IMG/VR virus record: IMGVR_UViG_3300042992_001439
Coordinates: 1 to 36,079 of that record
From: a virus
Strand: one strand, 5' to 3'
Length of the DNA stretch: 36,079 nt
Part shown: one piece after another, positions 1 through 36,079 of the stretch
Numbering within the stretch: the stretch's first letter is position 1
How the letters are laid out: each line of letters begins with the position of its first letter
Notes under the pieces: generated by a model
What the model was told of the DNA's origin: nothing
The model's database searches: none
The model's input: the letters and a program-made list of their open reading frames with translations, nothing else
Translations under genes and position numbers: made by a program

Positions 1-1557
1 ATCCGTAAGGCTCAGGGCTGTAGGTGTTCCGCCGTGGTCAGAGGTAATTGCATAACCATTATTGGTGAATTGGGAATCATTGAATGTGGTAACTCCACCG
101 CCGCCTTGGTAGAAAGCCCAAGATGAATGATTGGAAATCTTTATACGATTGAACGTCATTGTTCCAGAGGCGTTGTAAATCAGACCACCGTTCCATGACA
201 CATTTTTACCTTGCTTGAATGTCATGTCTTCAATAACAATTGTTCTTGAGCCATTGTTGTAAATTGCCCGCCACAAATTATTGCCATCAATAATCGTCGT
301 AGTCATTCCCGTGCCAGTGATTGTTACACCAGCCGTAATATTGGGCAAGTCGGAAGTAAGGGTGATTGTCCCTTCTGTGGTGATGTCAATGGCATCGTAA
401 ATCCCACCAGCATTTGCGTTGGCTTGATTGATTGCCCAGCGAAGAGTTCCGCTTGAACCATCATCCAAGAGACTTGTAACTTCAAGCGATGTTGAAGCGG
501 GAATAGTAGTAGTGGTGGTGGTACTTGTAGTAGTCGTAGTGCTCGTGGTGGTTGTCTGAGGAACCGTAGTGCTCGTAGTGCTCGTAGTAGTAGTTTGGGC
601 AACAGTAGTTGTAGTTGTAGTTGTAGTTGTAGGGGGAACCGTTGGGGCAGTCTCACTATTTGACGCAACTCCGCCAAATGATGCGCAATTGTTTGAAATG
701 CAACGGTTCGTTGAACCAGCCTCGCTATCAACCATCAGCGCTGGAGGTAAACCTGAATCATCAAGGTTAAACGAAGCAAAACCAAGTTTATAAGTACCGC
801 TTATAGAGACTTGATATGTTGAAGTTTGCCAACCCGTAGAGCCATAAGAATTCGTTGAGTAGTCGCCAGTGCCGGGATTGGTGAATCCAAGAAGTGCGTA
901 TTGCTTGACATAGTTGTTTACCGTTACTACTGGAGTGCCAGTAACAGTCACGGGGACAAGTGAAGTTATGGAGCCGTCGTTGAAGGGTACATAGTCAGTT
1001 CCGACATAGTTCCACGCCATTGTGTAGGTCGTGCCTGCCGTCAGTTCTACCTCACGAGTAATCCATGCTGCGTCTGTCGGTGTACCTTGACCGTTGCCTG
1101 ATGCTTGCGCCTGCGATGTAAGCATGTTTTTAATTTCTGTTACCGAGCCAGCCGAAAGGCTCAAAGCACTTGCCGCTTGGTCAAAAGTCTGTTCACTTTT
1201 GGGTTGAAGAAGAACAGCGTTTGTTCCGTTATTAGGGGAGAATGTCCAACTGCCAGAAGCAACTGCTGAGGCGTAATACGGGCTAGACGGACTTCCAACA
1301 GCACCCCTAGAACCGTGAGTGAAAGTCCGAGAACCAGTAAATATGGTTACGCCACTACCGTTGCCAGTGATGGTGCTACCCAATGTTCCCGTTTGGGATC
1401 CTTTTGACCAGCCTGTGAAAGTTCCATCCTCAAAACCTGCATCAGGGAAAGAAGCAGCCTGTGCCGTATCGGGCAAAGGGACAAAAAGGGCGAGCAGAAC
1501 TACTGAGACAATGAGCGCTGACACGCGCCGAAATGACAAATTAGACCGTTGAAGCAA
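1..1557 (-). CDS. Secreted multidomain protein with poly-Thr linker and beta-helix domain (3' truncated)
   Basis: The frame stays open to the left edge, so the C-terminus is missing (about 519 residues visible). No ATG is available; in-frame TTG at 1557 or 1539 and GTG at 1524 are possible. The two TTG starts keep the basic n-region (LSFRR) of a convincing Sec signal peptide (hydrophobic core ALIVSVVLLALFVPL, cleavage likely after DTAQA). Next comes a beta-sandwich-like region opening with the FEDGTFTGW motif seen in extracellular carbohydrate-binding modules, then a Thr/Ser/Pro linker of about 45 residues encoded near 501-640, then a region typical of right-handed beta-helix surface proteins (SGTLRWAINQANANAG). 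Role inferred: exported adhesin or polysaccharide-binding protein. It diverges from the fibre gene at 1662. A signal peptide is unusual for a phage virion protein; the poly-Thr linker style is common in actinobacterial surface proteins. It could be host-derived cargo or the edge of host DNA. Confidence 0.7.
   Translation of the reverse strand, partial: MLQRSNLSFRRVSALIVSVVLLALFVPLPDTAQAASFPDAGFEDGTFTGWSKGSQTGTLGSTITGNGSGVTIFTGSRTFTHGSRGAVGSPSSPYYASAVASGSWTFSPNNGTNAVLLQPKSEQTFDQAASALSLSAGSVTEIKNMLTSQAQASGNGQGTPTDAAWITREVELTAGTTYTMAWNYVGTDYVPFNDGSITSLVPVTVTGTPVVTVNNYVKQYALLGFTNPGTGDYSTNSYGSTGWQTSTYQVSISGTYKLGFASFNLDDSGLPPALMVDSEAGSTNRCISNNCASFGGVASNSETAPTVPPTTTTTTTTTVAQTTTTSTTSTTVPQTTTTSTTTTTSTTTTTTIPASTSLEVTSLLDDGSSGTLRWAINQANANAGGIYDAIDITTEGTITLTSDLPNITAGVTITGTGMTTTIIDGNNLWRAIYNNGSRTIVIEDMTFKQGKNVSWNGGLIYNASGTMTFNRIKISNHSSWAFYQGGGGVTTFNDSQFTNNGYAITSDHGGTPTALSLTD
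501..640 (-). repeat. Low-complexity threonine-codon tract
   Basis: Runs of ACT, ACA and ACG codons (read on the minus strand) encode two or three blocks of consecutive Thr broken by VAQ, VPQ and Ser. This is the interdomain linker of the left-edge secreted protein. Such tracts change length easily by slippage and are often O-glycosylated in exported proteins; glycosylation here is only a guess. Confidence 0.8.
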
Positions 1558-1619
1558 TGAAGAACCCCGACGATAATTTTACAACATTGCAGTCACATTA
1601 AAATAAACCCATTTTGATG

Positions 1620-1625
1620 TATAAT
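1620..1625 (+). promoter_or_regulatory. Possible -10 element (TATAAT) of the rightward fibre operon
   Basis: A perfect TATAAT lies 36 bases upstream of the ATG at 1662, in the divergent gap between the secreted-protein gene and the first plus-strand gene. No good TTGACA-like -35 box is seen at 16-18 bases spacing, so a sigma-70-type promoter is only weakly supported. A short GAGG near 1654-1657 can serve as the ribosome binding site. Confidence 0.3.
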
Positions 1626-1661
1626 TCAACAACGCTAAACACAAAATTGTGATGAGGTCAT

Positions 1662-2528
1662 ATGGCAGGTGCGGGAGTTCGGTTATTTACTGCTGGTAGC
1701 CAGTTATTGGCTTCGCAAATAAACGACTATTTAATGGATCAGGTTGTCACCTACTTCACAGACAGCGCTGCTCGTGATGAGGCTTTTGGTGGTATTGGCG
1801 AACCTTCGCTAAGCCCAGGGAGAGTCTGTTACCTGTTTTCTGACAACAAACTTTACCTTTACGGCAACGATAATCAATGGACAGAAATCGGTGCACAGAT
1901 AGACGACCTAGAAGTAACTACAGGCAAACTTGCTGACGGTGCTGTAACCTCAACAAAAATTCTTGACGGAACCATCCTGAACATTGACATTAATGCTTCT
2001 GCTGCGATTGCCTACAGCAAGTTGAATCTTGCCACTTCTATTGTCAACGCTGACATTAATGCTTCAGCCGCGATAGATAAAACAAAGATTTCTGGTACCG
2101 CAGTCACCTTGGCAGACACGGGAACCATAACCAGCACGATGATTGCCAACGATTCAATCATTGATGCCGACATTAAGAGCAATGCGGCGATAGCACTAGG
2201 GAAATTAGCCGATGCAACTATTGACATCAAAACAGCAAACTACACGCTCGTCTTAACAGACAAAAATAAGTTCATTAAAATGAACATAACAAGCACGGCG
2301 AATACTGTCACCGTCCCTCTTGACTCAACAGTTACCTTCCCCGAAGGAGCACAAATTCATATTATTCAATACGGAACAGGCAAGACGCAAATTGTTGGTG
2401 CCTCGGGGTCGGTAATACTTTATTCAACTCCGGGCGCTTTCTTACGTGCACAATATTCATCGGCAACTTTGCTGAAGTGCGCCGCGGCGAACACTTGGAT
2501 GTTGATGGGTGACTTGAGTGCTTCATGA
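1662..2528 (+). CDS. Phage tail-fibre-like structural protein
   Basis: 288 residues. The N-terminus (GVRLFTAGSQLLASQINDYL) and following segment with GRVCYLFSDNKLYLYG look like the attachment head of minor fibre proteins from aquatic phages. Residues about 85-185 contain a repeated pattern of the type ADGAVTSTKILDG / NADINASAAIDKTKI, a stalk-like beta repeat. The C-terminal third (ANYTLVLTDKNKFIKMN ... GDLSAS) is a beta-rich fibre domain that recurs in the middle of the protein at 11144-12295. It is the first gene of the plus-strand block and its TGA overlaps the next ATG (ATGA), suggesting translational coupling. A structural role is well supported; the exact position on the virion is unknown. 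Confidence 0.75.
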   Translation: MAGAGVRLFTAGSQLLASQINDYLMDQVVTYFTDSAARDEAFGGIGEPSLSPGRVCYLFSDNKLYLYGNDNQWTEIGAQIDDLEVTTGKLADGAVTSTKILDGTILNIDINASAAIAYSKLNLATSIVNADINASAAIDKTKISGTAVTLADTGTITSTMIANDSIIDADIKSNAAIALGKLADATIDIKTANYTLVLTDKNKFIKMNITSTANTVTVPLDSTVTFPEGAQIHIIQYGTGKTQIVGASGSVILYSTPGAFLRAQYSSATLLKCAAANTWMLMGDLSAS

Positions 2529-3226
2529 TCCCCGGCAATACTTCTAGCCAAGGAAAGTATGTAGATCCGCCGACGTCTGTTTCGGCTACTGCGGGGAACG
2601 GTCAGGCAACTGTTTCGTTTACTTTGCCTGTTTACGATGGTAAGGGTGTAGCAACTTTTGTGGCTACTTCTTCACCGGGTGGTTTTACTGCGAGTGGGGC
2701 TAGTTCGCCTATTACTGTTACTGGTTTGAGTAATGGTACTGCTTATACTTTTACGGTTACTACGATTAGCGGTTATGGGGTGACTACTGTTTCTAGTGCT
2801 TCAACTGCGGTCACACCTGTTGCCCCTGCCCCTCCTTCCTTCCCTCCTTCGTTTCCTGTCCCTCCTTCGTTCCCACCAGATTTCACGCCTGTCCCTCCTT
2901 CATTCCCACCGTCCTTCCCACCTTCTTTCCCTCCTTCGTTCCCACCGTCGTTCCCACCGTCGTTCCCGCCTTCTTTCCCTCCTTGTTTCGCCACCTGTAC
3001 GCCACCATGCGGCGCTGCGACGCTTTCCGGTTCTACAGCCTGTGGAGGAGCCGTTTGTTGTGGCTGTGCTTCGGGATGTCCGGGATGTTGGTCTGGCAAC
3101 CGCAGGTGGAACAGGGACTGTTACACCTACAGCCAGCAATCGTGTGTTGACGCATGTGGCACAACCCGCTACCGTACATGTAGTAGTTTCTGTGTAGATT
3201 CAACTGTTGCAAGTTCTTGTTGCTAA
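2525..3226 (+). CDS. FNIII protein with (PPSF)n repeat and Cys-rich C-terminus
   Basis: 233 residues in three parts. Residues about 14-98 form a fibronectin type III domain (PPTSVSATAGNGQATVSF, then GLSNGTAYTFTVTT). Residues 103-155 are a proline/phenylalanine repeat: PPSF units interrupted once by PPDF, with seven in a row, ending in PPCF. Residues 154-233 hold about 16 cysteines, including CC, CxC and CPGC arrangements. FNIII domains are common in phage tail proteins; the Pro-rich part resembles stiff extended linkers, and the Cys-rich end could be a disulfide knot or a metal site. It starts within the stop of the upstream fibre gene (ATGA). Several candidate prolyl-hydroxylase-like genes lie directly downstream, so hydroxylation of the repeat is possible but unproven. 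The composition is unlike any neighbour. Confidence 0.65.
   Translation: MIPGNTSSQGKYVDPPTSVSATAGNGQATVSFTLPVYDGKGVATFVATSSPGGFTASGASSPITVTGLSNGTAYTFTVTTISGYGVTTVSSASTAVTPVAPAPPSFPPSFPVPPSFPPDFTPVPPSFPPSFPPSFPPSFPPSFPPSFPPSFPPCFATCTPPCGAATLSGSTACGGAVCCGCASGCPGCWSGNRRWNRDCYTYSQQSCVDACGTTRYRTCSSFCVDSTVASSCC
2831..2989 (+). repeat. 12-base tandem repeat encoding PPSF
   Basis: Degenerate 12-base units (variants of CCTCCTTCGTTC and CCACCGTCGTTC) encode PPSF/PPDF/PPCF tetrapeptides, with seven uninterrupted PPSF units and a final PPCF. Third-base variation between units with an unchanged amino-acid pattern suggests selection at protein level rather than only recent slippage. Confidence 0.85.
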
Positions 3227-3246
3227 AATAAAATCAAGGAGACAAA

Positions 3247-3489
3247 ATGTCAGATATGGATACAGAAGAAACACCCAAACCAACAGTCTTTGCGTTCATC
3301 GTTGATGGCGAAGTTGGCTGGTTGCATGGCTACGATTACCGCGCCGAACAAGCCGTCGCAGCGTTAAGGTCAAATCCTGTAGTCGTTGAAGTATCGCAAG
3401 AAGACGTAGACCGAATGGTCACACCAGAAGACGGACCGAATTATATTGGTTGGACTTATCTAGACGGCGTTTTCAGTCCACCAGCATGA
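3247..3489 (+). CDS. Small phage protein, tail-associated type
   Basis: 80 residues, acidic, with AAGGAG placed well ahead of the ATG. No enzyme motif is seen. The C-terminus (GWTYLDGVFSPPA) has the W-x-Y-x-x-G-x-F-x-P-P pattern that ends many small phage proteins encoded beside tail-fibre genes, some of them assembly chaperones. The middle holds a short helical segment (RAEQAVAALRS). Its stop overlaps the next start by ATGA. A fibre-assembly accessory role is a reasonable guess from context; the function is not known. Confidence 0.6.
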   Translation: MSDMDTEETPKPTVFAFIVDGEVGWLHGYDYRAEQAVAALRSNPVVVEVSQEDVDRMVTPEDGPNYIGWTYLDGVFSPPA

Positions 3490-3713
3490 GTGCTTGGAAA
3501 GATTATAAGAAGAAGTTAGGTGAAGCGCGACCTTGGGATTTGTTAGCCGAAGAAGCAGCACGGGTATCTATAGAAGACGAGAAAACTAGATACGACATTT
3601 GTCTTGATTGCGACAGATTGCTCCCCATCACTCATCAATGCAAAGAGTGCGGATGTTTCATGAAACTAAAAGTCAAATTAAAAGTTGCTACATGCCCTCT
3701 CGGTAAATGGTAG
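3486..3713 (+). CDS. Small zinc-ribbon protein, DUF6171-like (copy 1)
   Basis: 75 residues starting at the ATG that overlaps the preceding stop (ATGA). An upstream ATG at 3450 lies inside the previous gene and is less likely. The C-terminal half has two Cys pairs and a conserved tail: CLDC, then QCKECGCFMKLK, then CPLGKW at the end. This C-x2-C ... C-x2-C-G-C-F ... C-P-x-x-K-W pattern is that of DUF6171-type zinc ribbons. In phages such ribbons often sit beside glycosyltransferases and oxygenases, as here. The N-terminal 30 residues are a charged helix. The molecular role is unknown; metal binding is likely. Confidence 0.7.
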   Translation: MSAWKDYKKKLGEARPWDLLAEEAARVSIEDEKTRYDICLDCDRLLPITHQCKECGCFMKLKVKLKVATCPLGKW

Positions 3714-3719
3714 CCATTT

Positions 3720-4337
3720 ATGGACATAGTGGAACGCAGGGCGTTGCCAGATTTGGTTCCACCAAGTTATTGGGGTAATGATGCAAAAAATATCCACATA
3801 GTGGATAATTTCGCTACAACCGACGAAGTAAAAAATCTCAACGACTATGTAGCGTCTATTACCAATTGGACTGGCAATCAAGAAAACTTTAGATATAAAG
3901 ATAAAATACATTTAAACATTGACCAATCAATGCTCCCATTGTTTGATGATTTATTTGCCCGAATGAAAAACAGCATTCAATCAGTTTTCCCCGTTGAAGC
4001 AATCCCGAATGGGTCATCTATCTGTAAATGGGTAGTTGGAGATTCCCAACCAGTTCATGCTGACAAACAAGAACAAGACGGACGCCCCAATTCTCAACAA
4101 GACCAAGACATCGCCTCTGTGATTTATATAAACGATGGTTCGGAGTTTGGTGGTGGGGAACTTTATTTTCCAAATCAATCTTTGCAAATAAAACCCAAAG
4201 CAGGGATGGCTGTATTTTTCCCCGGTGACATAAATTATTCACACGGCGTAAAAACGGTGACCTCTGGCGAAAGATATACCATCCCGTTTTTTTGGAAGGT
4301 CATTTGTGTTAAACAGGCGAACGAAAAGACTGCGTGA
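3720..4337 (+). CDS. 2OG-Fe(II) oxygenase, prolyl-4-hydroxylase-like (1)
   Basis: 205 residues. The jelly-roll core carries the usual facial triad: H113-A-D115 (PVHADKQ) and distal H175 (INYSHGV), with R185 ten residues later to bind the 2OG C5 carboxylate. The family strand motif GGGELYF lies between them. The enzyme would use O2 and 2-oxoglutarate to hydroxylate a substrate, giving succinate and CO2. It begins seven bases after the zinc-ribbon gene and is followed by a glycosyltransferase-like gene. The substrate is unknown: protein proline or lysine in tail proteins and sugar or lipid groups are all possible. Confidence 0.85.
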   Translation: MDIVERRALPDLVPPSYWGNDAKNIHIVDNFATTDEVKNLNDYVASITNWTGNQENFRYKDKIHLNIDQSMLPLFDDLFARMKNSIQSVFPVEAIPNGSSICKWVVGDSQPVHADKQEQDGRPNSQQDQDIASVIYINDGSEFGGGELYFPNQSLQIKPKAGMAVFFPGDINYSHGVKTVTSGERYTIPFFWKVICVKQANEKTA

Positions 4338-4352
4338 TTAGCAGTACGCGGT

Positions 4353-5123
4353 ATGGAAATAAAATTATGGCATTTTTATCATGCGTATGCCCAAGAAAAT
4401 CAAGAGCACATTTGGCGACCAATAGTTGACGAGCATGTCAACATGTTGCAGTCATCTGGTATTTCATCAAAACTAAACAAAACCTACATAGGTGTTGTGG
4501 GCGACGAAACTAGTGCAGACAAAATTTCAACAATATTTAAAACAAAAGGTATAGATCACGAGATTTGCGCAGTTAGTGATCACGGCTGGGAGCAAGTAAC
4601 TCTAAACAAATTATATGAGTTTTCCTTAAGCAACGATGGTTATGTGCTTTATGCACACACAAAAGGTGCGTTCTACCCAACCAAGGTAAGGGATTCCCAC
4701 AGAAGAACAATGAGCGAACATCTCATTGGAAGATGGACAGAAAACGTGGATCTATTGTCCAAGGGGTTCTCCGCTACAGGATTGTTCTTTCTAAAAGGTT
4801 CCCCAGAACCAAAAGTAAAACAACCCGAAGAATCAGCACCCGAGGACATACACCCCAACATAAAGCGCTATCGCGGATTTTTCGCAGGCAACTTCTGGTG
4901 GTGCAATTTAGATTTCATAAAACGGATGGGGTATCCATCTATGGAAAACAGAATAAAAGCAGAAGGGTGGATGAATAATTTATACGATTCAACTGATAGT
5001 TTTGAATACATGGTTTACGACATGCTTCCCAACAAATTATACGACATCCTTGCTCCGTGTCTTCTTCTTCCACATGATGAGCGATGCTTAATATGCCCCA
5101 CCTTGGCAAGCAAAGAAGTGTGA
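4353..5123 (+). CDS. Probable glycosyltransferase (HTKG-type)
   Basis: 256 residues. The fold looks like a nucleotide-sugar transferase: an N-terminal alpha/beta part (KLWHFYHAYAQ ... KTYIGVVGDE), a central VLYAHTKGAF motif (residues 98-107) and a FFAGNFWWCNLDFIKRM segment (residues 176-192). HTKG-like and GNFWW-like motifs occur in uncharacterised glycosyltransferases related to rhamnan synthesis proteins and in phage homologues. There is no clear DxD, so catalytic residues cannot be named. It lies between two 2OG oxygenase genes with a one-base gap to the next gene, suggesting a joint modification pathway. No strong ribosome binding site is seen, so coupling to the upstream gene is likely. 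Confidence 0.6.
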   Translation: MEIKLWHFYHAYAQENQEHIWRPIVDEHVNMLQSSGISSKLNKTYIGVVGDETSADKISTIFKTKGIDHEICAVSDHGWEQVTLNKLYEFSLSNDGYVLYAHTKGAFYPTKVRDSHRRTMSEHLIGRWTENVDLLSKGFSATGLFFLKGSPEPKVKQPEESAPEDIHPNIKRYRGFFAGNFWWCNLDFIKRMGYPSMENRIKAEGWMNNLYDSTDSFEYMVYDMLPNKLYDILAPCLLLPHDERCLICPTLASKEV

Positions 5124-5124
5124 C

Positions 5125-5982
5125 ATGGAAGCAAAAGAACTTTACCCCAAAGTCATGGTTTTTGAAAATGCTTTAGAAAATCCTCAAGATTTTTTGAAGT
5201 CCATCACCGTGGACATGGAATATGTAAACCCATGGACACCATGGTATTCGCTTGGCAAAGAAACATTTTTTACTGAATACTCATGGATTGAAACAGAAAA
5301 CTTTCCTACACAAGAACAATGGGATGAGAAGTTTGGTGGTCTCAAAAATCCATTGGCTAAACGAATATCTGATTTGTTTTACGATTGCACAAAACAATAT
5401 GTAGAAAAATACGGTGTCACTATCCCAAACTGGTCTCACGGAACCCCATACCTTTTAATACATGACGCGAAAGAACCAACGCAAAAAACAGCGATGACCT
5501 ACCACACGGATTTCATTATGGCGCAAACACACAATCCGGGGTACAAGCATTGGGTCACATGTTTGGTGTATCTGAACGACGACTACGAAGGAGGTGAAGT
5601 AGCCTTCAAAGTATTCAAAGACGATGTTGATTTTGATCACTTCATTTATAAACCAATAAAAGACGATTACGAAGGAGGTGAAGTATCCCTCCAAGCATCC
5701 AAAGACGATGTTGATTTTGATTACTTTATTTACAAACCAAAAGCAGGAGATGTTCTCGTGTTACCCGCTCATCCACCGTATTATCATGGTGTTCACGCGG
5801 CAAAAATTAGTGAAAAAGTTTTTATCAGATTGTTTTGGGGATACGAATATGCTGGCAGTGAAGAATGGCTAGCAAATCAAAACAAATATGGCAAAGAAAA
5901 ATGGGGAGAAATGGAAAAAGAACGGTTAGATGAAGAATTCAAAACAGCAAAATGGTCAAAGGGTCCGATAGAGGAGTTATAA
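5125..5982 (+). CDS. 2OG-Fe(II) oxygenase with internal tandem duplication (2)
   Basis: 285 residues, long for this group. The facial triad is H127-T-D129 (TYHTDF) and H221 (YYHGVH); K231 stands where many homologues have Arg for 2OG binding, a known alternative in prolyl 4-hydroxylases. Between them the DDYEGGEV segment occurs twice: residues 152-179 and 180-207 are an in-frame duplication (84 bases each) that adds a second copy of the strand and loop lining the active-site mouth. The C-terminal 40 residues are charged and helical. It sits one base after the glycosyltransferase gene and touches the next oxygenase gene. Catalysis looks intact; the duplication may reshape substrate access. Confidence 0.85.
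   Translation: MEAKELYPKVMVFENALENPQDFLKSITVDMEYVNPWTPWYSLGKETFFTEYSWIETENFPTQEQWDEKFGGLKNPLAKRISDLFYDCTKQYVEKYGVTIPNWSHGTPYLLIHDAKEPTQKTAMTYHTDFIMAQTHNPGYKHWVTCLVYLNDDYEGGEVAFKVFKDDVDFDHFIYKPIKDDYEGGEVSLQASKDDVDFDYFIYKPKAGDVLVLPAHPPYYHGVHAAKISEKVFIRLFWGYEYAGSEEWLANQNKYGKEKWGEMEKERLDEEFKTAKWSKGPIEEL
5578..5745 (+). repeat. 84-base in-frame tandem duplication
   Basis: Unit 1 (5578-5661) and unit 2 (5662-5745) differ at about 12 of 84 bases by eye (roughly 86% identity). Both encode DDYEGGEV ... KDDVDFD-x-FIYKP. A shared central run (AAAGACGATGTTGATTTTGA) is identical. The exact 28-codon length keeps the frame, so this looks like a tolerated or selected duplication rather than decay. Confidence 0.92.
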
Positions 5983-6621
5983 ATGCTTGATTATTATCAT
6001 TTGGGTGTAGAAGAAATGGGTGTTCGTGTATACAAAAACGCGATACCCGATTGTGCTGAAGTTTTAGAAACGATCACTTCATCCATAGACGCTAATCCAG
6101 ACCCGCTTATAAAATGGGAACAAGCGAAAGTCGGACGTAACTTATACATGCCGGACTATAGAAACTGTTGGGATTGTAAATTATCAGTAGATTTTGTTAC
6201 TTCATTAGATAATTCACATAATGGGCTAAGGGACGCATACGGGAAAGTGGTTATGTCAGTAGGTTCTTCCCTGCAACATTATTCGCAGTTCTACAACATG
6301 AATATTACATACATGGAAGCAGTGAACTTTGTGAAATATGGAATAGGTGAACACTTTGATGTTCATGCCGATCACGGGTTTTCTTACACATGCACGGTGT
6401 CAACCACCGCCTATCTTAACGACGACTATGAAGGTGGTGAACTTTGGTTCAATCATTTGGGTATAACATTCAAACCAGAAGCCGGAGATATCTGTGTATT
6501 CCCATCAACATTTATTTACTCGCATGCTTCACTACCCGTCAAATCTGGAGTCAAATATAGTGCTGTGACGATGTTTGACTACAATGATTCCAACCATAAG
6601 GCGGGAGGGTATGCAAGTTGA
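5983..6621 (+). CDS. 2OG-Fe(II) oxygenase (3)
   Basis: 212 residues. The motif GEHFDVHAD gives H128 and D130 as likely iron ligands (H124-F-D126 is a second HxD-like pair just before). The distal ligand is H181 (IYSHASL) and K191 replaces the usual Arg as 2OG-binding residue. NDDYEGGELWF (residues 146-156) matches the duplicated segment of the preceding oxygenase, showing the two are close paralogues. A GAGGAG precedes the ATG, which directly abuts the previous stop. It is probably co-expressed with the upstream oxygenase and glycosyltransferase. Substrate unknown. Confidence 0.85.
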   Translation: MLDYYHLGVEEMGVRVYKNAIPDCAEVLETITSSIDANPDPLIKWEQAKVGRNLYMPDYRNCWDCKLSVDFVTSLDNSHNGLRDAYGKVVMSVGSSLQHYSQFYNMNITYMEAVNFVKYGIGEHFDVHADHGFSYTCTVSTTAYLNDDYEGGELWFNHLGITFKPEAGDICVFPSTFIYSHASLPVKSGVKYSAVTMFDYNDSNHKAGGYAS

Positions 6622-6672
6622 ATATTGAGAAATACACAGATACGCCACCTCATACTTTTGGATAAAAACTAA

Positions 6673-6828
6673 ATGAACAACAAAAAACTTGAAGCACACG
6701 AACGATACGCAATATGCGTAGCATGCCCACGCTTCTTCAAAATCACAGCACAATGCAAAGAATGCGGATGCTTCATGAAAATTAAAACAAAAATGCCTGA
6801 CCAAGAATGCCCGTTAGGCAAATGGTAA
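6673..6828 (+). CDS. Small zinc-ribbon protein, DUF6171-like (copy 2)
   Basis: 51 residues. After a short charged N-terminus the sequence reads ICVAC, then QCKECGCFMKIKTK, then ends CPLGKW, the same pattern as the 75-residue protein at 3486-3713 but without its N-terminal helix. The conserved Cys spacing and the CPLGKW end in two distant copies show that it is a real gene. No clear Shine-Dalgarno is seen ahead of the ATG. It is the last plus-strand gene, only 16 bases from the end of the convergent minus-strand oxygenase gene. Zinc binding is likely, role unknown. Confidence 0.75.
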   Translation: MNNKKLEAHERYAICVACPRFFKITAQCKECGCFMKIKTKMPDQECPLGKW

Positions 6829-6844
6829 ACACAAGACAACTACC

Positions 6845-7483
6845 CTATTGCTGAAACTCCAGCCAAGAAGTCAAAATATATTTAACCCCATCCAACGGCG
6901 GATTACCCCGATGAGTATGAGTGTAAGACGCAGGTGCCAAAACCAAACGTCCCTGCATTGGATGCACCCGTGCCGACTGGTAAATGAACTCTGTTTCACC
7001 ACCCAAATTGACGTCATTGAGATACAAAATAATAAACGCCATTCTCCTTGACGTTGGTATATCCCCTTGCTCGCAATGCCAAACATGATAACCCTCTTTG
7101 GGAAGTGTTTTTTGTAGTTTTATAACAGAAAAATCACATTTAGCAGTACTAGAAGCAAGATGCGGATACTTCTCCAAATACATAGGGAAACAAACATCCC
7201 AAAACTTTGTCAAAAATTCAGGCAAACACTGATCACTCACCGAGTTATCTATAAATACTGATTCCGTATTAATCTCATCTCTCAAACCTATTTCCGTACC
7301 AAAATTTACCGAAGCGTCCTGTTTCGTGCTGCTGTTTCTCTTGAAAGCCATTTTGGAACGGTACTCAAAAAATGCAATGAACTTATTGCATAGTTCTGGA
7401 GAAAAGAAATTATCCCAAACGGCGATATGTTCGCCCAAACTAAAAGATTCTTTACCTGTGTTAGAAGGGTATAAAACTGACAT
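6845..7483 (-). CDS. 2OG-Fe(II) oxygenase, HxE variant (4)
   Basis: 212 residues from the ATG at 7483, which is preceded by AGAGGAG; a start at 7591 would overlap the upstream gene by over 100 bases without a better site. The jelly-roll core has YHVWHCEQGD (H136-C-E138), so a Glu stands where Asp is usual, followed by YLNDVNLGGETEF, distal H191 (YTHTHRG) and K201 as probable 2OG ligand. HxE is found in a minority of the superfamily and can still bind iron. It is the most distal gene of the minus-strand modification operon and overlaps the gene before it by 23 bases. Substrate unknown. Confidence 0.78.
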   Translation of the reverse strand: MSVLYPSNTGKESFSLGEHIAVWDNFFSPELCNKFIAFFEYRSKMAFKRNSSTKQDASVNFGTEIGLRDEINTESVFIDNSVSDQCLPEFLTKFWDVCFPMYLEKYPHLASSTAKCDFSVIKLQKTLPKEGYHVWHCEQGDIPTSRRMAFIILYLNDVNLGGETEFIYQSARVHPMQGRLVLAPASYTHTHRGNPPLDGVKYILTSWLEFQQ

Positions 7484-7976
7484 ACTTACTCCTCTCCCCT
7501 GATCTGTTCGTAATGTCGTAGCCGAGCGTAATGCGGTGACCTTCGTAAGGCTCCAACACTTCAACTTTGTGCTTTTTATGTCCTTCGCCAAAGTATATTT
7601 GCGCAGGTTTATTCTCTACAGTGAAGTCGTCAAATACCGTATTAGTTTTCTTTGGGTCTATTGTGATATATCCGTGCCATGCCCACTCATGATCATGCCA
7701 ATCAAGAACATCATGCTGTGTGTGATAGTTCATCCAGCATTGCATCCATAGCGGTTGATCCCCCAACACAGAACGTACCCTCAATTGAAGTTCTTTAAAC
7801 AACGAATACATGAGACTGTCTGTTGAAGTAAGGGTGAAAACATTGTAGGTAGAGTACGCCTTAGTGAATTCGGTATGCCCATAAATGTCATTAAACTTAA
7901 AACGAGCAAAGTCAAGTATCCCTTCAAATCCTTGAAGGTTGTTCTCTATCAGGCTTGAACGCTCTAGGAATATCAT
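7461..7976 (-). CDS. Jelly-roll (2OG oxygenase-like) protein with WHDH motif (5)
   Basis: 171 residues. The core motif LDWHDHEWAWHGY (residues 91-103) offers H94, D95 and H96 as metal ligands, not a plain HxD; a distal His at 136 and R148 in GHRITLGYD would fit the rest of a 2OG-oxygenase-like site. A strand with a PAQIYFGEG motif lies between. Homologous phage proteins are usually annotated as oxygenase-like or hypothetical. Its start overlaps the stop of the upstream gene by four bases (ATGA). Iron and 2OG use are plausible but less sure than for the neighbouring oxygenases. Confidence 0.6.
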   Translation of the reverse strand: MIFLERSSLIENNLQGFEGILDFARFKFNDIYGHTEFTKAYSTYNVFTLTSTDSLMYSLFKELQLRVRSVLGDQPLWMQCWMNYHTQHDVLDWHDHEWAWHGYITIDPKKTNTVFDDFTVENKPAQIYFGEGHKKHKVEVLEPYEGHRITLGYDITNRSGERSKYVSFIPF

Positions 7977-8731
7977 AGAAGGTTCTCTGTAATCTCTTTT
8001 AGAATAATTTTTCTCATTGGCGAGCGGTCAAATAATTCGTATCGTGATGCAAGGGTTTTCCACCTTTTGGAACGAGCGTGGATTATTTCCCCACCTATGG
8101 TGTGAAGTTTTTCTGTTGCTTCAAATCTTTTGAGAACTATTTTACGATCAGTACCAAACTCTATGTAAGCAAGTGGCTCACCAGCCTCTATCTCTAGTTT
8201 GGTTCCTCCGTCCCAAAGATTGTATTCAAAGTTGATAGGTCTGAACCATCGCCCAATATCGTAATTCCCGGGTATTAAAGAACCATATTGCATGTGTGGC
8301 GCTTTGTGAAACCATGGTGAGGTCAATCGCATTAGAACTGGTTCTTCTGCAAAGAATATGTGCTGAAGGTTATAGCAAACAAGCAACTGATTGGTCAACG
8401 ATGGCGCGTGTGGCATCGTGATTTTAACTTGTGAATCCCTGCTCACTTCTTGGATAACTCTTCCCACCTCGCCAGTTTCTTTTATTTCTACTTCTGCCGA
8501 ACTTGTAAGTGGGTTGTAAATAACATAAGTGGGCAGAAGGGTATCTCTGACTGCTGGACATTGAAAAAAGTTGCGTGAAACATCTTGGTTGTACATTTGT
8601 TCTGTAAGTTCAGACCAAAGACCGATAGGAGGAGAGAACATTATTTCGCTGGGTCCTGAAAGATCTGGTCCTGCTTTAGTTCCTCCCTTCATTGTCCAAG
8701 GAGCCCAATAAACCACCAACTCTTTACTCAT
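7973..8731 (-). CDS. Uncharacterised phage protein, DUF6065-like
   Basis: 252 residues with no transmembrane segment or classic catalytic motif. The central part (LTSPWFHKAPHMQYG, then GRWFRPINFEYNL) and the phrase IEAGEPLAYIEFG resemble DUF6065-type proteins, which also combine a preferred-substrate-like WFRP region with an 'AGEP/AGTP' turn. A probable distant relative occurs at 27322-28023. It overlaps its neighbours by four bases on both sides and lies between two jelly-roll oxygenases, so it probably serves the same pathway. Family assignment is tentative and the function unknown. Confidence 0.5.
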   Translation of the reverse strand: MSKELVVYWAPWTMKGGTKAGPDLSGPSEIMFSPPIGLWSELTEQMYNQDVSRNFFQCPAVRDTLLPTYVIYNPLTSSAEVEIKETGEVGRVIQEVSRDSQVKITMPHAPSLTNQLLVCYNLQHIFFAEEPVLMRLTSPWFHKAPHMQYGSLIPGNYDIGRWFRPINFEYNLWDGGTKLEIEAGEPLAYIEFGTDRKIVLKRFEATEKLHTIGGEIIHARSKRWKTLASRYELFDRSPMRKIILKEITENLL

Positions 8732-9321
8732 TTGAACCTATCTCCCTCAACCCAAATGACCAATGAGTATCTGCTTCCTTTGGTTACTTTGGTTACACGA
8801 TGCTGAATAAAAGAAGGGAAAAAGACAACTGTTCCTTGTTTCGGTTTCAGTGCAATTTCACAACTATCATCAGCATATCTGTTTACCTCCAACTCCCCTC
8901 CTTCGTATTCAAGGGGATCGGAAAGCACTACCGATAGGGACAACTTTCGCGTAAAAGGTTGATTTTTCCCACCGGGGATTAAATCCATATGCCAGTCATA
9001 GTAGTCACCAACAGAGTAGGAGGTGAACTGCATATTGGGGAAGTAAACCAAATCAAAGTTAAACAACCTGTCGTTAACATTGTCAGTTACTTCTTTTATT
9101 CTTTCAAAAATCCATTTTGTTTCTTCTGAAGGGAACAGGAAGTTAACTTTTGAACTTCTAGTTTTGTTCTCCACCTCACCGCTGGCTATTTTCGCTTGCT
9201 CTAATTTTTGCAAACCGAGGCTGATAATTGCATCGCATTCTTCTGCTGTGAAGGTTTCTGACAGCGTTGCGTGAGTATAAAAAATATTGTCAGCCGGATG
9301 TCCTATCCGTATATCACTCAT
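8728..9321 (-). CDS. 2OG-Fe(II) oxygenase, prolyl-4-hydroxylase-like (6)
   Basis: 197 residues, the most typical member of the set. It has YYDWHMD (H111, D113), a YEGGELEV strand, distal H174 (FIQHRVT) and R184 (KGSRYSLVIW), matching PKHD/P4H-type hydroxylases. The N-terminus (SETFTAEECDAIISLG) is the usual family opening helix. It overlaps both neighbours by four bases. It would hydroxylate an unknown substrate with iron, O2 and 2-oxoglutarate. All expected ligands are present. Confidence 0.88.
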   Translation of the reverse strand: MSDIRIGHPADNIFYTHATLSETFTAEECDAIISLGLQKLEQAKIASGEVENKTRSSKVNFLFPSEETKWIFERIKEVTDNVNDRLFNFDLVYFPNMQFTSYSVGDYYDWHMDLIPGGKNQPFTRKLSLSVVLSDPLEYEGGELEVNRYADDSCEIALKPKQGTVVFFPSFIQHRVTKVTKGSRYSLVIWVEGDRFK

Positions 9322-9716
9322 TCCAATGAAAACTTGTAAAACGCATTGATCACTGGATGGTTGCTTCTAATAACTTCTGCTGGCACTGCTTCTTTCGGCA
9401 AACTCGGGTTACTCTGAATCACTTTTTGTTCCATATGCCCCTTGTAAACAACATATGCCAAGTTGTGGAACTCATCCATACAGCGAACGGATTCTTTCAT
9501 GATCTTAGAATTTGGGACTCGCTTTGTGGTGAACATCTCTAGGTTGTATTCGGTTATAGTGGTTACGAACTCCACAATAGAATCTTCTAGATTTTGTAAT
9601 AGTTCTGGATGTGCGTCAATCGCCATACACATTCCCTCAAAGTCCGAAAGATGAAGAACCATCCCCTCATGGACGACCACTGGTCCTTGACTACTTGGTA
9701 CAATTTCCGTTGTCAT
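9318..9716 (-). CDS. Hypothetical protein of the oxygenase operon
   Basis: 132 residues, mixed alpha/beta, no recognised motif. The start at 9716 has a strong GGAGG site (GGAGGCTTAATG) and the stop overlaps the next gene (ATGA), so it is a real operon member. The middle is helical (NLEDSIVEFVTTITEYNLEM), and a lone Cys pair is not arranged as a metal site. It may be a partner or regulator of the following oxygenase, but nothing in the sequence proves that. Confidence 0.6.
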   Translation of the reverse strand: MTTEIVPSSQGPVVVHEGMVLHLSDFEGMCMAIDAHPELLQNLEDSIVEFVTTITEYNLEMFTTKRVPNSKIMKESVRCMDEFHNLAYVVYKGHMEQKVIQSNPSLPKEAVPAEVIRSNHPVINAFYKFSLE

Positions 9717-9738
9717 TAAGCCTCCACAGTGTCCCTGT

Positions 9739-10008
9739 TTAGGCTACATCAAACCTGTGGATATACACGTTCAGATCAACAGTTTCATCCTCGGGGAGAT
9801 CGTCTGCTGGCGTCGTAAATGTTGTTACCATGGCATGAATTAACTGTTTAGCCTCATCAAGTGTGCATATTGCTTCGTTGCTTGCTGGGTATTCGTTATC
9901 TTGGAGGATGCGGTCGTGTGCAATATTTAAATAAAACAGCACGGAATTAACCCTTTTTTCAATGTCGGCTGAGTCGGTGTTGAAAGTTACTGTCCTGTTA
10001 TGTGCCAT
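9739..10008 (-). CDS. Hypothetical small acidic protein
   Basis: 89 residues, acidic, mostly helical in the middle (IEKRVNSVLFYLNIAHDRIL and LDEAKQLIHAMVTTF). It has no known motif. Its start lies within the 3' end of the small zinc-ribbon gene (11-base overlap), which supports co-translation. It belongs to the same minus-strand operon as the oxygenases. Confidence 0.6.
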   Translation of the reverse strand: MAHNRTVTFNTDSADIEKRVNSVLFYLNIAHDRILQDNEYPASNEAICTLDEAKQLIHAMVTTFTTPADDLPEDETVDLNVYIHRFDVA

Positions 10009-10165
10009 GTTTACCCCATTTTCCTAGTGGACAAGACGATGATGCGACTTGTGTCTTAATTGTCATAAAGCATCCACACTCTCTACAGGTAGAAGTGAAA
10101 CGAAAAAACCGTTCACATCCCCTGCATATTGATAGTCGCTCATTGATTTTTTCCCTACTTAGCAC
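9998..10165 (-). CDS. Small zinc-ribbon protein, DUF6171-like (copy 3)
   Basis: 55 residues from a GTG start preceded by AAGGATAGA at proper spacing; no ATG lies in this frame upstream of the first Cys pair. The protein reads ICRGCERFFR, then TCRECGCFMTIKTQ, then CPLGKWGKHGT. The Cys pattern and CPLGKW match the other two ribbons (3486-3713, 6673-6828), with a five-residue tail after the Trp. It lies at the head of the minus-strand modification operon, ten bases after the fibre gene. Probable zinc binding, unknown partner. Confidence 0.72.
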   Translation of the reverse strand: MLSREKINERLSICRGCERFFRFTSTCRECGCFMTIKTQVASSSCPLGKWGKHGT

Positions 10166-10174
10166 ACTCTATCC

Positions 10175-11134
10175 TTATTCGCTATAGTCAACACGAACTA
10201 TGGCTGAACTTGCGTTGTTCGTTGCAGGTGCATAAACAATCCCAAACTTCGTTGCTGGAATCGGCGTCCCTATTGATATTGCTGGTGCTGTGACCACGGT
10301 GTTTGGCGCTGAACTCACGGCTGTTGTTACCGTTGCTCCGTTAGCAGTTGTCTGTGCTTGAATATAAGTCAAATAGTTGTTTGCTGTTAAGTCAGATAAA
10401 TCAGTTGTGCTCACCGTTGAAACCGTTCCTGCTGTTTTCTTAATGATTTTGATTTGCGAACGATTCCATGGAGTTGGAGTACCCCCATATGTTGTGGCGG
10501 TGTAGTTGTACGGTGCGCTTTGAACATAGTAGTTGTATGGCGCATTTGCTACACCCCAAATATCTGCCGAGCCAACCTTTGTCCACCAGTTGGGTGGATT
10601 TTCGTAATAGTTATAACAATCACAGCCAAATACAGTTGCATAACTACATGCACAGTATGCATACGGTCCGCCACCAACCGCAGGATATGGTCCACCACCA
10701 GTCGTGTTATAAGTGCAGTTCCCATTTGAGTTATTCACAACGGCTATGTTTGACCCGTTCGTAGGACAGTTGAATGGGGCAGCGGTATAGTCAGTTTTTT
10801 CCGCTATTGCCGCCCACCAGTTGTCGTTGTCTGTAACCCAAAAAGCAACACCTGCTCCCGCTGATTTTGCGGCAGGAAGAGTTGCTTTCACAACAGCATC
10901 CGTTGACAGAGCATCAAAAGTTAACAGCGGGTAAGAACTAGCCGCAGTACTTGTAACGGCGGTGTTGCTAGATATACCCCAAGTTCCGCTAGTAGCAGTC
11001 CAAGGAGCATCGCCACCAACCACACTTGCATTGTTAGCCCGAGTGAATGTATCAAAGAAAGCCCCCAAGCGAAGTATCTTTGAAAATCCGAACCTACGAG
11101 AACTTCCTTGCCCAATTCTATTAAGGAATGGCAT
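10175..11134 (-). CDS. Tail-fibre-like protein with lectin-like N-terminal domain
   Basis: 319 residues. After a short basic leader, FFDTFTRANNASVVGG and TWGISSNTA mark a jelly-roll (concanavalin/LamG-like) domain as found in phage fibres. Residues about 120-215 are rich in Cys, Tyr and Gly (YAYCACSYATVFGCDCYNYY), an insert that breaks the beta-sandwich. The C-terminal part (VVTAPAISIGTPIPATKFG) returns to the domain's last strands. AAGGA precedes the ATG. It probably binds a surface glycan. The Cys-rich insert recalls the Cys-rich tail of the protein at 2525-3226, though the sequences do not align. Confidence 0.65.
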   Translation of the reverse strand: MPFLNRIGQGSSRRFGFSKILRLGAFFDTFTRANNASVVGGDAPWTATSGTWGISSNTAVTSTAASSYPLLTFDALSTDAVVKATLPAAKSAGAGVAFWVTDNDNWWAAIAEKTDYTAAPFNCPTNGSNIAVVNNSNGNCTYNTTGGGPYPAVGGGPYAYCACSYATVFGCDCYNYYENPPNWWTKVGSADIWGVANAPYNYYVQSAPYNYTATTYGGTPTPWNRSQIKIIKKTAGTVSTVSTTDLSDLTANNYLTYIQAQTTANGATVTTAVSSAPNTVVTAPAISIGTPIPATKFGIVYAPATNNASSAIVRVDYSE

Positions 11135-11143
11135 GATTGATCC

Positions 11144-12295
11144 TTATGCGAATTTCGTCATGCTTGCAAACGCCGTATATGTCGCTGAAGCAGTTTTGGT
11201 TAGCGTGACGGTGTACATGTTTATTGAAGAAGCCTGACCTGCTGAAACGGCTGTGCCTCCTTGCCATTTCGGGGTGATTGCCACACCATCCACCTGATAG
11301 GCGGTCGCATAATAAGGCGTCGCACCCATTGTCGCCATAAAAGTTACGGTTGCCACTTCACCAACCGCCAAAATATCATTCATTGCGACAGTTGATGTCC
11401 CTCTAATGTTGAGAACAAAGTTACCTGTCGCGTTACCAGTACGCAAAACTGAAGCATTTACCGCGAAATCAATGTTTATTGTTCCTGTAGCGCCAGTTGC
11501 GCTGAGAGCAATTTGTTCAGTGAAAGACGAAGGAAGCGAACTTATAGTGAACTGCCAGACATTTGTGCCTGTTTTCGTCAATCGGGCTTTTTGATGTGGC
11601 ATAACAACAAGCCATTGTCCTGCCGACTTGTTGACAGTCACACCAGAAATAGGGCTAACTATCACAGGGGATGTGGTGGATGTGAAATCTATCCAGTCGT
11701 TTGTCGCAAAAGCAACGCTTGCATTCAACGGAACAGATAATATGATCGCATCAGCATTAGTAAAACTTATATATTTGCTTGCATCACCGAGTACCAAGGT
11801 GTATGAGGCATCAGCAACTGAAGTGATTGGTGAAGCCAAGTTTGCTTTTAATGCGTCTGCGGTATCAACATATGCTGTTGTGGCAACCGCCGTGGTGTTA
11901 TTTGAAGCAGTCTGTGTCGTAGCGATAGTGCCGGTTGGAAGGGTAGGGGTTCCCGTAAAGGTTGGGGAAGCCAATTTTGCGTAACCTTGACCCACAACAT
12001 ATGCGGTAGTAGCAATTTGGGTGGTGTTTGTATCAACCGCAGCGGTAGTGGATAATGGTACGCCTGTGAATGTTGGGCTAGCCGTTGGAGCCAATCCAGT
12101 CACTACACCCGTATTGCCGTTTACCGAGGTAACGCCAACTTGGTATGGAAGGCTATTCCATGCGGTAGAACCGTTGCCAAGTTTAAGTTTCCCTGTGTCG
12201 GTTTCTCCACCTAGTTCGCCAGACGCAAGAGTTGGGTTAGACGCCGTCCAATTAGACGCCGTGTCCCTACGAATCAATATTCGTCTAGTTGTCAT
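11144..12295 (-). CDS. Tail fibre with Mtd-N-like head and fibre repeats
   Basis: 383 residues. Residues 1-54 (ILIRRDTASNWTASNPTL ... STAWNSLPYQ) match the N-terminal fold of Bordetella phage Mtd and many fibres, which trimerise and attach to the virion. Residues about 60-160 hold fibre repeats of the ASPTFTGTP ... TQTASNNTTAVATTAYV type. Next is a beta domain like the C-terminus of the 1662-2528 protein (YTLVLGDASKYISFTN), then a C-terminal domain that recurs at the end of the long right-edge fibre. GGGAG precedes the ATG. No variable repeat or reverse transcriptase is near, so it does not look like a retroelement-diversified protein. Confidence 0.75.
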   Translation of the reverse strand: MTTRRILIRRDTASNWTASNPTLASGELGGETDTGKLKLGNGSTAWNSLPYQVGVTSVNGNTGVVTGLAPTASPTFTGVPLSTTAAVDTNTTQIATTAYVVGQGYAKLASPTFTGTPTLPTGTIATTQTASNNTTAVATTAYVDTADALKANLASPITSVADASYTLVLGDASKYISFTNADAIILSVPLNASVAFATNDWIDFTSTTSPVIVSPISGVTVNKSAGQWLVVMPHQKARLTKTGTNVWQFTISSLPSSFTEQIALSATGATGTINIDFAVNASVLRTGNATGNFVLNIRGTSTVAMNDILAVGEVATVTFMATMGATPYYATAYQVDGVAITPKWQGGTAVSAGQASSINMYTVTLTKTASATYTAFASMTKFA

Positions 12296-12378
12296 TCAGC
12301 ATCTCCCAGAGGGTTTTTCTCTACCCAAGTATACAAGTTCTGCATCCTGCAATCGCCAAGTTGACAAAACCTACAGGG

Positions 12379-12603
12379 CTATGCTTCCAAATTATTGTTT
12401 AGAGTGGGAAAAATGTCGTTGTTGTCTTTTATTGCTTGGATGGTTGTTTCTGCCCATTGTTCGGCTTCTTCTTTTGTCCAAGGCGTACCGTTGTGGGGGA
12501 AGTTTTGTTGACCTATTTTGCGGGTAATAGTAACATTATCAACTATCCCAGTCCACGTAATGGTTACTACGTTTTTATCGTTTACTTCATATGTGTATTC
12601 CAT
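12379..12603 (-). CDS. Small fibre-region protein
   Basis: 74 residues with an excellent AAGGAG site. The first half is beta-rich (YEVNDKNVVTITWTG), the second half is a helix opening with TPWTKEEAEQWAETTI, a pattern common in short phage proteins next to fibres, some of them assembly chaperones. The frame stays open for 28 codons after the TAG stop and ends in a TGA that overlaps the next fibre's ATG; see findings. Role unknown. Confidence 0.6.
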   Translation of the reverse strand: MEYTYEVNDKNVVTITWTGIVDNVTITRKIGQQNFPHNGTPWTKEEAEQWAETTIQAIKDNNDIFPTLNNNLEA

Positions 12604-12612
12604 GATGTCTCC

Positions 12613-13707
12613 TTAAATCACGTATTCTATGGTGACAGCACCGTTTGAACCCATGCTTGCAGATGTGGTACCTGCATACCCTGCCCCTGCTCCAACGGTA
12701 AACGAATAAACTGTTAACGGAACAACGGTAACTTGAAAAACTTCTGTTACCCCATCTTGCCCACGACCAGAACGTGCTTCTGCTCTGGCTCTGATGATAT
12801 GTTGCCAAGTATCAGCACCATACTCAACAGAAAATGTCCATGCCAAACCTGAAACCACTCCAAACCCACCGCCACCAGAACCAGGGTATCTATTTTCCGC
12901 ACGAAACTCAGTTTGACTAGAACTAGAAGAAGTTGAATTACTAAACCCACCATTATGGGAGTCTCCAGTTACGGAAACGTTGTGGTCAATTCCTTTTTTC
13001 CCACCAAGTGCTGTATATGAGGTTCCACCAACAACAAATGTTGTTGAACCAGCAGTATCAGTTTGACTAGCGTAACTTTGATAGTTGGTAGCAGTAGGAA
13101 GTATTGCCTCTGCTGACGCATTACCACCTGCCCCACCAGCACCGATGAGTGTCAGTTTTATTTGTGTAACACCAGCAGGACAAGTCCATGTTCCGCTTCC
13201 GTTAGTTGTAAACTTTGCAACATAGATTTTAGGGGTTGTAATTGCCGCGGTAACAAATGCTGTTGTTGCGAGTGCTGTGGTGTTATTGCCAGCGGTTTGT
13301 GTGGTGGCGATTGTCCCTGTTGGGAGTGTTGGAGTTCCAGTGAAGGTCGGTGAAGCAAGGTTCGCTTTAAGATCAAGCGCGGTTTGCTGTGCAGTGGAAA
13401 CTGGTTTGTTTGCGTCACTTGTGTTGTCCACATTCCCTAGTCCAACCATCCCTTTGGTGACACCAGAAACAGTTCCTGTGAATGTTGGATCAGCGGTTGG
13501 AGCAAGACCTGTTACCACACCAGTTTGACCGTTTATAGAAGTAACACCTGACTGATACGGAAGGCTGTTCCATGCTGTGGATCCTGTACCAATTTTAAGT
13601 TTTCCTGTATCAGTTTCATGCCCGAACTCACCAGCGGAAAGAGTCGGGTTGTTTGCTGTCCAGTTAGCAGCCGTGTCACGGCGGATAAGAATGCGACGGT
13701 ATGCCAT
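12613..13707 (-). CDS. Tail fibre, Mtd-N-like head with glycine-rich C-terminus
   Basis: 364 residues. The head (RILIRRDTAANWTANNPTL, then STAWNSLPYQ) is nearly the same as that of the 11144-12295 fibre. The stalk has PTFTGTVSGVTKGMVGLGNV and TQTAGNNTTALATTAFV repeats. The distal part differs: it has an interrupted Gly-rich segment (KLTLIGAGGAGGNASAEA) and a Ser/Gly end, similar in style to, but not one of, the EYLVIAGGG family. Its start overlaps the stop of the 59-residue gene by one base (TAATG). Confidence 0.75.
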   Translation of the reverse strand: MAYRRILIRRDTAANWTANNPTLSAGEFGHETDTGKLKIGTGSTAWNSLPYQSGVTSINGQTGVVTGLAPTADPTFTGTVSGVTKGMVGLGNVDNTSDANKPVSTAQQTALDLKANLASPTFTGTPTLPTGTIATTQTAGNNTTALATTAFVTAAITTPKIYVAKFTTNGSGTWTCPAGVTQIKLTLIGAGGAGGNASAEAILPTATNYQSYASQTDTAGSTTFVVGGTSYTALGGKKGIDHNVSVTGDSHNGGFSNSTSSSSSQTEFRAENRYPGSGGGGFGVVSGLAWTFSVEYGADTWQHIIRARAEARSGRGQDGVTEVFQVTVVPLTVYSFTVGAGAGYAGTTSASMGSNGAVTIEYVI

Positions 13708-13886
13708 TATGCGCCCCCGCCGTCGTCAACAAGATAATCGTTGAGCGGTGTGTCGGAAAGTCCGCCGTCAGAAATTGTTTGTGGGAAACGCTTCCAAACA
13801 CCGTCAAGGTAACGCCAAACCATACCTCCTGCGTTGTATTCATCTCCTGAAGATGGAGAGTTAGGGAAATTGATTGGAGTAGCCAT
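13707..13886 (-). CDS. 59-residue stand-alone fibre head module
   Basis: The sequence opens INFPNSPSSGDEYNAGGMVW and continues RYLDGVWKRF, the same N-terminal module that heads four larger fibres in this window (16812, 17126, 18598, 21976). Here it is followed by only about 25 residues ending in DDGGGA. Both ends overlap neighbours by TAATG. It could be a free adapter or capping subunit, or what remains of a fibre that lost its distal part; the intact start, stop and coupling argue that it is expressed. Confidence 0.7.
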   Translation of the reverse strand: MATPINFPNSPSSGDEYNAGGMVWRYLDGVWKRFPQTISDGGLSDTPLNDYLVDDGGGA

Positions 13887-14854
13887 TATGCGATAACCAA
13901 ACTTCCTGAAGCAGTAAAAGTGCGAATGGTGTATGAGCCTGATGTTGTTGCAGTGCCACCAGTAATTGTAAGCAACGATGCGTCAGCAGTCAAATATCGG
14001 ACAATAACAAGACCAGAACCACCGTTTGTTGCAGAATCCCCCGCACCTCCTCCGTCACCACCGCTACCCGTATTTGCTGCTGGGGTGGTTTGCCCTGTGT
14101 AACCATTTCCCGCACCCCTGCCACCCGCTGCTCGTGTTGTGCTTGTCCCATTTATTGCCGATGCAACTCCAACACCACCAGCCACAGATGAAGTTTCACC
14201 AACATTGGTTCCAGTCACACCTACAGCGCCTGCACCACCACCACCACCCGAAACATATGCCCCACTGTTGGACCCAATACCAATAGTCGCACCACCAGCA
14301 AAACCTTGGTTTGCTACTCCTGTTCCACCAGCGCTCGTCCAGCCATAGCCATGACCACCGCCGCCAGAACCGCCAGAACCACCTGCGACTGCACCACCAC
14401 CACCTGGCCATGATGCTCCACCACCGCCACCAAACGAAAAAATGGCATTGAATATGGAATCTCCACCAGTTGAACCTGCACTATTATTTGAAGATTTTGC
14501 TCCACCAGCACCAACGGTAACAGTGTATGTTCCGGTGGTGATGTTCATTGATGCTTCAGCACCAGCGCCACCGCCTGAAGTGGCGCTTGCAACATTTGTG
14601 CGATATCCACCTGCTCCACCACCACCGCCAACGTCATATCCACCGCCTCCACCTCCAGCAATAACAAGGTATTCAACTGGAAGGATTACACCATGAGTAA
14701 CTGTTGACCATGCAGTACCGTTCCACAAACGCAACTTGTTTGTATCACTCTCATAAATCATTTGCCCTGTATAAGGTGAAGCAGGGCGAGTTGTAGATGT
14801 GCAGACACCAGGTCTAATAATGGATTGTGCGCCGATAACGCTAGATAGTGGCAT
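13886..14854 (-). CDS. Glycine-rich tail fibre (paralogue 1)
   Basis: 322 residues from the ATG at 14854; a longer frame to 14959 runs into the previous gene. The head RPGVCTSTTRPASPYTGQ and NGTAWSTVTHG is shared with the next genes upstream. After EYLVIAGGGG comes a long Gly domain with AGGYRTNV, GGGAGAEAS, YTVTVGAGG and many G-runs, ending in GLVIVRYLTADAS and FTASGSLVIA. This is the PF21722-like 'glycine-rich domain' of tail adhesins; related Gly runs in T4-like gp38 adhesins form packed polyglycine helices at the fibre tip. Probable receptor-binding role. Stop overlaps the 59-residue gene. Confidence 0.78.
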   Translation of the reverse strand: MPLSSVIGAQSIIRPGVCTSTTRPASPYTGQMIYESDTNKLRLWNGTAWSTVTHGVILPVEYLVIAGGGGGGYDVGGGGGAGGYRTNVASATSGGGAGAEASMNITTGTYTVTVGAGGAKSSNNSAGSTGGDSIFNAIFSFGGGGGASWPGGGGAVAGGSGGSGGGGHGYGWTSAGGTGVANQGFAGGATIGIGSNSGAYVSGGGGGAGAVGVTGTNVGETSSVAGGVGVASAINGTSTTRAAGGRGAGNGYTGQTTPAANTGSGGDGGGAGDSATNGGSGLVIVRYLTADASLLTITGGTATTSGSYTIRTFTASGSLVIA

Positions 14855-14856
14855 AA

Positions 14857-15480
14857 TTAACCCGCTATCTCTTGCAATGTAATAGTTGAAGTTCCAAATA
14901 TTCCAGTAAAACCAGCACGGCGGTTTACAGAAACAATACCGCCAGCGGCATGGTGACACATTTGTATTTTATAAGTAGTTGCACTAGTAGTAGATGGGCT
15001 ATCCAAGATAGAAGTACTTATTGTTTTGTAGTAGTTGCCACCACTGGTTCCACCATCATGTAAGACAGAACCAAAACCACCAAAGCCCGGGTTTCCGCTC
15101 GCACCAACTTCTGTTGCTCCTCGCAACATTCTTGCATAGCCGAAGTTACCACCATCAGATGAAGCACATAATGATATGGTAATAAGTACTTTATTTGAGG
15201 CACTTGAAGGAGTTATTGAAGCGCTTAAACCAGTTACATCTGTGTAGGTGGTGCCTGTTGTAGCAACCCAATCATCAGTTTTCCGTGTATTAACAACCTG
15301 CAAAACAGTACCTGATGTGTAATCAGAATACGATAATGTTTTCCACGCTGTACCGTTCCAAATGCACACAAGGTTTGTGTCTGTCTCGTAAATCATCATG
15401 CCATCAAACGGGTTAGCAGGGCGATTAGATGAAGTGCAAACGCCGGGCTTCAGTCCTTGTGTGGTAGCAGAAATGGTCAT
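14857..15480 (-). CDS. Tail fibre protein with shared head and distinct C-terminal domain
   Basis: 207 residues. The head (LKPGVCTSSNRPANPFDGMM, NGTAWKTL) is common to the Gly-rich fibres next to it, but the distal part is a different beta domain (TVLQVVNTRKTDDWVAT, then GFGGFGSVLHDGG and SVNRRAGFTG), of a type seen at the tips of fibres in T4-like aquatic phages. The start overlaps the upstream stop (ATGA), and the stop lies two bases before the next start. It suggests a head module that is reused with interchangeable tips. Confidence 0.75.
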   Translation of the reverse strand: MTISATTQGLKPGVCTSSNRPANPFDGMMIYETDTNLVCIWNGTAWKTLSYSDYTSGTVLQVVNTRKTDDWVATTGTTYTDVTGLSASITPSSASNKVLITISLCASSDGGNFGYARMLRGATEVGASGNPGFGGFGSVLHDGGTSGGNYYKTISTSILDSPSTTSATTYKIQMCHHAAGGIVSVNRRAGFTGIFGTSTITLQEIAG

Positions 15481-16472
15481 GCGATAACCAAACTTCCTGA
15501 TGCGGTGAAAGTACGAATTGTGTATGAGCCAGAAGTTGTTTCTGTACCACCAGTGATTGTTCTTCCAGTTGCATCGGCTGTAAGGTAGCGCACGATTACC
15601 ACACCTGAGCCACCAGCCTGACCAGAAGTGTTGTTTGCACCTCCGCCACCACCTGTGTTGGTTCCTCCAGCCGTACCGTTAGGCGTGGCTTGATTGGCGT
15701 TCCCATTACCACCGCCACCTGAACCGCCAGTACCATGAGTTCTTCCAGAACTATAAGAACCGCCACCACCGCCACCTGCACGGAAGGTTGCTGTTCCGTT
15801 TATAGATGATTGGACACCAATTCCACCATCACCAGATTTACCTGCGGCACAGTTAGCACCTACTGCTCCAGCGCCACCACCACCTCCAGAGGTGTATTGC
15901 GAATTGCCCGAACCAGTACCACCCGCATAACCTTGGCTTGTTGTTCCAGCCGCACCAGTAATATAGTCACCACCACCGCCAGAACCGCCAGTTGCAGGAG
16001 CATACAGGCTACCGCAACCACCACCGCCACCACCCGTAGAAGTAATTGTGCTGAAAACTGAATTGGTTCCTGAACCACCAGCCCTATCAGTGACACCAGT
16101 GCCACCCGCTCCAATAGTGACTGTGTATGTGCCATTAGCAAGTGAAATCGCTGCTTCGGCAGAAGCACCACCACCTGATGTTTCACCAGAGACATTTGTG
16201 CGGTAACCACCTGCACCACCACCTCCACCAGAAGCGCCCGAAGACGTGTTGGCAGCACCACCAGCACCACCACCAGCAATAACTAGGTATTCAATAGGGA
16301 TATCTCGCAGATGTTGTGTGCCATTACTCCAACCATTTGACAAATAAACTTTCATCAAGTTTGTGTCTGTCTCAAATATTGTTTGTCCGACATAAGGCGC
16401 AGCAGGGCGTGTGGAACTAGTACACACACCTGGCTTCAATGAGCCAATACCGTAGCCAGAGTCAAGTCCCAT
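15477..16472 (-). CDS. Glycine-rich tail fibre (paralogue 2)
   Basis: 331 residues. Head: SLKPGVCTSSTRPAAPYVGQ and FETDTNLMKVYL. Body: EYLVIAGGGAGG, AGGYRTNVSGETSGGGASA, YTVTIGAGG, then alternating Gly runs, closing with GVVIVRYLTADATG and FTASGSLVIA. The C-terminal 50 residues are almost the same as in paralogues 1, 3 and 4. The start directly follows the stop of the 112-residue gene, so coupling is likely. Receptor binding is inferred from family. Confidence 0.78.
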   Translation of the reverse strand: MGLDSGYGIGSLKPGVCTSSTRPAAPYVGQTIFETDTNLMKVYLSNGWSNGTQHLRDIPIEYLVIAGGGAGGAANTSSGASGGGGGAGGYRTNVSGETSGGGASAEAAISLANGTYTVTIGAGGTGVTDRAGGSGTNSVFSTITSTGGGGGGCGSLYAPATGGSGGGGDYITGAAGTTSQGYAGGTGSGNSQYTSGGGGGAGAVGANCAAGKSGDGGIGVQSSINGTATFRAGGGGGGSYSSGRTHGTGGSGGGGNGNANQATPNGTAGGTNTGGGGGANNTSGQAGGSGVVIVRYLTADATGRTITGGTETTSGSYTIRTFTASGSLVIA

Positions 16473-16811
16473 TTAAGCCGTTTGTTTTTCCCAGCCAACA
16501 GCCGTTACCGTAACTTTGGCGGCGGTATCTGATAATCCTTGTAATGTCTCACCAGCCGCTAGAACAATGGCGGTATCCCAAATCATCACGTCATTAGCGC
16601 CAATAGGGAGGGATGACATTAGACGGTTTGCGGCAGTAGCCGCAGAACCAATAGCCAAAGTGACCGTGCGGTCAACGGTATCCGTGTTGCAAATAACAAC
16701 CTGTTTAATGATGTCAGCGTACCCTGTAGCGGCTGTGGCAATAACTGTGGTTGTGGTGCCTAACTGTACTGGTCCACCTAGTCGTGCTTCGTTTCTGTCG
16801 CCGATAGCCAT
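16473..16811 (-). CDS. Small beta-rich tail protein
   Basis: 112 residues with AGGAGC ahead of the ATG. It forms a single beta domain (QVVICNTDTVDRTVTLAIGS, then VMIWDTAIVLAAGETLQG), similar in pattern to the 123-residue protein at 25894-26265 and to the second half of the protein at 21295-21972. Such stand-alone domains are frequent between fibre genes of aquatic phages. Probable fibre accessory or short tip subunit; no enzyme motif. Confidence 0.65.
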   Translation of the reverse strand: MAIGDRNEARLGGPVQLGTTTTVIATAATGYADIIKQVVICNTDTVDRTVTLAIGSAATAANRLMSSLPIGANDVMIWDTAIVLAAGETLQGLSDTAAKVTVTAVGWEKQTA

Positions 16812-17126
16812 TTATGCTCCTATGGTCATTGTCATAATTGCGCCTTCGGTTGTAGTGGACAAGCCTCCCGAGGGTGGTATGTCTGCCCATTTTACACCAG
16901 CAGCAGTGGATGAATCCGCCATCAGTACATAGTCGTTTGTTGCACTTGTTGCCAATTTTGCCGCTGTTATAGCGTTAGTAGCAATTTTATCAGTAGTTAC
17001 TGCACCCGTAGCGATTGAGGATTCGCCTAAGACGATAACCCATGCTGTGCCGTTGTACATCCATGTTGTTGATCCAACAGTGAATTGGTCGTTGTTAGAT
17101 GGTGAGTTAGGAAAATCTATAGCCAT
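16812..17126 (-). CDS. Short fibre with FPNSP head module
   Basis: 104 residues: head IDFPNSPSNNDQFTVGSTTW, followed by a short stalk with VTTDKIATNAITAAKLATSA, and a small end (SSTAAGVKWADIPPSGG, then MTMTIGA). It has the same head as the two larger fibres upstream but no Gly-rich tip. The end resembles the C-terminus of the 904-residue fibre (STATGLKWSTP ... AMAIVFGG). Its start overlaps the previous stop (TAATG). Confidence 0.7.
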   Translation of the reverse strand: MAIDFPNSPSNNDQFTVGSTTWMYNGTAWVIVLGESSIATGAVTTDKIATNAITAAKLATSATNDYVLMADSSTAAGVKWADIPPSGGLSTTTEGAIMTMTIGA

Positions 17127-18598
17127 TATGCGACCACCAAACTTCCTGATGCTAAGAATGTTCTAACGGTGTAAGAGCCAGAGGTTGTTTCAGTACCACC
17201 TGTAATAGTGGAACCTGAAGCGTCTGCTGTCAGATAACGAACTATAACTACACCTGAACCACCAGCGGCACCATTGCTGTAACTAGAAAACAAATCGCCT
17301 CCACCTCCGCCACCGCCCGTGTTTGCCGTGCCAGCGACCGAAAGGCTGGTTGTTCGTTTCGCGCCATTACCGCCTCCGCCAGAACCACCAGCGCCAACAG
17401 AAATACTGTTGCCGCAAGCACCACCACCGCCGCCTCCACGAGTTACAGCGGTACCAGTTATGGACGAACTAACGCCATTTCCACCAGAAGTTGTTCCAAC
17501 AGCACCAGCACCGCCACCACCTCCACCTCTGTATCCTTCGTTGGTGGGTGTGTTGTTTCCTGCACCTCCTGCGTAACCTTGGCTAGAGGTTCCTGCACCA
17601 CCAGCACCAACGTTGTATGAGGCACCACCACCCGAACCGCCAGAAGAACCATTAGCGCTAAGTCCGCCACCGCCACCACCGCCTGTTGAAGTGATAGTTG
17701 AAAAGACAGATGAAGCGCCGTTGGTACCATTTACAAGTTGAGAAGTGGACCCAGCACCACCAGCACCAACTGTGACTGTATAGGTTGCTGGGGTGATAGA
17801 AAAAGACGCTTCGGCAGAGGCACCACCACCCGATGTAGCCCCACTTACATTTGTCCGATAACCACCAGCACCACCACCGCCTGAAGCCTCCCCACCACCG
17901 CCAGCACCACCAGCAATGACGAGGTATTCAATTGAAAGGCTTGCTGTAGTAAATGAAACGGCAGAGGATTCTGATGAGCCAGCACCCAAAGCGTTTACCG
18001 CTTTAAGTTTTACATTGTAAGCAGTACCAACAGCAAGACCAGTAATAGTGATTGGACTTGTGCCATCCGCTGGTGAAAGTGCTGTGTAGGAACCGTATGT
18101 TGTACCACCGTTAGTGGAAAGAGCATATTGGTAGTTTGTAATTGCCGAACCACCATCACCACCAGCGGAGAACGTAAGTGTGACTGAACTAGAGGTAGGA
18201 GAACCTGAGACTGCTACGGAAGTAGGGGCACCTGTCGGCACTGTTGTAATTGCAACAACCCAAGCACTACCATCCCATCGCTGTAGTTGGCTTGTGTCAG
18301 TAAGAAAAATGAATTGACCAGTAAAAGGTGAAGGAATAACAGCAGAACGGTTAGCCGTAGTAGTGACTGTAATACCCGAAAGCCCAGAAGCGAGTTTGGC
18401 TTGGGTTACTGCGCCATCATTAATCTTGGCTTCAGTGACAGCATTAGAAGCAATCTTTGCCGCTGTTACTTCACTTGTAGGAATAGTATAAGAGTTAGCA
18501 GTGATTAGGTTCCAAGTGGTGCCGTTAAAGATCCACTTCTTTCCACCTGACGTGAAAGAATCATTTGTGGCTGGGGAGTCGGGAAAGTTAATAGGCAT
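17126..18598 (-). CDS. Large glycine-rich tail fibre with FNIII domain (paralogue 3)
   Basis: 490 residues. Order: FPDSPATNDSFTSGGKKW head; a stalk with VTAAKIASNAVTEAKINDGA; a WDGSAW segment; a fibronectin type III domain at about 130-225 (PTSVAVSGSPTSSSVTLTF, then GLAVGTAYNVKLKAVNALG); then the EYLVIAGGAGGG Gly-rich tip ending VIVRYLTADASG and FLASGSLVVA. Only this Gly-rich paralogue has an FNIII spacer. Overlaps by TAATG at both ends. Probable adhesin. Confidence 0.78.
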   Translation of the reverse strand: MPINFPDSPATNDSFTSGGKKWIFNGTTWNLITANSYTIPTSEVTAAKIASNAVTEAKINDGAVTQAKLASGLSGITVTTTANRSAVIPSPFTGQFIFLTDTSQLQRWDGSAWVVAITTVPTGAPTSVAVSGSPTSSSVTLTFSAGGDGGSAITNYQYALSTNGGTTYGSYTALSPADGTSPITITGLAVGTAYNVKLKAVNALGAGSSESSAVSFTTASLSIEYLVIAGGAGGGGEASGGGGAGGYRTNVSGATSGGGASAEASFSITPATYTVTVGAGGAGSTSQLVNGTNGASSVFSTITSTGGGGGGGLSANGSSGGSGGGASYNVGAGGAGTSSQGYAGGAGNNTPTNEGYRGGGGGGAGAVGTTSGGNGVSSSITGTAVTRGGGGGGACGNSISVGAGGSGGGGNGAKRTTSLSVAGTANTGGGGGGGDLFSSYSNGAAGGSGVVIVRYLTADASGSTITGGTETTSGSYTVRTFLASGSLVVA

Positions 18599-19830
18599 TA
18601 TGTGATAACCAAACTTCCCGAAGATGTGAAAGTACGAACTGTATAAGTACCATAAGTCGTTGGGGTGCCACCAGTGATGGTTAAACCTGAAGCCTCTGTG
18701 GTTGTATAGCGCACGATTACAACACCAGAACCACCAGCACCACCCCTTAGTCCACCACCATTACCAGAACCAATACCACCAGCGCCACCGCCACCACCGC
18801 CAGTATTCTCCGTGCCTGAAGTGGCTGTTCCAGAACCTTTAATACCCGCACCACCACCGCCAGTTCCTCCTGAGCCAGCAGTCCCAGCCGATGCGTTGTA
18901 GGCACCTCCTCCACCACCGCCAGCACGAGTTGTTGCTGTACCAGTGATTGTGGAAGAAACACCAGTGCCTCCACTCCCTCCAGCAGTGCTACCAGCCACA
19001 CCAGCAGCACCAGCACCACCACCTCCTCCACCGCAATACGCTGACCCAGTACTGGACCCTGACCCCCCTGCGTAACCTTGATTTGCGGTGCCAGCACCAC
19101 CAGCGGCAGTTTCACCGCCACCGCCACCGCCAGAACCACCAACTAATCCTGCCGTGACAGAGCCTGCATTATAAGAACCACCTCCACCACCCCCAGTTGA
19201 AGTGATGGTTGAAAAAGCAGAAGACGAGCCACTGACTCCAGTTACGCCGCTATCTATTGTTGGTGCTGCGCCACCCGCACCAACCGTAACCGTGTAGGTT
19301 CCGGGGACAACCGTCATTGATGCCTCAGCGGAAGCACCACCACCAGATGTGGCGCTATTTACATTCGTTCGGTATCCACCAGCACCACCGCCAGCAGCAT
19401 ATGAAGTACCTCCTGAGCCACCACCTGCAATGACTAGGTATTCTAAAGTCAGTGCAATAGAGTGCGAAGTACCAACGCTCCAACCAGCCGACAAATACAC
19501 TTTAATTCTATTTGTATCAGTCTCAAAAATCGTTTGACCTATAAAAGGCGATGCAGGTTTTGTTGACGATGTGCAAATGGTAATGCCACTCAAAGTTGTG
19601 TGAAGTTTCGCTTGCGTAACAGCGTTGGCGGCAATATCTGCCTCTACAACGGCTCCAGCAGCAATCTTTGCACTAGTTATAGCACTATCGGCTAGTTCAG
19701 TTGTGCCGATAGAACCAGCCGCCGCAACAGTGCCTGTAATTTCCCAAATCGTTCCTGACCATGACCAAGTACGCGCACCTACCGTGTAGGTATCACCAAC
19801 GCTTGGAGAGGCGGGAAAAGTAAGGGACAT
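18598..19830 (-). CDS. Glycine-rich tail fibre (paralogue 4)
   Basis: 410 residues. Head FPASPSVGDTYTVGARTW; stalk with TTELADSAITSAKIAAGAVV and NAVTQAKLHTTLSG; then CTSSTKPASPFIGQ and FETDTNRIKVYL; then EYLVIAGGGSGG and a tip of very long Gly runs, ending VIVRYTTTEASG and FTSSGSLVIT. It joins both head modules (FPxSP and CTSSxxPASP) in one chain, showing the modules are serial parts rather than alternatives. Probable adhesin. Confidence 0.78.
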   Translation of the reverse strand: MSLTFPASPSVGDTYTVGARTWSWSGTIWEITGTVAAAGSIGTTELADSAITSAKIAAGAVVEADIAANAVTQAKLHTTLSGITICTSSTKPASPFIGQTIFETDTNRIKVYLSAGWSVGTSHSIALTLEYLVIAGGGSGGTSYAAGGGAGGYRTNVNSATSGGGASAEASMTVVPGTYTVTVGAGGAAPTIDSGVTGVSGSSSAFSTITSTGGGGGGSYNAGSVTAGLVGGSGGGGGGETAAGGAGTANQGYAGGSGSSTGSAYCGGGGGGAGAAGVAGSTAGGSGGTGVSSTITGTATTRAGGGGGGAYNASAGTAGSGGTGGGGAGIKGSGTATSGTENTGGGGGGAGGIGSGNGGGLRGGAGGSGVVIVRYTTTEASGLTITGGTPTTYGTYTVRTFTSSGSLVIT

Positions 19831-19833
19831 CTA

Positions 19834-20202
19834 TTATTCCGACGGAATAACGATTTCTACCCACTCTTGCTCTTCTTCGTCCCAACTGTACATGCCCTCT
19901 GCTGGGCGGGCAACTGGTGCTTCCCATTCGGTGGTTTCTGTATCAAGAGTCCAAGAAGGGTAAGGCTTAGGGGCGATGTACGCATTTAGGGCGGAATCAT
20001 ACTTGTAGCCGATACCTGCGTAGCGGGCACGCATGTTGCCGTTGTACGAGGTCTGCTTCCACGTTCCACCCAAAAGGTTGCGACAGAATTCAGCGCCTAC
20101 AGCCTCTGATTCGTTGCCCTCTGCGTCTTTGCAATCATCGTTAGATACCACGATGACTCGCAATACGATGTTGTCTTCACCGATTTCTGCAAAATGTGCC
20201 AT
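19834..20202 (-). CDS. Conserved T4-like phage structural-region protein
   Basis: 122 residues, AGGAGC site. The opening MAHFAEIGEDNIVLRVIVVS, the middle TWKQTSYNGNMRARYAG and PKPYPSWTLD, and the acidic end with YSWDEEEQEWVE match a protein widely conserved in marine and freshwater myoviruses near tail genes. It is acidic, single-domain, and has no enzyme motif. It may assist fibre folding or be a virion part. This is one of the best signs that the phage is a relative of T4-like aquatic phages. Confidence 0.72.
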   Translation of the reverse strand: MAHFAEIGEDNIVLRVIVVSNDDCKDAEGNESEAVGAEFCRNLLGGTWKQTSYNGNMRARYAGIGYKYDSALNAYIAPKPYPSWTLDTETTEWEAPVARPAEGMYSWDEEEQEWVEIVIPSE

Positions 20203-20266
20203 ATTTCTTTGCTCCTGTTGTTGTGTATATTTTACACTGTTTTGTGTTGTTGATTTTTTTGAATGC

Positions 20267-21295
20267 CTAAAAGGTTATGCTTCCCGAGGCGGTAAAAGTA
20301 TATATTCTGTAGCCACCTGCTGTTGTTACGGTTGGCGAACCAGTAGTTGCTGTCGCGAGTGTATTGGTATCTGAGTAACGCAAAATAACAACGCCCGAAC
20401 CACCGTTGCCACCAGTTCCCGTTGCACCACCAGCACCACCGCCACCGCCTCCACCTGTGTTGTTTCCTCCAGCACCGCCTAGTTGACCTGCCCCAGAAGC
20501 GCCATTGCCTCCATTCGCCGTTCCTCCAGTTCCGCCAGTTCCTGCTGTTGATGCGGTTGAGGCTCCTCCTCCTCCTCCTCCAGATCCTCCAAAGCCTCCC
20601 AAAACTGCATTGTATGTGCCAGACCCACCACCACCTGCGTAGTAATATGAAGTACCTGTTATGGAACTTTGCTGTCCTACACCGCCATCTCGGCGTGTAT
20701 CATCATAAGATAAGGCACGATTTAATGCCGCAGCCCCCGCGCCACCTCCACCAGCGCCTGACGCATTGGTTTGACCTGCTCGTGCACCAACGGAACCACC
20801 TGCATAACCTTGTCCTGTTGTTCCAGCGCCACCCGCACCTGAGCCAGCAGAGTTATCTCCACCAGCACCGCCTCCCGAACCGCCAGCAATTCCTGTTATC
20901 GTTCCACTACCTTGCCATGTCCCACCACCACCACCACCGAGTGATGTAATTGAACCAAAAACAGAATTTTGACCGACTGCCCCTCGGGCATCTGAGGCAC
21001 CACCAGCACCACCTCCACCAATAGTTACTGTGTATGAAACCCCTGGGCTGACAGCAAGAACGGATTCAGCCGAAGAACCACCACCTGATGTAGCACCAGA
21101 AACGCTTGTTCTGAATCCGCCAGCACCACCACCACCGCCAACATGAGAACCGCCACCACCACCGCCAGCAACAACAAGATATTCAACACCTGATGGGGCA
21201 CCCGGTAGCAACTGTTGTTGAATAGCAGTAAGGCTCAGTATGCCGCTTTTGCTACTTCTCTTCGGCCCAATAGAACCACCCGGTCCTCTAGCCAT
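20267..21295 (-). CDS. Glycine-rich tail fibre (paralogue 5)
   Basis: 342 residues. It has a short basic N-terminus (GPGGSIGPKRSSKSG) instead of the head modules of paralogues 1-4, then EYLVVAGGGGGG, FRTSVSGATSGGG, YTVTIGGGGAGG and long Gly runs. The end differs: VVILRYSDTN and YRIYTFTASGSITF, shared with paralogue 6. So two subfamilies exist in the window. The start overlaps the upstream stop by one base. Probable adhesin. Confidence 0.78.
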   Translation of the reverse strand: MARGPGGSIGPKRSSKSGILSLTAIQQQLLPGAPSGVEYLVVAGGGGGGSHVGGGGGAGGFRTSVSGATSGGGSSAESVLAVSPGVSYTVTIGGGGAGGASDARGAVGQNSVFGSITSLGGGGGGTWQGSGTITGIAGGSGGGAGGDNSAGSGAGGAGTTGQGYAGGSVGARAGQTNASGAGGGGAGAAALNRALSYDDTRRDGGVGQQSSITGTSYYYAGGGGSGTYNAVLGGFGGSGGGGGGASTASTAGTGGTGGTANGGNGASGAGQLGGAGGNNTGGGGGGGAGGATGTGGNGGSGVVILRYSDTNTLATATTGSPTVTTAGGYRIYTFTASGSITF

Positions 21296-21972
21296 TAACT
21301 AATCTCCTCATAACTACATACTGCTTCAAGGTCAGAGTTGGCAGATGCGGTAAGGCGCAAATCATCGCCTTCTTCTAGATAAATAGATTTACTAATGACA
21401 TCTAGTGTTGCGTCTGCTGGGACAGAGACAGTGTGGGCAAGTTCATAAGCAACACCCGAACGATACAAAGCAACTGAAATATCTGCGGCGGTGGCACCGT
21501 CTACGTTCGCTACATACAAGGCATTGATTTTAAGCACCTTGCCTGAGTTGCTTGCCGTACCAGTGATATTGATCGTTCCAGCCATAGCGGAATGGTGTTG
21601 GCAAGCATAGTAAAGAGTGCTTGGAGCATCAGCAGGAACCTGATAGGTGATATAGCCGAGTTCGGTACCGTTGTTTGTAATGCCAGAAGTGACAACATTG
21701 GCTGCGTTATACGCGCCCGATGATGTTTGAATCCAGAACGGGTGACCAACTGCGCTTACTTGAATAGTGTAAGTTGCGCCACGAACAAAAGCAAGAGTTG
21801 CGTTATTTGAACCGCCGACAACATATGCAGATGATCCGCTTGCTGTAACAACAGTTGTTGTTCCTGCGCTACTACCCTCGTTTTTGACGATAGGTGTAGC
21901 CGTAGTCGTGACAGCAAGAACTGCTGTTTTACCCTTAATGGTCGTTACGCCTACGATATTTGGTGCTGACAT
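21295..21972 (-). CDS. T4-like tail protein with inserted cupredoxin-like domain
   Basis: 225 residues. Residues 1-33 (MSAPNIVGVTTIKGKTAVLA) and 142-225 (KVLKINALYVANVDGATAAD ... VCSYEEIS) look like one small beta-fold known from tail proteins of T4-like aquatic phages. Residues about 40-138 are an extra domain with the pattern of a blue-copper protein: H77 in VGHPFWIQT, then C124, H127 and M130 in YYACQHHSAMAG. The 47-residue His-to-Cys spacing equals that of plastocyanin, and C-x2-H-x2-M is as in amicyanin. Copper binding is therefore plausible but unproven. GAGGAT precedes the ATG; TAATG overlap downstream. Confidence 0.72.
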   Translation of the reverse strand: MSAPNIVGVTTIKGKTAVLAVTTTATPIVKNEGSSAGTTTVVTASGSSAYVVGGSNNATLAFVRGATYTIQVSAVGHPFWIQTSSGAYNAANVVTSGITNNGTELGYITYQVPADAPSTLYYACQHHSAMAGTINITGTASNSGKVLKINALYVANVDGATAADISVALYRSGVAYELAHTVSVPADATLDVISKSIYLEEGDDLRLTASANSDLEAVCSYEEIS

Positions 21973-21975
21973 GAT

Positions 21976-24690
21976 TTATCCTCCGAAGACAATTGCCATA
22001 GCAATTGCCTTGCCTGTTGATGCATACTCCGTGGGAGTACTCCATTTTAGACCAGTTGCTGTAGACGAATCTACTGTAAGAACTTGGTTGGCTGAACCTG
22101 CTGTAAGCCCGCCAAGTGTGTTATCGGCAGTTCCTACAAGAAGGTCACCTTTAGCGTTAATGGTGTTTACTAGTGCGCTAAATGGGGATGCTCCTACTTC
22201 AATCCAGTTTGTTCCGTAATAGACATATGTTCCACCCGTGAGCGAGTTGAACCATATCTGCCCAGAAACAGGGGAGGCTGGGGCGGTATCTTGCACGCTC
22301 GCGGTTACACCTGATGCACCGATTTCAATCCACGAAGAATCGTAATAAACGAAGGTTTGTGCAGTATCGGTATCAAACCACATACTTCCTTCAAGAGGTG
22401 ACGCTGGTGCGGAAGAACTGGACACCATTCGTGCGCCCGTACCGATACCGCCGACTTCAATCCAAGATGAGTCATAGTAAACAAATGTTTTTCCGTTAGT
22501 TGATTGGAACCAGATTTGACCAGCAGTAGGTGATGCGGGCGCGGTGTCAGAAATTGTTGCACCACCAGCGCCTAGGTTGCTATAAACAGATCCGTCGTTG
22601 GTGAATTCCCATTTATCGTTGGTTTCGTTCCAGCGAATAAGAACATTCGCAGACGTACCACGCTCAACTTCTATGCCAGCATTTTCTGTAGGAGTTGATG
22701 TGACATTGTTGTTGAGAATAATGATGTTGTCATCAACGGTTAATGTTTCCGTGTTGATTGATGTCGTTGTTCCCGAGACTGTTAGATTCCCCGAGACTGT
22801 AAGGTCGTTTGCTGTTGCCGTTCCAGTGAAGGTCGGTGAAGCAAGTGGGGCGAAACCAGATATTGATGCGCCAGAAGGAATTGTTACCGTGCCAGTAAAA
22901 GTTGGTGAAGCGAGTAGCGCATAACCCGCCGCATTCACCCAAGCAGTTCCGTTCCATTTAAGCAAATCGCCGTTTTGAACCGAGGTAATTGTTACATCAT
23001 TAATGTCATCAATGGAACTAATTGTTGTACCAGTGTTATCGGCGGCATTAGCCCAAGCGGTTCCGTTCCATTTGAGAACTTGACCACTACTTACCGAAGT
23101 AATTGTTACGTCACCAATGTCATCCAAGGTGTTGATAGTTGGAATAGTTCCGTTAACCCAGCGAGTTCCATCAAATTTCAGGAATTGACCGTTTACCGGG
23201 TTGGTGAATAAAACATCGGAAAGGTCAGTTAAATCTTCTACAAGGTCTTGTTCGCCAGTTACCTGCAACCATTGTGTTCCGTAATAGACATATGTTTCTA
23301 ATGTTGAAGAATTAAACCAAATTTGTCCTTGTAACGGCGACGTTGGCGATGTCGCAGAAATTGCCGCACCACCAGAACCGATGTCTCTATATATTGTGCC
23401 GTCATTTGTGAATTCCCATTTATCTGCTGATTCATTCCAACGGAGTAGAACATTGGCGCTTGTTCCGCGTTCAACTTCTATTCCCGCGTTTTCTGTAGGT
23501 GAACCCGTAACATTGTTGTTGAGAATAATAATGTTGTCGTCAACGGTCAGTGTTTCTGTGTTGATTGAAGTTGATGTCCCTGAAACCACAAGGTTTCCTG
23601 AGACTGTAAGGTTGTTTGTTGTTACTGTGCCCGTAAATGTTGGTGAAGCCAAATCTGCTTTTAATGCGTCTGCGGTAGTGACAAATGCTGTGGTAGCAAC
23701 TTTTGTTGTGCTATCAGCAGCCGTTTGCGTTGTGGCAACGGTGCCCGTAGGAAGTGTTACCGTTCCTGTAAAGGTAGGACTTGCAAGGTTCGCTTTTAGG
23801 TCAAGAGCAGTTTGTTGTGCAGTGGAAACTGGTTTAGCGGTATCTGCCGTATTATCTACCAAGCCAAGCCCAACATCCCCCTTAACGATCCCTGTGGGAG
23901 TATTAATAACTGGTGATGTGAGTGTTTTATTTGTTAGTGTTTGTGTTGTGTCGGTTCCAACCATGGTTGTGGTTGCGTCAGGGATCGTGATGGTTCTGTC
24001 AGCGGTTGGGTCAACAACTGTGAGTATTGTCTCAAAATTGTCGGCAGTTGTTCCTTCAAAAACCACTTGATTTTGAACATTTACAGCAGTGCTATTTATG
24101 GTTGTTGTTGTACCAGAAACAGTTAAGTTGCCAGCGACTGTCAAGTCGTTGAAAGTTACGTTACTGTTTGTGGCAACTTCTTGACCAATAGCAATAGTCG
24201 GTGTTGCTGTTTCGCCCGAGTTGTTGGAAAGAGTGACGCCTGTGCCTGCGACAAGCGAGGAAACATAATCTCCAGTTGTCTTAGTTCCAAGAGCAACGGT
24301 GTTATCAGGGATCGTTACTGTTCCTGTGAAAGTCGGCGAAGCCAAAGGTGCCTTAGCATCAAACTGTGTTTGGATTGCGCTAGTTACCCCATCCAAGTAA
24401 CCGATTTCTGTGTCCGTTACGTTTGCTACTCTTGCCTGAATTGTGCTTGTGTTAACAGAAACGGTAGGGGTGGCACTTTCCCCAGAGTTGTTCGCAAGAG
24501 TTATTCCTGTGCCAGCAACAAGCGCCAATACGTAGGCACCTGAAGTGCCGGAACCAAGGGCGATGTCCCCTACGACTCCTCCTGCTTGTACTTGTGTGAT
24601 CCATTTCCCGCCAGAATAAACCCAAGTTTTATCACCGACCGTAAACGTGTCTCCACCCGTTGGCGAGTCGGGGAAATTCATGGCAGCCAT
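21976..24690 (-). CDS. Long modular tail fibre (904 residues)
   Basis: Head MNFPDSPTGGDTFTVGDKTW; then repeated fibre segments (ASPTFTGTVT, SGNLTVSGTTTTIN, DTAKPVSTAQQTALDLKANL). A block of about 120 residues (ETLTVDDNIIILNNNV, IEVERGTSANVL, then a QIWFNSS unit) occurs twice. Units of the type ASPxxGQIWFxS ... TYVYYGTxWxEVG occur five times in the C-terminal half, and WNGTAWxNA units twice. The end is STATGLKWSTPTEYASTG with AMAIVFGG. The pattern fits a long beta-fibre of a T4-like phage. Few charged patches and no enzyme motif. It probably forms a trimeric stalk that carries smaller adhesins. Confidence 0.82.
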   Translation of the reverse strand: MAAMNFPDSPTGGDTFTVGDKTWVYSGGKWITQVQAGGVVGDIALGSGTSGAYVLALVAGTGITLANNSGESATPTVSVNTSTIQARVANVTDTEIGYLDGVTSAIQTQFDAKAPLASPTFTGTVTIPDNTVALGTKTTGDYVSSLVAGTGVTLSNNSGETATPTIAIGQEVATNSNVTFNDLTVAGNLTVSGTTTTINSTAVNVQNQVVFEGTTADNFETILTVVDPTADRTITIPDATTTMVGTDTTQTLTNKTLTSPVINTPTGIVKGDVGLGLVDNTADTAKPVSTAQQTALDLKANLASPTFTGTVTLPTGTVATTQTAADSTTKVATTAFVTTADALKADLASPTFTGTVTTNNLTVSGNLVVSGTSTSINTETLTVDDNIIILNNNVTGSPTENAGIEVERGTSANVLLRWNESADKWEFTNDGTIYRDIGSGGAAISATSPTSPLQGQIWFNSSTLETYVYYGTQWLQVTGEQDLVEDLTDLSDVLFTNPVNGQFLKFDGTRWVNGTIPTINTLDDIGDVTITSVSSGQVLKWNGTAWANAADNTGTTISSIDDINDVTITSVQNGDLLKWNGTAWVNAAGYALLASPTFTGTVTIPSGASISGFAPLASPTFTGTATANDLTVSGNLTVSGTTTSINTETLTVDDNIIILNNNVTSTPTENAGIEVERGTSANVLIRWNETNDKWEFTNDGSVYSNLGAGGATISDTAPASPTAGQIWFQSTNGKTFVYYDSSWIEVGGIGTGARMVSSSSAPASPLEGSMWFDTDTAQTFVYYDSSWIEIGASGVTASVQDTAPASPVSGQIWFNSLTGGTYVYYGTNWIEVGASPFSALVNTINAKGDLLVGTADNTLGGLTAGSANQVLTVDSSTATGLKWSTPTEYASTGKAIAMAIVFGG

Positions 24691-24705
24691 TTGTTGTGCC
24701 TTTAC

Positions 24706-24822
24706 CTATTCAAAATCATCTGAATGTAGTGGTAGTTCCATCCATGTTGATGTCTGTTCGCTAATACCCGTAACTGTTTGCGTCGCAACATCGTCCGTAT
24801 CTGTAAACGTGTAATGTGCCAT
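24706..24822 (-). CDS. Very small protein ahead of the long fibre
   Basis: 38 residues: MAHYTFTDTDDVATQTVTG, then ISEQTSTWMELP and an acidic end. The ATG has a near-perfect TAGGAGATAAGAA leader and lies 31 bases after a TATAAT, so expression is likely. Its start shares MAH-x-x-F with the 122-residue protein at 19834-20202, but the rest does not align. Role unknown; could be a leader peptide or a small virion part. Confidence 0.55.
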   Translation of the reverse strand: MAHYTFTDTDDVATQTVTGISEQTSTWMELPLHSDDFE

Positions 24823-24852
24823 TTCTTATCTCCTAGGGTAAATTCTTTTACA

Positions 24853-24858
24853 ATTATA
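24853..24858 (-). promoter_or_regulatory. Possible -10 element (TATAAT) in a 99-base gap
   Basis: A minus-strand TATAAT, preceded by TTG, lies upstream of the 38-residue gene in one of the longest gaps of the fibre block. No matching -35 box is seen at 17 bases. The gap otherwise holds only the ribosome binding site. It may start a transcript covering the 904-residue fibre and genes beyond. Confidence 0.3.
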
Positions 24859-24921
24859 CAATAACAATGGCAAACCGATTAATCCTTGTGACAATACGGT
24901 TGCGTGTATAGGGATTACCCA

Positions 24922-25887
24922 TCAGAAAGTTATGCTTCCCGAAGCCGTAAAAGTATAGACCCTGTAGCCGGTTGGGTTTGTAATTGTTGGTGAACCAGTA
25001 GTAGATGTTGCGGCGAGGTATGCATCTGGGTAACGCAAAATTACAACACCAGACCCACCATTACCGCCCGACGCATCAGCACTATGAGCACCACCACCAC
25101 CACCACCTCCAGTATTGGCACTTCCCGCACCACCTTCTGCTGGTGAATAACCACCTTGCCCTCCACCTCCAGCACCACCAGAACCCGGAGTTCTTGCTCC
25201 TGTGTTGGTGTTCTGTGACCCTCCACCTCCACCACCTCTCGTTACAGCCGAGCCCGTGATAGATGAAGATAATCCCGCTCCACCATTACCACCAACGGTT
25301 GTGTTCCAGTCCACTCCAATGGCTCCTGCTCCACCACCACCTCCACCACCGAGTGCCACGCCACCAGTGTGTCCACCACGACCACCCGCATAGCCTTGAT
25401 TGGGTGTCCCAGCACCAGCAGTATTTGGTTGAACACCACTACCATCACCGCCTCCGCCGCCTCCGCCAGATCCACCAGTTGAACCAGCGTAGTTTTGTTG
25501 CATACCTCCTTTGCCTCCACCTGTAGAGGTGATAGAACCCAGAACAGAGTCAAATCCATTAGTCCATGACGCAGATGCAACACGCCCGGTTCCTCCAGCA
25601 CCAACGGTAACTGTGTAGACGGTTCCTGCCGTAACACTCAGTACGGATTCTGCAGCGCTACCGCCACCAGAAGTTGCTCCCACTACGCTTGTGCGATAGC
25701 CACCAGCGCCACCGCCACCGCCACCTGCTGAACCTGCTCCACCGCCACCACCGCCGCCACCAGCAATAACAAGATATTCAACTGTAGGTGGGGAAAATAA
25801 TGTTGTACCCAAACCACCAAAAGAAGGGTTCAACCAAGAACCAACCCTCGTGTTATTTAGCGAGCGCAAATCGTACGAGCGACGCAT
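24922..25887 (-). CDS. Glycine-rich tail fibre (paralogue 6)
   Basis: 321 residues. N-terminus with YDLRSLNNTRVGSWLNPSFG, then EYLVIAGGGGGG, GYRTSVVGATSGGG, YTVTVGAGG and Gly runs, ending VVILRYPDAY and YRVYTFTASGSITF. It groups with paralogue 5 by its C-terminus and lack of head modules, while paralogues 1-4 form the other group. Probable receptor-binding tip. Confidence 0.78.
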   Translation of the reverse strand: MRRSYDLRSLNNTRVGSWLNPSFGGLGTTLFSPPTVEYLVIAGGGGGGGGAGSAGGGGGGAGGYRTSVVGATSGGGSAAESVLSVTAGTVYTVTVGAGGTGRVASASWTNGFDSVLGSITSTGGGKGGMQQNYAGSTGGSGGGGGGGDGSGVQPNTAGAGTPNQGYAGGRGGHTGGVALGGGGGGGAGAIGVDWNTTVGGNGGAGLSSSITGSAVTRGGGGGGSQNTNTGARTPGSGGAGGGGQGGYSPAEGGAGSANTGGGGGGGAHSADASGGNGGSGVVILRYPDAYLAATSTTGSPTITNPTGYRVYTFTASGSITF

Positions 25888-25893
25888 ATGAAC

Positions 25894-26265
25894 CTACGCC
25901 GTTATACGGTTGACGTACCCAAAGATTGAAATTTGGTTAGCCGTAGCAGCGAAAGCGCGAATAACTTTGGCTGTGGCGTTACCTTGAACCAAAAGACCAG
26001 CGACTACAAGAACTAAACCATTCTGAGCAGTAAGGGTTTGTTTGATTACATCTTTAGGTGCAGTCACACCACCAAACTCAATTGTCAGCAAAATAGATGC
26101 CGAATGATTATTATACGCATACAACCAAACCTCGTCAACTGTTGTAGCGGTAGATGAAGCAGTATGAATTGCTGTACCAGCCGTAGCGGTAGCGGCAACC
26201 AAAATACCTAAACCATCACCTGTTGTCCCTGCTGGTTGTAACGCTAATTTACTTAAAGTTGCCAT
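25894..26265 (-). CDS. Small beta-rich tail protein
   Basis: 123 residues with AGGAGG ahead of the ATG. It is a single beta domain (VDEVWLYAYNNHSASILLTI, then VIKQTLTAQNGLVLVV) similar in pattern to the 112-residue protein at 16473-16811. Both lie next to a Gly-rich fibre gene, which suggests a paired role such as a joint or collar of the adhesin. No catalytic motif. Confidence 0.65.
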   Translation of the reverse strand: MATLSKLALQPAGTTGDGLGILVAATATAGTAIHTASSTATTVDEVWLYAYNNHSASILLTIEFGGVTAPKDVIKQTLTAQNGLVLVVAGLLVQGNATAKVIRAFAATANQISIFGYVNRITA

Positions 26266-26277
26266 AATCGCCTCCTG

Positions 26278-27285
26278 TCAAGACCATATTTGTGTACCTA
26301 TAAAGAATTGGTCACTGAAAGCATCAACCGAAGCAACGCCGGTAGCAACTGCGTTGGTTACAAAAGCAGTCGTAGCAATTCTAGTCGTGTTATTCCCTGC
26401 GGATTGCGTAGGGGCAAGCGGGTTCCCTGTGAGGGAAGGGTCGGCAAGCGGTGCTTTCGTATCTAATTGTGTTTTAACGTCTGGCTCAATACTGAGCGTT
26501 GATATAGAACCAGCCATGGAACTGTGATATTGGCAAGCATAATAAAGAGTGTCGGGGGCGTTTTGTGGAAGTTCCACAAAAATCATGCCGCTTTGCGTTC
26601 CACCATTTGTGATGCCCGTGCTATAAACATTGCCTGATGAGTATGCACCTGAAACTGTTTGTATCCAAAATGGATGACCCGATGCATTGATACTAACTTT
26701 GTACTTTTTGCCTTTTTTAAAATGAATCATTCCGTTGGAAACACCATTGACTGAATATGCACCGCTCCCAGAGTTTGTGATGTAGTAATCAACAATTGTG
26801 TCTAACTGTGTTTGAATTGCTGAAGTGACACCATCTAGGTAGCCAATCTCTGTGTCTGTTACACCAGATACTTTTGCTTGAATAGTGGAAACGTCTACAG
26901 CAACGGTTGGTGTTGCTCCTTCACCAGAGTTGTTCGTGAGCGTAATGCCGGTACCTGCCACGATAGACGAAACATATGAGCCAGTAGTATCCGAGCCAAG
27001 ATTGATAGGGTCGTTAACCCACGCTGTGCCGTTCCAACGCAAATAGTCACCATTTGAAACATTGGTAATGGTGACATCTCCGAGGTCAGGAAGGTCATCA
27101 ACTTCGCTGCTTGCAAAGTAGGCGAGATCTGTCCAATAGGTGGCGCTGTCACCTATTTTGAGTTGTTTGGTATCTGTTTCGTACCCAATTTCCCCAGATT
27201 TCAACACCGGGTTGCCCGATGTCCAATTAGCAGAGGTGTCCCTTCTTAGTTGAACCCTCTGGTTGAGTGGTATGGAATAAGGCAT
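26278..27285 (-). CDS. Tail fibre with Mtd-N-like head and cupredoxin-like domain
   Basis: 335 residues. Head RVQLRRDTSANWTSGNPVL and GEIGYETDTKQLKIG; a WNGTAWVND unit; a stalk with SSIVAGTGITLTNNSGEGAT and TDTEIGYLDGVTSAIQTQL. Residues about 165-265 form a cupredoxin-like domain with H204 (SGHPFWIQT), C251, H254 and M257 (YYACQYHSSMAG), the same spacing as at 21295-21972. It interrupts the stalk: 'TQLDT' occurs on both sides, and the 904-residue fibre has the same stalk without it. The end (APTQSAGNNTTRIATTAFV) is a common fibre repeat. Copper binding is possible. Confidence 0.75.
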   Translation of the reverse strand: MPYSIPLNQRVQLRRDTSANWTSGNPVLKSGEIGYETDTKQLKIGDSATYWTDLAYFASSEVDDLPDLGDVTITNVSNGDYLRWNGTAWVNDPINLGSDTTGSYVSSIVAGTGITLTNNSGEGATPTVAVDVSTIQAKVSGVTDTEIGYLDGVTSAIQTQLDTIVDYYITNSGSGAYSVNGVSNGMIHFKKGKKYKVSINASGHPFWIQTVSGAYSSGNVYSTGITNGGTQSGMIFVELPQNAPDTLYYACQYHSSMAGSISTLSIEPDVKTQLDTKAPLADPSLTGNPLAPTQSAGNNTTRIATTAFVTNAVATGVASVDAFSDQFFIGTQIWS

Positions 27286-27321
27286 AAACCATTGTATCTC
27301 ACGAGATTGTACGGATTTGCG

Positions 27322-28023
27322 TTATTTATAACTCTTTCTTTGCCACGACAGTTTGCGGTAAGCCCCAACTAGATGTTTGTTGATCTCAAAACTTTTTCTT
27401 TCAGCAACAGCCTCATCGTATGGGTCTTTTTGGGATACCCACTCGTCTCGTTTGAACGGGATTATCTGCACTATGGGAGTTCCGGCAGGGATGATGCCTT
27501 CAAAACCTTGCTTCAAAAAGAAAGGTATTTCACCAGTCGTGGTGTGTTTATCACTGTCAATTATCCCCGAAGTCGTTATAAAAGGTAAGTCAAAACGGTT
27601 CAATGGGTGAACAAACAAAGAACTATAACCCTTGGGGGTTTCTGTCCCCCAGATTCCCGTCCATGCATACATGTCAAAGTCTGTACCTGACGGGCGGGGG
27701 AGAAGGCTGGCAGTGTCCTTGGGACGCATCTTGAACACTTCTATTTCTCCTTGTGATAAAAACCCTACACCATTGTTGTTTCGTTCAATAAAAATATCCG
27801 AAGCCAACTCAATGCAATAACCAGAAATCATGGCATCTAAAAACGGAACACATAACTTGATGTCTTTATTGAGCCCTCCGGGAGAGGATGCCATTTTGTC
27901 GTTCGTGAATCTCTGCGAATGACGATACCATTCGGGAACATGTTCTGATGCCGGTTTCGGTGCATCCAAACACATGTCAATTTGTTTTGTGGCAGGTGTG
28001 AACCTTATGGTTTTCTTGTTCAC
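27322..28023 (-). CDS. Uncharacterised phage protein, DUF6065-like
   Basis: 233 residues from a GTG directly after the upstream TAA. No signal peptide. Motifs: CLDAPKPASEHVPEWYRHSQ, a WTGIWGTETPKGYSSLFVHP segment, and IPAGTPIVQIIPFKRDEW near the C-terminus, which matches DUF6065-type proteins. It is likely related to the 252-residue protein in the oxygenase operon (7973-8731). Phages often carry it with oxygenase and methyltransferase genes, as here. Its function is unknown. Confidence 0.55.
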   Translation of the reverse strand: MNKKTIRFTPATKQIDMCLDAPKPASEHVPEWYRHSQRFTNDKMASSPGGLNKDIKLCVPFLDAMISGYCIELASDIFIERNNNGVGFLSQGEIEVFKMRPKDTASLLPRPSGTDFDMYAWTGIWGTETPKGYSSLFVHPLNRFDLPFITTSGIIDSDKHTTTGEIPFFLKQGFEGIIPAGTPIVQIIPFKRDEWVSQKDPYDEAVAERKSFEINKHLVGAYRKLSWQRKSYK

Positions 28024-28953
28024 TTACCCGCCCGCTGTGAGATATGCAAGAATTCCAACACACATCACAGGGACAACCAACGCCAATACTGCGCGATAGT
28101 GGTCTTTTGATGGTGTCCCAAAGTAACTTTTCGTGATAGTTAAACACTTATGGCTAGGGCTCAACATATACCCGGCATAGTCAATCGCAAAAAACAACGG
28201 TAAGTATTGGATCCCAAAAATGCTGGTTGATAGCGCGGTTATTCCTGCAAACTTTGAACTACTACCCAGAGCGAAACTAGCCAAAAATCCTCCGATGGCT
28301 GTCAACACAAGCAGGTTTCTCTCATGGGCAAAAGTAACCAAAGAGTTGAATGTGTCAGCGTTGGCTTTGGCGAAGTTGCCGAGCACGATTACTGCAAAAA
28401 CAAACACAAGAGTACGGGCGTATGACATTATTTGTTTCTTGTCTTGTTGCCAAGAAACAGTTTGTTTCTCATCGCTAAAAGATATTTCAATATCTTCCTC
28501 TTTGAGCACACGGAAAATGTAGTAAAGAATCACAAATACTGCCGTCACAAGAAGCGGCCAGATGCGACCCATGAACTGTCTGTAAGTAATCCCCAAAGTC
28601 GCCATAGGGACCAAAACGGTGGCTTCTAATGGTGACCAAAAATAGTAATGGTGTGTAGACAGGTAATCTATGACACCGTAGTTGGCTCTCTTCTTTTTGT
28701 TGTCATCTCCATGAGGAGCCAAAGTGTCTAAAGCGCCAGCAGAAACCGAACACCTACCATTTATTGGCAACACACCAGACAATGTGGAAAGAACCGCAAC
28801 AACAACTCTTTTTGATTTGATTCGTTTTGCTACGAAACGGTATACGGGTGTGAAAACTTGGGTCTTTTTTGCGGAAAAAGAAAGACCCATGATGAGTGCG
28901 AGCAGTAGTAAGTATTGCTGACCTTTAGTAAAAATTTCAAAACTGTAATTTAT
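28024..28953 (-). CDS. Multi-pass membrane protein, DUF401/ion-permease-like, ATA start
   Basis: 309 residues if it starts at ATA 28953. The first in-frame ATG (28890) lacks a ribosome binding site and would cut off the first membrane segment (QQYLLLLALIMGLSF), while the ATA has AGGAG five bases upstream and takes the place of an ATGA overlap with the previous stop. About eight hydrophobic segments are visible. Motifs VLSTLSGVLPINGRCSVSAG and STHHYYFWSPLEATVLVPM resemble DUF401-type proteins related to anion and arsenite permeases. A Lys/Asp-rich loop (GDDNKKKR) follows the second segment. A transport role is possible; substrate unknown. Unusual inside a tail module. Confidence 0.68.
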   Translation of the reverse strand: MNYSFEIFTKGQQYLLLLALIMGLSFSAKKTQVFTPVYRFVAKRIKSKRVVVAVLSTLSGVLPINGRCSVSAGALDTLAPHGDDNKKKRANYGVIDYLSTHHYYFWSPLEATVLVPMATLGITYRQFMGRIWPLLVTAVFVILYYIFRVLKEEDIEISFSDEKQTVSWQQDKKQIMSYARTLVFVFAVIVLGNFAKANADTFNSLVTFAHERNLLVLTAIGGFLASFALGSSSKFAGITALSTSIFGIQYLPLFFAIDYAGYMLSPSHKCLTITKSYFGTPSKDHYRAVLALVVPVMCVGILAYLTAGG

Positions 28954-30623
28954 GATTGCTCCTTATCCGTTCTTCTTGGTTTCCTTTTAACTACGAGTAT
29001 ATATAGACCGTTCCACCAGTCCGTTTTAGACTCTATTGAGTTCAATATCTGTTTGGAATATATAACATTAAAATCTAGCCCGTCCAATGCTTCATCCACC
29101 CCAATTTTGGTGTCTGACCAATTAGCGTCATCAAAAACAAGGATGCATTCTTCGTTGAATACCTTGGAGAAATGACGAACTGCTTGCACAACCTCATTAG
29201 CATTATGGGGTCCATCGTAGAAGAACAGGTCTATTGGCTCAATTTTTTCAACATCTACTGACAATAATGATTGGTCTAAAACCATAACATTATTTGCACC
29301 GATATATTGTTTTATATTCATTAAGAAATCATTTTTATTGCTGTCTGGCATTGTGATGTCAGCCTCGGCGGGCTGAATGTTTTGCTCCCAATTGTCAACA
29401 AAATATGCATTCAATTTATTGTTTTTAAGAACAGCCGCTGCCGTCGCCCCCAAGAAGGAGCCAACCTCCAAATAGGAATTGCAATTCTTTGCAAGCCCAT
29501 TGAGAAGCGACTGCACTTTTGTGCTTGTTAAGCCAGGAATGTTGATTTGCAAATCCACTCCGACCGACTCAACCAAAGCATTCGTAACATTAAGAACAGA
29601 CCTGCTCCTGTTGTCACCATATTTGTTTTGTATGATTTTGTCACAATAATGGCAATCCCAACAATCAAACTTGCAGGTCTTAATCTTTTTCCTCCACACG
29701 TCTATTGGTCTATCAACGACGTTGACTTCTTCTATGTAACTTGAGAAGTGCTCAAACAGAATCTCTTTTTTGTCAGAATAGTTCCGAACAATCGCCATCG
29801 TTTCCTTCAGACGAGAGATGGACTCACGACCGTGCATTTTGATTACATCAATGCCTAATGTTGAAAACATTTCCTCCCAATCTTCTCTCCACGGTGGAAG
29901 ATTGGCGGTTTTTAGAGGGACAGCCAAATCTTCAAAATCCCATTTAGGGCAAGACACCCTGCTGATTGGGTCGGTGAAATACTGTGGGTTTTCCACACTT
30001 CGCGAGTTATTGAACTCGTAATGTTCGTCCATCATGATGCAACCACCAAGACATCCTTCGTTTGCCAAAATTGAAAGTTTTACCCCAAACATTTCTTTGG
30101 CTTTTTTAAACCTCAACAGTTTTTCGTGGTCTCTCATCAAATCACGGTCTAGATTTATGTAATGAAAGCCCGCCTTGGCAAGACCCTCTACATCTCGCGG
30201 GTCGCTTACATTTCTCAAAATAGTATTTTTGATAAGCAGATCCGGAAACGCTTTTTGTATTTGTTTGGTAGCAACCCAGTGCGTGTGAGGTATAGTCGCC
30301 GAATGTATCCCCGCCTCATACAGGGGAGCAAACTCTCTGATGAACAACTCAAGATTGCGTTGAGTGGGTGGAACGTTGATGTTATTAAAAGTCGCAGACG
30401 CCTTAATGCCTGTCACCTCTTGTATATGTAAAGCCGACTCTAGGAGCCATTGATGGTCATCCCTGCCCCCCAAGAAAACATCTCCCATCGCATCTTGCAA
30501 AAACGGCGGAATGCGCGAAGTGAAATAAAAGTCATATATGACCGACTTTTGCTCGGTTAAAAAATCAACAAACTCATAAAATTCTGTTTCCGATAGTTTG
30601 GGGTTCAAGGGGACACTAAACAT
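28950..30623 (-). CDS. U32-like domain fused to SAM methyltransferase
   Basis: 557 residues. Residues 1-340 resemble a peptidase-U32-type TIM barrel: SATFNNINVPPTQRNLELFI, ILRNVSDPRDVEGLAKAGF, then LANEGCLGGC (C191, C195), C225, and a cluster CKFDCWDCHYC (C317, C321, C324, C327). These Cys could hold an iron-sulphur cluster, as in U32 relatives that hydroxylate RNA or ubiquinone. Residues 380-550 are a class I methyltransferase: YLEVGSFLGATAAAV (SAM loop), DLFFYDGPHN and ILVFDDANW. The two activities in one chain suggest modification of a common substrate. Stop overlaps the ATA of the membrane gene. Substrate unknown. Confidence 0.7.
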   Translation of the reverse strand: MFSVPLNPKLSETEFYEFVDFLTEQKSVIYDFYFTSRIPPFLQDAMGDVFLGGRDDHQWLLESALHIQEVTGIKASATFNNINVPPTQRNLELFIREFAPLYEAGIHSATIPHTHWVATKQIQKAFPDLLIKNTILRNVSDPRDVEGLAKAGFHYINLDRDLMRDHEKLLRFKKAKEMFGVKLSILANEGCLGGCIMMDEHYEFNNSRSVENPQYFTDPISRVSCPKWDFEDLAVPLKTANLPPWREDWEEMFSTLGIDVIKMHGRESISRLKETMAIVRNYSDKKEILFEHFSSYIEEVNVVDRPIDVWRKKIKTCKFDCWDCHYCDKIIQNKYGDNRSRSVLNVTNALVESVGVDLQINIPGLTSTKVQSLLNGLAKNCNSYLEVGSFLGATAAAVLKNNKLNAYFVDNWEQNIQPAEADITMPDSNKNDFLMNIKQYIGANNVMVLDQSLLSVDVEKIEPIDLFFYDGPHNANEVVQAVRHFSKVFNEECILVFDDANWSDTKIGVDEALDGLDFNVIYSKQILNSIESKTDWWNGLYILVVKRKPRRTDKEQS

Positions 30624-30626
30624 AAT

Positions 30627-31190
30627 TTATAAGCCAATGCTCCGTTGAAACTTCTCTACGAAATCATTGCACCCCGCAATGTCTTCAACTAGATTTAGTT
30701 CATCAACAAGATCATCTATCTGCGATACGCTGTCCAACAAAAGTTTGTTGGGTTCTACTTCTTCCGATGCGAGCAAGTTGTGAAGCAGCGATGTGTGGGT
30801 CTTGTGCGCTAAATACATGTTCTCAAAATGCTTGAATATCGTATCCCTTATGATGATTTTCATAAAAATAACTGTATTTTTCTTGTCCTCATCCGTCAGG
30901 TAATAGTTCCACTTGAGGGGTTTGTGCGGAACCAAGAGTTCTTCTGGAAATCTTTGCTTGATCCGCTCTAAATCACCAGAGACTCTTACGAAGTCTCGGC
31001 GAGCGCCAGCGACCCTACTAGAGATGGCGACGTCCTCGTTGTGAATAAAAACAACTCGCCTGTTCGCAAATTCTAAACGAACAAATACATGATGCTCTAC
31101 TTTGTAGACATCGTAGTTTAGATATGAGCCGATACATTCAAAATTGGAAAAGTGTTTTTGATCCTCAAGGTATACGGCGAAATAAATCAT
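30627..31190 (-). CDS. Hypothetical protein
   Basis: 187 residues. The N-terminal part is beta-rich (MIYFAVYLEDQKHFSNFECI, YKVEHHVFVRLEFANRR), the C-terminal part helical and acidic (DSVSQIDDLVDELNLVED). No known motif. It starts inside the stop of the next upstream gene (ATGA) and ends three bases before the U32/methyltransferase gene, so it probably belongs to the same functional group. Confidence 0.6.
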   Translation of the reverse strand: MIYFAVYLEDQKHFSNFECIGSYLNYDVYKVEHHVFVRLEFANRRVVFIHNEDVAISSRVAGARRDFVRVSGDLERIKQRFPEELLVPHKPLKWNYYLTDEDKKNTVIFMKIIIRDTIFKHFENMYLAHKTHTSLLHNLLASEEVEPNKLLLDSVSQIDDLVDELNLVEDIAGCNDFVEKFQRSIGL

Positions 31191-31924
31191 GCATCAAGTT
31201 CCCTACTAATCTTGGTGTCCTCAATGCTTAGGGTTGGTGAAAGTCCGTTCTGTATTTCCTTCAATACTGATTGTTCAAGTGTGCCTAGAGCAGACTTGAC
31301 ACCATGGCAGTATGTGAGCGCCAGTCTCAACGTTTTAATAGCATCGTCTTGACCCATCATGGAGATGGCTTCCAGATTACCTGTCCCTACATGCCCGTAG
31401 GTTATTAAATCCAAAGCAGCCTGTTTCCCTAGACGATACATCCAATGTTCGGCTTCCATCTTTTCTTGCAGTTCTGGATTAGTGAACGTTTCCCTGATGT
31501 CGGTTCCGTCTTCTAAGTAGGCATCTCCGCTCTCATACATCTCTTCTAAGGCGTCAATATATCGCTGTCTTTCCGAATAGGCGAGACCTATCCGTTGGGT
31601 GATTCTTTCTAGTTGAACTTCTGCTTCAACGGTTTCCCAATGCAAAACGTCTTTGTCTATGGGTGGGGCGATTTCATGCAACTTTTTGAGTTTGGCAATT
31701 TTTGCTTTTTGTAACTCTATGGAAATAAGCGCTGTTTCTAAAGAGTCTTCTCTTGCACGTAGTTCCAACACGAATTGTCTATATTTTGCGTATTTGGTAA
31801 TTTGGGCGTCGCCAACAAAGTGTCGTATTTTGTACGCTGGTGAACCGTGGTCTGCTTTTAAGGCAAACTCCAGCAATTCTTGCCCTCTTGTAGAAAGGTC
31901 TTTTTTCCCTGTTTCAATATTCAT
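31187..31924 (-). CDS. Hypothetical helical protein
   Basis: 245 residues, largely helical, with a probable coiled coil at about 55-125 (RAREDSLETALISIELQKAK, then EAEVQLERITQRI). No enzyme motif. GGAGG lies ahead of the ATG and is inside a possible hairpin (31931-31948). It is the first gene of the 31924-27322 group, so this leader could set its expression. Function unknown; coiled-coil phage proteins often act as scaffolds or adaptors. Confidence 0.6.
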   Translation of the reverse strand: MNIETGKKDLSTRGQELLEFALKADHGSPAYKIRHFVGDAQITKYAKYRQFVLELRAREDSLETALISIELQKAKIAKLKKLHEIAPPIDKDVLHWETVEAEVQLERITQRIGLAYSERQRYIDALEEMYESGDAYLEDGTDIRETFTNPELQEKMEAEHWMYRLGKQAALDLITYGHVGTGNLEAISMMGQDDAIKTLRLALTYCHGVKSALGTLEQSVLKEIQNGLSPTLSIEDTKISRELDA

Positions 31925-31930
31925 TTTTTC

Positions 31931-31948
31931 CTCCAGTCTTCCATGGAG
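31931..31948 (-). promoter_or_regulatory. Small hairpin over the ribosome binding site
   Basis: On the minus strand CTCCA and TGGAG can pair around an 8-base loop; the second arm carries most of the GGAGG used by the 245-residue gene. Folding would hide the site. The stem is only five base pairs, so its effect could be small. Confidence 0.25.
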
Positions 31949-31962
31949 TCTAGCCTAAATCA

Positions 31963-31981
31963 AAATACCAATATGGTATTT
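31963..31981. repeat. Inverted repeat, 8-base arms
   Basis: AAATACCA and TGGTATTT flank a 3-base loop, in the 107-base gap between the beta-propeller genes and the 245-residue gene. The stem is AT-rich, and only a short T run follows on the minus strand, so a strong intrinsic terminator is unlikely; a protein binding site or weak terminator are possible. Confidence 0.4.
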
Positions 31982-32031
31982 CGCCGTCCTGATAACAGAA
32001 AAATTGTATTGCCCTCAGAAAACGAGCCATA

Positions 32032-32991
32032 CTAGTCGCGTGCGTAACCGAATCCTGATGACCTACCAGCGATTCCTGCACCTGTTGGTTGCATGGACGC
32101 ACCACCCTCAAAGCCTGTGTCAGTGGCGAAATTGTATCGCCAAGCCTTATTGTTTTGCACGTCGTCGTACATGCCTAACATCCAGTTGGCAGTTTGCCCG
32201 TTACTAAAGTTTTCTTCTCCAGAGTTCCCAATGGGTTTGTTGGGGTTGGAAACGACGGTCTCGGTGACATAGTTCCACTTACGCAAGGTGTAACCACCGT
32301 TGTACCCTCCTTGACCACCGGCAAACCCTGTCTCTAGTTTGGAGTTGAAACCTTTTTGCTGACTGTGCCAACCCAGCGTATTGTTGGTTAGGGCAGTCTC
32401 TGTTTCGGTGCTAAAAACAAACTTCCTGTTTTGTGGTGTGTCATTCCACCAGTACCCTTGCCGTTCGCCAAAATGACCTGAAGCACCAATTCCACTTTGG
32501 TCAAAAGTTGTTGCAATAGCCGATATGTATTGCTCTAATTGTAAATTGAACTTCTGTATGAAAGCGCCACCAACGGCTCCGTTTATATAACACATCTGTC
32601 CAGAGCCATTCAAATCGTGTGATTGTATTGTTCCAGTGTCACCGCAGGTGTACGCAGTATTCATGGCTGACGTTTTAGTGTGTGCGGTGTCGTTGCGCAT
32701 ATTGAAAACACTGGTTGAGGTAAATACCCCCACACCACCAGTGCCAAACATAAACGCCACATTTCTGCTCTGTCCACCAGCACAGTAGTTTGCGGTTTCT
32801 GTAAAAAGGTCGCCAAGGTTGGTACATGTGTCTGTAGCCATGTTGAGTGAGTTAACGTTCCTCCAAGGAACATTATCTTTATACCCGCACCCCGTGTAGC
32901 CCTTTGTTACTATTTGACGGTAAAGCCAAGGCTTCAAACCAGAACCTCTGACATTGAAAATTGCTGTTGGTCTTGAACTAAAAAACGGCAT
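32032..32991 (-). CDS. Predicted beta-propeller tail protein (copy B)
   Basis: 319 residues. N-terminus SSRPTAIFNVRGSGLKPWLY, then about six repeats marked by a W/F-x-F/Y-x-T-x-T/D strand (LNMATDTC, FNMRNDTA, FNLQLEQY, FVFSTETE, WNYVTETV, YNFATDTG) spaced by 42-52 residues, as expected for propeller blades. The end (TGAGIAGRSSGFGYARD) equals that of copy A. AGGGG precedes the ATG. Probably a tail receptor-binding protein. The central loops differ most from copy A. Confidence 0.68.
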   Translation of the reverse strand: MPFFSSRPTAIFNVRGSGLKPWLYRQIVTKGYTGCGYKDNVPWRNVNSLNMATDTCTNLGDLFTETANYCAGGQSRNVAFMFGTGGVGVFTSTSVFNMRNDTAHTKTSAMNTAYTCGDTGTIQSHDLNGSGQMCYINGAVGGAFIQKFNLQLEQYISAIATTFDQSGIGASGHFGERQGYWWNDTPQNRKFVFSTETETALTNNTLGWHSQQKGFNSKLETGFAGGQGGYNGGYTLRKWNYVTETVVSNPNKPIGNSGEENFSNGQTANWMLGMYDDVQNNKAWRYNFATDTGFEGGASMQPTGAGIAGRSSGFGYARD

Positions 32992-33000
32992 CAGTTTCCC

Positions 33001-33951
33001 CTAGTCGCGTGCATAACCAAACCCAGATGACCTACCCGCAATACCAGCGCCAGTGGGTTGCATAGATGCGCCACCTTCAAAGCCGGTATCGGTAGCAAAA
33101 GTAAATTTCCAAGCCCTGTTGTTCTGTCCTGTGTCATACATCCCTAGCATCCAACTAGCGGCTTGCCCGTTACTAAAATTCTCTTCTCCGCAATTTCCAA
33201 TTGGTTTTGCCATTGTTCCAACATTTGATTCTGTCGCATAGTTCCACTTACGGAAGTTGTATCCCCCGTTGTAACTTCCCTCATTGCCAGCGTATCCAGT
33301 CTCAACTTTGGAGTTAAAACCTTTTTGCTGACCGTGGAAGCCTGCTGCACCGGCAACTGTTTCTGTTTCTGTACTGAAAACAAACTTTCTTGTCTGTGAG
33401 TCGTTCCACAGGTATCCGTGTCTTTCGCCGTAATGACCAGAAGCACCAGTACCACCTTGGTCAAAAGTTGTTGCAACGGCAGATATGTATTGTTCTGTTT
33501 GCAGGTTAAATTTTTGGTAGAAAGCACCGCCAATATTTCCATTGATGTAGCACGTTTGCCCAGAACCATTTAGGTCGTGTGATTGTATTGTTCCAGAGTC
33601 GTTGCAAGTGTAGGCAGTATTCATTGCGGAAGTTTTCACATGGGTTGTGTCGTTACGCATATTAAAAACGCTGGTAGAAGTAAATGCTCCAACACCGCCA
33701 GTGCCGAACATAAATGCCACATTTCTGCTTTGTCCGCCAGCACAATAGTTTGCGGTCTCGGTAAAAAGGTCTCCGAGATTAGTGCACGTATCTGTAGCCA
33801 TGTTAAGAGAGTTAACATTTCTCCAAGGAACACTATCTTTATAGCCGCACCCCGTGTAGCCCTTCGTTAAAATCTGACGGTAAAGCCAAGGTTTGAGACC
33901 AGAACCCCTAACATTAAAAATAGCAGTTGGTCTTGAACTAAAAAATGGCAT
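33001..33951 (-). CDS. Predicted beta-propeller tail protein (copy A)
   Basis: 316 residues. Same plan as its neighbour: blade strands at about 46-56, 94-102, 146-154, 188-196, 234-242 and 280-289 (for example KFVFSTET, KWNYATES, KFTFATDT). The N-terminal 60 and C-terminal 26 residues are nearly the same as in copy B, while the DNA differs at many third positions, showing an old duplication under selection. AAGGAG precedes the ATG. Ten bases separate it from the long fibre gene upstream. Likely receptor-binding protein; a six-bladed fold is inferred, not proven. Confidence 0.68.
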   Translation of the reverse strand: MPFFSSRPTAIFNVRGSGLKPWLYRQILTKGYTGCGYKDSVPWRNVNSLNMATDTCTNLGDLFTETANYCAGGQSRNVAFMFGTGGVGAFTSTSVFNMRNDTTHVKTSAMNTAYTCNDSGTIQSHDLNGSGQTCYINGNIGGAFYQKFNLQTEQYISAVATTFDQGGTGASGHYGERHGYLWNDSQTRKFVFSTETETVAGAAGFHGQQKGFNSKVETGYAGNEGSYNGGYNFRKWNYATESNVGTMAKPIGNCGEENFSNGQAASWMLGMYDTGQNNRAWKFTFATDTGFEGGASMQPTGAGIAGRSSGFGYARD

Positions 33952-33960
33952 TAGTTCTCC

Positions 33961-36079
33961 TTAGAAGTTTTGAACAGCAGAACCAAGCACCAACCAAGCA
34001 CTAGACCTTCTAATCAATGTGAAGTTGAAGATGTCAAACTTGCCAGCGCCATTTGTTGCGACTGGAGCAGTTCCGTTCGCCCATTTGAGTGTTTGAGCAA
34101 CACCCGCTACCTGCAATGCGGATGGGATGTACCCAGTAGCACCTTCCGTAACAACTACAGTTACCGAAATTGACTTACCGTTATCGGTGGGAGCATTCGT
34201 TACGTTTACCGTAAAGTTTGCAGATGGTGCAGTGGCAATATAGAAAATGTTTCCTGTGGAATAATCACAGGTAAGTACGTTAGATGTGATTGTCCCATCA
34301 AGTACGTCTTCTCTAATTTCTTGCACATCAAGGCGTCCTGAAATACTTACGTTCTGACTTGTAGTAAGTGTTCCGTTTAACTGTGTTGCTCCTGTAACTG
34401 TCAAACTGTCCGCGGTTACAAGTCCGTTAAGGGTGCTCGTTCCACTGGCTACGATGTTTCCGACTGCCTGTATGTTGCCTGCGAGTAGCGGACTATATGT
34501 TAAGCCAGACCCTGCAAAGTCAACGGTCGTAGTCGGCTTTGTTGGGGCATCATGGAATAACTTGAATACGCCATCAGAAGCATCTCTGCTTAAACCCGAG
34601 TACTTCCTAGTAGAAGAAACGGTAGCCGTACCAGAAGCCGCCACAGAAGCAACGTTTGTAGCAGTTTTTGCATAAGTAAACGTTGTCGTAGTCGGAACCG
34701 CAATAATATTGAAGGTACCATTAAATGTTGCGTCCACATCAGTGACGACCACAACCGCACCAGCCTCATATCCGTGAGTTGTTGAGGTTGTGAGCGTGGC
34801 GACATTTGATGTAAGTGCTTTATTGCTAATAGTTTTTACTATTGCGCTTGCTGATTTCTGGTACTCCCCAAGAAACGAAAGATCTACAGTGTCTGCTTGG
34901 TTATTGGTACCAACAAAAACAATCGGGTCAGTGACCGCAAGGTTTGATGTTTCTACGGTTGTGCCGCCACCACCAAATGTGATTGTTCCCTGAATGGCAA
35001 CATCACCTTGAATGTTCATATCTCCCGTAATTCCAACACCACCGACAACCGTTAACGCGCCAGTAGACGAAGAGGTTGACGGCGTGGGAATTTCAATATG
35101 TATGTTTTCGTCTGGTGTTATCACCATTTGTGTATTGTTTGTGCTCAAACCACCAGCGGCAAAAACAATCTTATTTTCTGCCCCTGTATCGCCTGTCGCT
35201 AATACCAGGTTTCCGTTTCCAGCGCTGCCCACTGGGGCTGTCATGAATATGTAGCCGTCGTTCGCTCCCGTAATTGTGAACTCTGGATCGGAAAAAGTAC
35301 TTGATGTAATACCCATGTCAATGTAGCCAGAAAAGTCAGTTCCATTATCTGGGTAGGCGATGAAGTCGCTTGACACGTTGGCACCACCAGCCGTGTTTTG
35401 TACAGCAACTTGCGAATAGTCATCATTTGCGTCTGAAGTGAACAACGCCATCAGGTTTGTGAAACCGGGTATCGTTTCAACGGTTCCAGTTGTTGCTGCT
35501 GATGCGAGGTTGCCCAAAGTCAGGGCATAAGTGAAAGTGGTTGAGGTTGGTACTGCAACAATCTCAAAAGTTCCGTTAATAGAGGCTCTACTGCTGGTGA
35601 CTTCTACAAACTGATACGGTGAGAAACCGTGCGCAGCCGAGGTTGTTATCGTAACAACGTTGCTCGTGAGTGCCGATGTCGTAATGGTTTTTGTGACTAG
35701 TCCGTTTGTGTCGTACTGGTCACGGGCAGAACTACCTACAAGGGTGATTCCTTCTGAGCGGAACTCAGTAGAAACAATAGCCCTTCCTGCAACATCTAGG
35801 TTTTCTGTAATGTCAGCACTACTAAAGGTAGCCAAACTCTTTGCCACAACAGTTCCAGATGCGGCGGTTGTTGCGACGTTTCCACCAGAAATTGTTGCGG
35901 TAACTGTAAAGGTTGTGGTCGTTGGGATGGCTGTTACTGTTTTTGTAAAGTTGTAGTCGGTGTTTACAAGTCCTGATGTTGTTACTACATCCCCAACAAT
36001 AAGCGCATGCGGTGTGTTGGTTGTGAATGTAACTGTTGTTCCAGACAAAGCCCTATGGGTAATGTCGCGGGTACGACCA
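33961..36079 (-). CDS. Long T4-like tail structural protein (5' end beyond the window)
   Basis: The frame is open to the right edge; the TTG at 36048 is probably internal, since in-frame coding continues upstream (DITHRAL). About 705 residues are visible. A 60-residue beta unit of the type LTSNVVTITTSAAHGF ... GTFEIVAVPTSTTFTYA occurs three times (about residues 1-70, 120-190 and 410-480). The middle (PDENIHIEIPTPSTSSSTGA, then VGGVGITGDMNIQGDV) is typical of long structural fibres of T4-like aquatic phages. The C-terminal domain (SALQVAGVAQTLKWANGTAP, ending VLGSAVQNF) recurs at the end of the fibre at 11144-12295. Virion protein, likely fibre or baseplate-linked. Confidence 0.8.
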   Translation of the reverse strand, partial: GRTRDITHRALSGTTVTFTTNTPHALIVGDVVTTSGLVNTDYNFTKTVTAIPTTTTFTVTATISGGNVATTAASGTVVAKSLATFSSADITENLDVAGRAIVSTEFRSEGITLVGSSARDQYDTNGLVTKTITTSALTSNVVTITTSAAHGFSPYQFVEVTSSRASINGTFEIVAVPTSTTFTYALTLGNLASAATTGTVETIPGFTNLMALFTSDANDDYSQVAVQNTAGGANVSSDFIAYPDNGTDFSGYIDMGITSSTFSDPEFTITGANDGYIFMTAPVGSAGNGNLVLATGDTGAENKIVFAAGGLSTNNTQMVITPDENIHIEIPTPSTSSSTGALTVVGGVGITGDMNIQGDVAIQGTITFGGGGTTVETSNLAVTDPIVFVGTNNQADTVDLSFLGEYQKSASAIVKTISNKALTSNVATLTTSTTHGYEAGAVVVVTDVDATFNGTFNIIAVPTTTTFTYAKTATNVASVAASGTATVSSTRKYSGLSRDASDGVFKLFHDAPTKPTTTVDFAGSGLTYSPLLAGNIQAVGNIVASGTSTLNGLVTADSLTVTGATQLNGTLTTSQNVSISGRLDVQEIREDVLDGTITSNVLTCDYSTGNIFYIATAPSANFTVNVTNAPTDNGKSISVTVVVTEGATGYIPSALQVAGVAQTLKWANGTAPVATNGAGKFDIFNFTLIRRSSAWLVLGSAVQNF

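Follow-up and report, generated by a model that had tools for sequence, protein, structure and literature searches.

The window, the whole 36,079-nucleotide stretch of the viral record IMGVR_UViG_3300042992_001439, carries two gene sets, one on each strand. Within the plus-strand set lies a cassette that probably hydroxylates, and perhaps then glycosylates, the proline array of its own FN3 tail protein. The cassette consists of the array gene 2525, the oxygenase genes 3720, 5125 and 5983, and the putative glycosyltransferase gene 4353 (genes are named by their lower coordinate; Table 1). An array gene followed by downstream enzymes is common to many relatives of this phage.

Table 1. Features of the proline-array cassette and its neighbourhood in the window
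Feature	Position	Strand	Evidence or remark
Minor-tail/fibre-like gene	1662..2528	+	PHROG tail and virion matches; stop overlaps ATG of gene 2525
Array gene: FN3 domain, proline array, Cys-rich end (16 Cys)	2525..3226	+	PF00041 over cut-off
Proline array, 12 PPxF units	2822..2983	+	Last unit runs into Cys-rich end; proposed hydroxylation substrate
Small ORF, cassette passenger	3247..3489	+	Similar ORFs in 4 array loci and 7 others
Zinc ribbon DUF6171	3450..3713	+	PF19668, 28.0 bits (cut-off 27)
2OG-Fe(II) oxygenase, proposed prolyl hydroxylase	3720..4337	+	PF13640; H113, D115, H175, R185; model pLDDT 92
Probable glycosyltransferase, GT-A-like fold, no known family	4353..5123	+	Predicted structure
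2OG-Fe(II) oxygenase with internal tandem duplication	5125..5982	+	PF13640
2OG-Fe(II) oxygenase, proposed prolyl hydroxylase	5983..6621	+	PF13640; H128, D130, H181, K191
Second zinc ribbon	6673..6828	+	PF19668, 21.7 bits, under cut-off 27; just outside exchanged block
2OG-Fe(II) oxygenase, not cassette	6845..7591	-	PF13640; 93% identical in L670, outside exchanged block
Jelly-roll-related protein at most, not cassette	7461..7976	-	phrog_2696; weak phrog_81
Protein with phrog_17480 match, not cassette	7973..8731	-	PHROG
PKHD/YbiX-like 2OG-Fe(II) oxygenase, not cassette	8728..9321	-	PF13640, 66 bits; NCBIfam YbiX-type matches below cut-off

The product of gene 2525 has a long proline-rich repeat of the kind that characterizes hydroxyproline-rich glycoproteins. 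The first-pass annotation had counted about ten Pro-Pro-x-Phe units; there are 12 (10 PPSF, one PPDF and one PPCF), against a maximum of four in 2000 shuffles of the protein's own residues. Proline codons are mixed (CCT, CCA and CCG), so the array is not a pure DNA repeat. All of the cysteines lie in the C-terminal 80 residues. Both the FN3 domain and the overlap with the upstream tail-like gene are features of tail fibre genes, and the protein is predicted to be part of the virion. In the fibre region of the minus strand, four of ten sampled proteins had tail PHROG matches.

Five ORFs (3720, 5125, 5983, 6845 and 8728) passed the curated cut-off of PF13640 (2OG-FeII_Oxy_3), confirming the five clear 2OG-Fe(II) oxygenases of the first-pass annotation. 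In an alignment of the 3720 type (28 rows), H113, D115 and H175 are invariant and R185 is present in at least 90%; in that of the 5983 type (25 rows), H128, D130, H181 and K191 are all invariant. We take His-x-Asp...His to be the iron triad and R185/K191 to be the basic 2OG-binding residue, the combination found in prolyl hydroxylases (P4H/P3H). Sequence profiles of the two types, run against the PDB, ranked P3H1 and the B. anthracis P4H at the top, and the solved structures closest in sequence belong to prolyl and lysyl hydroxylases, with prolyl 3- and 4-hydroxylases first. The top Foldseek match of the 3720 model was vCPH, the viral prolyl hydroxylase of PBCV-1. By structure, PKHD-type hydroxylases, including the iron-uptake factor PiuC, scored as high as prolyl hydroxylases: PiuC, vCPH and PHD2 tied (Z 17.0 for the PKHD type versus 16.9 for prolyl hydroxylases), and hence the fold does not fix the substrate.

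Comparison across loci points to the array as that substrate. Around 129 non-duplicate array genes, counted out to 8 kb, 321 oxygenases lay downstream versus one upstream (569 versus 371 kb available), and 292 of the 321 were on the strand of the array gene. A downstream oxygenase was present in 72 of 83 array loci with at least 3 kb of downstream sequence; the other 11 had none nearby. In the reverse direction, starting from 3720-type queries, a PPxF array was found upstream in 47 of 55 loci with at least 3 kb upstream. As controls, oxygenases were present in 13 of 15 FN3-pattern loci with an array, 11 of 100 without an array, and seven of 60 random viral contigs; nine of the 11 array-less loci with an oxygenase have a Pro-rich stretch that is of a different kind or weaker, and these stretches comprise about four distinct types, some of them recurring. 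Closeness was a weaker signal than sidedness, with a median nearest distance of 296 observed versus 690 for random placement in the same stretches, and values below random in 59 of 97 loci. Exceptions also occurred among whole records: nine of 50 array records had no oxygenase over the Pfam cut-off (one of these, L123, has no true array). Likewise, four of 46 PPxF loci with 2 kb of downstream sequence had no downstream oxygenase, three of them with Hint-like ends as judged by eye.

The association follows proline content. Among genes with the common FN3 end, a downstream oxygenase accompanied 48 of 52 with Pro-rich tails versus two of 22 with Pro-poor tails (Fisher p = 3.6 × 10−12, uncorrected for kinship). 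The co-occurrence of oxygenase and proline-array genes in related phages, which the first-pass annotation had proposed to check, was borne out. The Pro-rich class includes polyPro, (TPPP)n, (APTPP)n and (TP)n, all of them free of Phe. Since polyPro, (TPPP)n and (TP)n behave in this count as PPxF does, it is proline and not Phe or Ser that matters, and the Ser and Phe of PPSF are not essential to the association.

The enzymes might instead modify other residues of the array protein (Phe, Tyr, His, Asp, Ser or the Cys-rich end). PPxF tails have on average 3.87 downstream oxygenases, whereas the Phe-free Pro-rich tails of class B have one each in eight of ten loci (the other two are cut off within 0.7 kb), so that the surplus enzymes may act on further targets; three lie at the polyPro locus L383. 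Furthermore, the x position of PPxF is mostly Phe, Tyr, His or Ser, and genes for Asp/Asn hydroxylases and TauD also occur downstream of arrays. Against modification of non-proline residues, which we consider improbable, an oxygenase is kept by nearly pure Pro stretches (L387 and L458) and by those interspersed mainly with Thr (L418 and L469), and the solved enzymes nearest in sequence are those named above. We regard hydroxylation of the array prolines as quite likely.

In one relative, the cassette has been exchanged as a unit. Homology between the window and a close relative, L670, ends at 2826/2827, at the start of the array, and resumes at 6635/6636, after the last cassette oxygenase, with flanking DNA 77-83% identical. 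Inside these limits L670 differs in its array (PPVT), oxygenases and glycosyltransferase together; array, oxygenases and glycosyltransferase were exchanged as one block.

This exchange bears on two further explanations. According to the first, the oxygenases have another target (host LPS or glycan, a host protein or phage DNA) and lie near fibre genes because this is a cargo hot spot. Marine cyanophages have fibre-side 2OG-Fe(II) oxygenases of the same superfamily (PHROG 61), near fibre genes in S-SM1. In the stretches read of S-SM1 and of pelagiphage HTVC033P, both with fibre-side 2OG genes, no PPxF array was found, and arrays are thus not needed for such genes. The available portion of one study describes numerous 2OG genes in 14 of 16 cyanophage genomes and suggests roles in nitrogen signalling or DNA repair (PMC3037559). 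Among the records listed (25 of 30 and 25 of 173), named phages were less than 30% identical to 3720 and 5983 over most of their length, and more similar only over half or less. A cargo hot spot leaves unexplained the almost exclusively downstream position of the oxygenases, the contrast between Pro-rich and Pro-poor FN3 tails, and the exchange edge at the array start, and we judge it unlikely. According to the second, a few phage clades inherited both arrays and oxygenases from their ancestors, and the two stay together with no functional tie. The 134 array loci indeed collapse to 22 groups at 70% oxygenase identity linkage and to seven at 50%. However, array genes keep the downstream oxygenase whether their N-terminal domain is FN3 or PASTA and whether their end is Cys-rich, S74 chaperone, Hint-like or FK; in L670 the block was exchanged independently of the flanking DNA, and inside one FN3 family the tie tracks proline content. 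Common descent alone therefore seems very unlikely.

The first-pass annotation had placed all six jelly-roll proteins in one cassette. The minus-strand oxygenases 8728 and 6845 were rejected as members: they are the nearest window type for only four and five of 526 collected oxygenases, a pool that leans to array loci, and in the eight loci where an 8728 homologue is preceded by 3 kb or more of sequence, no PPxF array lies upstream of it on the same strand. The true start of 6845-7591 is probably internal. Calling 7461-7976 a related protein was fair, as it matched only phrog_2696 and, weakly, phrog_81 (2OG oxygenase; E = 8.4 × 10−5), with no Pfam match over cut-off, PF13640 included.

Gene 4353, labelled a probable glycosyltransferase earlier, has a predicted structure (pLDDT 74) whose best matches are nucleotidyltransferases and GT-A enzymes (TM about 0.4-0.5). 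At the limits applied, it matched nothing in Pfam (PF11397 included), NCBIfam or PHROG, and no relevant PDB sequence; without a family match, the label stays a guess from the model. Homologues of 4353 in array loci L373 (67%) and L374 (59%) lie opposite to the array strand together with those of 5125, in L373 behind a 6845 homologue, so that both genes appear to be linked to the array more loosely than the 3720 and 5983 types are. Array-strand glycosyltransferases of other families, all over cut-off, occur in other cassettes: (i) PF04488 in L007, L012 and L022; (ii) PF04577 in L670; and (iii) PF11397, seen only in L157. Their distribution is patchy, with two PF04488 and one PF11397 among 107 downstream genes scanned. 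Two of the three zinc ribbons reported earlier, 3450 and a DUF6171-type one at 9998 (32.0 bits), exceed the cut-off of 27, and 6673 does not; matches to 3450 were found at 38 array loci and 10 others.

We propose that the plus-strand block 2822-6621 unites a tail-tip protein and the enzymes that modify it in one exchangeable cassette. Oxygenases of the 3720 and 5983 types in the first place, with 5125 as helper, would hydroxylate array prolines in the cytoplasm of the host, ahead of virion assembly; the adjacent glycosyltransferase (4353, or PF04488, PF04577 or PF11397 types in relatives) would then place sugars onto the new hydroxyls. The distal tail end would become a stiff rod, rich in hydroxyproline and probably glycosylated, that resembles the cell-wall glycoproteins of plants or algae, and this may change host recognition or mask the tail. 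The hydroxylate-then-decorate scheme of the first-pass annotation thereby receives strong comparative support, except for its minus-strand members. We regard the proposal as likely overall, and hold glycosylation less firmly than hydroxylation, at about even chances.

Both PBCV-1 prolyl 4-hydroxylase and the hydroxyproline-rich glycoproteins of plants and algae are already known, and the phage cassette is a variant on these. Extensins and arabinogalactan proteins likewise combine Pro-rich repeats, P4H and Hyp glycosyltransferases, and the (TPPP)n and (TP)n tails resemble their motifs; those are cell-wall proteins, whereas here a phage tail protein from a bacterial cell is predicted to carry Hyp. 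Like 3720, the prolyl hydroxylase vCPH (PDB 5c5t/5c5u) is virus-coded and small, and its fold is the same. PBCV-1, a chlorovirus, infects eukaryotic algae, whereas the cassette here belongs to a bacteriophage, codes for several such enzymes and links them genetically to a tail gene with a Pro array. PBCV-1 is the best precedent, yet the lack of detected Hyp in its virions counts against the proposal: the accessible text on vCPH reports that it hydroxylates Pro-containing peptides, that no Hyp was detected in virions and that its role is not established (PMC7019647). A gene of PF11397, which presumably covers the Skp1 GlcNAc transferase, follows array and oxygenase in L157; the Skp1 system concerns one folded protein in protist oxygen sensing, and the family is rare among the phage genes scanned. 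As excerpted, a source on that pathway describes a cytoplasmic P4H (PhyA) followed by a GlcNAc transferase, and Hyp-linked glycans as requiring earlier prolyl hydroxylation (PMC8724618). In the part available of a structure-based survey, the prolyl hydroxylase EGLN3 is the human protein most often matched by phage proteins, with no substrate given (PMC12774648).

The analysis names a candidate substrate for phage 2OG-Fe(II) oxygenases that is coded next door and testable. We give even chances to a broader reading, that phages have a general system, modular in build, for tail tips made of hydroxyproline-rich glycoprotein, in which a Pro-rich array on one of several tail domains is combined with cis-coded prolyl hydroxylases and interchangeable decorating enzymes, swapped as blocks and changing outer chemistry. 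Arrays in this reading comprise PPxF, PPVT, polyPro, TPPP and TP, and decorating enzymes PF04488, PF11397, PF04577, a novel glycosyltransferase, sulfotransferase and carbamoyltransferase. If true, this would be, to our knowledge, the first bacteriophage hydroxyproline glycosylation system, would help to explain why 2OG oxygenases are so abundant in phages, and would provide a source of small prolyl hydroxylases with built-in substrates. Phages would then make post-translationally modified, possibly glycosylated tail tips, which bears on host recognition and tail evolution.

The 36,079-base virus record has the same sequence as part of G009, a record of 144,873 bases. The alignment of the window runs over both ends of G009, which is therefore circularly permuted relative to it. 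G009 codes for a tail sheath protein and for a portal whose nearest family is phrog_2662, so the phage has the appearance of a myovirus with a genome near 145 kb. A T4-type cyanophage was considered and rejected, both on the sheath and portal and because the ORFs of a 40-kb stretch of cyanophage S-SM1 matched only oxygenases among the G009 ORFs of at least 150 aa. Megablast with the region gave no match among named phages.

The PPxF protein reported in the first-pass annotation was confirmed: behind its FN3 domain, the C-terminal half of the array gene is a proline array of 12 PPxF (Pro-Pro-x-Phe) units, followed by an 80-residue end with 16 Cys (see table; other ORFs are named by their start coordinate). 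The start of this gene overlaps a tail-like gene. Five proteins exceeded the PF13640 cut-off, in agreement with the five 2OG-Fe(II) oxygenases named previously, while 7461, listed as a related protein, is a distant relative at most. The proposed glycosyltransferase 4353 gave a GT-A/nucleotidyltransferase-like model but matched no known family, and had four weak phage matches. All three zinc ribbons were of the DUF6171 type, two over the cut-off and one under it.

Coordinates of features in and around the cassette (window positions)
Feature	Position	Strand	Remark
Array gene	2525-3226	+	FN3 domain, proline array, Cys-rich end
Proline array	from 2822	+	within the array gene
Zinc ribbon	3450-3713		flanks the gene blocks
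Tandem duplication in 5125	5581-5748		28 residues
Zinc ribbon	6673-6828		flanks the gene blocks
Zinc ribbon	9998-10165		flanks the gene blocks
Protein upstream of the 8728 set	10175-11134	-	no Pro array

The association of arrays and oxygenases is large and directional. Array loci were those found first among the matches listed, not a random sample. A scan of viral contigs for FPPxFPPxFPP yielded at least 120 stretches, 116 of them with an ORF of at least five PPxF units; an oxygenase was present in 84 of these 116, among the matches listed, according to our own HMM (built from pooled ORFs; no reversed-sequence matches at E 1e-3). With the same model, FN3-pattern loci among the matches listed carried an oxygenase in 13/15 cases with an array vs 11/100 without, and random viral contigs in 7/60. 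Using the Pfam model on whole records (17 of 20 obtained), oxygenases were found in 12/12 PPSF-array records, whose array status was judged by eye and among which are the phage studied here (L014) and two pairs of near-duplicates, vs 0/5 chance matches. FPPxF records exceeded the Pfam cut-off in 41 of the 50 obtained for 120 listed loci. Chance occurrence of arrays was rejected as an explanation: when bacterial genomes were scanned for a comparable DNA pattern, at least 119 stretches came up, among which, as far as listed, only L562 was phage-like, and this one carried two oxygenases; the other listed stretches (ORF with at least four PPxF) held seemingly unrelated proteins or other frames, with no oxygenase match.

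Within 8 kb of 129 non-duplicate array genes, 321 oxygenases lay downstream and a single one upstream (among the loci listed), with 292 of the 321 on the strand of the array. At least one was present in 72 of the 83 listed loci having at least 3 kb downstream. The nearest oxygenase was located at a median of 296 bases from the array (97 loci with both) vs 690 under random placement in the same stretches, and the observed distance was below random in 59/97 loci, so that the side on which oxygenases lie tells more than their proximity. Conversely, a 3720-type query, itself built from array loci and with the best 80 of 578 relatives kept, found a PPxF array upstream in 47 of 55 loci with at least 3 kb there.

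The association follows proline. We searched the end of the FN3 domain (A-[ST]-N-x-V-T-P-[VA]-A-P) without condition on what follows, classed the tails afterwards, and compared all loci fetched by then that contain this motif, of which 97 remained once 26 duplicates had been dropped (array-found loci included). Among the matches listed with at least 2 kb downstream, oxygenases accompanied 48/52 Pro-rich tails (PPxF, 42/46; others, 6/6) and 2/22 Pro-poor tails; these counts exclude 21 loci with less than 2 kb downstream and two loci with tails of 8-14 Pro, one of which had an oxygenase. In L438, one of the two oxygenase-bearing Pro-poor loci, the tail is short and reads PPYFPPAF. Pro-rich tails other than PPxF (polyPro, (TPPP)n, (APTPP)n, (TP)n) comprised 10 loci, of which eight carried exactly one oxygenase and two are cut off within 0.7 kb; the single oxygenases were nearest to 3720 in six cases and to 5983 in two (L420 and L469). 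PPxF tails had a mean of 3.87 oxygenases. A target of Ser or Phe only was rejected for the PPSF units, as x is mostly F, Y, H or S and Phe-free arrays keep their oxygenases.

Either FN3 or PASTA domains carry the array, and the end behind it can be Cys-rich, an S74 chaperone, Hint-like (under cut-off) or no more than 'FK', which marks the array as the shared element. Hint/intein-like ends stand behind the arrays of L013, L024, L157, L240, L287 and L464; PF13403 matched under its cut-off in L013 and L157, and the other four were judged by eye. Such ends also occur in three of the four PPxF loci that have no oxygenase in the comparison of FN3 tails. A Peptidase_S74 chaperone domain (43.6 bits) directly follows the array in L115 (1085-1771), and 37 of 158 arrays simply end in K, many in 'FK', as if cut there.

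The first-pass annotation had assigned all six jelly-roll proteins to a single cassette. This was rejected: 8728 and 6845 are rarely the nearest type, the eight 8728 loci compared have no PPxF array upstream, and the minus-strand genes lie outside an exchanged block. Among 526 unique oxygenases, a pool that leans to array loci, the nearest window type was 3720 for 244, 5983 for 218, 5125 for 47, 6845 for 5 and 8728 for 4, with none for 8. Loci found with 8728 and having at least 3 kb upstream contained a PPxF array there in 0/8 cases (own phage L669 dropped; L679 and L680 flagged 'Pro-rich' by a loose rule, without PPxF). Relatives of the PPSF protein share the order array gene, zinc ribbon, 3720-type, then 5125- and/or 5983-type oxygenase on the array strand. 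This order is kept in L007, L025, L022, L011, L012 and L018; the sequence of L006 ends after the 3720-type oxygenase, and L017 and L013 have this type on the other strand. The minus-strand genes 8728-7973-7461-6845 move as a separate block in L373, L670, L672, L673 and L677. Counter to a clean split, homologues of 4353 and 5125 lie opposite the array strand in L373 and L374, in L373 behind the minus-strand block. The protein upstream of the 8728 set displays partial likeness to array-locus proteins of L183, L158, L082 and L092.

A close relative, the 138-kb contig L670, has minus-strand counterparts 83-93% identical and an FN3 part 94% identical. Its DNA is homologous to window positions 1477-1928 and 2164-2826 (77-78%) and again to 6636-11818 (83%); in between, only short zinc-ribbon pieces align. 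Homology stops at most 5 bases from the array start and resumes 15 bases after the 5983 gene. L670 has a (PPVT)n array with a different Cys-rich end, a Glyco_transf_61 protein (PF04577, 37.8 bits against a cut-off of 27) and a pair of PF13640 proteins with 29-35% identity to those of the window. Array, oxygenases and glycosyltransferase thus differ together, with proline kept. L670 is one case, and none as clean was found in the pair search (among 40 of 65 pairs listed). The short alignments at the zinc ribbons suggest that cassettes could be exchanged by recombination at these genes.

In the 3720 alignment, H113, D115 and H175 were invariant and R185 nearly so; for 5983, H128, D130, H181 and K191 were all invariant. 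For 3720, profile searches put prolyl 3-hydroxylase 1 (E 1e-11) and the B. anthracis P4H at the top; for 5983, the B. anthracis P4H was ranked above the PBCV-1 P4H. The 3720 model (pLDDT 92.2) had PBCV-1 vCPH as top Foldseek match, and its VIA-align scores were tied between PiuC (17.0), vCPH (16.9) and PHD2 (16.9), so its structure alone leaves the substrate unfixed. The putative oxygenase 5125 contains an internal tandem duplication (DYEGGEV...DDVDFD twice), present as a single copy in its L007 homologue.

Glycosyltransferases on the array strand belong to unrelated families between loci: predicted 4353 in the window, PF04488 in L007, L012 and L022, PF04577 in L670, and in L157 a PF11397 'GlcNAc' transferase (133.7 bits against a cut-off of 21) that follows the array and the oxygenase. 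A Pfam scan of 107 of the 185 non-duplicate downstream genes (downstream genes only; 25 of 37 families listed) gave, among the families listed, DUF6065 as the commonest non-oxygenase match (15), glutathione peroxidase (9), TauD, Asp/Asn hydroxylase, PF04488 and sulfotransferase (2 each), and carbamoyltransferase and APS kinase (1 each). Decorating enzymes are patchy, which makes glycosylation a less secure prediction than hydroxylation. The glutathione peroxidase-like family lay downstream in 20 array loci (24 genes; e.g. L089, L095 and L098) and upstream in none; our guess is a redox function alongside the oxygenases. A family of about 240 residues (L092:6569-7282 and relatives) was likewise found downstream in 35 array loci (41 genes) and upstream in none, and the representative examined had no Pfam match.

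Among named phages, tblastn with the array protein gave no match, though BLAST masks such repeats, so that absence of arrays holds only for the stretches of S-SM1 and HTVC033P that were read. HTVC033P has Pro-rich ORFs, but these are antisense to annotated genes. S-SM1 (L368, 19387-22572) carries 2OG oxygenases and a 'leprecan'-annotated gene, which follow a fibre gene at a distance of a few genes; no PPxF array was found in this stretch. Our search of the open-access literature found no report of hydroxylation of phage proline arrays. The P4H encoded by PBCV-1 acts on Pro peptides, and Hyp was not found in the virions (PMC7019647). The Skp1 pathway is a cytoplasmic one that couples a P4H with a GlcNAc transferase (PMC8724618), and viral use of P4H has been termed cryptic (PMC9301287).

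Hydroxylation of the arrays is the best explanation and quite likely, and the chances that Hyp would also be glycosylated in this phage appear evenly balanced. The cassette itself, a proline-array tail protein with probable prolyl hydroxylases of its own and variable decorating enzymes, is real, widespread and exchangeable.
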